A stretch of 64,000 nt of DNA. It comes from Ornithinimicrobium murale (GTDB taxonomy: Bacteria > Actinomycetota > Actinomycetes > Actinomycetales > Dermatophilaceae). The notes under the pieces are model-generated. The model did not search any database. It was not told the DNA's origin and worked only from the letters and a program-made list of their open reading frames with translations. Shown here in pieces: positions 1 through 64,000 of the stretch; the first letter of the stretch is position 1, and every line of letters begins with the position of its first letter. A program made the position numbers and the translations under genes. Location of the stretch: assembly GCF_003352835.1 (NCBI RefSeq), contig NZ_QLVD01000001.1:62001-126000 (forward strand), given 5' to 3'.

Positions 1-57
1 GGGACGCTGGTCGGAACCGTGATGCTAGAGGGCCCGGCGGTGCTCGGTTTGGTTTGA
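1..57 (+). CDS. possible 3' end of a gene cut by the window edge
   Basis: Frame 1 is open from base 1 to a TGA at 55-57 and reads a short hydrophobic tail ending in PAVLGLV. It may be the C-terminus of a gene starting before the window, but 18 codons cannot prove coding. From 58 to 350 I see no convincing gene, RNA or repeat. Confidence 0.2.
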   Translation, partial: GTLVGTVMLEGPAVLGLV

Positions 58-350
58 GCCGCATAATCCCGGGATGACTCGAAGCACAGTCCAAGACGCC
101 CGCTCCCCAAGCGAATCAAGGCTGGCGGAGTGGGCCTGGGTCTATGTCGTGCCTGTTTAGTGGGATCATGATTTCGAAATCTCCCAGTGGGCTGTCGCTG
201 ATGCGCCGATGCTAGACCGGCTTGGCCATTCGACGCGGCAGCGTGTTCTCCTGACGAGGGATGCGGCGGGCGGGTTGGCGACGACCTCCTCCGCGGCGCC
301 AGAGTCTGACGTGACGGGAGGTTGGCGATGGGGGCGGACGCGTTCATCGG

Positions 351-2775
351 TCAGCGGTTCTTCCTGCCGCTTCGGATACGACGAGTCGTTCGGCGAGCGA
401 ATGGGGGGACGCGGGGGCCGGCCGCGGCGGGTTCTTGGAGGTTCGCCGCCTTGACGAGGGCGTCGAGGTTTGCGTCGGCCTCCGGAAGGCTGTTGAAGTA
501 CATGGCGAGTTCGAAGTTACCGTCCTCGTCGAAGAGCAGTCCATACGACCGGTCTGACCCGAGCTGGTGACGCTTGAGGCGGATGTAGGCAGCGAACCGG
601 CGTAGGACCGGGTCTTGGTCGGAAGCGTGGGGTCGCGTGAAGAAGAAGAGGGTCGGGTGTCCCCACGCGCCGGCGAGGGAGATCATCCCGTCGTGGGGCT
701 GCCCGTCAAGGCGGGTGCGTCGGATGCACTCGTCGATACCCTTCAGCACAGTCTGCTGGGTTTCCTCCGACAGGGCGAACATGTCAGCGCCGAAGCGGAC
801 CATGCCGTTTCCGTGCGCCTCGACTGCGTCGACGAGGTCGAGGACCCGGGGAAGCGCCCGGTAAGTCGGCTTTACGGGTTGGGGAGCACCCGGGACCAGG
901 CTGTCACGGTTCATCCACGCGTCCAGCTCGGCGCACTGGTCGCCGACAAACGTCAGGACCGCGTCCTCGTCGTGAGTCGGGCGGGCGCGCTTCGTCTCTC
1001 TTGGAGCGTCGGGGTGCTGCGGGTGGAGCTGGTCAGGGTCGGGTTCGACGTAGAGGTCGGCGTCCATGAACAGCATGAAGAGATCGAGCTCGTCTGCGCC
1101 CTTGTAATAGGTAGTTACGTCCGAGTCGGTGCGTCGGCGCAGGTACAGGAGGAACTCCGAGGGCCGTTGGCAAACCTGGGCGATGGTCTCAAGATCGTGC
1201 AGCGATGTGATCCACGGAGTGCCGTGTGTTGGTAGCAACCCGCTGCTGCGATGATCGCCGAGGTTCGTGCCCAAGGGACCGATGTCATCAAGGAGTGCGA
1301 CCACAGACCGGACTTCACGCACGGGGCTCAGGTCGAACCAGGTGCCGTCGCGCAACCAGATCCCGTGGTTGTTCTCGATGAGCGCCTGTAGACGTGCAGC
1401 CTGTGCATGGCCGTTCCCGATCGTCGCGCGCAGGTCGTTCCATAGTCGGCGGATGTCTCCCCCGACGAGCCGGGGCTGACATCGACTTGCCCTTCACCTC
1501 GACGCAGATCGCCACGTCGCCGATGACGAACAGCCCGTCACCCTCCACGATCTTCCCTACACTCTTCAGATCCGCGCTGTCCCGACCAAGCAGGTGTGCG
1601 CTGGCGTCGTCCGTGGGTGCGTAGTACTTGACGCCTGCCAGGGCCGGTGGCGCCCCCAAGACCCGTTGTAGGGAGTCGAGGGCAAGACGTTCGCTGACGA
1701 CCTGCCGGACCTTCTGGTCGTAGGTGTGCCAGTGCTTGGTATTAGTGAGCGCACCCTCGACGGTACGACGCAAGGAGTCCAGTCCGACACCGATGGTGGT
1801 CTCGACAAAGTTCCCGGCCCCGTCCGACACCAGAGGTTTGGCAAGAAACGGGTTTGTCGAAGTCAGTAGTTCGAACACCCGGTCTGCCGGTGCGACGCTC
1901 GGGTCGAACTCTTGGGCCGAGGAGTTCATGACAGCGAACGCAGCCGTTTCCGAGATCCCAGCACGCTGGGCCACCTGTGCCGGCGTCATCACTGCTCTGC
2001 CCGCTGGCCGGATCAAGAGCTTCTCGAGGGCTACCTGGAGCGCTTTCCGCCCTTCCTCTGGCATGTCGGCTTGCGCGGTCCCTCGGTCGCGTCCGAACAC
2101 ATCGATGGTCTCGTCGACAACCGACTCCAAGCGCTCCCCGCCGAGGTTCTTCATCGTGCTGCGGACCGCGACAACATCTGGATAGGTGTACCCGAGGTAC
2201 TCACTCATGAGCGGCGTGACTCTCGGGTTGTCGAACAGTTGGCTATCCTGCGCGTCGCGAATGCTGTCGTACCGAAGGTTGCGGATGAGCAGGACGGACG
2301 ACTGGTACTGCGCGGCGAGCAGCGCTAACGAGTCGCCCTGGAACTTGGCCTCCGACAGGTGACGGTAGTTCGCTAGTCGAATCAGGCGCGACGAGCGATC
2401 GCGAATTTCAGGGATGACACCGTCAGGGCGTGAATCCTCGTGCGGTGTAGGTGGGCGCCTGCGCGAAGGTCGGCCCAGGAGCATGGCTGCGACGATCTCG
2501 ACGTTCAGTGCTGACGCGTCGGGGAGGGTAAGGAGCGGGCTCAGGGGGAAGAACTCTTGCATCCGCATGAGTTCGATGACGTCGAACGCGTCCGCGTCAG
2601 TCACCAAGGCGAGCATCTGCTCCACCGCCGTGTCGACCTCGGCGCGGAACACCCTTCGAAGGTCTGTCGGGGTGTGGCATCCCGCGAACAGGCCGAGCTC
2701 CGCCTCTGGGTCTTCGTTGAACGGTATCTCCCCATCGTTCGAAGGCTCGGGGCTGAGTTCAGGCATCTGCTTCAT
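351..2775 (-). pseudogene. frameshifted PD-(D/E)XK/NERD-like nuclease-related protein
   Basis: Two overlapping frames make one protein of about 807 residues. The start chosen is ATG at 2775 (MKQMPELS), because GCGAGGAGATGT lies just upstream; an ATG 13 codons earlier lacks such a site. The first frame runs to KGKSMSAPARRG and then turns into low-complexity Arg/Pro sequence. The natural continuation (DIRRLWNDLRATIGNGHAQAARLQALIE) is one base away, and the switch maps to a run of five C at 1459-1463. At the junction EGDGLF...ICVEVKGK resembles the D-x(n)-E-x-K core of PD-(D/E)XK/NERD-type nucleases. The long N-terminal part is helical and unassigned, and the C-terminal part is mixed alpha/beta. 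It is divergent from the 3301 gene and inside the ssrA island. It may be a true pseudogene or a homopolymer sequencing error. The nuclease assignment comes from one motif and is not certain. Confidence 0.65.
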
Positions 2776-3300
2776 ACATCTCCTCGCTCTGAGAGTGACC
2801 CTACGTTGATTCACGATGTTCTGGCTGCGTTGCTAGCGGGGCCAAACCTCAGGCGGGGTCGGGGCCTGTGCCACGCTGGTCTAGTGAACACTTCTGGCAA
2901 CCCGGCTCCGCACCGCCGAGATGGGCCCTCTGCTAGTGAGTCGCCTCCCGGGCCCTCCTGGCGCAGATCTGGTCGAATCGCCAGAGAACTCTTAGTGGGG
3001 CGCGGCGGCCAGACACTCAAGTCCTACAGGCGCCTCGTCCTCGACGCGTGGGTCATGGACGGGAGATGAGATCTCCCGGTCCACTTCTGGAAGGACCACC
3101 GCTGCTCGAATCCGCGCTCCATCGTCGTGTGGACGTCGCGATTGAAGTGAATCTTGCACTGCGTGAACCCGGCGGGGCACGGCCGCTGGACGCTGTACGA
3201 GCGCCCGCGATCGTCTCCTGGCGTACTGGCTGGGGCCGTCGATACCCCTCCGGGGTAGGTCGACGGTCGAGAACGCACACCGTTGTAAGAGCGTCTGTCG
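2776..3300. other. divergent intergenic region of the two island genes
   Basis: This 525-base gap separates two divergently transcribed genes and must hold both promoters. A perfect inverted repeat (GGGAGAT-GAG-ATCTCCC) sits at 3061-3077 and could be an operator. A short minus-strand frame (about 3024-3278) has an unusual composition rich in H, F, K and N, but lacks a start site or a recognised domain, so I do not call it a gene. Confidence 0.4.
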
Positions 3301-6300
3301 ATGGCTGACGATGTCGAGCAAGTTCGACACGAAATCCGGTTCGCGCTGAATCAACTGCGCGTTCGGAACGGCCAACACGAGTTCGAGACCTTGACGCGGA
3401 TGCTCGCCAGGGCGACGGTGACCCGGAACCTGCTGCCGGCAACCGGGCCGGTCGCCGGTGGTGGAGACCAGGGCCGCGACTTCGAGACATTCCCGACGCA
3501 GCTGCCGGGACAGGTCCAGCGGATCGGGCGCGACCTCGGCGTCCCGGACCGGGCCATGGCCGGTTTCGCGTGCACACTGCAGCAGGACGACCTGCGCGGG
3601 AAGATCCGTGCTGATGTCGCCGAGATCGTCGCCGGCGGGTCCGAGGTCGAGTTCATCGTCGCGTACTGCGAGGCGGATATCCCGGTCGCGCGGCGGCACG
3701 CAATCGAGCGCGATGCGATGGAGCGAAACCGGGTGCGCCTGGCCGTCTTCGACGGCAACGCGATCGCTGAGCTTCTCTCGGACCATGCAATGTTTTGGAT
3801 CGCAGAGACGTACCTGCACCTTCCAGCGCGGGTGCTGCCCGTGCCCGTTGACCGGCCCGACTGGTACGGCGAGGACCTTGCTCGCTGGCGCGCGGATACC
3901 GACCCAGTCGACACGGTGGGTCGCCTGCTCGACCTCGCTGGGTGCTTGCACTACGCGTGCGTGACCCGCGAGGGCCGCCCCGACCTGCCCTTTTGGCTCG
4001 AGCGGCTGGAGAGTGCCCTCGAGCCAGGCCGTCCGCAATCGCTTCGCAGGAGGGCGCTGTACGAGTGCGTGGCCGCGAACATCCGCGGCCTGGGCGACCT
4101 GACTCCGGCCGATGATCGGGCCGCGGAGTACCTGAACGAAGCCCTCATAACCGCTGACGGTCAGGAACTCTCGGACGCGTCGGTGCTCCTGATGTACATG
4201 ACTGGTGCGGCGGCACGTGGCAGGACTGGGCACGCTGCGGAGACCCTTCATGCTTGGAACGTCGGCCTGTCCGAAAGGGTCGAGGTGCTCCTAAACGCGG
4301 ACCCGCCTCCTGGTGCCGCCTGCGTCCTCCTCGACACGCTCGGGTGGCTGCGGCTTCAGCCCGATGTGATGACCGCGAACGAGACCGAGGACGGGTACGT
4401 CATCGGTGACGAGTTCACAGACATGACCTCGGAGGAGCGCCTAGCGGCGTTGGCGGCCGGTGAACTGACGCTGGTCAAAGTGCCACTTGTGGACCCGGCG
4501 GGTGCGATCGGCGCGTACAGGAGGCTGCTGGAGGTTCTCCCAGGGGCACCCTTGTTCCCTGTGGAGACTCTTGGCAAGGTGTTGACGATGTTTGCGCCGG
4601 TCCTGGTTGACATCCCCGGTTACGACCAGGTGGTCGATGCCATCGACGCGCGGGTCGCGACGACCAGCGGAGAGGCGACAGCTGCGAACAACGCCCTCGA
4701 TCGGTGCCAGGCGTTGATCAGCGCGGAACGGCGAGTCGCTGCGCTTAAGCAGCTGCACCGGGCTCGGAACGGGTTGTTCTCGGGGGACAGCCGGGAACAA
4801 ATGGTGCACGCGACTCTGGCAACCTCCGTCGCCTACCGAGAGCTGGGCCTGTACATGGCGGCCAAGCAGTACGCACTGGCGGCGGCATATCTCGTCGATA
4901 GCACGGACCCAGCTCAGCACTCGATCGGGTTGGCGTACGCCGCGTTCGCCGACTACCACCAGGGGTCGTGGTGCAGCGCGGCTCACATGAACTGCGTGGC
5001 ACTGGTGTCACACCGTCTGCTCGCCGAGCGGCCGATGGACTTCGATCAGCATGGCTGGCTCACGGGCGCGTTCTTCGAGCTGACCCAGATCAGGTCTTTG
5101 GCTCGCAAGGCCGGGGATCCGTACTGGGCGGACGTTGAGGGCGCTATCGTCCGCGGCGGGATCAGCGAGTTCCTGGATGTCCTTCTCGCTGAAACGTTTG
5201 AGGGTCGACGGCCGTGGTTCGAGGACATCGAGTTCGACGAGCACGTCGATCGGGTGGTCGACGATCTCGGGAGGCCACCGTTCGGTGACACGACCGAAGT
5301 CCGCCACGTCCGGTTCGATGCCCTAGGGGTTACTTGGAAGGTCGTGTTTCGCAACTTGTATGCCGACGTTGCGGTCGGTGAGCGGTTCGCGGCCGCTTTG
5401 CAGGTCGTACTGGCGCATCTGGCTGACAAGGATTTGGGCCTCGTACCGATGTGCAGGGCCGTCTACGTCACCGCGCTTCCCGCAGGCGCTGACTTTAGCG
5501 TCGAGGACAAGGCATCGACGCCCGAGGAAAGCAGGCTCAGTGTGCTGCTGCCCGCCGTCGACCATCTGACGCATGAGTCGGCCAACGTGGTCGCTCGGCG
5601 GACACTGGCGGCGGTCACGGCCGTGGTCGTGGAGGTTTCCACGCTGTCCGATGAACGGTTCCAGGAGATCTTGGTCGGTGGTCTTGAGGATGATCTGCTA
5701 ACCGACATCACATTCGCTGTCCCGTACGACGTGCTCTGGCGCTCGGCCGTATCCGAGGCGAGTTTCGATGCCCGACCGCGCACGACCGCGCCACTCTCAG
5801 CGCCGGACGTGACCTCGGCTGAATCACATCGAGAGCTCGCAGCTCCTAGCACGAGAGGGCCCGGGTACGACCCAGACCGGAGCCGAGAGGAGATCCAGCA
5901 TCGCTACAACGACTTGCCGTCGCGGATGAGGCCAACTCTCGACGCGTTGCGGAACGATGCCGCCTTTGCCGATGTGGTCGTAACGCTGCGCGACGAGGGC
6001 TGGAGGGACTGGCAAATACTGATCGCGGTCCACAACGTCGCGAAGAACGCACGGCACACATTTCTCGCGCCGGGGTCACCCGATGAGGCGCGGCAGCTGC
6101 GCGAGGTGTTCATGGCCCCGGAGCCGGAGGACGACCCGGTGGCAACCGACCTGTTCACCGTCGAGGCGTTGAGACAGGCACTACTGGTGACCGTCACGTC
6201 CAGCGCCCAGACCTGGTGGAGTCTGGTCGTTCGGCCGGAGCCGCTGCCATCGGCTGCGGTACTGGAGCTTCTTCGGGCCAGGTACGGTTGGAGCGAGGAT

Positions 6301-6351
6301 GACATCGACCATTCGGATCCGTTCGAGAGGCCGGCAGTCGCAGCCGAATAG
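3301..6351 (+). CDS. large protein with N-terminal REase-like motif and helical repeats
   Basis: A 1016-residue protein. Near the N-terminus is a Gly-rich acidic motif, GGGDQGRDFETF (D56, D60), followed by FACTLQQDDLRGKI at about 89-101. The spacing and residues resemble the D...(E/Q)xK core of Mrr/PD-(D/E)XK domains. Residues about 180-700 are helix-rich with TPR-like character (for example NNALDRCQALISAERRVAALKQL and the Ala/Tyr-rich helices around 510-570), and the C-terminal 150 residues form a separate domain. I see no Walker A motif, signal peptide or membrane segment, so a cytoplasmic soluble protein is expected. It is divergent from a nuclease-like pseudogene and upstream of an integrase, a setting that suggests phage defence or island maintenance. 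That role is inference; the family is not one I can name. Confidence 0.75.
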   Translation: MADDVEQVRHEIRFALNQLRVRNGQHEFETLTRMLARATVTRNLLPATGPVAGGGDQGRDFETFPTQLPGQVQRIGRDLGVPDRAMAGFACTLQQDDLRGKIRADVAEIVAGGSEVEFIVAYCEADIPVARRHAIERDAMERNRVRLAVFDGNAIAELLSDHAMFWIAETYLHLPARVLPVPVDRPDWYGEDLARWRADTDPVDTVGRLLDLAGCLHYACVTREGRPDLPFWLERLESALEPGRPQSLRRRALYECVAANIRGLGDLTPADDRAAEYLNEALITADGQELSDASVLLMYMTGAAARGRTGHAAETLHAWNVGLSERVEVLLNADPPPGAACVLLDTLGWLRLQPDVMTANETEDGYVIGDEFTDMTSEERLAALAAGELTLVKVPLVDPAGAIGAYRRLLEVLPGAPLFPVETLGKVLTMFAPVLVDIPGYDQVVDAIDARVATTSGEATAANNALDRCQALISAERRVAALKQLHRARNGLFSGDSREQMVHATLATSVAYRELGLYMAAKQYALAAAYLVDSTDPAQHSIGLAYAAFADYHQGSWCSAAHMNCVALVSHRLLAERPMDFDQHGWLTGAFFELTQIRSLARKAGDPYWADVEGAIVRGGISEFLDVLLAETFEGRRPWFEDIEFDEHVDRVVDDLGRPPFGDTTEVRHVRFDALGVTWKVVFRNLYADVAVGERFAAALQVVLAHLADKDLGLVPMCRAVYVTALPAGADFSVEDKASTPEESRLSVLLPAVDHLTHESANVVARRTLAAVTAVVVEVSTLSDERFQEILVGGLEDDLLTDITFAVPYDVLWRSAVSEASFDARPRTTAPLSAPDVTSAESHRELAAPSTRGPGYDPDRSREEIQHRYNDLPSRMRPTLDALRNDAAFADVVVTLRDEGWRDWQILIAVHNVAKNARHTFLAPGSPDEARQLREVFMAPEPEDDPVATDLFTVEALRQALLVTVTSSAQTWWSLVVRPEPLPSAAVLELLRARYGWSEDDIDHSDPFERPAVAAE

Positions 6352-7032
6352 ACCAGTGGCCAGGTGGCGAATTCCGGGGGACTAGTTGAGCCGACCAGCA
6401 CGAAATGTCGACACGAGTTGCGCTGTTGTCACTGTCATCGCTACCGCGTAATTACCTGGACAGGGAGTAGCTCCGCTTTGACGGTGCACAGCCCGAGACT
6501 CAGCCGGACCGAAGGTCCTGGTAGGCGCAGCGCGCCTTCGCCCTCGGGCGAGACTCGACCAAACGATGTGTCCTACTGGGCGGATCGACGCTGCCCCAAA
6601 GTGGGCGATCTGACGCTGCCCCATAATGAGCCGAACTGACGCGGTCGTGTACCCAAGAAGTGGTTCACGTCAGGTGTGCCGTGGCCCAGATGTTCGCGTC
6701 TCCAGTGGGACACTGGTGCCCAGGGCGGCCGGCAGCCGCTGCTGCTGTACGGCCGGCCAGCGATTCCGGCATGTCTCCGGAAGGTCTGGCAGCCAGCAGA
6801 GCACACACCAGGTCGTGGAAGGCGCGGCCTCGTATCGTCGTCGTGGGCGAGTGGCGCGGAGCCGCCTTCTGCACGTTGACCGCTGCTAAGAAGACGCGCT
6901 TTTGCTCACGGTCCTGCGCCCGCCGGGCCGCACGGTATCCGCGCCACGCTGATCCGTTTCCCCCAACACCAATTGTCCACAGGGTGCCGTCGATCGGTCC
7001 CTGGCCCACGCAGCCTCGGCTACCGTCACGGG
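6352..7032. other. 681-base stretch without a supported gene
   Basis: Short frames here are Arg/Pro-rich shadows with no domain or ribosome site I can defend. The only structure noticed is the imperfect tandem repeat at 6578-6626, listed separately. Part of the stretch may be decayed mobile DNA. Confidence 0.4.
6578..6626. repeat. imperfect direct repeat, about 24 nt, two units
   Basis: Two adjacent units share a GGGCG-GAT-TGACGCTGCCCCA core (6578-6600 and 6603-6626), and a third partial GAACTGACGCG follows. It resembles an insertion-sequence end or a binding-site array, but I found no transposase next to it. Confidence 0.45.
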
Positions 7033-7272
7033 ATGGTACTGAGCGAGATCGGCGCGTCTGCGTCGCACGAGCAGCGGCTGCTGGACCGGCTTGAGGCTGC
7101 CGCCGTAGATCTTGTCCGCGTTGATGCCGCTGCGGCCCGCGCGCGGGAGATCCGCGACGGCGCGGTGCGCGCTGCGCTGAAGGGCGGAGTAGCAGGCGGC
7201 AGGGTCGCCGAGGTTGCGGGCCTGTCCGGTGGGATGGTTTCGCGGATCGGGTCGGCGCGGCGGCATGACTAA
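7033..7272 (+). CDS. small helix-turn-helix protein of the island
   Basis: A 79-residue protein beginning MVLSEIGASASHEQ. I take the ATG at 7033 because the reading frame before it (from 6973) has Arg/Pro-rich shadow composition. The C-terminal third reads VAEVAGLSGGMVSRIGSA, a clear helix-turn-helix pattern (Ala-x3-Gly-Leu-Ser-x2-x-Val-Ser); the N-terminal half is a charged amphipathic helix. It is probably a DNA-binding regulator of the island or a host-type small regulator carried on it. It lies between the 1016-residue gene and the excisionase. The ribosome site is weak, so the start and expression are uncertain. Confidence 0.5.
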   Translation: MVLSEIGASASHEQRLLDRLEAAAVDLVRVDAAAARAREIRDGAVRAALKGGVAGGRVAEVAGLSGGMVSRIGSARRHD

Positions 7273-7735
7273 TCTGAGACGGTGAGCCAGCCTCGCGCAG
7301 CGACTCTTGCAGTTGGCTGAGGGCAAACTCCCTTGCCTCGCCCGCGCAACCGCCTCTGGCCCGTCGCTCGGCTCGTGCCCTGGCCGGACCAGGGATCACT
7401 CACTGGCACAAGATGGACGTGAGATGCACGTGGATGGCCGGAGGAAGGCCTCTCACCCACATATCTGCTGGTGAGAGGACAACAGGCTGGGTGGACGTGA
7501 CTCGAACCCTCCACGCTCGACCTTCTGATCGCACGACCAGCTCGAGCAGGCACTGTGTCATTCCCCCCGTAGTCCCCCCACGCGAAACCCCCTCGACCAT
7601 TTTCGCTGGTCAAAGGGGGCTTCTGTGCGTGGGCGATACTGGGTTTGAACCTTCTGCCCGCGTCCGACCATGTATCGGTCGGGCGCGCAGCATCTAGTGA
7701 GTCCCCACTGATCCGCGTTGGGGCCTTTGGTAGGC
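7273..7735. other. intergenic region upstream of the excisionase
   Basis: A 463-base gap without a convincing gene. It contains the nested hairpin at 7577-7633. It also holds two GAACC-containing stretches (about 7500-7510 and 7648-7654) that vaguely recall reversed tRNA T-loops, but their stems do not pair. Confidence 0.4.
7577..7633. terminator. nested hairpin, possible bidirectional terminator
   Basis: Three paired arms are nested: CCCACGC (7577-7583) with GCGTGGG (7627-7633), CCCCCT (7588-7593) with AGGGGG (7614-7619), and GACCA (7595-7599) with TGGTC (7607-7611). On the minus strand the G-rich arm is followed by TTTCG. It lies just before the excisionase and could insulate the integration module. 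Confidence 0.5.
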
Positions 7736-7948
7736 ATGAGCAAGCAGATCGAGACGGCCACGAGGCGACAGTTCGAGTCTCTCGCCGACGCGGCCGAACG
7801 CACTGGCCTGAGCACCTATACCCTGCGTCGCAGGATCGCTGAAGGTAGGTTACCCGCCTACCGCAGCGGGCCGCGCATCATTCGAGTCGACCCTGCAGAT
7901 GTCGACGGTCTTCTAACGCGCATCCCGACCGTCACACCGTACGGCTAG
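7736..7948 (+). CDS. excisionase-like helix-turn-helix protein
   Basis: A 70-residue protein starting MSKQIETATRRQ. The core SLADAAERTGLSTYTLRRRIAEGRLPAYRSG..IIRVDPADVDGLL is the standard excisionase/MerR-type (HTH_17) fold, with the Arg-rich recognition helix and the wing that ends in a DxxDxLL helix. Such proteins act as recombination directionality factors or small repressors. Its stop codon overlaps that of the integrase tail-to-tail within CTAG at 7945-7948, a tight convergent pair that supports joint function. The ATG at 7736 is preferred over one six codons upstream because the extra residues are not part of the fold. Confidence 0.75.
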   Translation: MSKQIETATRRQFESLADAAERTGLSTYTLRRRIAEGRLPAYRSGPRIIRVDPADVDGLLTRIPTVTPYG

Positions 7949-9123
7949 AGCGCGATATCCCTGCTCAGCCGTTCGGTCAGTGCCCTGTCCCGTTGAGCAG
8001 TGGCGTGCTGGTAGCGAAGCGCTACCGTGACGTCCGTGTGGCCACCCCTGTGCAGCAACTCTGCCAGCGTCGCGCCCTGTTCGGCATACTTGCTCAGCCC
8101 GGTGTGTCGCAGGTTATGGAAGTGAAAGCCGGGCCTACGTGCCTCATCTCGCGCTGCCCTCCAGTGTCGGTCCAACGTCGTCTGTGAGACTCGCTGCCCG
8201 CTGGTGCCAGCAAGGACTGGGGCCGTCCGAGCAGCGGGGGTGTAGGTACCTAGGTGATGTCGCAACGCGGGTAGGAGTGCCGCAGGGATGGCGATGGTCC
8301 TGACACTGTCTGCCTTGGGTGGCGTGACCGCGTTCGCCTTGACGTTGAACTGGCGCCGCACGTGAAGGACAGCCCTCTCGGGGTCTTCCAGGTGCTCGAG
8401 GTCCCTACGCTCGAGACCTAAGACCTCCCCGAGCCTGAGAGCGCACCATGCGGCTAGCGGTAGAGCGATGCGCAGACGTTCTGGCATAGCCTCAGTCATA
8501 ACCCTGACTTCCTCGGGGGTTGCGACGTCCCCGTGTTCGTCCTCTGGCCGAACCCGCCGGTGCTTGGGAGCAGCTGGGAACTCGAACGACTCCAGGCCCC
8601 CGGCCTTTGCCTTGACTGCAGCATTGATACAAGAGCGCAGTGCGATCACCACATTGGGCGTCACGCCGTTGACCCTGGCCCGAGGGTGTCGTTTGCTGGG
8701 TCGGCTCGCCAGCAAACCCAGGTGATCGGCCACCTGTCGTGTCGTCAACTCCTTCAGACGAACATCGCCCAACTCTGGCAAGACGTGGTTCTTGAGGACG
8801 GACCTGTACGACAGAACTGTCGCGCGTGAGCGCTCTGGGTTGGCCTCCATTTGCGCCAACCACGTGTCGGACCACTGTCTGAGCGTGAGCGACTCGGCCT
8901 CGGATCTCTCGCACTCCGCCTTCCGAGCAGCCCGGCGAGCAGAGGGCGGCACGAAGATTCCCCGTGCCACGTCGGCGCGAGCTATGTCCAGAGCGGCACG
9001 CGCATCGGTGATGGTGTCGTAGACCCCGAGTGCGTGCGTGGTGCCATCGTGGTGCAGCCGGACCCGGTACCGACCCCGGTATGACGTGATCCCCATGGGC
9101 AGTTTGGGTTCTTTTACGCGCAA
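7945..9123 (-). CDS. site-specific tyrosine recombinase (integrase)
   Basis: About 392 residues from TTG 9123, which follows GGAGGAGTGGGTACC; the frame is open to 9171, and an ATG at 9096 is another option. The N-terminal YRGRYRVRLHHDGTTHALGVYDT segment resembles the AP2-like arm-binding domain. It is followed by a core-binding SAM-like domain and the catalytic domain, with Arg I in CALRLGEVLGLE, HxxR in HFHNLRHTG, a late His in GGHTDVTVALRYQH, and the Tyr of RYQH as nucleophile. Complete catalytic residues predict an active enzyme that inserts and, with the neighbouring excisionase-like protein, excises the island. It lies directly next to the 3' end of ssrA, a classic attachment site. Confidence 0.93.
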   Translation of the reverse strand: MRVKEPKLPMGITSYRGRYRVRLHHDGTTHALGVYDTITDARAALDIARADVARGIFVPPSARRAARKAECERSEAESLTLRQWSDTWLAQMEANPERSRATVLSYRSVLKNHVLPELGDVRLKELTTRQVADHLGLLASRPSKRHPRARVNGVTPNVVIALRSCINAAVKAKAGGLESFEFPAAPKHRRVRPEDEHGDVATPEEVRVMTEAMPERLRIALPLAAWCALRLGEVLGLERRDLEHLEDPERAVLHVRRQFNVKANAVTPPKADSVRTIAIPAALLPALRHHLGTYTPAARTAPVLAGTSGQRVSQTTLDRHWRAARDEARRPGFHFHNLRHTGLSKYAEQGATLAELLHRGGHTDVTVALRYQHATAQRDRALTERLSRDIAL

Positions 9124-9152
9124 GGTACCCACTCCTCCGCAGGTTGACACCT

Positions 9153-9171
9153 TGTGACAACCCTGTGACAA
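9153..9171. promoter_or_regulatory. TGTGACAA direct repeats upstream of the integrase
   Basis: TGTGACAA occurs at 9153-9160 and 9164-9171, an 11-base period (one helical turn), just upstream of the chosen integrase start. Such helically phased repeats fit integrase arm-type or Xis sites, or an autoregulatory operator. The function is inferred from position alone. Confidence 0.4.
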
Positions 9172-9222
9172 ATCGGACGCTCAGAAGAGCATACATCTGC
9201 CCCCTTGTGGCGGTAACACGAA

Positions 9223-9262
9223 AACCCCTAGACCCCCACGTCAGAGCGGGGATCTAGGGGTT
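9223..9262 (-). terminator. ssrA rho-independent terminator at the island junction
   Basis: AACCCCTAGA (9223-9232) pairs perfectly with TCTAGGGGTT (9253-9262), and CCCC/GGGG adds inner pairs. On the minus strand the hairpin is followed by TTTTCG. It lies about 45 bases past the tmRNA 3' end, between ssrA and the integrase, so it can end tmRNA transcription and shield the integrase from read-through. Confidence 0.75.
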
Positions 9263-9306
9263 GACGTGCGACAACGTGCGCAGATGTGTGACGTGCCCAC
9301 CGCGAG

Positions 9307-9360
9307 TGGTGGAGGTGGCGGGAATCGAACCCGCGTCCGCTGCCGGAAGACCAGGACTTC
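9307..9360. other. probable attachment site: 3' end of ssrA
   Basis: The tmRNA T-arm and acceptor 3' strand with encoded CCA occupy this end of ssrA. The integrase lies 184 bases away on the element side. Integrases commonly target tmRNA 3' ends. No second copy of this sequence was seen between 1 and 9300, so the other junction is probably outside the window or lost. Confidence 0.5.
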
Positions 9361-9673
9361 TCCGGGTGCAGTGCGCTATGGAGTTTCTCGGCCCCAGGGC
9401 TCGCGCGCACACGTTCCCTGACAGGCCCAGTTGAGTAAGAGTCCCACGTGATCCCCCAACATGATCACGCAGCAAGTTTCCTAGCTGATGCCAGACACTG
9501 AGTCGGAAACTAGCTCAGGCTGACAGACTTCGTGGCTCGCTCAGGCGGCGAGGGCGAAGTCGGTGCGCTTGGAATCGGCACCTAATAGTTTGCAAGGGAC
9601 ATTTACGAGTTGACCTTGCGTTCTCGACCCGCTTCTCCTGGAGTTGCGTACAACGTCGAAACCGATCACCCCC
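9307..9673 (-). ncRNA. ssrA: transfer-messenger RNA (tmRNA)
   Basis: One-piece tmRNA of 367 bases. The 5' end GGGGGTG (revcomp of 9667-9673) followed by the GGTTTCGAC block pairs with CACCTCC before ACCA at 9307-9317, and the T-arm is a standard CGCGGGTTCGATTCCCGC. The tag frame at 9579-9541 reads ADSKRTDFALAA followed by TGA, the actinobacterial tag type. With SmpB, encoded about 1.2 kb away, it rescues ribosomes stalled on broken mRNA and marks the peptide for proteolysis. The 3' end doubles as the likely integration site of the island to its left. Confidence 0.97.
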
Positions 9674-9819
9674 ATGCTGCGGGGGCACGTCACACTGTGC
9701 AGTTGTCAACCAGTCCCGGCCGTGGCCAGAACCGTGGCCGGAGGACCCAGCCTACCCGCCCAACGCCGGGGCGGTCCACATGATTCCCGCGGACCGAGCC
9801 TCGGATAGAGTGCCTCGCT

Positions 9820-10302
9820 GTGACTGCCTCACCACACCTGATGACCCTGCGCATGCTCTCGGGTGCCTTCATCGGCGGCATCGCCGTCTTCACCGGCATC
9901 ATGGTCGTCGTGGCCCCCGAGGTCATCGTGCCCGAGCCGTGGGTGCTCGCGGTGCTGCTGGGCCTGGTCGCCGCGTCCACCGTGCTGTCCCTGGTGATGG
10001 TGGGCAGCGTGCCAGCCGCCTCCCAGGGTGACCCTGTGGGGTCGATGCTGCCGAAGGTCCAGAGCGTGCACATCCTGCGACTGGCAGTCATGGAGGCACC
10101 CGCGATCCTGTCGGTGGTCCTGATGTTCCTGGCCGAGGAGCCCTCATGGGTCACCGTGGCGATCACCGCGGTCCCCACGGTCCTGTTGATGCTGTGGCTG
10201 GTCTTCCCGCACGAGGGCGTGCTGCGCCGTTACGAGCGGGCCCTGGACGCCGGCGGCGCACGCACCCAGTTCGCCGACAAGCTCCTGGGCCGTCTGGCCT
10301 GA
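9820..10302 (+). CDS. small multi-spanning membrane protein, unknown function
   Basis: A 160-residue protein beginning at GTG 9820 (MTASPHLMTLRMLSG); ATG codons at residues 8 and 12 are alternatives. Hydrophobic segments at about 13-33, 40-62, 88-107 and 110-130 suggest four membrane helices. The C-terminal 25 residues are polar and likely cytoplasmic (ERALDAGGARTQFADKLLG). No catalytic motif was recognised. It stands alone on the plus strand between ssrA and a strong terminator hairpin. Confidence 0.7.
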   Translation: MTASPHLMTLRMLSGAFIGGIAVFTGIMVVVAPEVIVPEPWVLAVLLGLVAASTVLSLVMVGSVPAASQGDPVGSMLPKVQSVHILRLAVMEAPAILSVVLMFLAEEPSWVTVAITAVPTVLLMLWLVFPHEGVLRRYERALDAGGARTQFADKLLGRLA

Positions 10303-10309
10303 CCAGCGC

Positions 10310-10354
10310 GTATGCCGAGGCGCGGGTCCGGGTGGACCCGGCCCCTCGGCATAC
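10310..10354. terminator. strong bidirectional terminator hairpin
   Basis: GTATGCCGAGG (10310-10320) pairs perfectly with CCTCGGCATAC (10344-10354), and a second GGTCC/GGACC hairpin sits inside. It separates the convergent membrane-protein and CBS genes, so it probably ends transcription from both sides. Confidence 0.75.
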
Positions 10355-10376
10355 GGCTCAGTGCGGGACGGCCGAC

Positions 10377-10796
10377 TCAGTCGCGGCCGTAGACCATCGT
10401 CACGAAGTGGTTGATCTGGTCCTCGGCGACGTGGCGGGCCAGGTCGGACTCGCTGATGATGCCCACCACCGAACCGTTCTCCACGACCGGCATGCGCTTG
10501 ACCTGCTGGGTGCCCATCAGGTCCACGATGGTCTCCACTGGCTCGTCCGGCCCGATCGTGGAGACAATTCCCTGGGCCAGGTCGCCGGCCAGGGTGGAGG
10601 CCAGGTCACGCTCCTCGGCACAGGCCTGCACGACGATGTCCCGGTCGGTGATGATGCCGGTGAGGGCACCGTCCGCGCTCCGCACCGGCAGGGCGCCGAC
10701 CCCGAGATCACGCATCAGGACGGCGGCCTCGGCCAGCGACTGGTCCTCGTTGAGGGTCTGGATGCCGCTGCTCATGATCTCGCGTGCTGTGCTCAT
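10377..10796 (-). CDS. tandem CBS-domain protein
   Basis: A 139-residue stand-alone CBS pair. The ATG at 10796 follows AAGGAGTCGTG, a very good ribosome site, which excludes the longer upstream frame. The first CBS motif spans about 8-60 (AREIMSSGIQTL...GALTGIITDRDIV) and the second about 73-125 (AQGIVSTIGPDEP...GSVVGIISESDLA). The paired domains form a Bateman module that usually binds adenosine nucleotides such as AMP, ATP or SAM. In actinobacteria such proteins are often hypoxia- or stress-induced, but nothing in the sequence gives the ligand. It lies just downstream of smpB on the same strand. Confidence 0.9.
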   Translation of the reverse strand: MSTAREIMSSGIQTLNEDQSLAEAAVLMRDLGVGALPVRSADGALTGIITDRDIVVQACAEERDLASTLAGDLAQGIVSTIGPDEPVETIVDLMGTQQVKRMPVVENGSVVGIISESDLARHVAEDQINHFVTMVYGRD

Positions 10797-10884
10797 CACG
10801 ACTCCTTGCATGGGTGGATGCGTCGACCCCACCCTTGCCCAGCGCGCCACGACCGGCAACCGGAAGCGCGTCCTGCCGGTCCGG

Positions 10885-11361
10885 TCAGCCGTGCTGCTTG
10901 AGGTGCGCCGACATCGCCTTTTGGACCTCTCGCTGGTCCTGGCGCTCGCGGAGGGTCTGCCGCTTGTCGTGGATCTTCTTGCCCTTGGCCAGGGCGATCT
11001 CGACCTTGGCCCGACCGTCCTTGAAGTAGAGGGCCAGTGGGACGATGGTGTGGCCCTGCTGGCCCGCCTTGGCGAGCAGCTTGTCAATCTCGTGCCGGTG
11101 CAGCAACAGCTTGCGCCGACGACGCGCCGTGTGGTTGGTCCAGTTGCCCTGGACGTATTCCGGGATGTGGACACCCTCCAGCCACAGCTCCCCGTTGTAG
11201 TCGGTCGCGTAACCGTCCACCAGTGAGGCCCGGCCCATCCGCAGCGACTTCACCTCGGTGCCGGTGAGTGCGAGGCCGGCCTCGATGGTGTCCTCGATGA
11301 GGTAGTCGTGCCGCGCCTTCTTGTTGCTGGCGATGAGCTTGCGCCCGGTCTCCCTGGCCAC
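10885..11361 (-). CDS. smpB: SsrA-binding protein SmpB
   Basis: A 158-residue protein starting at GTG 11361 ([20 protein letters not shown]), preceded by GGAGGTGG. It has the full SmpB signature: [16 protein letters not shown] at about 26-41, [15 protein letters not shown] at about 55-69, and a basic C-terminal tail ([24 protein letters not shown]) that enters the mRNA channel of the stalled ribosome. It binds the tRNA-like domain of tmRNA and is required for trans-translation. It closes the ftsE-ftsX-peptidase cluster, and ssrA itself is about 1.2 kb away. Confidence 0.97.
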
Positions 11362-11467
11362 GGTCGTGCCACCTCCTCGGTCGGTATGCGGAGTGCGCCG
11401 GGCAGTGCTCCCGGTGCAACTCCCCAGGTTACCGGCTGGGAGCGCAGATACAGAGCCGTTTGTCGGT

Positions 11468-12967
11468 CTAGAGCCAGTTGCGCGGGTTGACCTTGGTGCC
11501 GTTTTCGTGAGTCTCGAAGTGCAGGTGGCAGGCGGTGGACCCACCGGTCGTGCCGGAATAGCCCACGATCTCGCCGCGCGCGACGGGACCGGTGTCCCGG
11601 GCGAAGCTCTGCAGGTGGTGGTAGGTCGTCACCAGGTTGACGCCATCGATGACGCCGTGGTCGAGGATCACCTTGTTGCCGGCGATGTTGTTGTAGCTGT
11701 TGGCGATGATCGTGCCGGAGGCGGCCGCGTAGACGGGCTCGCCGCAGTGCGCCCCGATGTCCATCCCTGCGTGCAGTCGGCCCACGCCCATGATCGGGTG
11801 GACCCGCCAGCCGTACTCGCTGGTGACCGGCGCGTTGGCCGGCCAGCTCAGGGTGCCGTTGCCCGGCGGGGGTGCCGGGGGTGGGACGGGGGCCGGGTCC
11901 GGAGCGGGCGCCACCGGTGGCGGGGGTGCCGGGTCGTGGTAACGCTTCTGGCGCTCCTCAGCGGCCTTGCGCCGCTCCTCCTCGGCTGCCGCCGCCTTGC
12001 GGCGCTCCTCGGCCTTGCGCTGGCGCTCGGCCCGCTCCTCGGCCTCCTTCTTCTTCCTGGCCTCCTCGGCGAGGCGTTCCTTCTCGGCCTTCTCATCCTG
12101 TTTGAGGCCGTACTTCTGCTCGGCCAGCTTCTTGAGCTGGGTCTCCAGCGCGTCGGCCTCCTGCTGCTCCTGCGCCAGCGTCTTCTCCAGCTTGGCCATC
12201 TCGGTCTCCAGCGCCGCCTTGTCCTCGGCCTGCTGGGCCTCGAGGGCCTCCAGGTCCTTCTTGAGCTGCTCGGCCCTGTCCCGGGCCTCGCCCTTGCGGA
12301 TCGTCGTCGCCTCTGCCTCGGCGAGCAGCAGCGCGATGTCGCGCCGCACGCCGGCCAGCCGGTCCTGCTCGGCGGTCTCCTCCGCCAGGATGGTCCCGAG
12401 CCGCTGGATCTGGCTGTCCTGGACACGCATCACCGTGCGCGCCATCGACATCTCCCGGACGGCGTTGTCTCCACCGGAGAGCACCTCCAGGGTCATCGCC
12501 AGGTTGCCGACGCCACCGGACTTGTAGGACTCACGGGCGATGGAACCGACGGCGCTGCGGGTCTCCTCCTGGGCTGCGGCGTTCTCGGCCAGACTGTCCT
12601 CGATCTTGGTCTCGTTGGCATAGGCGACCTCCAGCTCCCCGGCGATGCGCTCCTCCGCAGCCTCGGCCGCCGCCAGCTCATCCTCGGCGAGGGTGAGGTC
12701 CAGACGGGCCCGCTCGACCTGAGCCGTCGTCTCCCGCAGCTTCTGGTCAGCCGCCTGCAGCTCGACACTGGTCTCGGACAGCTCGTGCTCCAGCTCCTCC
12801 TGCCGCTGCTGGGACACCTCCTGGTCCTGCTGGCCCTTCTCCTGCTGCTCCTCCACCTCCCTGATCCGGTCCCTGATGTCGTCCAGCGCAAAGGCCGGGC
12901 CGGCCACCATCAGGCCGGCCATCGCCAGGGCGACCACACCGGTCAGCCTCCGTCGTGTGCTCGTCAT
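11468..12967 (-). CDS. FtsEX-partner M23 peptidoglycan hydrolase, coiled-coil
   Basis: A 499-residue secreted protein. The ATG at 12967 ([12 protein letters not shown]) gives a normal signal peptide ending near AGPAFA. Residues about 30-330 are a long coiled coil rich in Glu, Gln and Lys. A Pro-rich linker follows, and an LytM/M23 domain covers the last 110 residues with the zinc motifs HAGMD and HLHFE. This is the layout of EnvC-type activators, but here the catalytic residues are present, so it should cut peptide cross-links itself. In actinobacteria FtsEX controls such a hydrolase (RipC in mycobacteria). It starts 14 bases after ftsX, so one transcript and one complex are likely. Confidence 0.93.
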
Positions 12968-12980
12968 CTTTGACCGCCTC

Positions 12981-13900
12981 TCAGACACGGACGTGCCTCC
13001 GTAGCGCCAACCAGGACGTGACTACCGCCAGCAGCACCGCGCCGCCGACGAGGATGGGGGTGATGACCCACAGGTCGCGGGGACCGATGAGTCCGATCAT
13101 GCCGGTCTGACCGGCCAGCAGGTCCGTCAGGAACCCGCTGATGCCGTACTGGACCATGGCCCAGAGCAGACCGATGGACAGGCCAGCCCCCAACAGCGTG
13201 GCCAGCACGGTCTCCACCAGGAACGGTGTGTGGATGGTGAAGGCCGAGGCCCCCACCAGGCGCATGATGTTGGTCTCCCGTCTCCGGCTCCAGGCCGTGA
13301 GCCGGATGGTCGTGCTGATCAGCAGCACCGCACAGACCACCATGGCCGCCGCTAACCCGACCGCGGACAGGCTCACCGCATTGAGGAAGGTGAACAGGCG
13401 GTCGACGACCTCCCGTTGGTCCTCCACGCTCTCCACCCCCGGTGCTCCCTCGAAGGCGCTGGCGACGACCTCGTACTTGGTGGGGTCGGCCAGCTGCACC
13501 CGGAAACTCTCCGGGATCGCATCCTGCGGGATGGAGTCCAGGACCGGAGAGTTGCGGAACTGTTCCCGGAAGCGCTCGTACGCCTGCTCGTTCGACTCGT
13601 ACCAGTACTCCTCGACCAGCCCGTCCAGACGGTCCAGGTCGCCGGTCAACCCCTCGCGCTGGACCTCGGTCACTCCGCCGCCCGCGCACGATGCGACGTC
13701 GGTCGAGTCGGGTGTGCACAGGAAGATCGAGACCTGCACCTTGTCGTACCAGTAGCCCTTGAGCGTGTCGACCTGCCGCTGGGCCAGCAGCCCGCTGCCC
13801 AGGAAGAACAGGGACACCATGGTGACCAGCACGACGGCCACGAACATGGAGGTGTTGCGGCGCAGACCGTTGCCGACCTCGCCGAACAGGAAACCGGCTC

Positions 13901-13904
<4 letters not shown>
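12981..13904 (-). CDS. ftsX: cell-division ABC transporter permease FtsX
   Basis: A 307-residue membrane protein with the FtsX pattern: a short cytoplasmic N-terminus, a first membrane helix at about 19-42, a large extracytoplasmic domain (about 45-165, with a Cys pair in LCTPDSTDVASCAGG), and three further helices near 170-195, 220-250 and 270-295. The extracytoplasmic domain docks the coiled-coil hydrolase encoded next. Its start codon overlaps the ftsE stop (13901-13904), so translation is coupled. Confidence 0.96.
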
Positions 13905-14602
<698 letters not shown>

Positions 14603-14835
14603 CCTGTTGGTCCGCTGCCTTCGTCGTGCGGGACCGTCCGGCCTGTGGGCCGCGACCGGTCGGCCACCCTGCGACACGGGGTTGTCTCGGGTACTTGCCA
14701 CGTTACGTGTGAGGCTGCTGTGATTGTGGTAAATCGCCCGGTTCGGGCGTGGTGTGTCCCTCGGAGCCCGCAACCTTTCTCGGCCCCGGGAGCGTTGGAG
14801 CAAGGACAGGGTTTGACAATTCGGGGAGGCACACG

Positions 14836-15561
14836 ATGACACGATCCACCGCACCCAGATCAGGGTGGGCACCTTCTCGGCGGAGCCTGCTCCGCGGTGG
14901 GGCGGCCAGCGCCGTCGGCGGTGCCCTGGCAGTCCTGGCCGCCACTCCCAGCCAGGCGGCCTGGCCGACCTTCACCACCGGCGCTGCCGGGGACCACGTG
15001 TGGGCCGTCCAGCGGATGCTGGGCGAGCGAGGCTACTGGTGTGGCGCCCCGGACGGCTACTTCGGCGGGCTGACCGAGCAGGCCGTCTATGCGATCCAGA
15101 AGGCCGGTGGACTGACTCCGGATGCGATCGTCGGTCGCAACACGCTGCGAGCGCTGGCCCACTGGGTCCTGCCGCCGGTGCTCGATGAGGGGACCGGCAC
15201 CCGGGTGGTCATCGACCTGCAGCGCCAGCTCCTGACCGTGCTGCACGACGGTGCCCTGCAGCTCACCCTGAACACCTCGACGGGCAACGGCGAGCCGTAT
15301 GACTGGTACGGGCGCGAGGTCAAGGCCACCACGCCGCCCGGTGAGTTCGCGGTCTTCTCGACCTACAGCCAGGGCTGGCAGACCGGACCGTTGGGCGACC
15401 TGTACCGACCGCAGTACTTCAACGGGGCCATCGCGGTGCACGGCTCGGACCACATCCCGCCGTGGCCCGACTCCCACGGGTGCGCCCGCGTGTCCGTCGC
15501 CGCCATGGACATGCTCTGGGGCGGCACGATGACCACCGGCACCCCCGTGCGCGTCGTCTGA
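14836..15561 (+). CDS. Tat-exported L,D-transpeptidase with PG-binding domain
   Basis: A 241-residue protein from ATG 14836, with GGGGAGG seven bases upstream. The N-terminus has a twin-arginine signal (RRSLLRGGAASAVGG) ending near ATPSQAA. A peptidoglycan_binding_1 domain follows at about 45-105 (GDHVWAVQRMLGERGYW...DGYFGGLTEQAVYAIQ), then a YkuD catalytic domain from about 118 with the HGSD and PDSHGCARVS motif; the Cys of SHGC is the nucleophile. It should make 3-3 cross-links or attach proteins to peptidoglycan outside the membrane. It is divergent from the ftsE operon. Confidence 0.93.
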   Translation: MTRSTAPRSGWAPSRRSLLRGGAASAVGGALAVLAATPSQAAWPTFTTGAAGDHVWAVQRMLGERGYWCGAPDGYFGGLTEQAVYAIQKAGGLTPDAIVGRNTLRALAHWVLPPVLDEGTGTRVVIDLQRQLLTVLHDGALQLTLNTSTGNGEPYDWYGREVKATTPPGEFAVFSTYSQGWQTGPLGDLYRPQYFNGAIAVHGSDHIPPWPDSHGCARVSVAAMDMLWGGTMTTGTPVRVV

Positions 15562-15568
15562 CCAATTT

Positions 15569-15620
15569 TTGGGGAGGTTCGGACCGCGCCCCACATCTTC
15601 TTGGGGAGGTTCGGACCGCG
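15569..15620 (+). repeat. paired 18-20-nt intergenic repeat, locus 1
   Basis: Two copies of TTGGGGAGGTTCGGACCGCG (15569-15588 and 15601-15620), 32 bases apart, lie in the short gap between the convergent L,D-transpeptidase and prfB genes. The same core occurs in pairs at 27943-27992 and 29233-29281. Confidence 0.9.
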
Positions 15621-15631
15621 CGACGTCCCGC

Positions 15632-16750
15632 CTACTCCTCCGCGGCCGCGCGCTCCTGGCCACGCTTCCAGCGGATCCCGGCCTCGATGAAGGCGTCGAT
15701 CTCACCGTCGAGGACAGCACCGGTGGAGCCGACCTCGAACTCGGTCCGCAGGTCCTTGACCATCTGATAGGGATGCAGGACATAGGAACGCATCTGCTCG
15801 CCCCAGCTGGCCTTGATGTCGCCAGCCATCTCCTTCTTGGCCGCGTCCTCCTCCTGCTTCTTGAGCAGTAGCAGTCGCGACTGCAGGACCCGCAGGGCGG
15901 CGGCGCGGTTCTGGATCTGGCTCTTCTCGTTCTGCATCGAGACGACCGTGCCGGTCGGGATGTGCGTCATCCGCACGGCTGAGTCCGTGGTGTTGACCGA
16001 CTGACCACCCGGGCCAGAGGAGCGGAAGACATCGACCTTCAGATCCGCCTCGGGAATCTCGATCGTGTCGGTGGACTCGATGAGCGGGACGACCTCGACC
16101 GCTGCGAAACTGGTCTGCCGGCGCCCCTGGTTGTCGAACGGACTGATCCGGACCAGCCGGTGCGTGCCAGCCTCGACGGCCAGCGTGCCGTAGGCATACG
16201 GGGCCTTGACCTCGAAGGTCGCGGACTTCAGGCCCGCCTCCTCGGCGTAGGAGGTGTCCAGCACCGCGGTGGAGTAGCCCCGACGCTCCGCCCAGCGCAG
16301 GTACATCCGCATCAGCATCTCCGCGAAGTCCGCCGCGTCCACGCCCCCGGCTCCCGCGCGGATCGTGACGACGGCCTCGCGCTCGTCATACTCCCCGTTG
16401 AGCAGCGTGCGAACCTCGAGCTCACCGACGGCCTTCTTCAGTTTGGCCAGCTCGACCTCGGCCTCAGCCAGGGTCTCGGCGTCGGACTCCTCCTGCCCCA
16501 TCTCCACGAGTGCCTCGAGGTCGTCGACCCGGGCCTCCATCGAGGTCACCCGGTCATGCTCGGCCTTGACCCGCGAGAGTTGGCTGGTGACCTGCTGGGC
16601 ATGCTCCACGTCGTCCCAGAGGTCCGGCGCGGAAGCCTGCGCCTCCAGGTCCTCGATCTGGCGCTCGAGCTTGTCCAGGTCACTCACGTCCCGGACCGAC
16701 TTCACAGTCGTCCGGAGGGTCTTGATCTCGCTGTCGAAGTCCAGTGCCAC
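15632..16750 (-). CDS. prfB: peptide chain release factor 2
   Basis: A 372-residue RF2 from GTG 16750 ([13 protein letters not shown]). The stop-codon recognition tripeptide SPF (in [16 protein letters not shown]) marks RF2, which reads UGA and UAA. GGQ in [17 protein letters not shown] is the peptidyl-tRNA hydrolysis motif. The gene is read in one frame with no internal TGA, so the programmed +1 frameshift of the E. coli gene is absent, as is usual in actinobacteria. It ends facing the L,D-transpeptidase gene. Confidence 0.97.
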
Positions 16751-16761
16751 AAAGAGACAGA

Positions 16762-17214
16762 CTACGCGAGGTGACGGTCGGTGACGGCGGCGCCGTCGAT
16801 GAGGTCCTGGACGGCAGCTCGGAAGCGCGGGCAGGTGGTGATGTCGTGGGCCTGGCACTCAAGGGCGTGCCGGGTCATCTCCCGGGAGCGTTCCATGTCG
16901 CGCATCCGCCGCTCCAGATCGGCGAGATGCTCCTCCAGGATCGTATGCCGACCCGCGGCCCGGGCGTCCAGCAGCACCCTGATCTGGGCCAGGCTCATGC
17001 CCGCCGCCTTGCTGCGCACGATGATCGCCACCCGGGTGAGGTGGTCCGGTCCGTAGCGGCGGCGTCCACCGCCGTCGCGCGCAGGGTGCAGCAGTCCCTC
17101 GTCCTCCCAGTAGCGCAGAGCGTGGGTGGGCAGGTTGAACCGCTGCGCCAGCTCCCCCACCGACCACCCCGGCTCGGCCGCGTCACGCACTCCACCCGCT
17201 GACCTTGACTTCAT
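16762..17214 (-). CDS. MerR-family regulator paired with a CxxC flavoprotein
   Basis: Up to 150 residues. The winged helix-turn-helix begins at [26 protein letters not shown] (about 17-42), followed by a basic wing, a second HTH element ([23 protein letters not shown]), a dimerisation helix and a short C-terminus with two Cys (CQAHDITTC) that could sense redox state or metal. The ATG at 17214 lies inside the shared operator, so translation may really begin at GTG 17190 or the mRNA may be leaderless. It is divergent from the 17274 gene, and a 24-bp palindrome lies between them. The inducer cannot be read from the sequence. Confidence 0.88.
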
Positions 17215-17229
17215 GTTTACATGAAGTCA
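17206..17229. promoter_or_regulatory. MerR-type operator, perfect 10-bp dyad
   Basis: TGACTTCATG (17206-17215), a TTTA centre and CATGAAGTCA (17220-17229) form a perfect dyad between the divergent MerR and flavoprotein genes. A TTGACT -35-like hexamer starts at 17205 on the plus strand, so the dyad fills the spacer as in MerR promoters with a long -35/-10 spacing. The -10 element is not clear. Confidence 0.75.
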
Positions 17230-17273
17230 CATCCTGGGGTGGAAAGCAACGTCGACACGAGAGCGAGAACGCT

Positions 17274-18257
17274 ATGACCACCCCCGTCTCACCGATCATC
17301 CACGAGCCGCGCGTGCCGGAGGAGGTCGACGTCGTCATCATCGGCGGCGGTCCCGCGGGACTGCAGGCCGCCCTCACCCTCGGCCGCGTGCACCGCCGGG
17401 CACTCCTGGTCGACTCCGGCCGCTACCGCAACGACGCGGCCACCCACCTGCGCAACTTCGTCACCCTCGATGGGGTCCCACCCGCGGACTTCCGCACCCG
17501 CGCCCGAGCCGACCTCCCGGCATACGAGACCATCACCGTCCACGACGGGGAGGTGACCGACATCGCGGGAGCCCTCGGTCGGTGGGTGGTGCACACTGAT
17601 GAGGGGTATGCCGTGCGCGCGGCGGCCGTGGTCCTGGCCACGGGGCTGCGCGACACCCTGCCGGCTGTGCCCGGCCTGGAGCAGCTGTGGGGCGATGTCG
17701 TCGCGCACTGCCCGTACTGCCATGGCCACGAGTTCGCGGGGAAGCCCGTCGGGCTCCTCGGCCTCGGACCCGCGACCCGACACCTGGCGGGGGTGATGGG
17801 GCCTGTCGCCTCCGAGGTGCTGGTGTTCGGCGACGGGACCGCACCCGAGGAAGAGCTCGCGGAGGACCTGCGGGCGCTCGGGGTCACGGTGCACCCTCAG
17901 CAGGTCACCGGAGTCGAGTCCAGCAGCCTCGGAGCGGAGGTCGCCCTCGCGGACGGGACCGTCGTGGAGGTGGGTGGCCTGTTCATCAGAACCGTCCTGA
18001 GCCAGGCCTCTCCGCTCGTCGAGCAGCTGGGGCTGGACCTGCTGTCCTCGGGCTGCGTCGAGGTGGATGACTTCGGGCGGACCAGCGTGCCCGGCATCTA
18101 TGCCGCGGGCGACCTGGCGCACCGGGCGAGCCTGCCGATGCCCATGGCCTCGGTCCTGGCCGCCGCGAGCGCCGGGCAGGTGACGGCCGCGGCCGTGGTC
18201 ATGGACCTCACTGCCGGCACCCGGCCCCTGCCGGAGGCCGTCGAGCGGGCCGGTTGA
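17274..18257 (+). CDS. thioredoxin-reductase-like FAD oxidoreductase
   Basis: A 327-residue flavoprotein from ATG 17274 (MTTPVSPIIHEP). The FAD-binding GxGxxG is VVIIGGGPAGLQAALTLGR at about 22-40. The redox motif CPYC lies in VVAHCPYCHGHEF at about 147, and the FAD-contacting GIYAAGDLAH lies near the C-terminus. The second dinucleotide-binding segment (GLLGLGPATRHLAG) is a weak match to the NADPH Gly motif. It is shorter than TrxB and has no thioredoxin gene beside it. A disulfide or small-molecule reductase controlled by the adjacent MerR protein is likely; the substrate is unknown. Confidence 0.88.
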   Translation: MTTPVSPIIHEPRVPEEVDVVIIGGGPAGLQAALTLGRVHRRALLVDSGRYRNDAATHLRNFVTLDGVPPADFRTRARADLPAYETITVHDGEVTDIAGALGRWVVHTDEGYAVRAAAVVLATGLRDTLPAVPGLEQLWGDVVAHCPYCHGHEFAGKPVGLLGLGPATRHLAGVMGPVASEVLVFGDGTAPEEELAEDLRALGVTVHPQQVTGVESSSLGAEVALADGTVVEVGGLFIRTVLSQASPLVEQLGLDLLSSGCVEVDDFGRTSVPGIYAAGDLAHRASLPMPMASVLAAASAGQVTAAAVVMDLTAGTRPLPEAVERAG

Positions 18258-18266
18258 CCGCCCGGC

Positions 18267-19724
18267 TCAGGCGAACTGGACCCGGCGCAGCCGTGCCGTC
18301 GGCACCCGTGTCAACAGCCACTCGACGGCCTGCTGCGCGGACCAGCCCTCGACATAGGTGCGGATCAGCTCGCGCGCTCCGGCCAGGTCCTGTCCGAGCG
18401 TGACCAGGCGGGTCTCGGCGTAGCCGTCCTTGCGCTCCTGCCCCAGGCCGATGTTGGCCATCAGACCGTTGCACAGGCACTTGCGGCCGACGGTGTCCTC
18501 CTCGTCGCCGCCCTTCTTCAGGAACATGTGGACCGGCTCGGCCGCGCAGCGGTAGCCGACCTCGCCGTCCTCTCGCTCATACGGCGTGCGGAGGTAGGAC
18601 AGGTCGCAGAGACGGGGACGTGCCTGGTAGGTCTCCTCCTCGCTGGCGGTGTCCTCGAGGCTGGCCACCTTGAAGGGGAAGCCGGTCGGGCTGGCGAGCG
18701 CGTCGTTCTTGACATCGAGTGTGCCGTCCCGCAGCTCCTGCAGCATGGTGCTGCGGGTGGCGTTGGTGATGCCGCTGTCGAGAGAGAGCGCAAACAGGGT
18801 GCCGACCTGGACACCGGCGGCGCCCACCGCGAGGGCTTCCTCGACCCGCTCCGGCGTGCCGTAGGCGCCGGCGAGCCAGAACGGCAGGCCCAACTCGACC
18901 ATCTTGGCCAGGTTGACGTCGTCGCGGGGACCGTAGACCGGTTCCCCGTGCTCGTCGAGCTGCATCTTGCCGCGCGGCGGCGCGCTGTGCCCACCCGCGA
19001 CCGGGCCCTCGACGACGAATCCGTCGGGGCGGATCTCCGGGTCGCGATAGAGGTAGTTGGCCAGGGCGTCGGCGGACACGATGGCCAGGAAGTCCGGACG
19101 GCGCATCGCGGGCAGGGAGTCCCCCAGCAGGTCAACGGGGTCGACCTCGATGTGACGCTTGATCCGGCCACCGAGCACGTCGGCGGTGATCCGCCCGGGC
19201 CGTCCGGCGGAGATCTCGGTGAGCAGCCGCGGGATCTCGCGCGGGATACCAGCGCCCATCAGCACGTAGTCGACACCGGCCAGCACCGCACCGAACAGGG
19301 CGGTCGGCGTGGCCATCTGCACCTTCTCGAGACAGTTGATGCCGACGGCACCGTCGTGCCCTTCCTTCGCCAGCCAGACCTCGACGAAGTTCCCCACCAC
19401 GCCGAGCTCCTGGCCCGCGCGGGCAGTCGCCAGCGTCAGTTTGGGGATCGGCTTGTAGGGGGTGCCCGGCGAACGACCACCGGCGATGAAGTACTTGTCC
19501 ATGACCCGCGCGGCCATGTCGGCGTCGGGGAAGGCGGCCATCGCACGCCGCATGTGGCCACCGGGGTCACCGTCCTGCAGGCGGCGGGAGAGCACCGCGT
19601 CCATGGCCGTGCCGGAGACGACGCCCATCTGACCGGTCATGGCGACCTCGCGGGCGAGCTGCCAGGAGGAGACGGCGACGCCCATGCCCCCTTGGATCAC
19701 GACGGGGAGAGTAGTGGGAGCCAC
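18267..19724 (-). CDS. nitronate monooxygenase family protein
   Basis: A 485-residue protein from GTG 19724, seven bases after GAGGAGG; the much longer open frame to 20333 overlaps holA and is a shadow. FMN-barrel features include VVIQGGMGVAVSSWQLA at the N-terminus, GHSAPPRGKM with the likely catalytic His (about 240), and the phosphate-binding GAAGVQVGTLFALS (about 295). The C-terminal extension with Cys residues (RKCLCNGLMANIG) makes it longer than classic nitronate monooxygenases of about 350 residues and matches the long actinobacterial subgroup. It probably oxidises nitronates such as propionate 3-nitronate; other flavin-dependent reactions are possible. Confidence 0.88.
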   Translation of the reverse strand: MAPTTLPVVIQGGMGVAVSSWQLAREVAMTGQMGVVSGTAMDAVLSRRLQDGDPGGHMRRAMAAFPDADMAARVMDKYFIAGGRSPGTPYKPIPKLTLATARAGQELGVVGNFVEVWLAKEGHDGAVGINCLEKVQMATPTALFGAVLAGVDYVLMGAGIPREIPRLLTEISAGRPGRITADVLGGRIKRHIEVDPVDLLGDSLPAMRRPDFLAIVSADALANYLYRDPEIRPDGFVVEGPVAGGHSAPPRGKMQLDEHGEPVYGPRDDVNLAKMVELGLPFWLAGAYGTPERVEEALAVGAAGVQVGTLFALSLDSGITNATRSTMLQELRDGTLDVKNDALASPTGFPFKVASLEDTASEEETYQARPRLCDLSYLRTPYEREDGEVGYRCAAEPVHMFLKKGGDEEDTVGRKCLCNGLMANIGLGQERKDGYAETRLVTLGQDLAGARELIRTYVEGWSAQQAVEWLLTRVPTARLRRVQFA

Positions 19725-19755
19725 AGGGGCCTCCTCATGGGTCTTGGGTGCTCGG

Positions 19756-19800
19756 CTTACGTCACCGTAAGTTTCGCTTGCGTAACCTACGGTAACGTAG
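19756..19800. promoter_or_regulatory. double inverted-repeat operator upstream of the nitronate monooxygenase
   Basis: CTTACG-TCAC-CGTAAG (19756-19771) and CTACG-GTAA-CGTAG (19787-19800) are two dyads 15 bases apart, both built on TTACSGT-like half sites. They lie 32-76 bases upstream of the GTG start, in the promoter region, and fit binding by a TetR-type repressor dimer pair. No TetR gene is adjacent. Confidence 0.65.
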
Positions 19801-19836
19801 CCCAGCCGTTCGGCGCTAACCCAGACCCTAACCCGC

Positions 19837-20817
19837 TCAGCCCCGACGCGCCCGGCACACGGCCAGGACGGCCATCTCCACGGCATACTCCGGGTCCCGG
19901 GCGACCGCGGTCCCGGTGCGCACCCCGCCCTTGACCTCCACGTCTGCCGCGGCAACGGCCTGGATCGCCCGGCCGAGGCGCGGCCCGTCCCAGCCCTGCG
20001 CGGTGCGTCGAGCCTGATCCACCTGCCAGGGCGCCATCCCCAGGTCTCGCGCGAGGTTCCCTGAGCTCGCCCGCCCGGCACTGGCGACCTTGCCGACCTG
20101 ACGCAGCTGCATCGCCAGCACCGCGATGATCGGCACCGGGTCCAGTCCCCCGGCCAGCGCGTGCCGCAGGAGGCGCAGGGCCTCGGCCGTGTCACCACGG
20201 AGGGCGGCATCGGCGACCTTGAAGCCGGTCGTCTCCACCTTGTCGCCGTAGTAGGTCTCCACGTCGGTCGTCCGCACCTTGCCCGTGGTGTCCCGGACCA
20301 GCTGGGCACAGGCAGTGGCCAGCTCGGCGACATCCTTGCCGACGGCCTGCACCAGGGCCGTGGCGGCCGGCTCCTCGATCTGCCGCCTGGCGTCCTTGAA
20401 CTCCTGCTGGACGAACGCGATCTTGTCCCGGTCGGACTTCACGGCGGGCGCGGTGATCACCCGGCCAGACTTCTTGAACACGTCCAGGACCCGCTTGCCA
20501 CGGTTGCCGCTCTTGTGCCGCACGATCAGCGTGACCCCGTCGGGCGGAGCCTGTGCCAGGGAGTGCGCATCCTCGACCAGCGCGTCGTCGGCCTCGTCGA
20601 AGTCCTCCACGACGAGCGCGGTCCAGCCGCCGAACAGCGAGGGGCTGGCGTGCACGCCGAGCGCACCGGGCTCGTAGTCTGTGGCCGCGATCCGCACCAC
20701 GTCGAGCTCGGGATCGTGGGCTCGCAGGGTGGTCAGGACCGTGTTCACCGCGCGCTGGGCCAGGATCTGCTCCGGGCCCGAGACCAGGACCAGATCGGGG
20801 ACGTCGGGCTCGCTCAC
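19837..20817 (-). CDS. holA: DNA polymerase III delta subunit
   Basis: A 326-residue protein from GTG 20817 (MSEPDVPDLVLVSGPEQILAQRAV). The N-terminal degenerate AAA+ domain begins LVLVSGPEQ, with an atypical Walker A as in delta subunits. The middle has KSDRDKIAFVQQEFKDARRQIEEPAATALVQAVGKDVAELATACAQL, and the C-terminal helical collar contains GMAPWQVDQARRTAQGW. Delta opens the sliding clamp during loading. The start codon overlaps the stop of the helicase gene upstream (GTGA), so the two are co-translated. Confidence 0.92.
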   Translation of the reverse strand: MSEPDVPDLVLVSGPEQILAQRAVNTVLTTLRAHDPELDVVRIAATDYEPGALGVHASPSLFGGWTALVVEDFDEADDALVEDAHSLAQAPPDGVTLIVRHKSGNRGKRVLDVFKKSGRVITAPAVKSDRDKIAFVQQEFKDARRQIEEPAATALVQAVGKDVAELATACAQLVRDTTGKVRTTDVETYYGDKVETTGFKVADAALRGDTAEALRLLRHALAGGLDPVPIIAVLAMQLRQVGKVASAGRASSGNLARDLGMAPWQVDQARRTAQGWDGPRLGRAIQAVAAADVEVKGGVRTGTAVARDPEYAVEMAVLAVCRARRG

Positions 20818-23066
20818 AGCTCCAGCATCCCATCGGCCTGCAGCTCCAGACCCAGCTGGTTCAGACGTGCTGTGATCGCATCGGGGGGCAGCTGCAGGTG
20901 GTCGGCGGCCTCGGCCAGGTCGATCCCGGCCTCCACGGCATCGCGCAGCTCCTCGTCCTGCTCATCGGTCCAGGCGTGCCCACCGGTCACGGCCGTGCGA
21001 GCGCTGCGGGCCACCGGCGGTGGATCCGCCACCGGTGCCCGGTCAGCCCCGTTGGCTCCCTCGGTCGCCGACGCGGGCGCCGCCGCACCGGTCCCCCGCA
21101 GCACCGGCTCGGCGACCGGCAACGTCTCGGGCGCGGTCTGGTCGAGCCGTTTGAGCGCATCGAGCACCATCTGCCGGTTGGTGGTCGGCCAGAACGGCGG
21201 CAGCGACTTCTGCAGGAACCCGGCATAGCGGGCGGTCATCATCCGTGAGTCGAGGAAGGCCACGACACCGCGGTCCTGGCCGCGCCGCACCAGCCGCCCG
21301 GCGCCCTGGGCGAGCTTGAGCGCAGCGTGGGTGGCTGCGACCTGCATGAAACCGTTGCCTCCCATGCGGGCGATCGCCTCGGAGCGGGCCGAGGACAGCG
21401 GGTCGTCGGGCCGGGGAAAGGGGATCCGGTCGATGATCACCAACTGGCATGCCGACCCGGGGACGTCGACTCCCTGCCACAGGGACATGGTGCCGAACAG
21501 GCAGGTGGAGGCGTCGGCGGCGAACTGGCGCACCAGCGTCGGGGTCTGGTCATCGCCCTGACAGAGCACGGTGATGCCCGCGCCCTCCAGCCGGCTGCGC
21601 ATCTCCTCGGTGGCCGCCTCAGCGGCTCGCCGGGAGCTGAACAGGCCCAGCGTCCGACCACCTGCCGCGCGGACCAGGGCCTCGATCTCGTCAAAGACCT
21701 TGTCGGAGGTGCCGTCCCGGCCTGGCGGCGGCAGGTTCTTGGCGACGTAGGCGATGGCCTGCTGCTTGTAGTTGAAGGGGCTGCCCACGTCGAGGCCGTT
21801 CCAGGCAGGCCCACCGCGGCCGGTGAGTCCCAAGGTGCCGCCGACGGAGTCGAAGCTGCCACCCAGCTCGAGGGTCGCGGAGGTGAGCACAACAGTGCGG
21901 TCGGCAAACAGCTTGTCGCGCAGCAACATCGCCACGCTCATCGGGGCCACTCGCAGGACCGCTCCCCGCATCCGGTCCTGCGTGATCCAGGCGACGTCCA
22001 GCTCGCGCTCCTCCAGGACGCGACCGGCTGTGTCAAAGACCTCGTCGACCGCGACGCGGGCGACCTGCCGGGCGCCGTCGGCCTCCTCCTTGCCGGATGG
22101 CTTCAGCTCGGACTGCAGGGCTCGCGCCGTGTCGCGCACGGAGGTAAGCGCCAGCACGAGCCGGTCGGGCAGACCGGTCATCCGCCCCTCGGGCAACTCG
22201 TCCAGGACGGTCTGTAGTCGGGTGGCGGCCTCGTTGAGTTCGGCGGTCTCCCCCATGCGAGCGGCCCGCTTGGCGGCGGCGGCGATGGTGCCCGAGGTGA
22301 GCTCATCGGTGATCGTGGAGGTGACCCGGTCGACCAGCTCGTGGCCCTCGTCGATGATCAACAGGTCGTGGTCGGGCAGCATCTGCCGGCCCTCGAAGGC
22401 GTCGATCGCCATGAACGAGTGGTTGGTGACGATGACGTCGACCTGCTGGGCAGCGGCCCTCGACAACTCGACAAAGCACTCCCCCACCTGTGGGCAGCTC
22501 TGTCCGAGGCACTCCCGCGCCGAGACCGAGACCTGCCGCCAGGCACGGTTGCTGACGCCCGGCACCAGCTCGTCGCGGTCGCCGGACTCGGTCAGCTCGG
22601 ACCACTCGCGGAGCCGGAGCACCTCCTCGCCGAGGCGGGAACGCTCCTTGTCGACCTGCCCGACGGACATCAGGGTGTCCTCATCCTCGTCGGGGAAGCC
22701 ACCGCCGAGCTTGTGCTGGCACAGATAATTGGCCCGCCCCTTGACCAGCGCGAACGTCGGCCGCCGACCCACGACCGACTCAATGGCCTCGGCGATGCGC
22801 GGCAGGTCGCGATCAATGATCTGGGCCTGCAGCGCGAGGGTGGCCGTGGCCACGACGACCGGCTTCCCGGTCGCCATGCCGTGCGCGATGGCGGGCACCA
22901 GATAGGCCAGCGACTTGCCGGTGCCAGTCCCCGCCTGCACGAGCAGGTGCTCCTCGCGCTCCACCGCATCCCGAACGGCGTGGGCCATCTGGACCTGCCC
23001 GGGCCGCTCGGTGCCGCCGACTCCCTGGACCGCTGCGTGCAGGAGGGCATCGAGATCGGCTGGCAT
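20814..23066 (-). CDS. DinG/XPD-family ATP-dependent DNA helicase
   Basis: A 750-residue helicase, with ATG 23066 (MPADLDALLHAAVQG) chosen because the preceding 35 codons are not helicase-like. Walker A is QAGTGTGKSLAYLVP, the DEGH box is LLIIDEGHELVD, and late motifs include QGVDVPG and QGAGRLVRRGQDRG. Cysteines in YLCQHK and ECLGQSCPQVGECF are placed like the four ligands of the XPD/DinG iron-sulfur cluster. The ~80-residue C-terminal tail has a small DEQDEELRDAVEAG... helical module. It likely unwinds damaged or R-loop DNA 5'-3'. Confidence 0.93.
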   Translation of the reverse strand: MPADLDALLHAAVQGVGGTERPGQVQMAHAVRDAVEREEHLLVQAGTGTGKSLAYLVPAIAHGMATGKPVVVATATLALQAQIIDRDLPRIAEAIESVVGRRPTFALVKGRANYLCQHKLGGGFPDEDEDTLMSVGQVDKERSRLGEEVLRLREWSELTESGDRDELVPGVSNRAWRQVSVSARECLGQSCPQVGECFVELSRAAAQQVDVIVTNHSFMAIDAFEGRQMLPDHDLLIIDEGHELVDRVTSTITDELTSGTIAAAAKRAARMGETAELNEAATRLQTVLDELPEGRMTGLPDRLVLALTSVRDTARALQSELKPSGKEEADGARQVARVAVDEVFDTAGRVLEERELDVAWITQDRMRGAVLRVAPMSVAMLLRDKLFADRTVVLTSATLELGGSFDSVGGTLGLTGRGGPAWNGLDVGSPFNYKQQAIAYVAKNLPPPGRDGTSDKVFDEIEALVRAAGGRTLGLFSSRRAAEAATEEMRSRLEGAGITVLCQGDDQTPTLVRQFAADASTCLFGTMSLWQGVDVPGSACQLVIIDRIPFPRPDDPLSSARSEAIARMGGNGFMQVAATHAALKLAQGAGRLVRRGQDRGVVAFLDSRMMTARYAGFLQKSLPPFWPTTNRQMVLDALKRLDQTAPETLPVAEPVLRGTGAAAPASATEGANGADRAPVADPPPVARSARTAVTGGHAWTDEQDEELRDAVEAGIDLAEAADHLQLPPDAITARLNQLGLELQADGMLEL

Positions 23067-23162
23067 GACCCCAGGGTATGCCGCGGAGCCGACACCGGTG
23101 GTCACACCAGGGCGACTGTGGACAACTTCTGCGCTGTGGACCACGACTGCGCTGCTGCGGGA

Positions 23163-24120
23163 ATGCGCCACTCCACACTGCTGACCGTTCTACCGTGCCT
23201 GGTTCTGGCGATCACCGCCCGCGAGGGTAGTGAGGTCGAGTCCTCGCAGAACACCAACGACACAAGCATCGCGACCGCCACCACCCCACCTCAGCACGGC
23301 GGCGAAGCCGGCTCTTCGAGCGGGCCCTGAGCCATGCCGCCCTGCCCTCCCGGTCCCACACGATGCCACCCTGGCGTGCGCCACGGTCCCGGTCGACGGC
23401 GAGTGGAGTCAGCAGGCGCTGACCGCGGACGGGAGCTTCGCCACACCCCCTACCGACGGTGTTGGCGTGGCTGGCTGGACCGGGATCGGACCGCTCCGGC
23501 TCAGCCGTGGCGCCGAGGAGAGCACGCAGGTCGGACGCGTCGTTGACGACCACCTGGCGTGGGAGATCACCACGACGGAGGCGTTCGGCCCCGGCAGTCC
23601 ACCAACACTGGCTGGTCGTTCGACAGCTTTGCCGACGACTCGGTCCTGGTGGGGGCTGTCGACGGTGAACTCACCTATCAGGATGTCGACATCGACCTGG
23701 TCCGGCTAGACCCACGGACCGGGGAACTTCTCTGGCGGGTGGGACTGGGAGCAACCTCTGCCGACGAGAAACCGGCCCGGCTCGGACTGGGGCTGGTCAG
23801 TGCCGCAGAGATCTCGATGGAGGCAGCCGACGGGATGCGGGATATCGACGTGACGAACGGTGCCGACCACCCGGCGACCGCCGCGGACCGGCACTGGATG
23901 GAGGACTACGACCTGGTCGATGTCAAAACGCCCGGGATCGGCCCGATCAGATCATGGTCTAGGCTCGTTATCGCCTGCAGGACGGCGCCGGCGAACCCGC
24001 AGAGGAGCCGCTCCGGCCACTGCCCGCCACCATGGGGAGCCGAACTCGATGACGGTGCCCCCTGGTGGTGGCGGAGCCCGCGCACTCACCGCCTACACCG
24101 CCCCAGTGTCAGGCGGTTGA
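23163..24120 (+). pseudogene. decayed secreted PQQ-like beta-propeller protein
   Basis: Recognisable pieces lie in different frames. A signal-peptide start (MRHSTLLTVLPCLVLAITA) at 23163 is open only to 23330. A second frame (about 23370-23590) reads PVDGEWSQQALTADGSFATPPTDGVGVAGWTG...HLAWEITTTEAFGPG. A third continues from about 23590 as STNTGWSFDSFADDSVLVGAVDGELTYQ...LDPRTGELLWRVGLG, a PQQ-repeat blade. Another shift follows near 23950. At least three frame changes point to a dead gene rather than one sequencing error. The original product was probably an exported propeller protein. Confidence 0.6.
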
Positions 24121-24140
24121 AGGGGGAAGCCGTGCGCGAA

Positions 24141-24833
24141 TCATGGGATCTCGGGCCAGATGCCGGGCGCGTGTTCACCGCATGTCTGGACAAGCTCCAG
24201 AGCCGCTTCACCGGGCACCTCGCCGTATGGGTCCCAGGGGGACTGACCACTGTAGTACGACTCCAGCCACGTGATCTCTGTCGGGGCCTCGGCGATTGCG
24301 TAGCCCTCGTTGCGGATGCACGGCGCGACCACCTCAACAAGATAGGCATACTGCTTCTCCGCTTGAACGCGCGGCAACTGATCGCTCACCCGGGGGTCCG
24401 CGGGCACCTTCACCATGCAGGTGTATAGCACCAGGTCAAGTGCCTCCGACTGCTCCTGAGGCACCCGAGGAAAGGAGACAGCACCACCATTCACTGAGAC
24501 ATCAAACCCCTGGTCCTGAAAGCACTCCGTCTGCGCTTGTGGCCATTCTGCTTGGTTCAGAAATGGCCCACGCTCAAGGTCGGGCAGCGGATCGATATCT
24601 CGGAACTCGGCGAATTCCTTGACCGTTCTTTCATGCAGTGCGACTAATTCCGCCTCGTTGTAACTCGGCCAATCGGCCCCGGGAGCTGCGTTACCGGTCT
24701 CCCAGGAAGCAGATTGGTGTGCCGTCGACGGGAGGGTGTCGACCGATCCGATCGGTTCATCAATGGTTCCCGAGCAACCGCCCAGAAGGGCAGCGCTGCA
24801 GACAGCGCTGCCCACCAAGGTCAGCCTCCGCAC
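24141..24833 (-). CDS. uncharacterised lipoprotein
   Basis: About 230 residues from GTG 24833 (VRRLTLVGSAVCSAALLGGCSG); the frame is open to 24896, but the extra residues spoil a normal signal peptide. The lipobox LGGC predicts lipid anchoring to the outer face of the membrane. The mature part has a helical heptad-like stretch (EAELVALHERTVKEFAEF) and several Cys (ECFQDQGF, YTCMVK, APCIRNEGY, QTCGEH) that could form disulfides. No known domain was recognised. It overlaps the end of the small Cys-rich gene upstream by about 13 bases, so the two are probably one unit. Confidence 0.72.
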   Translation of the reverse strand: MRRLTLVGSAVCSAALLGGCSGTIDEPIGSVDTLPSTAHQSASWETGNAAPGADWPSYNEAELVALHERTVKEFAEFRDIDPLPDLERGPFLNQAEWPQAQTECFQDQGFDVSVNGGAVSFPRVPQEQSEALDLVLYTCMVKVPADPRVSDQLPRVQAEKQYAYLVEVVAPCIRNEGYAIAEAPTEITWLESYYSGQSPWDPYGEVPGEAALELVQTCGEHAPGIWPEIP

Positions 24834-25155
24834 ACGTCGCCTGGAGCGCAGTAGCAGTTTGAACTCTGCCCCGCCGTAAACTGACCATCGGTCCATGCTT
24901 CAACGTGCCGGGTTCCCGCGCCTACATGCGTCCGTGAATAGTGCCAGCCTGTGGTGGATTTGTAGGAAACCACAGCACCATCGATATAATGCGTGGAAAC
25001 ACCATTCTGCTTCGTATTAATTCCGCACGTCTCATTCTGCCCACACGATTCCCATGTTGCGGTTGCAGCAGCTGGCCCCACCCCCCCCCAATGAGCATGA
25101 AAAGTGCTGTCACCGCCAAGGTCCCCAGAAATCGAACTGGCCCGTTGCCCTTCAT
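24821..25155 (-). pseudogene. small secreted Cys-rich protein interrupted at a G9 tract
   Basis: The N-terminal frame from ATG 25155 reads a good signal peptide, MKGNGPVRFLGTLAVTALFMLIGG. A run of nine G on the coding strand (25081-25089) then puts the ribosome out of the frame that encodes GPAAATATWESCGQNETCGINTKQ...SSNCYCAPGDVCGG and a stop at 24821. One more G, or two fewer, restores about 110 residues with five Cys. A sequencing error, a true lesion, or slipped-strand on/off switching are all possible. The mature part resembles small secreted Cys-stabilised proteins but no family I know. Confidence 0.55.
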
Positions 25156-25257
25156 CCTCCGCCCCTTCCTCGCTCTCCCCGCCCCAATGACGGCGTGACC
25201 ACAGTCAACCATCGTATAGCGCCGAGCACAAGGATAAGGTACGCCACCCAAGACCTA

Positions 25258-27915
25258 TCATCGATTACGGATCCCCTCCGGCGCACAGATGAAGTGCGCC
25301 ACCATCGCGGTCCAGCCCGTCTGGTGCGAGGCGCCCAGTCCCGTGCCGTCGTCGCCGTTGAAGTACTCGCTGAACGTCGGGTGCACGTCCCACAGCGGGC
25401 CGCTCGGGTGATGGATCGGGGTGCTCGGGCGGCGCCCGTTAGGCCCCTGCCGGAACAGGGAGACCAGACGCTGCTCGACCTCGGTCGCGATCTGGGTCAG
25501 CGCCAACCTGCGCCCGGAGCCTGACGGGAACTCCACCTGCAGGTCGATGCCGGCACCGCGGCCGTAGATCCGCAGCGCGTCGGTCAGCATCGTGTTTACC
25601 GGGAACCAGATCGGTCCGCGCCAGTTGGAGTTGCCGCCGAACATGCCGGAGCGTGACTCTGCGGGCTCGTAGCGCAGCCCGAGTTCGTCGCCGCCCACCC
25701 GCACCGTGAGTCCGTCCCGGTGCACCGCGGACAGCGAGCGGATGCCGTGCGGCGCCAGGAACTCCTCCTCGTCGAGCAGATAACCGACCAGCGAGGTGAG
25801 CTGCTCCTGACTGACCATCGACAGTGTGCGCACCGAATAGCCATGGAAGTTGGTGTGCAGCAAGGCATCCTGCAGTTCCGGGCGGCGCTCGGTCCACCCG
25901 CGCAGGAAGTCGGTGAGGTCCGGCAGCTCCTGGGCCACCCAGTTGGGTAGGATCGCCACTCCGGTCAGCGGGAGCAGTCCGACCATCGAGCGGACTGGCA
26001 TCCGGTGCGCTGTTCCGTCGGAGTCCACGAGGACGTCCTGGAAGAAGTTGCTGTCCGGGTCCCACAACGAGACATCATCGACCCCGGTGTCCTCCATCGT
26101 CTCGGCGATCGCCAGGAAATGGACCAGGAACTTGGTGGCCACCTCGTCCCAGGCGGGGTCCTCGCGGGCGAGCTCGATCGACATTCGGAGCATGCGCAGG
26201 CAGAACATCCCCATCCAGGCCGTGGCGTCGGCCTGTTCCAGCCGCCCGCCACCGGGCAGTTCCTCAGAGCGGTCGAAGAGGCCGACGTTGTCCATGCCGA
26301 GGAAACCGCCCTCGAAGACGTTGGACCCGTCGGCGTCCTTGCGGTTCACCCACCACGGGAAGTTGAGCAGCATCTTGAGCACGATGCGCTGCAGGAAGTC
26401 CCGGTCCCGGTTGCCGTCGATGCTGTAGACCTGCCAGGCCGCCCACGGGTGCACGGGTGGGTTGACGTCGGAGAAGTTCCACTCGTACGCCGGCAGCTGC
26501 CCGTTGGGGTGCATCGCCCACTCGCGGCACATCAGCAGGAGCTGGAACTTGGCGAAGGCCGGGTCGACGTGGGCCAGTGGCACGGTGTGGAAGGCCAGGT
26601 CCCACGTCGCGAACCAGGGGTACTCCCACTCGTCGGGCATCGAGATGACCTCGGCCAGGTTGACGTGCTGCCAGTGCGTGTTGCGGCCCGTGTGTCGATC
26701 AGCCCGTTGCGGCGGTGGCGGTGGCCCGGCCGGGTCCCCGGACAACCACCGGGGCACGTCGTAGAGGTAGAGCTGCTTGCCCCACTGCAACCCTGCGAAG
26801 GCACGCCTCGCGATGTGCCGGTCCTCCTCGCAAGTGCCCTCCGGGATGACCTCGGCATAGAACTCGTCAGTCTCCCGTCGGCGGTCCATGAGCACCTGCT
26901 CGGCATCGCCCTCAGCAGCCCCACCGGACAGCTGGGTGAGCCGCAGGCGGATGCGGACGGTCTCACCCGGCGGCACCTGGTCGAACCGCCACCACAGCGC
27001 TGCCTTGGTGCCGGTCTGGTCGGGGTTGGTGGCCGCTTCACCGTGGACGATGGTCCGGTCGATCGCGTCCTTGGGGTAGGCCGTGTGGCCGGCCGGGACC
27101 GAGCCCGCCCCATAGAGCGCTGCATTGTTGGTCTCGTTGTCACAGAACAGCACCCGTGGAGATCCTTCGGCCGTCAGGCGAACCTCGCCCAGTGCCTGGT
27201 GGCGAGCCAAAACAGTGACCTGCCCCTCGGCATACTCCCCTTCCCCGCCCCCCAGGAGAATCCCGGGACGACGGTCGTCCAGACCCCACGCCCACGTGTT
27301 GCGGAACCACAGTTGCGGCACCAGGTGCAGCGGCGCCGGGTCGGGCCCGTGGTTGGTCGCGGCGATCTCCACGACGATGTCGGTGGGCGACGCCTTGGCA
27401 TGGGTGACGACCACGTCGAAGAACCGGTTCTCGTCCAGCACACCGGTGTCGGACAGCTCGTACTCGTCCTCCGCGAAGCCGCGGGCCGCGTTGGTGTGGA
27501 GGAGGTCCTGATATGGGAAGGGCGCCTGTGGGTAGCGGTACAGCCACTGCGCAAAACTGTGGGTGGGCGTCCCTTCGAGGGCCCACCAGTACTCCTTGGC
27601 GTCCTCCCCATGGTTGCCCTGCGGATTGGTCAGGCCGAAGAGCCGCTCCTTGAGTCGGTCGTCCTGCCCATTCCACAGCGCCAGCCCCAGGTTGAGGTAA
27701 CCGTCGATGTCACACAGCCCCGCCAGACCGTCCTCACCCCAGCGGTAGGCCCGCTGGTGGGCGTGGTCGAACGGGAAGTGCTCCCAGGCGTTGCCATCGG
27801 CGGAGTAGTCCTCGCGGACCGTGCCCCACTGGCGGGCTGAGACGTAGGGGCCCCAGCGACGCCAGAGCGCACGGGGGTCCTCGGACTCGTTGACTCGCTG
27901 CTGCTCGGCGTTCAC
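25258..27915 (-). CDS. GH63-type glycoside hydrolase (glucosidase)
   Basis: 885 residues from GTG 27915 ([14 protein letters not shown]); the extra upstream codons run into the 27943 repeat. It matches the GH63 (alpha/alpha)6-barrel type: [46 protein letters not shown], and a late [16 protein letters not shown]. The acidic residues in ATWD and in the later barrel are in the usual catalytic regions. No signal peptide is visible, so it is cytoplasmic. It likely cuts alpha-glucosyl units from a compatible-solute or oligosaccharide substrate, as for mannosylglycerate or glucosylglycerate hydrolases. The exact substrate is unknown. Confidence 0.9.
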
Positions 27916-27942
27916 GCGCCCACCCTGCCATCCCACCCATTC

Positions 27943-27992
27943 TTGGGGAGGTTCGGACCGGCTCCCACCCATTCTTGGGGAGGTTCGGACCG
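27943..27992 (+). repeat. paired 18-nt intergenic repeat, locus 2
   Basis: TTGGGGAGGTTCGGACCG at 27943-27960 and 27975-27992, inside a 32-base unit that begins CCCACCCATTC and is repeated almost exactly. It lies between the GH63 start and the 3' end of the dioxygenase gene. Confidence 0.92.
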
Positions 27993-28002
27993 GTCGGCGG
28001 CC

Positions 28003-29022
28003 TCAGGCGCTGCGGCGCCGCTCGGTCATGAGATGCGGGTTGTGCGCCTCGGTGACATCCGGGTGGGCCCGGACCCGGCTCTTCAGCGCGTTGGCGCCAT
28101 AGACGCCCACGATCGGGTTGCTCTCATCGAGGGTCACGCCCGGAGCCTGCGCCGCGAGGTCGGACGGCAAGGACAGCTTCGGGAAGACGGCATCCAGGGC
28201 CGGGTTGTGGAAGTACGGCACCGAGATGCGGTCCGTGCCGGGCTCCGGTGCGAGGACCCGGTGGTTCGTGGCCCTGAGGTAGCCGTCGGTGGCCCACTCC
28301 AGCATCTCGCCGATGTTGACGATGAGGGCACCCTCGATCGGCGGTGCGTCCAGCGGCTCCCCGTGACGCTCGACCTGGAGCCCCGCCTTGTCCGGCTCGA
28401 CCAGCAGGAGGGTGAGCACACCTGAGTCGTTGTGCCACCCGACACCCTGCTCGGTGCCGCCCTCCACCCGGCCGGGATAGCGCACGATCTTGGTCAGCGT
28501 CGCCGGCGTGCCCCGGAAGGTGTCGTCGAAGACGTCCCGAGGCTGCCCGAGCGACTCGGCCCACTCGGCCAGCAGGCGCGTGGACACCTCCGCCAGCGTC
28601 TCGTTCCAGGTCTCGACGACCTCCCGGACGCGTGGCAGCGCCGCCGGCCACAGGTTCGGCCCCTGGAGCACCCAGTAGTCGGCAACGCCCGGCCCGGGTG
28701 GCACCGCCTCGCGCTCGGGGCCGATGTCGATCTGTTCGCGCCAGTCAACCTTGCCCTGGGTGCGCTCGCCTCCGACGCGGGTGTAGCCGCGGTAGTGCGG
28801 GCTCAGGACGTTCTCGATCTCGAGCTTGTCTGCCTCGGGAAGGGCGAAGAACTCGCGCGAGACGGTGATGATCTCGCTGGTCAGGGCCGGAGCGATGCCG
28901 TGGCCGACGAGATAGAAGAAGCCGTAGTCGTGGGTGGCCTCGCGCAACTGCTCACGAAACTGCGCGGCGGTGGCGGGATCGTCGGCCAGGGACAGGTCGA
29001 GGACAGGCAGGTGGTCAGTCAT
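28003..29022 (-). CDS. isopenicillin-N-synthase-family Fe(II) dioxygenase
   Basis: A 339-residue protein from ATG 29022, with AAGGA upstream. The N-terminal DIOX_N block (PVLDLSLADDPATAAQFREQLREATHDYGFFYLVGHGI) and the jelly-roll domain with the Fe ligands HND (in GWHNDSGVLTLLL) and NHR (in RATNHRVLAPE), plus the 2-oxoglutarate/carboxylate contact RISVPYF, define the family. Stand-alone bacterial members oxidise varied small molecules. No antibiotic cluster surrounds it, so penicillin chemistry is not implied; the substrate is unknown. It is flanked by the two nearest copies of the paired repeat. Confidence 0.9.
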   Translation of the reverse strand: MTDHLPVLDLSLADDPATAAQFREQLREATHDYGFFYLVGHGIAPALTSEIITVSREFFALPEADKLEIENVLSPHYRGYTRVGGERTQGKVDWREQIDIGPEREAVPPGPGVADYWVLQGPNLWPAALPRVREVVETWNETLAEVSTRLLAEWAESLGQPRDVFDDTFRGTPATLTKIVRYPGRVEGGTEQGVGWHNDSGVLTLLLVEPDKAGLQVERHGEPLDAPPIEGALIVNIGEMLEWATDGYLRATNHRVLAPEPGTDRISVPYFHNPALDAVFPKLSLPSDLAAQAPGVTLDESNPIVGVYGANALKSRVRAHPDVTEAHNPHLMTERRRSA

Positions 29023-29232
29023 GGGTCAGAGTCCTTCGGGTATGCGGAGTGGTCGGCTGCGAGATCGACTCACCGACGACACAGGTCGCTGGCCAGGCAC
29101 CCAAGGTCCACATGGAGCCGGCGCACCAGCAGAAGCTGTTCCTGAAGAACTAACACGCGCTTACTGTACCCATCACATGACGTTGCGGGAGAGGGCACCC
29201 CTCCCCTGAGCGCCCACAGAGTGGCGTCGCGC

Positions 29233-29281
29233 CGTTCCGAACCTCCCCAAAACGCGCGGGAGCCGTTCCGAACCTCCCCAA
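29233..29281 (-). repeat. paired 18-nt intergenic repeat, locus 3
   Basis: CGTTCCGAACCTCCCCAA at 29233-29250 and 29264-29281, the reverse complement of the other loci with one mismatch. It lies just before the hflX stop, so on the minus strand both copies are 3' of hflX. Confidence 0.9.
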
Positions 29282-29288
29282 AAATGGG

Positions 29289-30764
29289 TTAGACGGCGTA
29301 GGAGCCCAGGACGCCGTGCAGGTCCTCGGCGACCTTGGCGGTCATGCGCGTGCCGTCGGCGGTGTGCTCCTCGGTCAGCACGTCGCCCTCGGCGTGCAGC
29401 CGGCTGACCAGGTCGCCGCGGTCATAGGGCACCAGCACGTCGACCTCGATCTCCGGCCGGGGCAGCGCGGCCTCGACCCTGGCGATGAGCGCTTCCACGC
29501 CCTGGCCGGTGCGGGCCGAGACGATCGCGACGTCGGGGTAGGCGCGCTCGAGCCGGTCCAGCACCTCGGGGTCGGCCAGATCGGCCTTGTTGACGGCGAT
29601 GATCTCCCGGATCTCGCTGGCGTCCACGTCGGCGAGCACCTCGTGCACCGCGACGATCTGGCCCTCGGGGTCGGGGTGCGCCCCGTCGACCACATGGAGC
29701 AGCAGGTCGGCGTCGGCAGCCTCCTCCAGGGTGGACCGGAAGGCTTCGACGAGCTGGTGCGGCAGCGCGCGGACGAACCCGACCGTGTCGGTCAGCGTGA
29801 ACGAACGGCCGTCCGCGGTCTCGGAACGGCGGACCGTGGTGTCCAGCGTGGCGAACAACTGGTCCTGCACCAGCACACCAGCACCGGTGAGCCGGTTGAG
29901 CAGGGAGGACTTGCCTGCGTTGGTGTAGCCGACGATGGCGACCGAGGGCACGTGGTTGACCTTGCGCGAGGCGCGCTTGGTGTCGCGCATGGTCTTCATG
30001 CCCAAGATGTCGCGCCGGAGCTTGCCGATGCGCTGGTTGATCCGGCGCCGGTCCAGCTCGATCTTGGTCTCACCGGGGCCGCGGGAGCCGATGCCCTCAC
30101 CGCCGGCGACTCGGCCACCGGCCTGCCGGGACATCGACTCACCCCACCCGCGCAGCCGCGGCAGCAGATATTGCAGCTGCGCCAGCTCGACCTGCGCGCG
30201 GCCCTCACGGGACTTGGCGTGCTGGGCGAAGATGTCCAGGATCAGCGCGGTCCGGTCGATCACCTTGACCTTGACGACGTCCTCCAGGGCACGCCGCTGT
30301 GAGGGACCGAGCTCGCCGTCGACCACGACGGTGTCGGCCCCTTCGGCGATCACGATGTCGCGCAGCTCCTGGGCCTTCCCCGAGCCAAGATAGGTGGCCG
30401 GGTCGGGGTTGGTGCGACGCTGGATCAGCCCCTCGAGCACCGTGGAGCCAGCGGTCTCGGCCAGCGCGGCCAGCTCACGCAGAGAGTTCTCGGCATCGAG
30501 CTGGGTGCCCTCGGTCCAGATGCCGGCCAGGACCACGCGTTCGAGTCGCAGCTGGCGGTACTCGACCTCGGTGATGTCCTCGAGCTCGGTCGAGAGCCCC
30601 GCCACGCGGCGCAGAGCCTCGCGCTCCTCGCGGTCGAACTGCTCCCCGTCGAAGGACTCCAGGCCCTCCTCGTAGGTCGGGTCGGCCGGGTCGGCGTTGA
30701 GTGCGGCAGCGCGGTGGTCCAGCAGGCCGCTCCGCTTCGGGTGGTGCTTGTTGGTCTCAGTCAT
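29289..30764 (-). CDS. hflX: ribosome-associated GTPase HflX
   Basis: A 491-residue protein from ATG 30764 after GAGGAG. The N-terminal HflX domain is seen at about 80-190 (LAALAETAGSTVLEGLIQRRTNPDPATYLGSGKAQELRD), with the glycine-rich GGEGIGSRGPGETKIELDRR loop. The G domain has G1 GYTNAGKSSLLN, switch/G3 DTVGF, G4 NKAD and G5 SARTG. HflX splits stalled or hibernating 70S ribosomes during stress. This window also carries hpf, ssrA and smpB, other ribosome-recovery factors. Confidence 0.95.
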   Translation of the reverse strand: MTETNKHHPKRSGLLDHRAAALNADPADPTYEEGLESFDGEQFDREEREALRRVAGLSTELEDITEVEYRQLRLERVVLAGIWTEGTQLDAENSLRELAALAETAGSTVLEGLIQRRTNPDPATYLGSGKAQELRDIVIAEGADTVVVDGELGPSQRRALEDVVKVKVIDRTALILDIFAQHAKSREGRAQVELAQLQYLLPRLRGWGESMSRQAGGRVAGGEGIGSRGPGETKIELDRRRINQRIGKLRRDILGMKTMRDTKRASRKVNHVPSVAIVGYTNAGKSSLLNRLTGAGVLVQDQLFATLDTTVRRSETADGRSFTLTDTVGFVRALPHQLVEAFRSTLEEAADADLLLHVVDGAHPDPEGQIVAVHEVLADVDASEIREIIAVNKADLADPEVLDRLERAYPDVAIVSARTGQGVEALIARVEAALPRPEIEVDVLVPYDRGDLVSRLHAEGDVLTEEHTADGTRMTAKVAEDLHGVLGSYAV

Positions 30765-30839
30765 GTTCTCCTCAGGATCTCACTGTTCAACACCGGTGAC
30801 CACCGATTTCGTCCCCCGTGAGGCCGTAGACTGCCCGCG

Positions 30840-31442
30840 ATGGCACAGGACCACTACTTCTCCGCGGAGCCAGCGACGCCAACCCAGCTGCGAGAGCGCG
30901 TGGTTGAACTCGCCGGACAGACCGTGACCGTGCACACCGCGAGCGGGATCTTCTCCCCCGACGGGATCGACAAGGGCACCGCCGTCCTGCTGAAGCACGT
31001 TCCCGAGCCACCGAAGGCCGGGACCTTCCTGGACCTCGGCTGCGGGTGGGGACCGATCGCCCTCACGCTGGCCCTGCGCTCCCCCGCCGCGACCGTCCAC
31101 GCCGTGGACGTCAACCAGCGCGCCCTGGACCTGGTGCGCCGCAACGCGACTGCGCTCGGTGCCATGGTGACCGCGATGACCCCGGACGCGGTCCCGGAGC
31201 ATGCGGCCTACGACCTGATCTGGTCCAATCCCCCGATCAGGGTCGGCAAGGCGGCGCTGCACGAGATGCTGAAGACCTGGCTCCCCCGGCTGGCACCGGG
31301 TGGGCAGGCCTGGCTGGTGGTGCAGAAGAACCTTGGCGCAGACTCCCTGATGAAGTGGCTGTCGGCAGAGTTCCCGGAGCTGACCGTGGACCGCCCCGCG
31401 ACCAGCGGCGGGTTCCGCCTCATCCGTGTCGTGCGCCCCTGA
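30840..31442 (+). CDS. class I SAM methyltransferase, RsmC-like
   Basis: A 200-residue protein from ATG 30840. SAM-binding motif I is FLDLGCGWGPIALTLA (about 63-78), motif II VHAVDVNQRALDL, and the catalytic loop SNPPIRVGK matches the NPP(F/I)H type of small methyltransferases that modify guanine N2 in rRNA. It lacks the N-terminal half of E. coli RsmC, as is common in actinobacterial single-domain versions. The target may be 16S rRNA, but small molecules cannot be excluded. No ribosome site is seen, so a leaderless mRNA is possible. Confidence 0.85.
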   Translation: MAQDHYFSAEPATPTQLRERVVELAGQTVTVHTASGIFSPDGIDKGTAVLLKHVPEPPKAGTFLDLGCGWGPIALTLALRSPAATVHAVDVNQRALDLVRRNATALGAMVTAMTPDAVPEHAAYDLIWSNPPIRVGKAALHEMLKTWLPRLAPGGQAWLVVQKNLGADSLMKWLSAEFPELTVDRPATSGGFRLIRVVRP

Positions 31443-31839
31443 CCGGCCGCGAGGTCAGCCACACCCCGATCCCGGCGAGCACCGCCCCCAGCCCCTCAGC
31501 GACTGCGCTGATGGCCTTCGGGGTGGTCCAGAACGGGTCATACATCGAGGGGATCGGGCCGAGGGCCGGCACGTTGACATAGGTGTAGAGCAGCACCGGC
31601 ACGAACGCGGACAGCGCCACCGCGCCGGCCACCAGATAGGCAGTTCGCGAGGACCGCAGCAGCAGATAGGCCGCCGCTGCCAGCGCCGCGACCGCCTGGA
31701 TCCGGAACAACCAACCACCGCCGATCCCGCCCGGCGCCGCGAGTTGCATCTGTGACGCGAGGCTGAGATGAACCACCGCGTCGAGGACCAGGGCCAGCAC
31801 GACCAGCCCCCGGACCACTCGCTCGGCCACCGACCTCAC
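31420..31839 (-). CDS. four-helix membrane protein coupled to a cupredoxin gene
   Basis: A 139-residue protein from GTG 31839. Hydrophobic segments at about 9-28, 43-63, 65-87 and 109-130 indicate four membrane helices, with a short extracytoplasmic loop (NVPALGPIPSMYDPFWTTPK). The start overlaps the stop of the cupredoxin gene (GTGA), so the two are translated together and probably act together at the membrane. The end overlaps the methyltransferase tail by 23 bases. No family was recognised. Confidence 0.75.
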   Translation of the reverse strand: MRSVAERVVRGLVVLALVLDAVVHLSLASQMQLAAPGGIGGGWLFRIQAVAALAAAAYLLLRSSRTAYLVAGAVALSAFVPVLLYTYVNVPALGPIPSMYDPFWTTPKAISAVAEGLGAVLAGIGVWLTSRPVRGARHG

Positions 31840-32288
31840 CCCACCGTGAGGACCGACACCATCGCCGGGTGCGGGATGCAGTGGTAGGAGTAGTCCCCCG
31901 GCTCGTCCGGCGCGGTGAAGGTGACGGTCTCCCCGGGGCCGACCTCGACGTCAAAGAACCCCTCCTCGTCCGAGGTGACCGTGTGGCCGACCTCGTCCTG
32001 GTTGGTCACCGTGACCTCGGCGCCGGGTTCGATCGTCCCGGTGGTGGCGTACTCGAAGTCCGCGATCGTGATCAGTGCGGCCCCGTCCTCGACGCTGGCC
32101 GCCGGCGAGTCCGGCTCGTCGTCACCGGAACAGCCGGACAGCACGGCAGGGAGTATGCCGAGGGCCAGGACCGCGGCCGCCGCGCGGCGCAGCGGGGGCC
32201 GGCTGATGGGTCCGTGGATCTGGCGCCCGGGGCTCGCGGCGTCGCGGCCCGGTGGGTGAGGGTGGGAGTTGTCCTGGCGAAGTGGCAT
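31836..32288 (-). CDS. cupredoxin (plastocyanin-like) lipoprotein
   Basis: A 150-residue protein from ATG 32288 (MPLRQDNSHPH). The N-terminal 30 residues are His/Pro/Arg-rich. A signal sequence follows (RRAAAAVLALGILPAVLSGC) with lipobox LSGC at about 49-52, and then a cupredoxin fold with all type-1 copper ligands: His in VGHTVTS and Cys-His-Met in YHCIPHPAM. It should carry electrons outside the membrane, anchored by lipid. The partner is unknown; the coupled four-helix protein is the first candidate. Confidence 0.88.
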   Translation of the reverse strand: MPLRQDNSHPHPPGRDAASPGRQIHGPISRPPLRRAAAAVLALGILPAVLSGCSGDDEPDSPAASVEDGAALITIADFEYATTGTIEPGAEVTVTNQDEVGHTVTSDEEGFFDVEVGPGETVTFTAPDEPGDYSYHCIPHPAMVSVLTVG

Positions 32289-32331
32289 GCCGGATTGTAC
32301 GGCGCTGCGCCGCTGACGGATTGACACCGGC

Positions 32332-33609
32332 TCACGCCCGGTCGACGGCCGGGCGGAAGGGAACCGTGGCCACGATGCCCGCTCCCACCGCGTTGAGCAC
32401 GATCCAGGCGGTGATGGTCGCTGCCAGCCCGGCCTGGTCGGCCAGCAGGCCACCGGCGACGCCGCCCACCGGCACGATCCCCATCGTGAGGGTGCGCCGC
32501 GTCGCCGACACCCTGCCCATCAGGGCGGTGGGCGTGAGCTCGGCCGCAACACCGGCCAGCAGCACGTTGTAGACGACGATCACCACGCCCCACAGGAAGG
32601 ACCCGGCCAGCAACCACGCGGTGGCCCGGTCCCGGTCGAGCAGCGCCGTGAGCGTCAACGCCGCCACCGGGGCGAGGAGCACCACGGCCCCGCGCACCAC
32701 CCGCGGCACACCGATCCGGTCGCCGAGAGGCACCGCCACGAAGGAGCCGAGCAGGCCTCCGACACCGCCGGCCGAGACCAGCAGCCCGAGCACGGTCGGG
32801 CCGAGGTCCAGCTCGCGGAGCACGAGCACCACCTCGACGGCGGAGTGGACCGCGAGACCGAGGTTGACCACCATCGACCCCAGGGTCAGCCGCCAGAGTG
32901 TCCGGCGGGCCCGCAGGGTCGACCACCCGAGACGTCCCTCCTGCAGGAACCGGGTCAGGGCCCGCACCGGGGATGCTGCCGATGCTGCCCCGGCCGCAGG
33001 CTGGCCCGCGGGTCCGGCGGTCAGTCGGAGCCGCACCACGACGAGGGCCGCGAGCGCCGTCAGCGCCGCCGCGACGGCCAGCGTGGGTCCGGCACCGGTG
33101 AGGGCCACCAGCACGCCCGCGGCAGCGGGGACCACGAGCGAGATCACCGACTCGGCCGACTGCATCCGCGCGACCAGCCGGGACACGCCGGCCGGGCCGA
33201 CCGCCCGGGGGGCGATGGCCGTCTGGGTCGTCTCGACGACGACCGCGGCGGTCCCGGCGAGGGTCGCCACGGCATACAGGTGGGGCAGGGTCAGGTCGCC
33301 CAGCGCCCAGGCCAGGACGAGGCTGCCCAGCAGCGCCGCCCGCACCAGCCCGGAGGCGAGCAGCAACCGGACGGTGGGTGAACGGTCGACCAGAACGCCG
33401 ACGGGGATGCCCAGGACGAGGAACGCCAGGGTGCCCAGGGCATTGAGCAGTCCCATCTGGGCGGCGGTGGCGCCGAGCACCGCAACCGCGAGCACATCGG
33501 TCGCCAGGTCGGCGGCGTTGCGTCCGGCGGCGTCCAGGGCGTTGGAGAGCACCAGCGGGCGGCCGGTGGTGGGAGCGGACGGGACAGGATCAGGGGTGCG
33601 CGAAGGCAT
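32332..33609 (-). CDS. MFS transporter
   Basis: A 425-residue protein from ATG 33609 with GAGGTGAC upstream. About 12 membrane helices are visible, and the characteristic MFS loop between helices 2 and 3 reads GVLVDRSPTVRLLLASGLVRA. The central loop (GPAGQPAAGAASAASPVRAL) separates the two six-helix halves. The type is that of drug or siderophore exporters of the MFS-3/enterobactin exporter group. The substrate cannot be told. Confidence 0.88.
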   Translation of the reverse strand: MPSRTPDPVPSAPTTGRPLVLSNALDAAGRNAADLATDVLAVAVLGATAAQMGLLNALGTLAFLVLGIPVGVLVDRSPTVRLLLASGLVRAALLGSLVLAWALGDLTLPHLYAVATLAGTAAVVVETTQTAIAPRAVGPAGVSRLVARMQSAESVISLVVPAAAGVLVALTGAGPTLAVAAALTALAALVVVRLRLTAGPAGQPAAGAASAASPVRALTRFLQEGRLGWSTLRARRTLWRLTLGSMVVNLGLAVHSAVEVVLVLRELDLGPTVLGLLVSAGGVGGLLGSFVAVPLGDRIGVPRVVRGAVVLLAPVAALTLTALLDRDRATAWLLAGSFLWGVVIVVYNVLLAGVAAELTPTALMGRVSATRRTLTMGIVPVGGVAGGLLADQAGLAATITAWIVLNAVGAGIVATVPFRPAVDRA

Positions 33610-33781
33610 GAGTCACCTCAGGAAGCAGTGGAGGGTCAGAGCACGTCGACACCGGCCCGGCGCCGTCGGGGCGCGGGCCTGCGGGTGTCAGTGGCGACTC
33701 AGAGGCTGTCGCTGCGGGCTCTGAAGAACACGTCCCTCTTTCCTGGGTCGGCGGGTGGCCGGAGCTGCGGTCAGGAGCACC

Positions 33782-34708
33782 TTAGCGGGAGGCGGTGACG
33801 ATCTGCTGCGCGCGGTCGAGCAGGTCCTCGGCGTCGTGTGGCAGCCAGGTGATGCGCGGGTCAGGACGGAACCATGCCTCCTGCCTGCGCACCAGCCGGC
33901 GCGTCGCGGTGACCGTGCCCTCCCGGGCTCCCGCGTCGTCCAGCGTGCCGTCGAGCAGCGCCAGCACCTGGGCGTAGCCGATAGCGCGCGAGGCGGTGCG
34001 CCCCTGACGGAGGCCCTGCTCCTCCAGTCCGCGCACCTCCGCCACCAGTCCCTGCTCCCACATGCTGTCCACCCGGCGGGCGATCCGCTCATCCAGCACC
34101 GACCGGTCGGCTGCCAGCCCCAGCTGGACGGTCGGCTGCGCATGCGCACGGCGCGGCAGCGTCGCGCTGAACGGGCGTCCGGTCAGCTCGATCACCTCCA
34201 GGGCGCGCACGATCCGGCGACCGTTGCGGGGCTCTATCCGGGCCGCTGCCTCGGGGTCCCGGTCGGCAAGCTGTGCGTAGAGCGCCGCGGCGCCGACCCG
34301 CGCGAGCTCCTCCTCCCACCGGGCGCGCACCGCGGGGTCGGTCGGTGGGATCTCCAGCAGGTCGAGCAGTGCCCGCACATAGAGCCCCGAGCCACCGACC
34401 ACGACGGGCACGTGTCCCCGTGCGCGGATCGCGGCCAGGTCCGCGCGGGCGGTGGCCTGGTAGGCCGCGACGCTGGCCTCCTCGGTGATGTCCAGGACGT
34501 CGAGCTGATGGTGCACGATGCCCCGACGCTCACCCCGGGTGAGCTTGGCGGTGCCGATGTCCATGCCGCGATAGAGCTGGGAGGCATCGGCGTTGATGAC
34601 CTCACCACCGAGTCGCTCGGCCAGGGCAACACCGAGGTCGGACTTGCCGGTCGCGGTCGCCCCGACGACGGCGACCACGGGCAGGTCCTCGGTCACGTTC
34701 CCTGGCAC
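33782..34708 (-). CDS. miaA: tRNA dimethylallyltransferase MiaA
   Basis: About 308 residues. The start is uncertain: GTG 34708 ([10 protein letters not shown]) is used, and GTG 34696 (VTEDLP, with AGGGA close upstream) is an alternative. The P-loop [40 protein letters not shown] is diagnostic, and HHQLDVLD and VVVGGSGLY are further MiaA blocks. It adds the isoprenyl group to A37 of tRNAs reading UNN codons. The gene is divergent from the PPDK regulator. Confidence 0.95.
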
Positions 34709-34795
34709 GGCGGCAGTGTGACACGAAAGCCGCCGGGTCCGGGAGGAGACCGAGGTGGGCCGACCGGCCACGGTGCGTGCCGACATACTGGGGCT

Positions 34796-35632
34796 ATGAG
34801 TGGTCCCCCCCTGGAACTGCACGTCGTCGCCGACTCGACCGGTGACACCGCCGCCCGCGTGGCCCGGGCCTCCGCCGCCCAGTACGCGACCTATGACGTG
34901 CGGATCATCCGGCACCCACGCATCACCTCCGCCGAGGGCCTGCGCGCCGTGATCCGGAACCTGGATCCGACGCGGCACCGCATGGCGGTCTTCTCCACGG
35001 TCGTCGACGACGAGCTACGTGCCCTGGTCGCCCAGTTGTGCGCGGAGCGCGGCATCGCGCACGCCGACCTGCTCGAGCCGGCACTCAGCGCGCTGCAGTC
35101 GGCCACCGGGGCGGCACCGGAGCGCGTGATCCGTCCCGTCGGTGTCGGCGAGGACTACTTCAAGCGGATCCAGGCGATGGAGTTCGCGATCGCCAACGAC
35201 GACGGTCACCTGACCAACCCGCTCAGCCAGGCCGACATCGTGCTGGTGGGTGTGTCCAGGTCCGGCAAGACACCGTTGTCGATGTATCTGGGGTATCTCG
35301 GCTATCGGACCTCCAACATCCCGCTGGTCCGGGGCATCGCTCCCCCCGACGAGCTGTTCGGTGCGGATCGCTGGAAGGTCGTCGGCCTGACACTGGACCC
35401 CGAGCGGCTCCGGGAGATCCGGCAGAAGCGGGTCCGGGCGCTCGGCGGGCACCGCCAGGGCGACGGCTACACCGAGCTGATCGGGATCTATGACGAGCTC
35501 GACGAGGTCGGGTCGATCCAGCGCAGGCTCGGCTGCCCCGTCATCGACACGACCGCCCTGGCCCTGGAGGAGGCCGCCGGCCGCGTGATCGAGATCGTCG
35601 ACCGGCGGCGTGAGGCCGCCACGGGCAGCTGA
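34796..35632 (+). CDS. PPDK regulatory kinase/pyrophosphorylase (PSRP/PDRP)
   Basis: A 278-residue DUF299 protein from ATG 34796 ([25 protein letters not shown]). The Walker-type P-loop is [28 protein letters not shown] at about 147-175. This bifunctional enzyme uses ADP to phosphorylate a Thr next to the catalytic His of its partner, switching it off, and reverses this with phosphate. The partner is the gene directly downstream, PPDK (120 bases away), which carries that Thr (T460 of TSH462). The pairing makes PPDK, rather than PEP synthase, the probable target. Confidence 0.93.
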
Positions 35633-35752
35633 CCACTGTCAGGAAACTCACGTCCCCGCCGCCACGGGTCGCTCCCGGGTGCCAGTAGTCTGCCCAGGTG
35701 GGTCGGTGCGGGCCGGCCCAGAGCACACGACGTCACCGAGGAGACGCCTGAC

Positions 35753-38428
35753 ATGAGCCCAGAGTCGAGTTCAGCCGACCAGACCACCCGATACCTCTAC
35801 GACCTCGCCGACGGCGATGCGTCGATGAAGAACCTGCTCGGCGGGAAGGGGGCCAACGTCGCCGAGATGATGCGCCTGGGCGTCCCGGTGCCGGACGGGT
35901 TCACGATCACCACGACCGCGTCCATCGACTCGATGAACGCGGGCGGGGAGTGGCCCGCGACGCTCTGGGACGAGACGCAGGCGGCCCTGGAGCGGCTCGA
36001 GCAACGCACCGGCCGCACGCTGGGCTCCTCCGAGCGCCCGCTGCTGGTCTCCGTCCGCTCCGGCGCCGTCGTGTCGATGCCCGGCATGATGGACACCATC
36101 CTCAACCTCGGCATCAGCGACGACACGGTCGCGGCCCTCGGCGCCGAGGCCGACAACGCCCGCTTCGCCTGGGACTCCTACCGGCGGTTCATCCAGATGT
36201 ACGGCGAGGTCGTCGAGGGAGTCCCGGCCCACGCCTTCGAGGACGAGCTCACCGCGCTCAAGCGCACCCGTGGTGTCGAGCAGGACACCGAGCTGTCCAT
36301 CGAGGACCTCCAGGGACTGGTCGAGAAGTTCAAGGGCGTGGCCCGGGAGCACATGGGTGGTGAGTTCCCGACCGACCCCCGCGAGCAGCTGCAGCGCGCC
36401 ATCGACGCCGTCTTCCGGTCGTGGATGAACCCCCGTGCCGGCGTCTACCGCAAGGCGCACGGCATCCCGGACACCCTGGGCACCGCGGTCAACGTCATGC
36501 AGATGGTCTTCGGCAACCGGGGCGACACCTCCGCCACCGGTGTCTGCTTCACCCGCAACCCCTCCACGGGTGCCCAGGAGCTCTACGGCGAGTTCCTGGT
36601 CAATGCCCAGGGCGAGGACGTCGTCGCGGGCATCCGCACCCCGCGTCCCCTCGCGGAGATGGAGACGGTCCTCCCGGAGGCCTACGGCCAGCTGCTCGAG
36701 ACCATGAAGCGCCTCGAAGGCCACTACGGCGACATGCAGGACATCGAGTTCACGGTCGAGGAGGGCACGCTCTACCTGCTCCAGACCCGCAACGGCAAGC
36801 GCACCGCGCCGGCCGCGTTCAAGGTGGCCCGGGACCTGGTCGAGGAGGGTGTGATCACCCGGGAGCAGGCACTGCGCCGGATCGAGGCCTCCCAGCTCGA
36901 CCAGTTGCTCCACCCGGCCATCGACCCCGAGCACGGCCAGACACCGATCACCAAGGGCCTCAACGCCTCCCCCGGCGCGGCCGTCGGTGAGATCGTCTTC
37001 GACTCCGACACCGCCGAGGCCCGCGGCAAGGCCGGCGAGGCGGTCATCCTGGTGCGCTGGGAGACCACGCCCGACGACATCGCCGGCACCATCGCCGCGC
37101 AAGGCGTGCTGACCGCCCACGGTGGCATGACCTCGCACGCCGCAGTCGTTGCGCGCGGCATGGGCAAGCCCTGCGTGGCCGGTGCCTCGGCCGCCAAGAT
37201 CGACGCGACCGCCAAGACCCTCACCATCGGTGACACTGTGCTCCGTGAGGGCGACACGATCACCCTCGACGGCTCAACCGGCGAGGTGTATGCCGGGGCT
37301 CTGGAGCTCGTGCCACCACAGGTCAACGAGGACTTCTCGGCCGTGGTCGGGTGGGCCGACGAGGTGCGGCGGATGGACGTCCGCGCCAATGCCGACAACG
37401 GCGAGGACGCCGCGCGCGCCCGCGAGTTCGGCGCGCAGGGCATCGGCCTGTGCCGGACCGAGCACATGTTCATGGCCGAGGACCGTCTGCCGGCCGTCCG
37501 CGAGATGATCCTGGCCGGGGACGAGGAGGCCCGCGCCACCGCCCTGGAGAAGATCCTGCCGATGCAGCAGGCCGACTTCGAGGCGATCTTCGAGGCGATG
37601 AGCGGCCTTCCGGTCACCATCCGGCTGCTCGACCCGCCGCTGCACGAGTTTCTGCCCGACCTCGTCGAGCAGGCCCTGACCGTGCAACGGCTGGAGCTGC
37701 AGGGCGGCACGGAGGAGGAGCTGCGCGACGCGCGACTGCTGCTGGCCCAGGTCAAGAAGCTGACCGAGATGAACCCGATGCTCGGCACGCGTGGCGTCCG
37801 CCTGGCGCTGCTCTACCCCGAGATCCCGGCGATGCAGGTGCGCGCCATCGCCCGGGCGGCCTTCGCGGTGCGTGAGCGTGGCGGGGAGCCGATCGTGGAG
37901 ATCATGGTGCCGTTGGTCGCCTTTGCCGAGGAGCTGCGTCGGGTGCGGCAGATCATCGAGGAGACGCTGGCCGAGGAGTTTGCGGCCAGCGGGCAGCAGT
38001 TCGACTACACGGTCGGCACGATGATCGAGCTGCCCCGAGCGGCCGTCGTCGCCGACCAGATCGCCGAGCACGCCGACTTCTTCTCGTTCGGCACCAATGA
38101 CCTCACCCAGACGGGTATCGGCATCTCCCGCGACGACGCGGAGGGGTCGTTCCTGGCGCCGTATGTCGACGACGACATCGTCCCCGAGAACCCGTTCGCC
38201 TCGATCGACGTCGACGGCGTGGGCGGCCTCGTCCGGCTGGGGTCCGAAGGCGGCCGCCGCACGAAGGCCGACCTGAAGCTGGGTGTCTGCGGTGAGCACG
38301 GCGGCGACCCGGCCTCGATCACGCTGTTCGAGTCGATCGGCCTCGACTATGTCTCCTGCTCACCGTTCCGGGTGCCGATCGCGCGCTTCTCCGCCGCCCG
38401 CGCGGTGCTGGACGCCCAGCAGGACTGA
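35753..38428 (+). CDS. ppdK: pyruvate phosphate dikinase
   Basis: An 891-residue enzyme from ATG 35753 after GAGGAGA. The order is an ATP-grasp N-terminal domain (LLGGKGANVAEMMRLGVPVPDGFTIT; RSGAVVSMPGMMDTILNLG), a swivelling His domain with GGMTSHAAVVARGMGKPCV (His about 462, regulatory Thr about 460), and a C-terminal PEP/pyruvate TIM barrel (GLCRTEHMF, GTNDLTQTGIGISRDD, GVCGEHGGDP). It interconverts pyruvate, ATP and Pi with PEP, AMP and PPi at the gluconeogenic node. The preceding gene is its regulator. Confidence 0.98.
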   Translation: MSPESSSADQTTRYLYDLADGDASMKNLLGGKGANVAEMMRLGVPVPDGFTITTTASIDSMNAGGEWPATLWDETQAALERLEQRTGRTLGSSERPLLVSVRSGAVVSMPGMMDTILNLGISDDTVAALGAEADNARFAWDSYRRFIQMYGEVVEGVPAHAFEDELTALKRTRGVEQDTELSIEDLQGLVEKFKGVAREHMGGEFPTDPREQLQRAIDAVFRSWMNPRAGVYRKAHGIPDTLGTAVNVMQMVFGNRGDTSATGVCFTRNPSTGAQELYGEFLVNAQGEDVVAGIRTPRPLAEMETVLPEAYGQLLETMKRLEGHYGDMQDIEFTVEEGTLYLLQTRNGKRTAPAAFKVARDLVEEGVITREQALRRIEASQLDQLLHPAIDPEHGQTPITKGLNASPGAAVGEIVFDSDTAEARGKAGEAVILVRWETTPDDIAGTIAAQGVLTAHGGMTSHAAVVARGMGKPCVAGASAAKIDATAKTLTIGDTVLREGDTITLDGSTGEVYAGALELVPPQVNEDFSAVVGWADEVRRMDVRANADNGEDAARAREFGAQGIGLCRTEHMFMAEDRLPAVREMILAGDEEARATALEKILPMQQADFEAIFEAMSGLPVTIRLLDPPLHEFLPDLVEQALTVQRLELQGGTEEELRDARLLLAQVKKLTEMNPMLGTRGVRLALLYPEIPAMQVRAIARAAFAVRERGGEPIVEIMVPLVAFAEELRRVRQIIEETLAEEFAASGQQFDYTVGTMIELPRAAVVADQIAEHADFFSFGTNDLTQTGIGISRDDAEGSFLAPYVDDDIVPENPFASIDVDGVGGLVRLGSEGGRRTKADLKLGVCGEHGGDPASITLFESIGLDYVSCSPFRVPIARFSAARAVLDAQQD

Positions 38429-38512
38429 CCCGCACCCAGCGAACGGTCACGCCTCATCACCCTCACGGCAGCACGCCTGGCCGCCGAGCTCACCGAGCTC
38501 GGCGGCTTCGCC

Positions 38513-39238
38513 GTGGTGCAGCTCGAGACCGACGGCCTGCTCCCCCTGAGAACCGCTCTGGACGCCGAGCACCTGCAGGAGCGGTTCACCGCCACCCGCG
38601 CCGGGTTGGCCGTCGGCACTGGGCTGCCGGTCGCCGAGGTGCAGCCCAGGACCGCGGTCTCCGCCGCCCAGGTGGGCCTGGTGTCGCGGTTCTGGTCGAT
38701 CGCGCTGGCCGCCGTGGCGCTGCGCGACCGGGTGCCCGACCTGAGCGCCGACCGGATCTGGGTGGATCGGAGCCACCGCAACCCCTCACCGATCGCCGTG
38801 AGCTGGGATGGTCAGCAGGGAGCCGGCCAGCGGGGGGTTGGCCACGCGGTTGACGGGACGACCGAAACGGTGGCCGCGCTGGAGGCACTGGTGGTCCACG
38901 GCGCGGTGGCCGCGGTGACCGACGCGTGCGGCGAGCACGGCCGGACCTCTGCCAACGTGCTCGTCAGCAACGCGGCCTCCAGCCTCTTGGCGGCTGCGCG
39001 GGTGATCGGCCGGCAGGTGCCCGGACGGGCCGAGCACCTCGACCGGGTGGCCCGGGCCCTGCTCACGGTGCCCTTCCTGGCCGCGGGCGGCTCCTTCCGC
39101 TCGTCCGAGGATGACCGGCAGGCCGGCGACCAGTTCCGACGCAACGGCTGCTGCCTGTACTACCGGCTGCCCGGCCACGGCCTCTGCCCGGACTGCGTGC
39201 TGGTGCGCCCCGGGCACCCCGCCGACACCCATCACTGA
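38513..39238 (+). CDS. FhuF-like [2Fe-2S] ferric-reductase family protein
   Basis: 241 residues from GTG 38513 or the next GTG. The frame is open and coding-like back to the ppdK stop in the same frame (LAAELTELGGFA), but no ATG, GTG or TTG exists there, so the N-terminus may start at a non-canonical codon. The C-terminal RNGCCLYYRLPGHGLCPDCVL has the CC-x(10)-C-x2-C arrangement of FhuF proteins, which reduce ferric siderophores in the cytoplasm. The neighbourhood includes an IdeR/DtxR-like box 136 bases past its end. Confidence 0.8.
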   Translation: MVQLETDGLLPLRTALDAEHLQERFTATRAGLAVGTGLPVAEVQPRTAVSAAQVGLVSRFWSIALAAVALRDRVPDLSADRIWVDRSHRNPSPIAVSWDGQQGAGQRGVGHAVDGTTETVAALEALVVHGAVAAVTDACGEHGRTSANVLVSNAASSLLAAARVIGRQVPGRAEHLDRVARALLTVPFLAAGGSFRSSEDDRQAGDQFRRNGCCLYYRLPGHGLCPDCVLVRPGHPADTHH

Positions 39239-39250
39239 CCGGCCGCCGTC

Positions 39251-39327
39251 GTCGAGCAGACGACGCGCACGGTCGAGCAGACGACTCGCACGGTCGAGCA
39301 GAGGACGCCCACGGTCGAGCAGCCCCC
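39251..39327 (+). repeat. 21-nt tandem repeat, 3.5 units
   Basis: Units GTCGAGCAGACGACGCGCACG at 39251-39271, 39272-39292 and 39293-39313 (few changes), then a partial unit from 39314. They lie between the FhuF-like gene and the iron-box hairpin. A 21-base unit equals two helical turns. Confidence 0.9.
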
Positions 39328-39363
39328 CCAGACCCATGCCCGCAACCCTGATCGCGCCAGCAA

Positions 39364-39397
39364 CGCCCGCAGGTGAGGTCAGCCTCACCTGCGGGCG
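39364..39397 (+). terminator. perfect 15-bp hairpin upstream of the small Cys gene
   Basis: CGCCCGCAGGTGAGG (39364-39378) and CCTCACCTGCGGGCG (39383-39397) pair completely around a TCAG loop. It could end transcription of the FhuF-like gene. No T-run follows, and it overlaps the iron-box-like site, so it could equally be an operator or 5' leader structure of the next gene. Confidence 0.6.
39374..39392 (+). promoter_or_regulatory. IdeR/DtxR-like iron box
   Basis: AGGTCAGCCTCACCT at 39376-39390 matches every fixed position of the AGGTnAGnCTnACCT core known for DtxR/IdeR, in a 19-bp window. It lies 18 bases upstream of the GTG start of the 68-residue protein. Part of the match follows from the larger hairpin, so binding is not certain. 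Confidence 0.55.
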
Positions 39398-39409
39398 TAT
39401 TCTGACAAG

Positions 39410-39616
39410 GTGTCGAAGAAGGACAGGGCGCGCAAGGCCAAGAAGGCCACGCGCCGACCCAAGAAGAAGTGCTGTGTCAGCAAGCCCAAGTGCGCACGCT
39501 GCCCACTGCGCATGCTGTCCGACGGCACCCTCCCGGAGGGCTACACCGTCAAGAAGCGCAAGCTCGTCAAGCTCGACGGCGGCAAGCCCAAGGGCAAGCG
39601 TCCGAAGGCCGCCTGA
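39410..39616 (+). CDS. small basic Cys-rich protein
   Basis: 68 residues from GTG 39410 (MSKKDRARKAKKATRRPKKKCCVSKPKCARCPLRMLSDG). The N-terminal 20 residues are almost all Lys/Arg. Four Cys (CC-x5-C-x2-C) could bind zinc or iron. The C-terminus is again Lys-rich. It looks nucleic-acid or ribosome associated and resembles conserved short actinobacterial proteins of unknown function. The site upstream suggests iron control. Confidence 0.75.
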   Translation: MSKKDRARKAKKATRRPKKKCCVSKPKCARCPLRMLSDGTLPEGYTVKKRKLVKLDGGKPKGKRPKAA

Positions 39617-39683
39617 CCCGAGCCGTCGGGCCCCGCAGACGATCAGCGGAGCCGACGATCAGCGGGCACGAAAGCCTGGACGG

Positions 39684-40874
39684 TCAGCGGGCCAGGACCG
39701 TCCCGGTCCGTGTCTCCTGGTCATAGCTGTAGACCTCGCGCCCCTCGATCCACACGCGGAGCGCGCGGGACTGCAGGTCGATCGGGTCGCCGGACCACAG
39801 GACCAGGTCGGCGTCCTTGCCCACAGCCAGCGAGCCGACCCGGTCGGCGACCCCCATCACCTCAGCGGGGTTGATGGTCACCGCTCGCAGCGCCGCGTCC
39901 CGGTCCATACCCTCCTTGATCGCGAGGGCGACCTGGGTGATCAGGTGCTCGATCGGGACGACCGGGTGGTCGGTGATGAGTGAGACACGGACCCCGGCGC
40001 GGTCCAGGATGCCCGGCGCCGCGGCGGTCCGCTGACGAACCTCGACCTTGGAACGGCTGACGATCATCGGGCCGTACAGAACCGGAATCCCCTTCTCTGC
40101 CACCAGATCCGCGACCAGATAGCTCTCGGTGCCGTGGTCCAGCACCAGTTGGTAGCCGAACTCCTCCGCGATCCGGATCGCCGTGGCGATGTCATCGGCC
40201 CGGTGGCAGTGCTGCCGCCACGGGATCTCCCGCTCGAGCACCTGGACGAGCGCCTGGTTGACCAGGTGCCCCTCGGCATACTCACCGTCCTGGGTCGCCT
40301 TGGTCGTCTTCTCCAGGTAGTTGCGTGCCTCGGTGAAGGCCTTCCGCAGGATCAGGGCGACGCCGAGACGCGTGGACGGAGTCTTGTTCTGCTCGCCATA
40401 GACCCGCTTGGGGTTCTCACCGAGCGCCGCCTTGAGGCCGGACGGGCTGCGCAGCACCATCTCATCGACATAGCGACCGTGGGTCTTGAGCGCGACGGTC
40501 AGGCCACCGATGGGGTTACCGGAGCCGGGGTTGACATTGACGGAGGTGATGCCGCCACCGAGTGCGTCGTCAAAACCCTGCTCGCGGGGGTTGATCCCGT
40601 CCAGGGCGCGGGCGGCCGCCATGACCGGATCCGTCATCTCGTTGGTGTCCTGACCGGCCCAGCCCTCACCCTCCTCCCAGACCCCGAGGTGGACGTGCGC
40701 ATCGATCAAGCCGGGCAGCACCCACTGGCCAGCAGCATCGACCACCTCAGCACCCTCCGGGATCGAGACGTCCGTCCCCAGGGCGGTGATCGTGCCGTCC
40801 TCCACGACGACGGTGCCTGCGAACGGGTCACCCTCCACCGGGACGACGTGGGCGTTGGTGATGGCCAGGGTCAT
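39684..40874 (-). CDS. imidazolonepropionase-like amidohydrolase
   Basis: A 396-residue protein from ATG 40874 after GAGGAGG. The metal-dependent hydrolase fold begins GQWVLPGLIDAHVHLGVWEEG with the HxH metal pair. Further ligands fit His in WRQHCHRADDI (about 217), His in LVLDHGTES, and Asp in SLITDHPVVP. The C-terminal ADRVGSLAVGKDADLVLWSGDP is standard. Single-domain, cytoplasmic. Members hydrolyse cyclic amides or dipeptides such as Xaa-Pro or Xaa-Lys; the substrate is not evident. Confidence 0.88.
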   Translation of the reverse strand: MTLAITNAHVVPVEGDPFAGTVVVEDGTITALGTDVSIPEGAEVVDAAGQWVLPGLIDAHVHLGVWEEGEGWAGQDTNEMTDPVMAAARALDGINPREQGFDDALGGGITSVNVNPGSGNPIGGLTVALKTHGRYVDEMVLRSPSGLKAALGENPKRVYGEQNKTPSTRLGVALILRKAFTEARNYLEKTTKATQDGEYAEGHLVNQALVQVLEREIPWRQHCHRADDIATAIRIAEEFGYQLVLDHGTESYLVADLVAEKGIPVLYGPMIVSRSKVEVRQRTAAAPGILDRAGVRVSLITDHPVVPIEHLITQVALAIKEGMDRDAALRAVTINPAEVMGVADRVGSLAVGKDADLVLWSGDPIDLQSRALRVWIEGREVYSYDQETRTGTVLAR

Positions 40875-41369
40875 AACAGGTCCTCCTCAGGGCCGAAATC
40901 CGGCACGAGACTGGAACGACCCCCGGTGGGGCCGCACAGCACCGACGTATGCCGTCGGGCCGCCTTCAGACTAAAGCGCACGATCGGGGCGGGTCACCGA
41001 GGGCGCGGAGAGCGTGACCGAGTCACCCGTGGCTCGGCCGGGTGACTACCACTGATCGGGCCGTCGAGAGCCATGGGACTGGTGTGACTCATCACTCAGT
41101 GCTCAGCAGGAGTTTCTCTCCAGAAACGCTTGTGCGTGCTTCAACTACCTGTGAAGATAGGAACACTGTGCTCGCAGCCTGCGTTGACACAGGAAGGAAC
41201 AACCAGGACACAAAGTGGTGACCTGCGGCGTGAGCGGCACTGTCTTTTTCAGCACAGATCTCTGGACGTTCACGCTACACCAGAACAGGGTGCCGCTGAT
41301 CACGGGGCACCCGGACACCACCCCGGGCCTCCACCGCGACCGCCCGGGAGATGAACGAGGAGCACATAG
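40875..41369. other. upstream region of whiB1 and the amidohydrolase
   Basis: A 495-base divergent gap. A TTGACA hexamer at 41184-41189 could be the -35 of a whiB1 promoter, though the -10 is weak. A perfect inverted repeat (GTTTCT-CTCC-AGAAAC) is at 41112-41127. The mRNA leader of whiB1 would then be about 150 bases. No gene or RNA family was recognised. Confidence 0.4.
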
Positions 41370-41618
41370 ATGGACTGGCGCAATCGCGCTGCCTGCCTGG
41401 ACGAGGACCCCGAGCTGTTCTTTCCGATCGGCAACACCGGGCCCGCCCTGCAGCAGATCGAGGAGGCCAAAGCCGTCTGCCGTCGTTGCCCGGTGATGGA
41501 CACCTGCCTGAAGTGGGCGCTCGAGTCCGGCCAGGACGCCGGCGTGTGGGGTGGCCTCTCCGAGGACGAGCGTCGCGCTCTCAAGCGCCGCAAGGCTCGC
41601 GCTCGCCGCGCCGGCTGA
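41370..41618 (+). CDS. whiB1: WhiB-family iron-sulfur regulator WhiB1
   Basis: An 82-residue protein from ATG 41370 with GAGGAG eight bases upstream. The Cys ligands for the [4Fe-4S] cluster are C9, C37, C40 and C46 (CxxC in VCRRCP), followed by the GVWGG turn and a basic tail (RRALKRRKARARRAG) that binds DNA and sigma factor. The sequence closely follows mycobacterial WhiB1, an essential nitric-oxide-sensing regulator that acts with the primary sigma factor. The neighbouring convergent histidine kinase is PdtaS, the same arrangement as in mycobacteria, which supports orthology. Confidence 0.95.
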   Translation: MDWRNRAACLDEDPELFFPIGNTGPALQQIEEAKAVCRRCPVMDTCLKWALESGQDAGVWGGLSEDERRALKRRKARARRAG

Positions 41619-41647
41619 GACAGCTCGCAGCGCTGCAGACGCGCCCC

Positions 41648-43168
41648 TCACCCCTCGGCTGACAGACCACGGAGCCGCACGACGAACCGCACGACGGTTC
41701 CGTGCGGCTCCTGCGTCTCCCAGTGGATCTCGCCCCGCAGGTCGCTGATCAGTGCCTGCACGATCTGCATCCCCAGGCCAGTGCCAGGCTGGTGGTCCTC
41801 CGGCAGCCCACGGCCGTTGTCCGTGACCGTCACCGTGAGCAGGTCACCTCCCGGTGCCGCGGTCGCCTCGCCCCCTGAGCCAGCCGATCGTGCTGCCTCC
41901 ACGATGACCGTTCCCACCGGGTCGCCGTCGGTCGTGGGGGTGCTGGTGTCAAAGGCGTGCTCGACGGCGTTGTGCACGAGCTCGGCCAGCATCATCGCCA
42001 ACGGCGTGGCGTCCTCTGCGCGGATGCGACCGAAGGATCCCCGGTGCTCGGCCGCGACCCGGGCGCCACCCTGCGAGGCGACCTCCACCGTGGCCCGGGC
42101 GATCCGCACGGCGATCTCGTCGAACAGCACTGTCTCATCGAAGCCGTGGCTGAGCGTGTCGTGCACCAGCGCGACCGTGGACACCCGGCGGCCCGCCTCC
42201 TGCAGGGCGGCCCGGGCGCCCAGGTTGTCCATCCGTCGCGACTGGAGCCGCAGCAGGGCGGACACCGTCTGCAGGTTGTTCTTGACGCGGTGGTGGATCT
42301 CCCGGATCGTCGCGTCCTTGGTCATCAGCTCGCGCTCCCGGCGCCGCAGCTCGCTGACATCACGCAGCAGGATCATCGCCCCGTAGCGGGCGCCCTGGTC
42401 CAACAGCGGCACTGCCCGCAGTGTCAGGTTGCTCCGAACCGTCTCGATCTCGGTGCCCCACGGTGCCCGACCAGTGAGCACCAGCGGCATCGTCTCGTCC
42501 AGGGTCACGCCCGTGGGCAGCCTGGCGGTGACGATCTCGGACAGGTCGGCTCCGGCGACCTGATCGGTGTGGCCCAACCGCCGGAGGGCGGAGATCGCAT
42601 TCGGGCTCGCATACTCGATCAGCCCCTCGGCACCGAGACGCAGCACCCCGTCCCCCACCCGCGGAGTCCCCCGCCCGACGCCGGTGGGTGCCATCTCGCT
42701 GGGGAAGGCACCCTGCCCGATCATCCGCAGCAGCGACTGGGCGAGTTGCAGGTAGTTGACCTCCAGGCCGCCCTGCTGTCGCATACTGTGCAGGTCGGTA
42801 TGCCGCACGAGGACTCCGACGGACCGGCCGGCCCGGACGACGGGCACGTACTGCTCGCGCACCGAGTCGGCCTGCGGCGGGTCCAGGGGGCGCATGGTGC
42901 GCAGCACGGTGTCCAGTACCTCGCGCCGGGCGGGCTCGGGGGTGCTGCCGACCACGTCGTCGTTATAGAAGTTGGGCCCGGTGGTCGGCCGGGCGTGGGC
43001 GGCGAGCACCCAGTCGTCTCGGTCTCCGCCAGCCGGCACCCAGAGGGTCAGGTCGGAGAAGGACAGGTCGGCCACCATCTGCCAGTCACCGACGAGCCGG
43101 TGCAGCCAGTCCGCGTCGGCACGTGGCAGTGCAACCTCATGGCCCAGGACGTCACGAAGGGTCGGCAC
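41648..43168 (-). CDS. pdtaS: cytoplasmic sensor histidine kinase PdtaS
   Basis: A 506-residue protein. Order: GAF domain (about 15-150), PAS domain (about 175-280, RLGAEGLIEYASPNAISALRRLG), HisKA_2 dimerisation helix with the phospho-acceptor His in REIHHRVKNNLQTVSALLRLQSRRM, and HATPase_c with VHNAVEHAF, DNGRGLPED and GTGLGMQIV. No membrane segment is present. PdtaS phosphorylates the antiterminator response regulator PdtaR; no pdtaR gene lies in this window. It ends facing whiB1. Confidence 0.94.
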   Translation of the reverse strand: MPTLRDVLGHEVALPRADADWLHRLVGDWQMVADLSFSDLTLWVPAGGDRDDWVLAAHARPTTGPNFYNDDVVGSTPEPARREVLDTVLRTMRPLDPPQADSVREQYVPVVRAGRSVGVLVRHTDLHSMRQQGGLEVNYLQLAQSLLRMIGQGAFPSEMAPTGVGRGTPRVGDGVLRLGAEGLIEYASPNAISALRRLGHTDQVAGADLSEIVTARLPTGVTLDETMPLVLTGRAPWGTEIETVRSNLTLRAVPLLDQGARYGAMILLRDVSELRRRERELMTKDATIREIHHRVKNNLQTVSALLRLQSRRMDNLGARAALQEAGRRVSTVALVHDTLSHGFDETVLFDEIAVRIARATVEVASQGGARVAAEHRGSFGRIRAEDATPLAMMLAELVHNAVEHAFDTSTPTTDGDPVGTVIVEAARSAGSGGEATAAPGGDLLTVTVTDNGRGLPEDHQPGTGLGMQIVQALISDLRGEIHWETQEPHGTVVRFVVRLRGLSAEG

Positions 43169-43275
43169 GTCCGCAGGGTAACCCCCGCAGCCGCCCCAGC
43201 CGGAATCAGGGGCGGATAGCGCCGTGCCTGACCTTCCGACCCGGGCGCACTGCCCCGGGTCCGGGAAGGACAGTG

Positions 43276-46200
43276 TCAGTTGCTGCTTCCCTGGCGCACG
43301 AGACCACGGAGCGTCCGCAGGGCGACCGAGAGCGGCCCCATGCCCGGGGATTCCAGACGGTCGACATTGCTCAGGACCTGCCGGATGCGCGTGAGGGCCT
43401 CGGCGTTCGCCTCGCTCCAGGCACCCAGCACCTCAACACCCTGCTCCGTGCCGTCGGAACTACCGAGCACGGTGCGCGTCAGGGCCTTCAGGACGCCGTA
43501 GAGGTCGTCTCGCATCGCGCCTCGGGCCAGGCTGTCCCACCGGTCCTGCCGCGGCAGCTCTCCCACCCAGTTGAGCAGAGCATCGACGCGGAACCGCTCG
43601 GAGACAGCGAAGTAGAGCGCAGCGGTCTCCTCCAGGGAACGACCCGTCTCCTCGGCGACCTCCACGATGTCGAGGACCGAGAAGGAGTCGAGCAGCCCGG
43701 CATACCAGAGCGCCAGCTCTTCGGGAACACCACCGTCGCGGGCCTCCTGCGCCTGGTGCTCGAAGCGCTCGCGCTCCGCAGCCTGGAGGTGTCCACCCAA
43801 CTGCGTGCGCAGCGTTCGCACCGCCTCGCTGAACCGGGCGATCTCATGATCCAGCTGACCGGTGAGCGACTGGTTGTTGAGGAACCAGCGCACACTGCGG
43901 TCCATCAACCGCCGAAACTCGAGGTAGAGCTTGGTCTGCAGCTGCGTCGGCACCTGGTTGTCCAGCGCCTCGACGGCGGCCATGAAGCCGCTCATGTCGA
44001 AGACCTCTCGGCACACCACGAACGCCCGTGCGATCTGCGGAACCGTGGCTCCGGTCTCCTCGATGCAGCGGAAGGCGAACGTGATGCCACCACGGTTGAC
44101 CATGGCGTTGGCCAGGTCGTTGACGATGATCTGCCGCCGCAGGGGGTGCTCCCCCAGGCTGTCCCCGAGCCGATCCTGCAGGGGACCCGGGAAGTAGGAG
44201 TGCAGTGCGTCCTCGAAGAACGGGAAGTCGGGAAGATCGGAGTCGATGAGCTCGGACTTCAGGTTCAGCTTGGAGTAGGCGACGAGGACCGAGAACTCGG
44301 GCGAGGTGAGCCCGGTGCCGTTCATCTCGTGCTCGTGCATGCCACGGTCGTCCGGCAGGAACTCCAGGTCCCGGTCGAGCCCGGCGTGTTCTTCCAGGTG
44401 TGCCATGAGCCGACGGTGGACGGGGGCCATCACCCCGTCCTGGTCACGGGAGTTGCCGATCAGGACGTTCTGCTCGTAGTTCGTCCGGAGCACGGTGGCG
44501 GCCACCTCCTCCGTCATCGACGCGAGGAGTTCGTCGCGCTGCTCCAGGGTCATCTCGCCGCCGGCGACCACGGGGGCCAGGGCGATCTTGATGTTGACCT
44601 CGTGGTCGGAGGTGTCCACGCCGGCCGAGTTGTCGATAGCGTCGGTGTTGATGTGCACCCCGGCCAGGGCCGCCTCGATCCGGCCCTGCTGGCTGAATCC
44701 GAGGTTGCCTCCCTCACCCACGACCTTGACCCGCAGGTCGCCACCATTGATCCGGATGGCGTCGTTGGCCCGGTCCCCGATGTCGGAGTCGGTCTCCGCC
44801 GCTGACTTCACATAGGTTCCGATGCCGCCGTTCCAGAGCAGGTCCGTCGGCGCCCTCAGCACGGCGCTGAGCAGCTCATTGGGCGTCAGGGAGCTCACGC
44901 CCTCCTCCAGCCCGAGCGCCGAACGCACCTGTGGACTGACCGGGATCGCCTTGGCCGACCGCGGGTAGACCCCACCCCCCTCGCTGATCAGCGACGCATC
45001 GTAGTCGGCCCAGCTCGAGCCGGGCAGGTCGAAGAGTCTGCGCCGCTCGGCGTAGGAACTGGCGGCCTCCGGTGTGGGATCCAGGAAGACATGCCGGTGG
45101 TCGAAGGCTGCGACCAGTCGGATGTGCTCGGACAACAGCATGCCGTTGCCGAAGACGTCACCGCTCATGTCGCCGATGCCGACGGCGGTGAAGTCCTGCG
45201 TCTGCGTGTCGTGCCCGAGCTCACGGAAGTGCCGCTTGACCGACTCCCAGGCACCGCGTGCGGTGATGCCCATGCCCTTGTGGTCGTAGCCCGCGGACCC
45301 GCCGGAGGCGAAAGCGTCATCGAGCCAGAAGCCATACTCGCGCGAGACCCCGTTGGCAATGTCGCTGAACTTGGCAGTGCCCTTGTCCGCGGCCACCACG
45401 AGGTAGCTGTCGTCCGCGTCCCTGCGCACGACGTTCTCCGGGGGCACGATGGCTCCGCCAACGCGGTTGTCGGTGACGTCCAGCAGCCCCTTGATGAAGA
45501 TCTTGTAGCAGCCGATGCCTTCGTTCAGCCAGGCCTCCCGGTCCTTGGGGTCGGGGAGCTGCTTGGCCACGAAGCCACCCTTGGAGCCGGTGGGGACGAT
45601 GACAGCATTCTTGACCATCTGCGCCTTGACCAGGCCCAGCACCTCGGTGCGGAAGTCTTCCCGGCGATCGCTCCAGCGCAGGCCACCACGCGCCACCGCG
45701 CCGAAGCGCAGATGCACCCCCTCGATGCGCGGAGCATAGACCCAGATCTCGTAGGCGGGGCGGGGATCGGGCAGCCCGTCGATGTCGCGCGGGCTGAGCT
45801 TGAGGGAGACGTGGGGTTTGCCCCGACCGTCCTCGTCCGCCTGGTAGAAGTTAGTGCGCAGCGTGCCCTCGACGACCGAGACCACCTGGCGAATGATCCG
45901 GTCCTGATCGAGGCTGGCCACGTCATTGAGCGCTTCGTGGATCCGGGCGATGACCTCTGCCGCCTCCTGGTCGCGGGTCTGGTTGTCCGCCGCCGTCGAG
46001 GGGTCGAAACGCACCGCGAAGAGGTCGACGACCATCCGGGCGATGCGCGGGTTGGCCACGAGCGCCGACTCCAGGTAGTCCAGGCTGAAAGCGCCCACCT
46101 GGCGCAGGTAGCGGACCAGGGTGCGCAGGATGACGATGGAGCGCCAGGACAGATCGGCGTCCAGCACGAGGTTGTTCAGGCTGTCGCTCTCGCCCTGCCG

Positions 46201-48072
46201 GCTCCAGGCGACGGAGAAGGCCTCCTCGAAGTCGGAGGCGACCTCGTCCGCGGTGCGCAGGTCGTTGCCCTCCCAGACCTCGGCCCGCTTGGCGCGGAGC
46301 CCGAAGTCGTAGATGCGCATGGCGATGTCGTCCTCTTCCTCCTCCACGACGTAGGGCCGCTCGTCGGTGACCTCGACGCCGAGGTGGCTGAAGATCGGCA
46401 TGGCCTCGGTCAGGGTCATCGCATCCTGCCGGTAGAGCTTCAACCGTCGCTCCTGCGGCGGTGCCCCCTCCTCGGCATACAGGTGGAGCCGCATGCCCCG
46501 CTTCGGGTCCTCGACCACCGAGCGGATCTGCGCCAGATCGGCGTAGCCGGTGGCCGGGTCGAAGTCCTCCTTGTAGCCCTCCGGGAAGGCTGCCGAGAAG
46601 CTCGCGGCCGTGTCCCCGACCGTCTCGTCCTCCTCGTGCTCCTGGACGACGTCGGTCAACTTCTCCTCCCAGGTGCGCATGGCTCCCAGGACCTGTGCCT
46701 CCAGTGCTTCGGTGTCGACGACCGGGATGTTGCCACCGGTCGGCATCCGCAGCACATAGTGCACCTGCGCGAGGGTGGCCTCGCCCACCTTGGTCGTGTA
46801 GTCGACGGTGTCGGCGCCGTAGGCCTCCTTCAGGATTCCCTCGATGCGCACGCGGACCGCCGTGTTGAACCGGTCCCTGGGCATATACACCAGCACGGAG
46901 ACGAACCGACCGAACTCGTCCTTGCGGACCAACAACCGGGACCCGCGGCGCTCCTGCAGGTGGAGCACCTCGTTGGCACTGTCGGACAGCCAGTCGGTGT
47001 CGGCCTGGAACAGCTCGTCCCTGGGGTAGTTCTCCAGGACCCCCATCAGGTCCTTGCCGGAGTGGCTGTCCGAGGCGTAGCCGCTGCGGTCCAGGATCGC
47101 GCGCACCTTGTTGCCGATGACCGGCAGCCGGCTCACCGACTCGGCGTAGGCGCTCTGGGTGAACAGCCCCAGGAAGCGCCGCTCGGCGATGACGGCACCC
47201 TGCTCGTCGAACTTCCGCACTCCGACGTAGTCGAGGTAGACGGGCCGGTGCACCGTGGCGCGCGAGTTGGCCTTGGTGATCGTCAGCAGCCGCGGGTCCC
47301 GTGCGGTGGCGACGGCCTCCGGCCGCAAGCGGCTCACACTGCCGGGCTGCCCGGGATCGGAGCGCAGGATCCCCAGGCCGGTCTCCGGAACCGAGCGGAG
47401 GGCGTCGGTCCCCTCGTCCTGCACCAGTTCGTACTCCCGGTAGCCCAGGAAGGTGAAGTGGTTGTCCTCCAGCCAGGTCAGGAACTCGATCGTGGGCTGG
47501 ACGCTGGCCGGGTCAACAGAGTCGGGCACACCGGCCTCGAGTTCGGAGATGATGCTCCGTGCCTTCTCCCGCATGGCCTGCCAGTCCTGGCAGGCCCGGC
47601 GCACATCCTCCAGCACGACCTCGAGGCGGCCCTGCAGATCCTCGCGTGAGGCCTCTCGCGGCAGGCGATCGATCTCCAGGTGCATCCAGGACTCGACCGT
47701 GTCCTCCGGGCCGGCCTCCGTGGCGGCGATGTCGAGCACCCGAGAGGACTCACCAGTGCGTCGCACCACGATCTGGGGGTGGACCAGCAGGTGCACCGAG
47801 AGGCCACGCTGATTGAGCTCACCGAGCACCGAGTCCACCAGGAAGGGCATGTCGTCCGTGACGACCTGCAGCGCGGTGTGCCGAGAGGTCCAACCGTCGT
47901 CGGCCCGCGAGGGGTTGAAGACCCGGACCGTGGTGGTGCCGGGGCGGCGAGCTGCCGAGAGCTCCGCGACCTGACCGATGATCGCCTGCCTCACCTCGTG
48001 GTCCCGCTCCCGCAGGGTGGTGTGCGAAACGTGTCGGTAGAACCGATCGAGCAACGTGTCGTCGAACGACAT
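43276..48072 (-). CDS. gdh: NAD-dependent glutamate dehydrogenase, large type
   Basis: A 1598-residue GDH180-class protein from ATG 48072 (MSFDDTLLDRFYRH), with AGGAGA upstream; the frame continues to 48507 but lacks coding character. The N-terminal ~500 residues hold ACT-like regulatory segments (TALQVVTDDMPFLVDSVLGELNQRG). The catalytic core has GGLRWSDRREDFRTEVLGLVKAQMVKNAVIVPTGSKGGF (about 860-900) and the nucleotide domain follows (GIGDMSGDVFGNGMLLS). It converts glutamate to 2-oxoglutarate and ammonia for catabolism. In related actinobacteria GarA-type FHA proteins inhibit it. pruA, which yields glutamate, is nearby. Confidence 0.97.
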   Translation of the reverse strand: MSFDDTLLDRFYRHVSHTTLRERDHEVRQAIIGQVAELSAARRPGTTTVRVFNPSRADDGWTSRHTALQVVTDDMPFLVDSVLGELNQRGLSVHLLVHPQIVVRRTGESSRVLDIAATEAGPEDTVESWMHLEIDRLPREASREDLQGRLEVVLEDVRRACQDWQAMREKARSIISELEAGVPDSVDPASVQPTIEFLTWLEDNHFTFLGYREYELVQDEGTDALRSVPETGLGILRSDPGQPGSVSRLRPEAVATARDPRLLTITKANSRATVHRPVYLDYVGVRKFDEQGAVIAERRFLGLFTQSAYAESVSRLPVIGNKVRAILDRSGYASDSHSGKDLMGVLENYPRDELFQADTDWLSDSANEVLHLQERRGSRLLVRKDEFGRFVSVLVYMPRDRFNTAVRVRIEGILKEAYGADTVDYTTKVGEATLAQVHYVLRMPTGGNIPVVDTEALEAQVLGAMRTWEEKLTDVVQEHEEDETVGDTAASFSAAFPEGYKEDFDPATGYADLAQIRSVVEDPKRGMRLHLYAEEGAPPQERRLKLYRQDAMTLTEAMPIFSHLGVEVTDERPYVVEEEEDDIAMRIYDFGLRAKRAEVWEGNDLRTADEVASDFEEAFSVAWSRQGESDSLNNLVLDADLSWRSIVILRTLVRYLRQVGAFSLDYLESALVANPRIARMVVDLFAVRFDPSTAADNQTRDQEAAEVIARIHEALNDVASLDQDRIIRQVVSVVEGTLRTNFYQADEDGRGKPHVSLKLSPRDIDGLPDPRPAYEIWVYAPRIEGVHLRFGAVARGGLRWSDRREDFRTEVLGLVKAQMVKNAVIVPTGSKGGFVAKQLPDPKDREAWLNEGIGCYKIFIKGLLDVTDNRVGGAIVPPENVVRRDADDSYLVVAADKGTAKFSDIANGVSREYGFWLDDAFASGGSAGYDHKGMGITARGAWESVKRHFRELGHDTQTQDFTAVGIGDMSGDVFGNGMLLSEHIRLVAAFDHRHVFLDPTPEAASSYAERRRLFDLPGSSWADYDASLISEGGGVYPRSAKAIPVSPQVRSALGLEEGVSSLTPNELLSAVLRAPTDLLWNGGIGTYVKSAAETDSDIGDRANDAIRINGGDLRVKVVGEGGNLGFSQQGRIEAALAGVHINTDAIDNSAGVDTSDHEVNIKIALAPVVAGGEMTLEQRDELLASMTEEVAATVLRTNYEQNVLIGNSRDQDGVMAPVHRRLMAHLEEHAGLDRDLEFLPDDRGMHEHEMNGTGLTSPEFSVLVAYSKLNLKSELIDSDLPDFPFFEDALHSYFPGPLQDRLGDSLGEHPLRRQIIVNDLANAMVNRGGITFAFRCIEETGATVPQIARAFVVCREVFDMSGFMAAVEALDNQVPTQLQTKLYLEFRRLMDRSVRWFLNNQSLTGQLDHEIARFSEAVRTLRTQLGGHLQAAERERFEHQAQEARDGGVPEELALWYAGLLDSFSVLDIVEVAEETGRSLEETAALYFAVSERFRVDALLNWVGELPRQDRWDSLARGAMRDDLYGVLKALTRTVLGSSDGTEQGVEVLGAWSEANAEALTRIRQVLSNVDRLESPGMGPLSVALRTLRGLVRQGSSN

Positions 48073-48235
48073 GATCAGGCGTGTCTCCTGTGATTGCGTG
48101 CCGCGTCGTCGCACCTCGTCGTGCGCCAGTCTGAGCCTAGCGCTCCTCGGCACCGCGGACGGGCAGGGGCTGGCTCCGGGATGTCCGGTGGACAGCCACG
48201 GCACGGTGTCCCCGGTCAACCGTAGGGTGTGCGGC

Positions 48236-48691
48236 ATGTCCGCGACCCGCTCACCCCTGGTGCTGCTCGGCACAGCCGAGGAGCTGAGCGCGGCCGACGT
48301 GCACCTGGCGGACCCCGCTGCCGAGACCCTGTTGCGCCACCTCCTGGACCGCCTCGTGGACTCCATCGTGGATGTGACCCAGGGGCACGAACGACCCTCG
48401 CGCACTCCACCCCCTCCGGATGTCCGCGCACTCGGGCCCGCCGACCTGGCGGCAGCCGATCGTGCCTCCTGCTCGGCGCTGGCGGCCCTCTGCCAGCGAG
48501 CGGCCACCCAACTCTCCAGCCTGCCCGACCAGCCGCTCGCGGTCCGGGTCGCCCACGGTCTTCGGCTGCTGTCCCGCGGTCTTCAGGGTCTGGTGCAGGA
48601 CCTCCCGCACGAGCCGACACCCGTCGTGCGCCAACGGCTCCTGCGGGTGCTCCGTCGCGCCGTCGCCGTCCTCGACGGCGCGGCACCCTAA
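48236..48691 (+). CDS. helical protein of unknown function
   Basis: 151 residues from ATG 48236 (MSATRSPLVLLGTAEELSAADVHL). Nearly all alpha-helical, rich in Leu, Ala and Arg, with a Pro-rich loop (RPSRTPPPPDVRALGPAD). No motif was recognised. Third-position G/C bias and orderly amphipathic helices favour this strand over the overlapping minus-strand frame. Ten bases after it the next gene begins, so the two may be one unit. Confidence 0.6.
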   Translation: MSATRSPLVLLGTAEELSAADVHLADPAAETLLRHLLDRLVDSIVDVTQGHERPSRTPPPPDVRALGPADLAAADRASCSALAALCQRAATQLSSLPDQPLAVRVAHGLRLLSRGLQGLVQDLPHEPTPVVRQRLLRVLRRAVAVLDGAAP

Positions 48692-48700
48692 AGTGATCCC

Positions 48701-49204
48701 ATGAGGATCCACGAGACCGTCGAGCACGGCGCCACGCCGCAGCAGGTGTTCGAGATGATCTGCTCCGCCGACTACCAGGAGCTCAAGTGCAGCCGCAGTG
48801 GTGCGCTCGAGCACGAGGTAGCCATCGAGGTCGAGGACGACGCCCGCACGATCATCACGCGGCGGCGCCTGCCCACCGACGGTTTCCCGGACTTCGCCCG
48901 GAAGTTCGTCGGGGACGCGGTCGACGTGGTGGAGACCCAGGTCTGGGGGCTGAGCGGTGACGAGGATGGTGGCCACACCGCATCGCTCCACCTCGAGATC
49001 CCCAGGACCCCGGTCAGCATGTCCGGCAGCGTGTCGCTCGCTCCCGGCGGTGCCGGGACCGAGCACACCGTGGAGGGCGAGCTGAAGGCCAACGTCCCCT
49101 TTCTCGGGAGCAAGATCGAGGCCGCCGTTGCGCCGGTGCTGGCCCGGGCGCTCCGGCTGGAGTCCCGACTGTCCGTGGAGTGGTTCGAGCAGAACCCGGC
49201 CTGA
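48701..49204 (+). CDS. DUF2505 family protein
   Basis: A 167-residue protein from ATG 48701 (MRIHETVEHGATPQQVFEMICSADYQELKC). The pattern of a START/polyketide-cyclase-like helix-grip fold is seen: N-terminal strand, helix with PQQVFEMICSADYQE, alternating strands, and a long C-terminal helix. This is the DUF2505 group found across actinobacteria, function unknown, perhaps lipid or hydrophobic-ligand binding. It lies directly upstream of the pruA 3' end on the opposite strand. Confidence 0.82.
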   Translation: MRIHETVEHGATPQQVFEMICSADYQELKCSRSGALEHEVAIEVEDDARTIITRRRLPTDGFPDFARKFVGDAVDVVETQVWGLSGDEDGGHTASLHLEIPRTPVSMSGSVSLAPGGAGTEHTVEGELKANVPFLGSKIEAAVAPVLARALRLESRLSVEWFEQNPA

Positions 49205-49211
49205 GGCGCCC

Positions 49212-50840
49212 CTACCCCATGTGCGGGTAGCGCCAGTCAGTTGCCGGCACGAAGGTCTCCTTGATGGAGCGGGCGCTGCTCCAGCGCATGAGGTTCTGCA
49301 TCGAGCCGGCCTTGTCGTTGGTGCCGGACGCCCGGGCGCCACCGAAGGGCTGCTGCCCCACGACCGCACCGGTCGGTTTGTCGTTGATGTAGAAGTTGCC
49401 CGCGGCAAAACGCAACTTCTCGGTCGCCTGGGCCACGGCCGCGCGGTCCCGGGCGATCACCGCACCGGTGAGGGCGTAGCCGGCCACCGACTCCATCTGT
49501 GTGAGCATCTGCTCGAACTGGTCGTCGGGGTAGACATGCACCGCCAGAATCGGGCCAAAGTACTCGGTGGTGAAGGTGTCGTGGGTCGGGTCGCTCACCT
49601 CCAGCACGGTCGGTCGCACGAAGTAGCCCTCTGAGTCGTCGTAGGTGCCGCCGGCCACGACCGTCACCGCGTCGTCGGCCTTGGCGCGGTCGAGGACATC
49701 CTGGTGCTTGGCGAATGCCCGGTCGTCGATGACCGCACCCATGAAGTTGCTCAGGTCGCGCACGTCGCCCACCGGGATCGAGTTCGTGATGTCGGCCAGC
49801 TCATCGCGCAGGTCGGCCCAGAGCGATTCCGGGACGTAGGCACGGGAGGCTGCCGAGCACTTCTGCCCCTGATACTCGAAGGCTCCGCGGATCATCGCAG
49901 TGCGCAACACGTCCGGGTCCGCGGAGGGGTGGGCCACGATGAAGTCCTTGCCCCCGGTCTCGCCCACGATGCGCGGGTAGGACCGGTAGTCGGCGATGTT
50001 GGCTCCGATCTGCCCCCAGAGCATCTGGAACACCCGCGTGGAGCCGGTGAAGTGGATGCCGGCCAGGTCGCGGTGCTGGAGCGCCACGTCCGAGACCTCG
50101 GGGCCGTGCCCGGTGACCATGTTGATCACCCCGGGCGGCAGGCCGGCCTCCATGAGCACATCCATGACGACGGATGCCGCGCGCTGCTGGGTGGTCGCCG
50201 GCTTCCAGACCACCGTGTTCCCCATCAGAGCGGGGGCGGTGGGCAGGTTGCCGGAGATGGCGGTGAAGTTGAAGGGCGTGACGGCATACACGAAACCTTC
50301 GAGCGGTCGCTGGTCGGTGCGGTTCCACACCCCGCGGGCGTTGCGGATCGGCTGGTCGGCGAGGATCTGGCGCCCGTAGTGGACATTGAACCGCCAGAAG
50401 TCGATGAGCTCGCAGGCCGCGTCGATCTCGGCCTGGTGAACCGTCTTGGACTGACCGAGCATGGTGGCAGCGTTGATCCGGGATCGCCAGGGTCCGGACA
50501 GGAGTTCCGCAGCACGTAGCAGGATCGCCGCACGGTCGTCAAAGTCCATGGCCGCCCACGCCGGCGCCGCCTGCGCCGCGGCATCGATGGCTGCTGCCGC
50601 GTCAGTTGCCTGGGCGTTGCGCAGCGTGCCCAGCACCTCGGAGTGGGCGTGGGGCTGGACGACGTCGATGGCTTCGCCAGCACCGGTCACGCGCTCGCCG
50701 CCGATGACGTGGGTCAGGTCGACGGGGTTAGCCGCCATCTCCTTCAGCGTCGCCTCAAGCTCAACCCGCTCGGCGCTGTGAAGGGCATACTCCTGCACCG
50801 GCTCATTGATCGGATCGGGGACCGTCGTCACGGCATCCAT
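49212..50840 (-). CDS. pruA: 1-pyrroline-5-carboxylate dehydrogenase
   Basis: A 542-residue aldehyde dehydrogenase from ATG 50840 with GGAGGA upstream. The catalytic Cys is in YQGQKCSAASRAYVP and the general-base Glu in RIVGETGGKDFIVA. The NAD pocket shows TGSTRVFQML, and the C-terminal block QQPFGGARASGTNDKAGSMQNLMRWSSARSIKET is typical of the PruA group 1 family. It oxidises glutamate semialdehyde from proline to glutamate. No proline dehydrogenase gene is adjacent. Confidence 0.96.
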   Translation of the reverse strand: MDAVTTVPDPINEPVQEYALHSAERVELEATLKEMAANPVDLTHVIGGERVTGAGEAIDVVQPHAHSEVLGTLRNAQATDAAAAIDAAAQAAPAWAAMDFDDRAAILLRAAELLSGPWRSRINAATMLGQSKTVHQAEIDAACELIDFWRFNVHYGRQILADQPIRNARGVWNRTDQRPLEGFVYAVTPFNFTAISGNLPTAPALMGNTVVWKPATTQQRAASVVMDVLMEAGLPPGVINMVTGHGPEVSDVALQHRDLAGIHFTGSTRVFQMLWGQIGANIADYRSYPRIVGETGGKDFIVAHPSADPDVLRTAMIRGAFEYQGQKCSAASRAYVPESLWADLRDELADITNSIPVGDVRDLSNFMGAVIDDRAFAKHQDVLDRAKADDAVTVVAGGTYDDSEGYFVRPTVLEVSDPTHDTFTTEYFGPILAVHVYPDDQFEQMLTQMESVAGYALTGAVIARDRAAVAQATEKLRFAAGNFYINDKPTGAVVGQQPFGGARASGTNDKAGSMQNLMRWSSARSIKETFVPATDWRYPHMG

Positions 50841-50897
50841 CGGTCTGTTCCTCCAGTCGGTTGGGTCGGCTCGTCATCGAGTCCAGTCTCTATCGTC

Positions 50898-51341
50898 TCA
50901 GGCCGACAGCAGAGAACGCACATCCGCGAGCTCTGTGGCGTCATACCAGGACAGCTCGATCACCTCGGCATCGGTCGAGACCATGGCCACCTCCCCGACC
51001 AGGTCGTCACCCACGTGCAGGGAAGCGACGCGTGGCAGTCCCACCGGACCGTGCACGAGCACCCGCGACCCCATCGGCCCGCTGTCGTCGATGGTGTCCC
51101 GCCCCACGTCCACGGCGGCGACCACTACGGGCAGGCCCTCCTGCTGGCAGTAGGCCGCGGCATCCTGCAGGGCGGCGTACTCCCAGGCCTCCTCGTCACC
51201 GTTGGGATCCGAGCGCCGCACGGACTCGGTGACGAGGAAGGCGACGAGGTCACCCACCAGTGCGCCCTGCTCGTCCAGTTCGGCGACCCGCTGGGCGGTC
51301 AACGGCAGGTAGCACCGGATCTGTTGGGGAATCTGTGCCAT
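50898..51341 (-). CDS. DUF6912-like protein
   Basis: 147 residues from ATG 51341 with AGGAGA upstream (MAQIPQQIRCYLPLTAQRVAEL). It matches actinobacterial DUF6912 proteins that begin with a CYLP-type strand, have a conserved EEAWEYAALQDAAA helix, and end with a paired-strand unit (SLHVGDDLVGEVAMVSTDAEVIELSWYDATELADV). Function unknown. It is one base set away from the acyltransferase gene upstream, so co-transcription is likely. Confidence 0.75.
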   Translation of the reverse strand: MAQIPQQIRCYLPLTAQRVAELDEQGALVGDLVAFLVTESVRRSDPNGDEEAWEYAALQDAAAYCQQEGLPVVVAAVDVGRDTIDDSGPMGSRVLVHGPVGLPRVASLHVGDDLVGEVAMVSTDAEVIELSWYDATELADVRSLLSA

Positions 51342-51353
51342 GTCGGTCTCCTG

Positions 51354-52775
51354 TCAGTCGTCGGTCGCGACGAGTTCGGCGAGGGCGGAGTCGATGCACT
51401 CCGCGAGCACGTTGAGGTCCGGCATGGCCTCCCGGTCGGCGTTCAGTCCGAGATGGACCCGACCGTCGTAGGAGGTCAGGCCGATAGCGAGCGCCTGGCG
51501 CTGGGCGAGTGGGATGACGGGGTAGGTCGCCCACAGCCTGGCCGGGCCGGCGAAGCGGGCCTCCTGCGGCCCGGGCACATTGCTGATGACCAGGTTGAAG
51601 ACGCGGCGGGACATCGCACTGGCCGCTCGGGCCGCCATCGAGTGCAGGGTGGGGGCGGCGAACCCAGCCAGCCCGGCGATCCCGGCCGCTCCGATGGCCC
51701 GACCGTCGCGCAGCTGCTTGGCCATCCGGTAGCTGACCTGCTGCAACCGCATCACCGGGCTGGGCTCACCGACCGGCAGGTCGACGAACGCGGCGACAAC
51801 CGGCCCGCCGACCTGCGACTCGACCTCGCCGTCCTCGATGGACAACGGGACCATGGCCCGCAGCGTGCTCGAGGAGCTGATCGGCTCCCCACGCGTCATC
51901 AGCCACTCCCGCAGCGCCCCGGTGAGCGTGGCCAGGACAACGTCATTGACCGTGACGTGACCCAGGTCCCCGGCCCCGAAGCGTCGGCCGCGGACCTGCC
52001 GGAAGTCCTCCAGGTCGAGATCGATCAGGTGCACCCTGCGGGTCGATCCGACGTGTGTGTTGAGCGGGGTGTCCGGTGCCGGGCTGGCGGCGGTGCGCAC
52101 GAGTGCTGTGCCGGCCTGCTGAGCCGCCTCCACGACCCTGCCGCCGGTGTGCCGCAGATCGGTGACGCCCCCGCGCACCCCGTCCCACAGTCGACGCGGC
52201 GAGGTGACGGTGTTGATCGCTGATCGGGTGATCAGCTCGACGTCACTGGGTTCGGGCGACGGCGTCCAGGTCTGCGCGATCGGCACGACGTCGTTGGGTG
52301 ACTCATCGAGGATGACCTGGCCGATGTCGAGCCCGTGCACGCCGTCGACCATGGCCTGGTGTGTCTTGCTGACCAGAGCGAACCGGTCGTCCGCCAGGCC
52401 CTCGACCAGATAGATCTCCCACAGGGGTCGAGCCCGGTCCAACGGGCGAGACTGCACGCGGGCGACGAACTCGGACAGCTGCTCCATGCTCCCCGGTCGC
52501 GGCAACCCCGACCGACGGACGTGATAGCTGAGGTCGAAGTCAGCGTCATCGACCCACACCGGGCCACCGAGCCCCGCCGGAACCTGGCGCACCCGCTGGC
52601 GGTACCGGTGCACGTAGGCGACGCGGTTGGCCACGAGGTCCAGCAGCGTGTCGTGGTCGAAGCCGCCCTCCGGCATGTCGAAGACGAGCACCGAACCCAC
52701 GTGCATGGAGGTGGCCGGTCCCTCGAGGTAGAGGAACGAGGAGTCCACCGGCGTCAGGCGATCTAGCACGAGCAC
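51354..52775 (-). CDS. wax ester synthase/diacylglycerol acyltransferase homologue
   Basis: A 473-residue WS/DGAT family protein from GTG 52775. Blocks SSFLYLEGPATSMHVGS (N-terminal), GLADDRFALVSKTHQAMVDGVHGLDIG (catalytic), TVNDVVLATLTGALREWL, and NLVISNVPGPQ (C-terminal) are all present. The usual HHxxxDG is H139-QAMV-D144-G here, so the second His, thought to be the catalytic base, is Gln140. It may have altered activity or belong to a subgroup with another role. Normally acyl-CoA is transferred to diacylglycerol or fatty alcohol for storage lipid. Confidence 0.88.
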   Translation of the reverse strand: MLVLDRLTPVDSSFLYLEGPATSMHVGSVLVFDMPEGGFDHDTLLDLVANRVAYVHRYRQRVRQVPAGLGGPVWVDDADFDLSYHVRRSGLPRPGSMEQLSEFVARVQSRPLDRARPLWEIYLVEGLADDRFALVSKTHQAMVDGVHGLDIGQVILDESPNDVVPIAQTWTPSPEPSDVELITRSAINTVTSPRRLWDGVRGGVTDLRHTGGRVVEAAQQAGTALVRTAASPAPDTPLNTHVGSTRRVHLIDLDLEDFRQVRGRRFGAGDLGHVTVNDVVLATLTGALREWLMTRGEPISSSSTLRAMVPLSIEDGEVESQVGGPVVAAFVDLPVGEPSPVMRLQQVSYRMAKQLRDGRAIGAAGIAGLAGFAAPTLHSMAARAASAMSRRVFNLVISNVPGPQEARFAGPARLWATYPVIPLAQRQALAIGLTSYDGRVHLGLNADREAMPDLNVLAECIDSALAELVATDD

Positions 52776-52823
52776 ATCGTGTCAGACCGCGAGCACATCG
52801 CGGCAGCGCACGACCATCGAACC

Positions 52824-54158
52824 TCAGGCACGGGCGTCGCGCCGTGCCAGCCGGCTGTGGCGCGGTGGCGCCAGGGGTCGGCCACCCACCCGTGCAGCGA
52901 GCTCCCGCAGGCCGGTGCGGGCCGGGCTGCCCGGCCGGGCCTCCCGCAGGGTCTGTCCGGCCAGCACCGCCGCATCGACTCCTGCCTGATCCTCGGCGAC
53001 CAGGACCACGTCGGTGACTCCTGCGAAGCGCTCCAGAGCTTCCCGCACCCGCCGTGCAGGGTCTCGTCCGACGGCACCGGAGCGCAGCCGGTTGACCACG
53101 ACGCTGGTCGGCGCACTGGTCACCTCGGCCAGCTGGTCCAACCCCCGGACCAGTCGCTGCAACGACACCGGGTCGGCGGCGCCGACGGCGACCACCTCAT
53201 CCGCCGCCTCCAGCGCGGCCAGGGTGGCACCGTTGCGTCGTGGGGCCGCCGTGTCAAAGCTGAGTTCCTCGTCGGACTCCAGGCAGAACCCCGTGTCCAG
53301 CACCGTCAGCGGCACCGTGTCAACGCAGGTCGCGAGGACGTCCTGGACGGCGTGCTCACGCAGCTCGGTCCAGCGATCGGGGCGTGGCATACCGGTCAGC
53401 ACCCGTAGACCGGGTGAGACCTCCGGAGCGATCGTGCTGAGCGCCTCGGGGGTGAGGCTTCCCTGATCTGCGGCACGCACGGCCGCCGCGATCCCGGGCG
53501 CTTCGTCGAGCACCGCCAACAGCTGGGCTACCGAGGCACCGTAGGTGTCCAGGTCGGCGAGGATCACCGGGTGTCCCGGCTCGGCGAGCTCAGCCGCAGT
53601 GTTGACGGCGATCGTGCTGCGCCCGGGGGCGCCGACCGGCCCCCACACTGCCACGATCCGGCCGTTGCCGTCCGGTGCGCTCTCCCGCGACGGGTCGCCC
53701 TCGCCAGCCGTCCCGTCGAGCGGTTCGGCAGTATGCGGAGTCGTCACCCCCAGCGACTCACTCGCCTGAGCCTCGGGGCTCGGACGGTGCTCCGGCGCGG
53801 GACCGGCCTCGATCAGTTCAGCCAAGGCCGCATCGAGCTGGGACTGATCCGCATCTGCCGGCACCACGACCCGCACCGTCCAGCGCCGTAGCCTCCGCTC
53901 GGCTGGCTCGTCGTCCGGCCGGTGCACGCCGAGCACCAGCAAACCTCGTTCATGCAGCTCTCGGACTGCGCTGAGGTCCAGCCCCCGCAGCTCGGCCGAG
54001 ACGACGGCCACACGCCCAACCCCGGCAGCTGCTGTCCCCAGGAGCTCAGCGAGGTCGGCACACCGGCGGACCACGTGAACGGCTCGACTACTGCCCAGCC
54101 TGGTGACCAGCTCGGCCTCGAAGCGGGGGGTGACGGCCGTCAGGAGCGGCAGACTCAC
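52824..54158 (-). CDS. CpaE-like MinD-family ATPase
   Basis: A ~444-residue protein; GTG 54158 (VSLPLLTAVTPRFE) is used, and GTG at 54179 is the other option. The N-terminal ~120 residues are a degenerate receiver-like domain (RRCADLAELLG...LVLGVHRPDDEPAE). The ATPase domain begins GRIVAVWGPVGAPGRSTIAVNTAAELA, a deviant Walker A, with DLDTYGASVAQLL and VLDTGFCLESDEE following. CpaE proteins localise Flp pilus assembly. The other tad/cpa genes are missing nearby, apart from a CpaB-like gene just upstream, which overlaps or abuts this start. Confidence 0.85.
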   Translation of the reverse strand: MSLPLLTAVTPRFEAELVTRLGSSRAVHVVRRCADLAELLGTAAAGVGRVAVVSAELRGLDLSAVRELHERGLLVLGVHRPDDEPAERRLRRWTVRVVVPADADQSQLDAALAELIEAGPAPEHRPSPEAQASESLGVTTPHTAEPLDGTAGEGDPSRESAPDGNGRIVAVWGPVGAPGRSTIAVNTAAELAEPGHPVILADLDTYGASVAQLLAVLDEAPGIAAAVRAADQGSLTPEALSTIAPEVSPGLRVLTGMPRPDRWTELREHAVQDVLATCVDTVPLTVLDTGFCLESDEELSFDTAAPRRNGATLAALEAADEVVAVGAADPVSLQRLVRGLDQLAEVTSAPTSVVVNRLRSGAVGRDPARRVREALERFAGVTDVVLVAEDQAGVDAAVLAGQTLREARPGSPARTGLRELAARVGGRPLAPPRHSRLARRDARA

Positions 54159-54162
54159 GAGG

Positions 54163-54840
54163 TCACGACCCGGAACCACCCGGCGCGGGCACCAACGTGA
54201 CCTTGGCCTCCTGATCGACGCTGGAGATCACGGAACCGACCTGATCGGCCGGAACGACCACCTGGACCGCTGCCCGTCCCACTCCCATGCCCAAGCCGTT
54301 GCCCGTGCTGGGCGTGCGTGCGACCACGGCACTGCTCAACAGCAGCTGCGGCTCGCTGTATGCCGTGCCCGTCTGCTCGGGATCCTGCCGGCTGACCCAG
54401 AGATCGACCACGGTGCCCACGGTCAGGGTCTGGGCACTCGCGGGATCGACCGGGACAGTGACGGTCTTGTCCTGTGCCTGACTGGCACTTCCCAGCGCCC
54501 TGGACGGGATCAGCTCGCCCTTCTCCACCTGCCGGAGCGCCACCGTGCCGGTGGCGACGGGCTGGGTGGCATCCACGTAGTGGGACACCGCCGAGTCCAA
54601 GCGGACACTCACCTTCTCCAGGTCCTCGGCGGCGATCTCCTGACCGGGCAGGATCGGGTGCGCCGCGGCATACACCGCGGTCGTCTCGTCGAGTTCGGAG
54701 ACCAGGCGGACACCACCAGCCACTGCGAGCAGGACCAACAACACACCCACCAGCAATCTCGTGTCACGCCAGCTGGGCCGACGCAGACGACGGGCCGTGG
54801 TGACCTGACCCCGGTCGTGACCGGTCGACTGCACCTGCAC
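54163..54840 (-). CDS. CpaB/RcpC-like SAF-domain protein
   Basis: 225 residues. A cytoplasmic basic N-terminus (RRLRRPSWRDTR) precedes one membrane helix (LLVGVLLVLLAVAGGVRLV, about 30-48), and an SAF domain follows (YAAAHPILPGQEIAAEDLEKVSVRLDSA), with a second beta-rich domain. It resembles the pilus-assembly CpaB/RcpC proteins that face the outside and bind peptidoglycan or secretin. Its end overlaps the CpaE-like gene. No secretin or pilin is visible. Confidence 0.82.
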   Translation of the reverse strand: MQVQSTGHDRGQVTTARRLRRPSWRDTRLLVGVLLVLLAVAGGVRLVSELDETTAVYAAAHPILPGQEIAAEDLEKVSVRLDSAVSHYVDATQPVATGTVALRQVEKGELIPSRALGSASQAQDKTVTVPVDPASAQTLTVGTVVDLWVSRQDPEQTGTAYSEPQLLLSSAVVARTPSTGNGLGMGVGRAAVQVVVPADQVGSVISSVDQEAKVTLVPAPGGSGS

Positions 54841-55013
54841 GTCTCCCCCTGTAACGTCTGCTCGTCGGCTCCTGCAACTGGTGGCAGGCTAGTGTCCCCG
54901 CCCGGGTGTCGTTCATCTTGTCCACAGGGCACCCCAGAGACCACCCGCAGGAAGTAAAATCCACGTCAAGGTTCGCCACCCCGGCGACCTGTGCAACCGG
55001 ACGGAGCAGCCCG

Positions 55014-55259
55014 TTGGAGAATCGGTTCCTCACGCTCACGGACGTCGCTGAGACGCTCAACATCTCGATGGCGCAGACCAAGGCACTGGTCCGCAGCGGT
55101 TCGCTCCCAGCGGTGAAGATCGGGGGTCGCGGGATCTGGCGGGTCGAGGCGAGCATGCTCGAGGACTACATCCAGCGCATGTATGAGCAGACCCGCGAGT
55201 CGATCGCCCTGGTAGGCGAGGAGGCGCACTCCGCGGCCAGTGACGAGCAAGAGGACTAG
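55014..55259 (+). CDS. small helix-turn-helix DNA-binding protein
   Basis: 81 residues from TTG 55014 (LENRFLTLTDVAETLNIS), with ACGGAG about eight bases upstream; an open frame to 54906 has no such site. The excisionase/HTH_17 pattern is TLTDVAETLNISMAQTKALVRSGSLPAVKIGGRGIWRVEASMLEDYIQRM. The acidic tail (EEAHSAASDEQED) is unusual for excisionases. It is not near a mobile element, so it is probably a resident regulator, with a fold like BldC but no close match. Confidence 0.8.
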   Translation: MENRFLTLTDVAETLNISMAQTKALVRSGSLPAVKIGGRGIWRVEASMLEDYIQRMYEQTRESIALVGEEAHSAASDEQED

Positions 55260-55300
55260 GAGCGGAGGCAGCTGCCGGCCGAGCCGGCTTGTCCTGAGTG

Positions 55301-55867
55301 TCAGTCGCCCCTGTGCACGACGCTGGTCAGCGCTGCATAGGGCACAGTCACCAGGGAGTGGACCGCGCGGCTGCGTCGCGGCAGGTCCGCAGGGTGGGCA
55401 CTCAGGTCCAGGTGGTCGGCGCCCACCCGATCGATGGTCCCGGTGAGCGTGGCGCCCTCGACCAGGTGCATCCGGACGACGGCACGGTCCCGGCTGAGCG
55501 CTCGCAGCGCCTGCCGGATCCCCAGGGCTCGCTGGACACTTTCTATCCGCCCCGGGTCGGACCGGCCGGACAGCCCCTGCACCGCCACCAGCTGGCCGGT
55601 GAGCACGAGTGACTCCCGGCCGCGGGCCGAGTCCTGGTGGCTCAGCAGCAGCCACTCCTGGCCGACCTGGGTCAGCCCGCCCTCCAGGATGAGTCCGCCC
55701 CGCAGCGTGAGCCGGAGATCCCGCCCCACGTCGGCCAGGTAGCGGTCGCTGAGAAAGACCCGACCCCGACCGGCACGGGTGTGCTCAACCACCTCCCCCT
55801 GTCGTTCCGCGACCTCCTGTGCCGTGAGCTGAGCCTCGAGGTCGTCGAACAGGTCGGTCCAGCGCAT
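55301..55867 (-). CDS. conserved actinobacterial protein of unknown function
   Basis: 188 residues from ATG 55867 (MRWTDLFDDLEAQLTAQEVAERQGEV). The N-terminal helix is acidic. Two beta-rich parts follow (DLRLTLRGGLILEGGLTQVGQEWLLL; MVEGATLTGTIDRVGADHLDLSA; the M is V in part), each looking like a small barrel of the Sm/Lsm type, with a central helical stretch. Proteins starting MRWxxLFDDLEAQ are common in actinobacteria. No function is known to me. It is convergent with the HTH gene. Confidence 0.7.
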   Translation of the reverse strand: MRWTDLFDDLEAQLTAQEVAERQGEVVEHTRAGRGRVFLSDRYLADVGRDLRLTLRGGLILEGGLTQVGQEWLLLSHQDSARGRESLVLTGQLVAVQGLSGRSDPGRIESVQRALGIRQALRALSRDRAVVRMHLVEGATLTGTIDRVGADHLDLSAHPADLPRRSRAVHSLVTVPYAALTSVVHRGD

Positions 55868-56011
55868 AGCCCGATTGTGCCGCAGTGCGTCACGTGCCCC
55901 GCGTTATCCACAGCGGGGACCTTCTCTTGCACTCGAGCCGATACTGCGTTGTAATGCATGTCAGTGACCGCAACTGAACGCAAATGAACGCATTTCAGAG
56001 AGGGTGGGACC

Positions 56012-56863
56012 ATGGGGACACCACACGACAGGACGACCCGGCCACCAGACCACCGTGGCGAGGGCGACCAGGTGGCCCTGCGTGCCGGCGTCCTGGGGGG
56101 CCTTCTCTCGGCCGGCTGCGCGCTGCTGTGCCTGACCTGTGGACACCAGGCCGTCGGCCTGCTGGCCAGTGGTGGGGATAGCCTGACCAGCCCCGCGCAC
56201 GGGCTGGAGCTGTTGACCCTCGGCACGGCCGCGCTCGTTGCGGGTTGGTTGACACTGCTCCTGCTCGTGGGTTCGATCCAGGCACTGCCAACAGAACGGC
56301 TGCCGCGGGTGCACACCTTCGCCACTCGGTGCGCACCGCACCTCGGCCCCCGGATCGCGGCGGGTCTGGTCGGGTCCATCCTGGCCGTCAGCCCCGGGGG
56401 CACGGCACTGGCCGACGCGCCTCTGGCGCCGACTCCGACCACCACGCAGCCCCACGCGCCTCACGGTCCGGCGGCGACAGACGCGCACCTTCAGGCAACC
56501 CAGGGGACGACTCCGGCGGCCGACCAGCCAGCGGACCCATCGGATCGCCGCCTCGGCCCTGAGCCCGGCTGGCGACCGACACGTTCGCCAGGGACCGGGA
56601 CCACGGGCGGCACGGCCATCGAGCTGGTCAGCCGGGGCGGCGCCGCGCCGGACACCGTGGTGGTGCGCTCGGGTGACACGCTGTGGGACATCGCGGCGCG
56701 ACACCTGGGGCCGGACGCGGATGCCGCGCAGATCGCGCAGGAGTGGCCCCGCTGGCACGAAGCAAACCGGGAGACGATCGGCCCCGACCCGGACCTCCTG
56801 CTGCCCGGGACGACGCTCGTGCCGCCAGAGCTGCAGGGCACTCCGACGCGGGTGTCGTCGTGA
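56012..56863 (+). CDS. membrane-anchored LysM-domain protein
   Basis: 283 residues from ATG 56012 with GAGGGTGGG upstream. There are two or three N-terminal membrane helices (about 24-47, 65-92 and 110-131), a Pro/Thr-rich extracytoplasmic linker (about 135-200), and a C-terminal LysM domain (VVVRSGDTLWDIAARHLGPDAD...WPRWHEANRETIGPDPDLLLPGTTLVPP) that binds peptidoglycan glycan. The last codons overlap the next gene's start (GTGA), so the two proteins are co-translated. A cell-wall sensing or scaffold role is likely. Confidence 0.85.
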   Translation: MGTPHDRTTRPPDHRGEGDQVALRAGVLGGLLSAGCALLCLTCGHQAVGLLASGGDSLTSPAHGLELLTLGTAALVAGWLTLLLLVGSIQALPTERLPRVHTFATRCAPHLGPRIAAGLVGSILAVSPGGTALADAPLAPTPTTTQPHAPHGPAATDAHLQATQGTTPAADQPADPSDRRLGPEPGWRPTRSPGTGTTGGTAIELVSRGGAAPDTVVVRSGDTLWDIAARHLGPDADAAQIAQEWPRWHEANRETIGPDPDLLLPGTTLVPPELQGTPTRVSS

Positions 56864-57456
56864 GCGCGCAGCCCGTCGAGCAGACCGGGGTCCGCCCAGT
56901 CACGGACCCGGACCAGAGGGGGGCCGCAGGTCGCCGAGGAAGCGGTGCCACTCGAAGAGCGGGTGCACACCTGCGGATCCTGCCGATCCCGGACAACGAA
57001 CCGCCACCCCTGCCCCGGGGAGCCGACCTTCCCAGCCCTGACCCGCGCTTTGTCCAGGGGCGGCTCGCTGTCGACTTCCGGCTCGAGGGACACGATGAGC
57101 TCTTCGGGCCCCAGTCGACACGGCGGGAAGCGTTGCCGGATCCGGACGCGTGGGCGCGACGGCTCATCACCGCCCTCCTGGAGACGATGGACGGCCTGCG
57201 CCCGGCCACGCAGCTCAGCCGCTGGATCACTCCCGACATCCGGGAGCGCGTGGCGCGCCGCGGCGTCCTGGCCCGCCAGCGCCACCAGCGTCCCGGTGGC
57301 GCACCTCAGGTGCGGGCGTTGCGAGTCTGCGAGCCCGCGGACGGCATCGCCGAGGTCGCTGCGGTCATCGGCTATCGGTCCCGAGTGCGGGCCCTGGCCC
57401 TGCGCATGAGCGGCGTGGACGGGCGCTGGCTGATCACCGTCTTCGAGCTGGGATGA
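56860..57456 (+). CDS. Rv3235/DUF6459-like protein
   Basis: 198 residues from GTG 56860; the longer frame upstream is a shadow of the LysM gene. A disordered N-terminus (about 1-45) is followed by a C-terminal domain of helices and strands (DPDAWARRLITALLETMDGLRPATQLSRWITPDIRERVARR...VRALRVCEPADGIAEVAAVIGYRSRVRALALRMSGVDGRWLITVFELG). This Rv3235-type domain is found just upstream of secA in mycobacteria, as here. Function unknown; it folds like the NTF2 family perhaps. Confidence 0.82.
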   Translation: MSAQPVEQTGVRPVTDPDQRGAAGRRGSGATRRAGAHLRILPIPDNEPPPLPRGADLPSPDPRFVQGRLAVDFRLEGHDELFGPQSTRREALPDPDAWARRLITALLETMDGLRPATQLSRWITPDIRERVARRGVLARQRHQRPGGAPQVRALRVCEPADGIAEVAAVIGYRSRVRALALRMSGVDGRWLITVFELG

Positions 57457-57544
57457 TCGCGGAGTCGGGGTGAGGAGACCACCCAGTCCGAGACAGCACG
57501 GTGCCCAGTCAGCTGGCCGCGCCCAGTCAGCCTGACGCGCCCAG

Positions 57545-58021
57545 CTAGTTGAGTGGACAGCCCAGGTTATTGTCCGCATCCAGCTCGCTCGCCAGAGCCA
57601 GCATGGTGGCCCGGTCGTTCGAGGCGAAGGCCTCATTGACCGCCGCCACCAACGACGTGCGCCCGTCCAGGCCGTCTGCGTGACGGCGCCACGGGAAGCC
57701 CAGGCCCTCGTGCGCGGCGTTCAGCCAGGATGCCACCGCGGCCCGTGTCAGGATGCTCGCGGCACCGTCGACACCGGGACCTCCGCCACCATTCAGGGCC
57801 TCGGCGAGCGTGAGTCCAGCCACTGAGGACGGAGCCGAGGCATACAGCGCCCCGACCAGCACCGAGGGGTTGGTCTCTTCCCAGTTGTCGGTGTGGTTCT
57901 TCCAGTACCCGGGCGTGCAGCCTTGATGGCCGATGTTCTCGGCCACAGCCCCCGGCACGAGGCCAATGGTCAGCGTCGCGGCAGCGACCGCGACCACAAC
58001 AGATCGCAGAGATGATTTCAT
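57545..58021 (-). CDS. secreted CTPGYWKNH-motif protein
   Basis: 158 residues from ATG 58021 with TAGGAG eight bases upstream. A Sec signal peptide (MKSSLRSVVVAVAAATLTIGLVPGAVA) precedes the mature N-terminus ENIGHQGCTPGYWKNHTDNWEE. GCTPGYWKNH is a recognised short motif of many secreted and surface proteins, often a repeat module, whose role is unclear. The rest is helical with a conserved ASILTRAAVASWLNAAHEGLGFPW stretch. It probably acts outside the cell and is expressed alone. Confidence 0.8.
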   Translation of the reverse strand: MKSSLRSVVVAVAAATLTIGLVPGAVAENIGHQGCTPGYWKNHTDNWEETNPSVLVGALYASAPSSVAGLTLAEALNGGGGPGVDGAASILTRAAVASWLNAAHEGLGFPWRRHADGLDGRTSLVAAVNEAFASNDRATMLALASELDADNNLGCPLN

Positions 58022-58129
58022 GACGAAACTCCTACCCTGTGTGTAACCTCCGAATGAGGTCATGCTTAGGTAAAGTTAGTCAAGATTCAGTAAAGGCGCA
58101 ATGGCTGCGCCGAACTGCCCCGCGACCTG

Positions 58130-60874
<2,745 letters not shown>

Positions 60875-61023
60875 GAAGACTCCTGACGCGTTGTGGTGAC
60901 CACGTGAACCGTACGCGGACCTCAGTGCAAGGTTAATCGTCGCGGCCCCTCCGTCGAAACTGAGGCCACCGCCTGGCGGCGCGCGTCCGCGGGCAGGTCG
61001 CCCCGGTGAACGGTCACGACCTG

Positions 61024-62220
61024 TCAGGTGAAGACGACCCGCTCCAGCCCGAGCCATCCGGCCAGTTGCGTCAACTCGGCAGCGAGCGCCTCCCGGGTGC
61101 CGTCCGGTGCCTCGGGCTCCAGGTGCACCCGGCGGACGAGCAGGCGGCCGGTGGCCCGGTCAGCTTTCAGATCGACCCGGGCCACCAGGTCCTCACCCCA
61201 GAGGAAGGGCAGCACGTAGTAGCCGAACACCCGCTGCGGCTCGGGGACGTAGATCTCGATCCGGTAGTGGAAGCCAAACATCCGCTCGGTGCGAGCCCGC
61301 TCCCAAATCAGGGAGTCGAAGGGACTCAGCAGGGCCCGTGCCGAGACCGCGCGCGGACGCCGAGCCGCAGTGTCGAGGAAGGCGGGGCGGTCCCACCCGC
61401 GCACACTGACCGGCTCGACCTCACCGCGCCGCACCAGTTCTTCCAGGGCAGGGCGTGCCATAGCCTGCCTGAGCCGGAAGTAGTCGCCGAGGTCACTCGC
61501 GGTGCCGATGCCGTGGGCGCGCACCGCCCGCCGCATCAGCTCCACCGCGGACTCCGCCCTGTCGGGCGCTCCGGGTCGCCCCGGTGCTCGTGCGAGCACC
61601 TCGGGAGGCAGCACCTGGGACGGGACTGCATAGCGTCGCTCGAACTGGCTGTTGCGCCCGGAGGAGACGATCTGACCGGTGCCGAACAGGTGCTCCAGGC
61701 ACTGCTTGACCAGTGACCAGTTCCAGCCCCAGTTGTCACGGGTGTGGATCGCGCCGTGCTCGATGAGGCGGTCCACCTCCCGTGCGGTGAGTGGACCGTG
61801 GTCGTGCACCACCTCGCGCACGCTGTCGAGGACGCCGGGGTGCTCCACCTCGACCTTCCGTGCCCACCCATCCTGGGCCACGGCCTCCATGCGGAACCCG
61901 AGGAACGGCCAGGTCTCCGGCGGGATGAGACTGGCGACGTGCGCCCATGACTCCACGAGGCGCCGCGGTTCCCGGGACCGCCGTCCTGTGCCGTCCCGAG
62001 CCCGGTCCACCAGGCCGGTGTCATAGTCACCCAGCCGGGAGTAGAACGGAAGATACTGACTCCGGGTCACGACGTTGACGCTGTCGATCTGCACCACTTG
62101 GAGCCGGTCGATGACCCGTTGGATGTGGCGCATCGTGGGCCGCTCCGGGCGGGGATCGAGGAACCCCTGGGCGGCTAGGGCGATGCGACGTGCCTGCCCC
62201 GCGGTCAGTTCAGCTGCCAT
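61024..62220 (-). CDS. YcaQ-like winged-helix DNA glycosylase
   Basis: 398 residues from ATG 62220 ([21 protein letters not shown]). The HTH_42 family pattern is complete: [32 protein letters not shown], with the QxD active-site motif (VVQIDSV) of YcaQ/AlkX proteins; then [17 protein letters not shown] and [19 protein letters not shown] with the C-terminal block [22 protein letters not shown]. These enzymes excise bulky N-alkylated purines and unhook interstrand crosslinks. It is downstream of hpf on the same strand and separated by a terminator. Confidence 0.87.
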
Positions 62221-62236
62221 GGCACAGAACATAGAC

Positions 62237-62265
62237 GAGGACCCCGACACTCGTCGGGGCCCTCG
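62237..62265 (-). terminator. terminator hairpin after hpf
   Basis: CCCCGAC (62242-62248) pairs with GTCGGGG (62253-62259) around an ACTC loop, extended by GAGG/CCTC. It sits between the hpf stop and the glycosylase start. Confidence 0.65.
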
Positions 62266-62309
62266 CCCAGGTATGCGGTCCCCGAAGGGGGCAGTTGCCT
62301 AGTGGCCGG

Positions 62310-62999
62310 TCACCCGACGGCAACCTGCTCGGGCCGTGCGTCCTGGTCGCTGGCCTCAGGATCTCCGAGGCGGAGCACACCATAGGACCACCCGCGGCGG
62401 CGGTACACCACGCTCGCCTGGTCGGTGGCCTCGTCGTGGAAGAGATAGAAGTCGTGGCCCACGAGCTCCATCTCGTTGAGTGCCTGGCCCACGCTCATCG
62501 GCTCCGAGGAATGCACCTTCTCACGCAGCTCGATGGGGCTGTTCCCCTCGGTGCCGAGGGCCTGGTCGACCGCCTCCTCGGGGTCCAACGGTTTGCCGTT
62601 CTGCGACGGCTCGCTGGGCAGCTCGGTGGGGAGTGGGTCGGTCGGCAGTCCGAAGGTGGCCTCCGCGACGGAGGCCTTGCGGTGCTTGCCGGTGTGACTG
62701 ATCCGGCGCCGGTCGTTCGACCGACGGAGTCGCTCCAGGAGGCGGTTCATCGCGAGGTCGAGGGCGGCGTAGTCGTCGTCCGCAGCGGCCTCGGCACGGA
62801 CCACGGTCCGCTTGATATAGCAGGTGATCTCCACACGCTCGCTCTCCTTGGCCTGACGCGGGTTGGCCTCGTGCGTGAGGACCACGTCGGTGCGGGAGAC
62901 CCGCGGCGAGAGTTGCGGGATCTTGTCGAGCTTTTCCTCCAGGTGGCGGCGGAAGCGGTCAGTAACCTGCTTCTTCCGGCCGGTCACGGTGATTTCCAT
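62310..62999 (-). CDS. hpf: ribosome hibernation factor, long form
   Basis: 229 residues from ATG 62999 with GAGGAGG upstream. The N-terminal HPF/YfiA domain (MEITVTGRKKQVTDRFRRHLEEKLDKIPQL...LDLAMNRLLERLRRSNDRRR) is about 100 residues. A disordered linker follows, and the C-terminal dimerisation domain (HSSEPMSVGQALNEMELVGHDFYLFHDEATDQASVVYRRRGWSYGVLRL) makes it the long type that forms 100S ribosome dimers. Next to secA and a ComF gene as in mycobacteria. Confidence 0.96.
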   Translation of the reverse strand: MEITVTGRKKQVTDRFRRHLEEKLDKIPQLSPRVSRTDVVLTHEANPRQAKESERVEITCYIKRTVVRAEAAADDDYAALDLAMNRLLERLRRSNDRRRISHTGKHRKASVAEATFGLPTDPLPTELPSEPSQNGKPLDPEEAVDQALGTEGNSPIELREKVHSSEPMSVGQALNEMELVGHDFYLFHDEATDQASVVYRRRGWSYGVLRLGDPEASDQDARPEQVAVG

Positions 63000-63163
63000 A
63001 GGATCCTCCTCGAGCTGAAGAACAGTGCTGAACCTTGGGCTGTCGCGGCCCTCTACACGTCCGGCACCACCTCCTTGCGGCGGTTCCCCGGGCGCCTCTC
63101 ACACCTCTCCCGGCTCAGCATGTCCGTGGCCTTCGGATGCTCGAGGCTTCCCATAAACAGACA

Positions 63164-64000
63164 CTAGCCCGGTTCCCTCGGGAATGACAGTGGGGGGTGC
63201 GCATGTCGCTGGGTGGCCGCCAGCGTGACCGCCACCACGTGCCCCGCACCGGCCACCCGGAGGGCCCGTGCCCCCTCGGCGATCGTGGCACCTGTGGTGA
63301 TGACGTCGTCGACCAGCAGGCAGGTCATCCCCGGGATCCGGCGCGCGTGGCCCGCTGTCACGGTCATGGCGCCGGCCAGGTTGAGCGCGCGGTTCCCGCT
63401 GTCCAGACCGGCCTGGTCGGCCACCGTGCGGGCCAGTCGCAGCGCCGGCACCAAGGACGGTCGGGACCGGGGCGGGATCTGGCGCAGTGCGGCCCGGGAC
63501 AGCCCGGCGAGCGGATGGTCGCCACGGCGCCGCGTGTTGGCCCGGCCCGACGGTGCTGGCACCACAAGAGTCGTTCCCGAAGCACTTGCCGCAGGAGTCA
63601 CGTGCGTGGGTGGCCTCTGATCGCAGGACAGCAGGCCGCTGAGCAGCACCTCGGCGAGCACGGGCGCGAGGGCGGCCGCCAGGTCGCGGCGACCGTTGTC
63701 CTTCCAGTTGACCAGCGCAGACCGCACCGGCCCGGCGTAGGGCAGCACGGTCCAGACCGGTGGCAGTCCGGGCGGTGCCGGGGTGGGCTCCCAGCGTTGG
63801 GGAGCCGGGGCAGCGGCGAGCACCGCCTGGCACTGCTGACACCACGGCGACCCCGGTGCCTCACACCCACCGCACCGCACCGGCAGCACGAGGTCACTGA
63901 GGGCGGCGGAACCCTCGGCCAGCCACCCGGCCCGTGCCTGCCGGCCGATGCCGCGACCGACCCACCCGCGGTCCCAGGCCCTGCCACGCACGGGTGGCAC
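63164..64000 (-). CDS. ComF-family phosphoribosyltransferase-like protein, possibly cut by the edge
   Basis: At least 278 residues; GTG 64000 is the last in-window start, so the true N-terminus may lie beyond. A zinc-binding Cys pair set (RCGGCEAPGSPWCQQC, near 43-58) is followed by a phosphoribosyltransferase fold with the PRPP loop CLLVDDVITTGATIAEGARALRVAGA. ComF proteins are needed for DNA uptake in competent bacteria; in actinobacteria the job is unclear. The first 30 residues (RDRGWVGRG...) have an irregular, shadow-like composition. Confidence 0.85.
   Translation of the reverse strand: MPPVRGRAWDRGWVGRGIGRQARAGWLAEGSAALSDLVLPVRCGGCEAPGSPWCQQCQAVLAAAPAPQRWEPTPAPPGLPPVWTVLPYAGPVRSALVNWKDNGRRDLAAALAPVLAEVLLSGLLSCDQRPPTHVTPAASASGTTLVVPAPSGRANTRRRGDHPLAGLSRAALRQIPPRSRPSLVPALRLARTVADQAGLDSGNRALNLAGAMTVTAGHARRIPGMTCLLVDDVITTGATIAEGARALRVAGAGHVVAVTLAATQRHAHPPLSFPREPG

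Follow-up and report, generated by a model that had tools for sequence, protein, structure and literature searches.

A conserved, predicted DtxR/IdeR-type iron box before the gene for a small, basic four-cysteine protein with ferritin or FhuF-like neighbours in Actinobacteria

The window (the whole stretch of DNA that was analysed, 64,000 nucleotides from Ornithinimicrobium murale) carries a small gene for a 68-residue basic protein close behind a FhuF-like gene, and between the two lie a tandem repeat, an inverted repeat and an iron box. The features discussed in the text are the following, with positions counted from the first letter of the window.

35753..38428, plus strand: pyruvate phosphate dikinase-like gene (PF01326, PF00391, PF02896), a conserved flank
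38441..39238, plus strand: FhuF-like gene (FhuF_C, PF11575, E = 2.7e-8), in synteny within the genus
39251..39322, plus strand: 21-nt tandem repeat (period 21, 3.4 copies, 92% matches)
39363-39378 and 39383-39398, no strand: perfect 16-bp inverted repeat with a 4-nt loop, overlapping the iron box
39374..39392, no strand: DtxR/IdeR-type iron box TGAGGTCAGCCTCACCTGC, centred 26 nt upstream of the start codon
39398..39403, plus strand: -10-like element TATTCT, read from the sequence, 6 nt before the GTG start
39410..39616, plus strand: small gene (open reading frame, alignment), coding for the 68-aa basic protein with CC-x5-C-x2-C
39684..40874, minus strand: amidohydrolase-family gene (PF01979), a flank in five of six genus members

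The order in the genus is pyruvate phosphate dikinase (PPDK), FhuF-like gene, small gene and then, on the opposite strand, the amidohydrolase, with the single exception of L006. The small gene itself is patchily distributed, being found in six of 31 genomes of the genus. The FhuF-like character of the upstream gene, as originally predicted, is borne out by the FhuF_C match; the siderophore-iron reductase FhuF model TIGR03951 is matched under its cut-off, and the product carries a C-terminal CC-x10-C-x2-C. The 5' end of this gene is irregular: there is no ATG, GTG or TTG between the PPDK stop and the GTG at 38513 (38426-38513), and about 24 residues ahead of that GTG resemble those of relatives, pointing to an unusual start codon, or to damage or misassembly.

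An IdeR/DtxR-like site had been predicted before the small gene, and AGGTCAGCCTCACCT at 39376-39390 does form the core of an iron box. The published DtxR consensus of C. glutamicum, as it stands in the excerpted text of PMC1382209, is a 19-bp palindrome, TTAGGTTAG(G/C)CTAACCTAA. The window 19-mer at 39374-39392 agrees with it at 14 of 19 positions, and retains the core AGG..AGSCT..CCT. A weight matrix of 66 sites, from whose training the window's genus was excluded, scores the window site at 20.1 bits, the highest value in the 64 kb (the runner-up has 10.9 bits). The genome of origin (assembly of 3.29 Mb in 33 contigs, 75% complete) holds 13 occurrences of AGGTNNNSCTNACCT, three of which, the window site among them, fit AGGTNAGSCTNACCT. 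Of the other two, one stands 40 nt upstream of a frame for a siderophore-interacting protein (PF04954, E 4.1e-8), and one directly 5' of an ABC-transporter ATPase (PF00005). The same genome codes for a 266-aa repressor of the IdeR/DtxR type, with the N-terminal (PF01325), metal-binding (PF02742) and SH3-like (PF18357) domains.

Scanning of named genomes identified 168 relatives of the small protein, the best 80 of which were kept; these are mostly from Nocardioides, plus Aeromicrobium, Pimelobacter, Microlunatus, a Klenkia MAG and Ornithinimicrobium. With the window, L004 and L006 they make up a set of 83 upstream regions. L001-L003 and L005 were omitted because their genomes are already represented by the window, L034, L035 and L042. 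The choice of start codons relied on the score of the -10-like element, the box not being used, and is doubtful for L037 and L039. In this set (the best 80 of 168 relatives, plus three) the box is present at 13 or more of 19 positions in 70 of 83 upstream regions and at 14 or more in 57, counts that are not independent events given the many loci with a common gene order that Nocardioides supplies. A score of at least 13/19 was reached by 0.12% of shuffled upstream regions and by none of 1546 random segments. The box is centred 23-33 nt upstream of the start in 68 of these 70 regions; in the remaining two the distance is 9 and 13 nt. The 80 loci (best of 168) together span 628,113 bases and contain 57 sites that score 14/19 or more; these are distributed over 56 loci, and every one stands 5-60 nt before the small gene. 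A second set of 39 loci, comprising 30 strong and nine weaker homologues, shares some species with the first and includes the window as L133; here the box reaches 13/19 in 20 loci, of which 19 belong to the 30 strong homologues (the window among them) and the remaining one, L156, to the nine weaker. Below that score are 13 of the 83 upstream regions in the first set and 19 of the 39 loci in the second.

The site is palindromic, overlaps the promoter as placed from the predicted start (see below), occurs in a genome that encodes a repressor of the matching type and is conserved before orthologues, all of which are among the features by which a DtxR/IdeR operator is recognised. From these comparisons of sequence, regulation of the small gene by IdeR/DtxR in response to iron is very likely. 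A likeness arising by chance inside a GC-rich palindrome might be suggested by the overlap of the box with the perfect inverted repeat, the centres being 2.5 bp apart; this explanation is scarcely credible, however, since the box is also conserved where the genome of the homologue has no such palindrome, and since ten simulated sequences of 64 kb gave no score with the weight matrix that equalled the window site.

Conservation of the site in relatives, named beforehand as a check, is thus widespread, but within the window's genus it extends to only three of the six gene carriers: the window (14/19), F0845 (16/19) and a weak case of 12/19. The other three score 9-10/19, the level of shuffles. 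In L156, which belongs to the window's family, box, small gene and ferritin occur together. We infer an old switch that was lost or changed in part of the window's genus.

The GTG at 39410 is the only fitting start codon between an in-frame stop at 39372 and the cysteine motif. Because the -10-like element is spaced 6 nt from this start, the mRNA of the small gene is probably leaderless. The pattern TAnnnT is found 5-7 nt before the chosen start in 79 of the 80 homologues (best 80 of 168), a figure that follows in part from the way in which starts were chosen. Relative to the predicted leaderless start, the iron box would span about -36 to -18. The region upstream of the small gene had been described as a leader; given the promoter spacing this is probably the wrong word, as the hairpin would precede the start of transcription, and would therefore act as DNA or on read-through from fhuF.

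The other two elements of the intergenic region had been proposed as parts of the same switch. Both exist: the tandem repeat occupies 39251-39322 in 3.4 copies, as first described, and the hairpin is a perfect inverted repeat, with a stem of 16 bp rather than the 15 bp originally given. The 21-nt unit was not found in L002-L006, where the best match is 14-15 of 21 (a value taken without a shuffled control), and its exact 14-mer GTCGAGCAGACGAC occurs in no second place in its own genome. As it was not found in L002-L006, a role for the tandem repeat in a conserved switch was rejected. Short GACGATCAGCGG-like repeats at 39640-39690, 3' of the small gene, resemble the 21-nt repeat in style, and elsewhere in the window, at 27931-27993, a perfect 32-bp unit stands in two tandem copies.

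The inverted repeat is the longest in the window among repeats with loops of 3-8 nt, compared to a maximum of 12 bp in five simulated sequences of 64 kb, and its predicted RNA fold (39363-39398) is highly stable, at -39 kcal/mol with z = -6.95. This stability, together with the position downstream of fhuF, would suit an intrinsic terminator or attenuator, that is, a regulatory element in its own right. However, only the GC-rich hairpin part of an intrinsic terminator is present, as no T-run follows it and the terminator scan has no entry there. The hairpin has no match in Rfam at the gathering threshold and no counterpart in the other 82 upstream regions, where the longest inverted repeat is 10 bp, and a conserved RNA element was therefore rejected. 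Since transcription of the small gene also probably starts downstream of the hairpin, the regulatory role is highly unlikely. The hairpin is probably a local extra, which may terminate fhuF transcripts or extend the operator, and both it and the 21-nt repeat look incidental to the iron switch. Of the local iron switch as originally conceived, the predicted operator before an unrecognised, iron-linked protein is retained, and the tandem repeat and hairpin, which were not found in the relatives compared, are not supported as its parts.

The 68-aa protein is, as predicted, basic and cysteine-containing, with 18 lysines, eight arginines, four cysteines and a pI of 10.8. In an alignment of the window protein with 79 of the 80 named homologues (best of 168; L037 was left out), C20, C21, C27 and C30 (the first residue uncounted) are invariant, placing four cysteines within 11 residues as CC-x5-C-x2-C. 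The positions kept in at least 90% of the alignment read PKxxCCxSxxxxxCxRCPLRMLxxGTLPxGYTVxxRxLV, with one x fewer where the spacing is CC-x5-C. Across the 80 homologues (best of 168) the pI ranges from 10.1 to 11.3 and the length from 56 to 105 aa, and the ends are rich in lysine, with tails of variable length. In the homologue at L042:4010-4294, from the same genome as L005, the C-terminal tail is a long KHKGTKHKGAKHKG-type repeat.

The protein passes no family cut-off in Pfam or NCBIfam, in keeping with its original description as unrecognised, and its gene neighbours in the family are ferritin or the FhuF-like gene. A sequence search of the PDB returned no matching chain, so that homology to any PDB chain was rejected; homology to the cluster loops of EndIII/MutY was likewise set aside, as PF10576 is matched under its cut-off (E 0.16). 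In the AlphaFold model (mean pLDDT 67.8; 72 over residues 21-30 and 83-84 over 31-50) the cysteine stretch is followed by a helix (31-37) and a beta hairpin (44-53). Fold searches with this model gave a best Foldseek E of 4.0, and no Z of 2 or more by VIA-align among 23 chains. No publication on the small gene was found in the open-access literature, judged by titles and the openings of abstracts, which is not proof of its absence from print. As far as these tools show, the protein belongs to an undescribed, iron-linked small family. Five genomes of one other genus (L149-L153) encode a shorter, divergent KPKKKCCRSKPRCKRCP-type protein, with neither an iron box nor a ferritin within the locus; in at least four of the five its gene adjoins a GTPase frame, which we take to be TypA/BipA-like.

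A ferritin gene lies near the small gene in 64 of the 80 named loci (best of 168), 57 times downstream in the same direction and seven times divergently. In the second set it accompanies 22 of the 30 strong homologues (12 in the same direction, 10 divergent) and two of the nine weak ones (L156, same direction, and L118, convergent). Part of this linkage is one inherited gene order, since a methylmalonyl-CoA mutase-like gene (PF01642), the commonest neighbour in L036-L113, is found in 73 of 88 loci compared to 65 of 88 for ferritin. The divergent and convergent arrangements, together with L156, nevertheless argue for a linkage that goes beyond a single inherited order. L118:1440-1710 encodes a distant relative from the same phylum (MPPGRCCRSTPRCRRCPL...); its ATG is preceded by a box-like GGTTAGGTATCCCTAA (12/19), and the convergent ferritin gene lies beside it. 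The ferritin of L047 carries PF00210; among solved structures it is nearest to BfrB (3qd8, E 1.6e-40), which we take to be the M. tuberculosis protein. Ferritins of the BfrB type are called Ftn in the consulted part of a review (PMC7762939).

In the window's genus the neighbour of the small gene is the FhuF-like gene and not a ferritin. The ferritin query found none in the window's own, 75% complete genome, and in the genus ferritin occurs in four of the six genomes with the small gene and in six of the 25 without it, a weak co-occurrence.

Our preferred explanation, which we hold at a probability of roughly one half for the whole, is that the small gene codes for an IdeR-repressed starvation protein that mobilises iron in the manner of Bfd. 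Positions 39374-39409 would form a DtxR/IdeR-repressed promoter, in which iron-loaded IdeR would occupy the box over the -35/spacer region and block transcription when iron is present. When iron is short the small gene would be released, giving a probably leaderless mRNA and from it the 68-aa basic four-cysteine protein. The cysteines may hold a small Fe-S centre or iron, and the protein could give electrons to, or take iron from, the adjoining non-haem-type ferritin, in whose place a FhuF-type ferric reductase stands in the window's genus. Its overall role would be that of a Bfd-like helper of iron mobilisation under starvation, without being itself a Bfd. We propose this on the precedent of Bfd, on the FhuF-like motif and on the small number of short Bfd frames: in a search for Fer2_BFD that covered 29 of the 44 genomes with the small gene, 19 of the 29 have a match, and in only two is the frame shorter than 200 aa. 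Because short frames are rare (frame length being a rough guide in GC-rich DNA), a stand-alone Bfd seems to be absent from most carriers of the gene. As it is read from sequence and gene context, the biochemical role is tentative.

The same iron switch could serve proteins of other kinds. A nucleic-acid-binding or regulatory peptide that spares iron in the manner of Fbp, with the cysteine group as a zinc or iron site, would suit the high pI of the 80 homologues (best of 168) and their variable lysine-rich tails, and would agree with the placement of distant, box-less relatives beside a GTPase that looks like TypA/BipA. Small basic proteins with a part in iron sparing are already on record. Basic patches would, however, also be expected of a protein that docks on an acidic ferritin cage, and the adjacency to ferritin in several arrangements favours iron storage over general regulation, making such a peptide rather unlikely. 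If it were correct, the gene would represent a protein-based iron-sparing factor in Actinobacteria. A cytosolic chaperone or buffer of iron or zinc that does no redox work is distinctly unlikely; four invariant cysteines in 11 residues and iron-gene neighbours fit it and nothing specific speaks against it, but the vicinal CC recalls the cluster ligands of FhuF.

As a small family with a conserved, predicted starvation switch and a repeated linkage to ferritin, the Bfd-like helper that we prefer is a candidate for iron release from non-haem ferritin, a process that to our knowledge is less well understood than the Bfd-driven release from bacterioferritin. A more specific form of this proposal is possible but doubtful: the CC-x5-C-x2-C proteins would be an undescribed, IdeR-repressed family that supplies the missing reductant or iron-release factor of BfrB/Ftn-type actinobacterial ferritins, a short look-alike of the FhuF 2Fe-2S site and the non-haem counterpart of Bfd. 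With the box, the IdeR/DtxR regulon predicted for Nocardioides and its relatives gains a gene that lacks annotation.

Among known systems, the Fbp proteins take part in the iron-sparing response of Bacillus and are small and basic. The 68-aa family is like them in size, in charge and, by prediction, in being iron-repressed, and unlike them in its four conserved cysteines and its linkage to ferritin. The systems of DtxR in C. glutamicum, IdeR in M. tuberculosis and DmdR1 in S. coelicolor are alike in consensus, promoter position, type of repressor and surrounding iron genes; they differ in that the small gene does not figure among the targets described for C. glutamicum and S. coelicolor in the portions of the regulon studies at hand. 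In the S. coelicolor DmdR1 study Bfd is named next to a putative DmdR1 site, as is a protein with a FhuF-type motif; the small family is not named in the part consulted (PMC12161575).

FhuF binds its 2Fe-2S cluster through CC-x10-C-x2-C (PMC8068687, excerpt). The 68-aa protein likewise has a vicinal CC followed by C-x2-C, and in the genus its gene lies next to a FhuF-like one (PF11575). In contrast to FhuF, it has x5 in place of x10, is far smaller and has no profile similarity, and homology was rejected at an hhalign probability of 0.2%.

Bfd is small and basic. The 68-aa family shares these properties, has four cysteines, lies beside an iron store in most relatives and is predicted to be switched on at low iron. 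It is unlike Bfd (PF04324) in its CC-x5-C-x2-C spacing, and Fer2_BFD gave no match to the 68-aa protein in a Pfam scan at E<=1; moreover, the neighbour in its relatives is a BfrB/Ftn-type ferritin and not a haem Bfr. The small gene has a ferritin neighbour in those 64 of the 80 loci (best of 168), but not in the window's own genus. Bfd is described, in the consulted part of the review cited above (PMC7762939), as a small 2Fe-2S protein whose gene often lies next to bfr yet is expressed differently, and which is thought to deliver the electrons that release stored iron.
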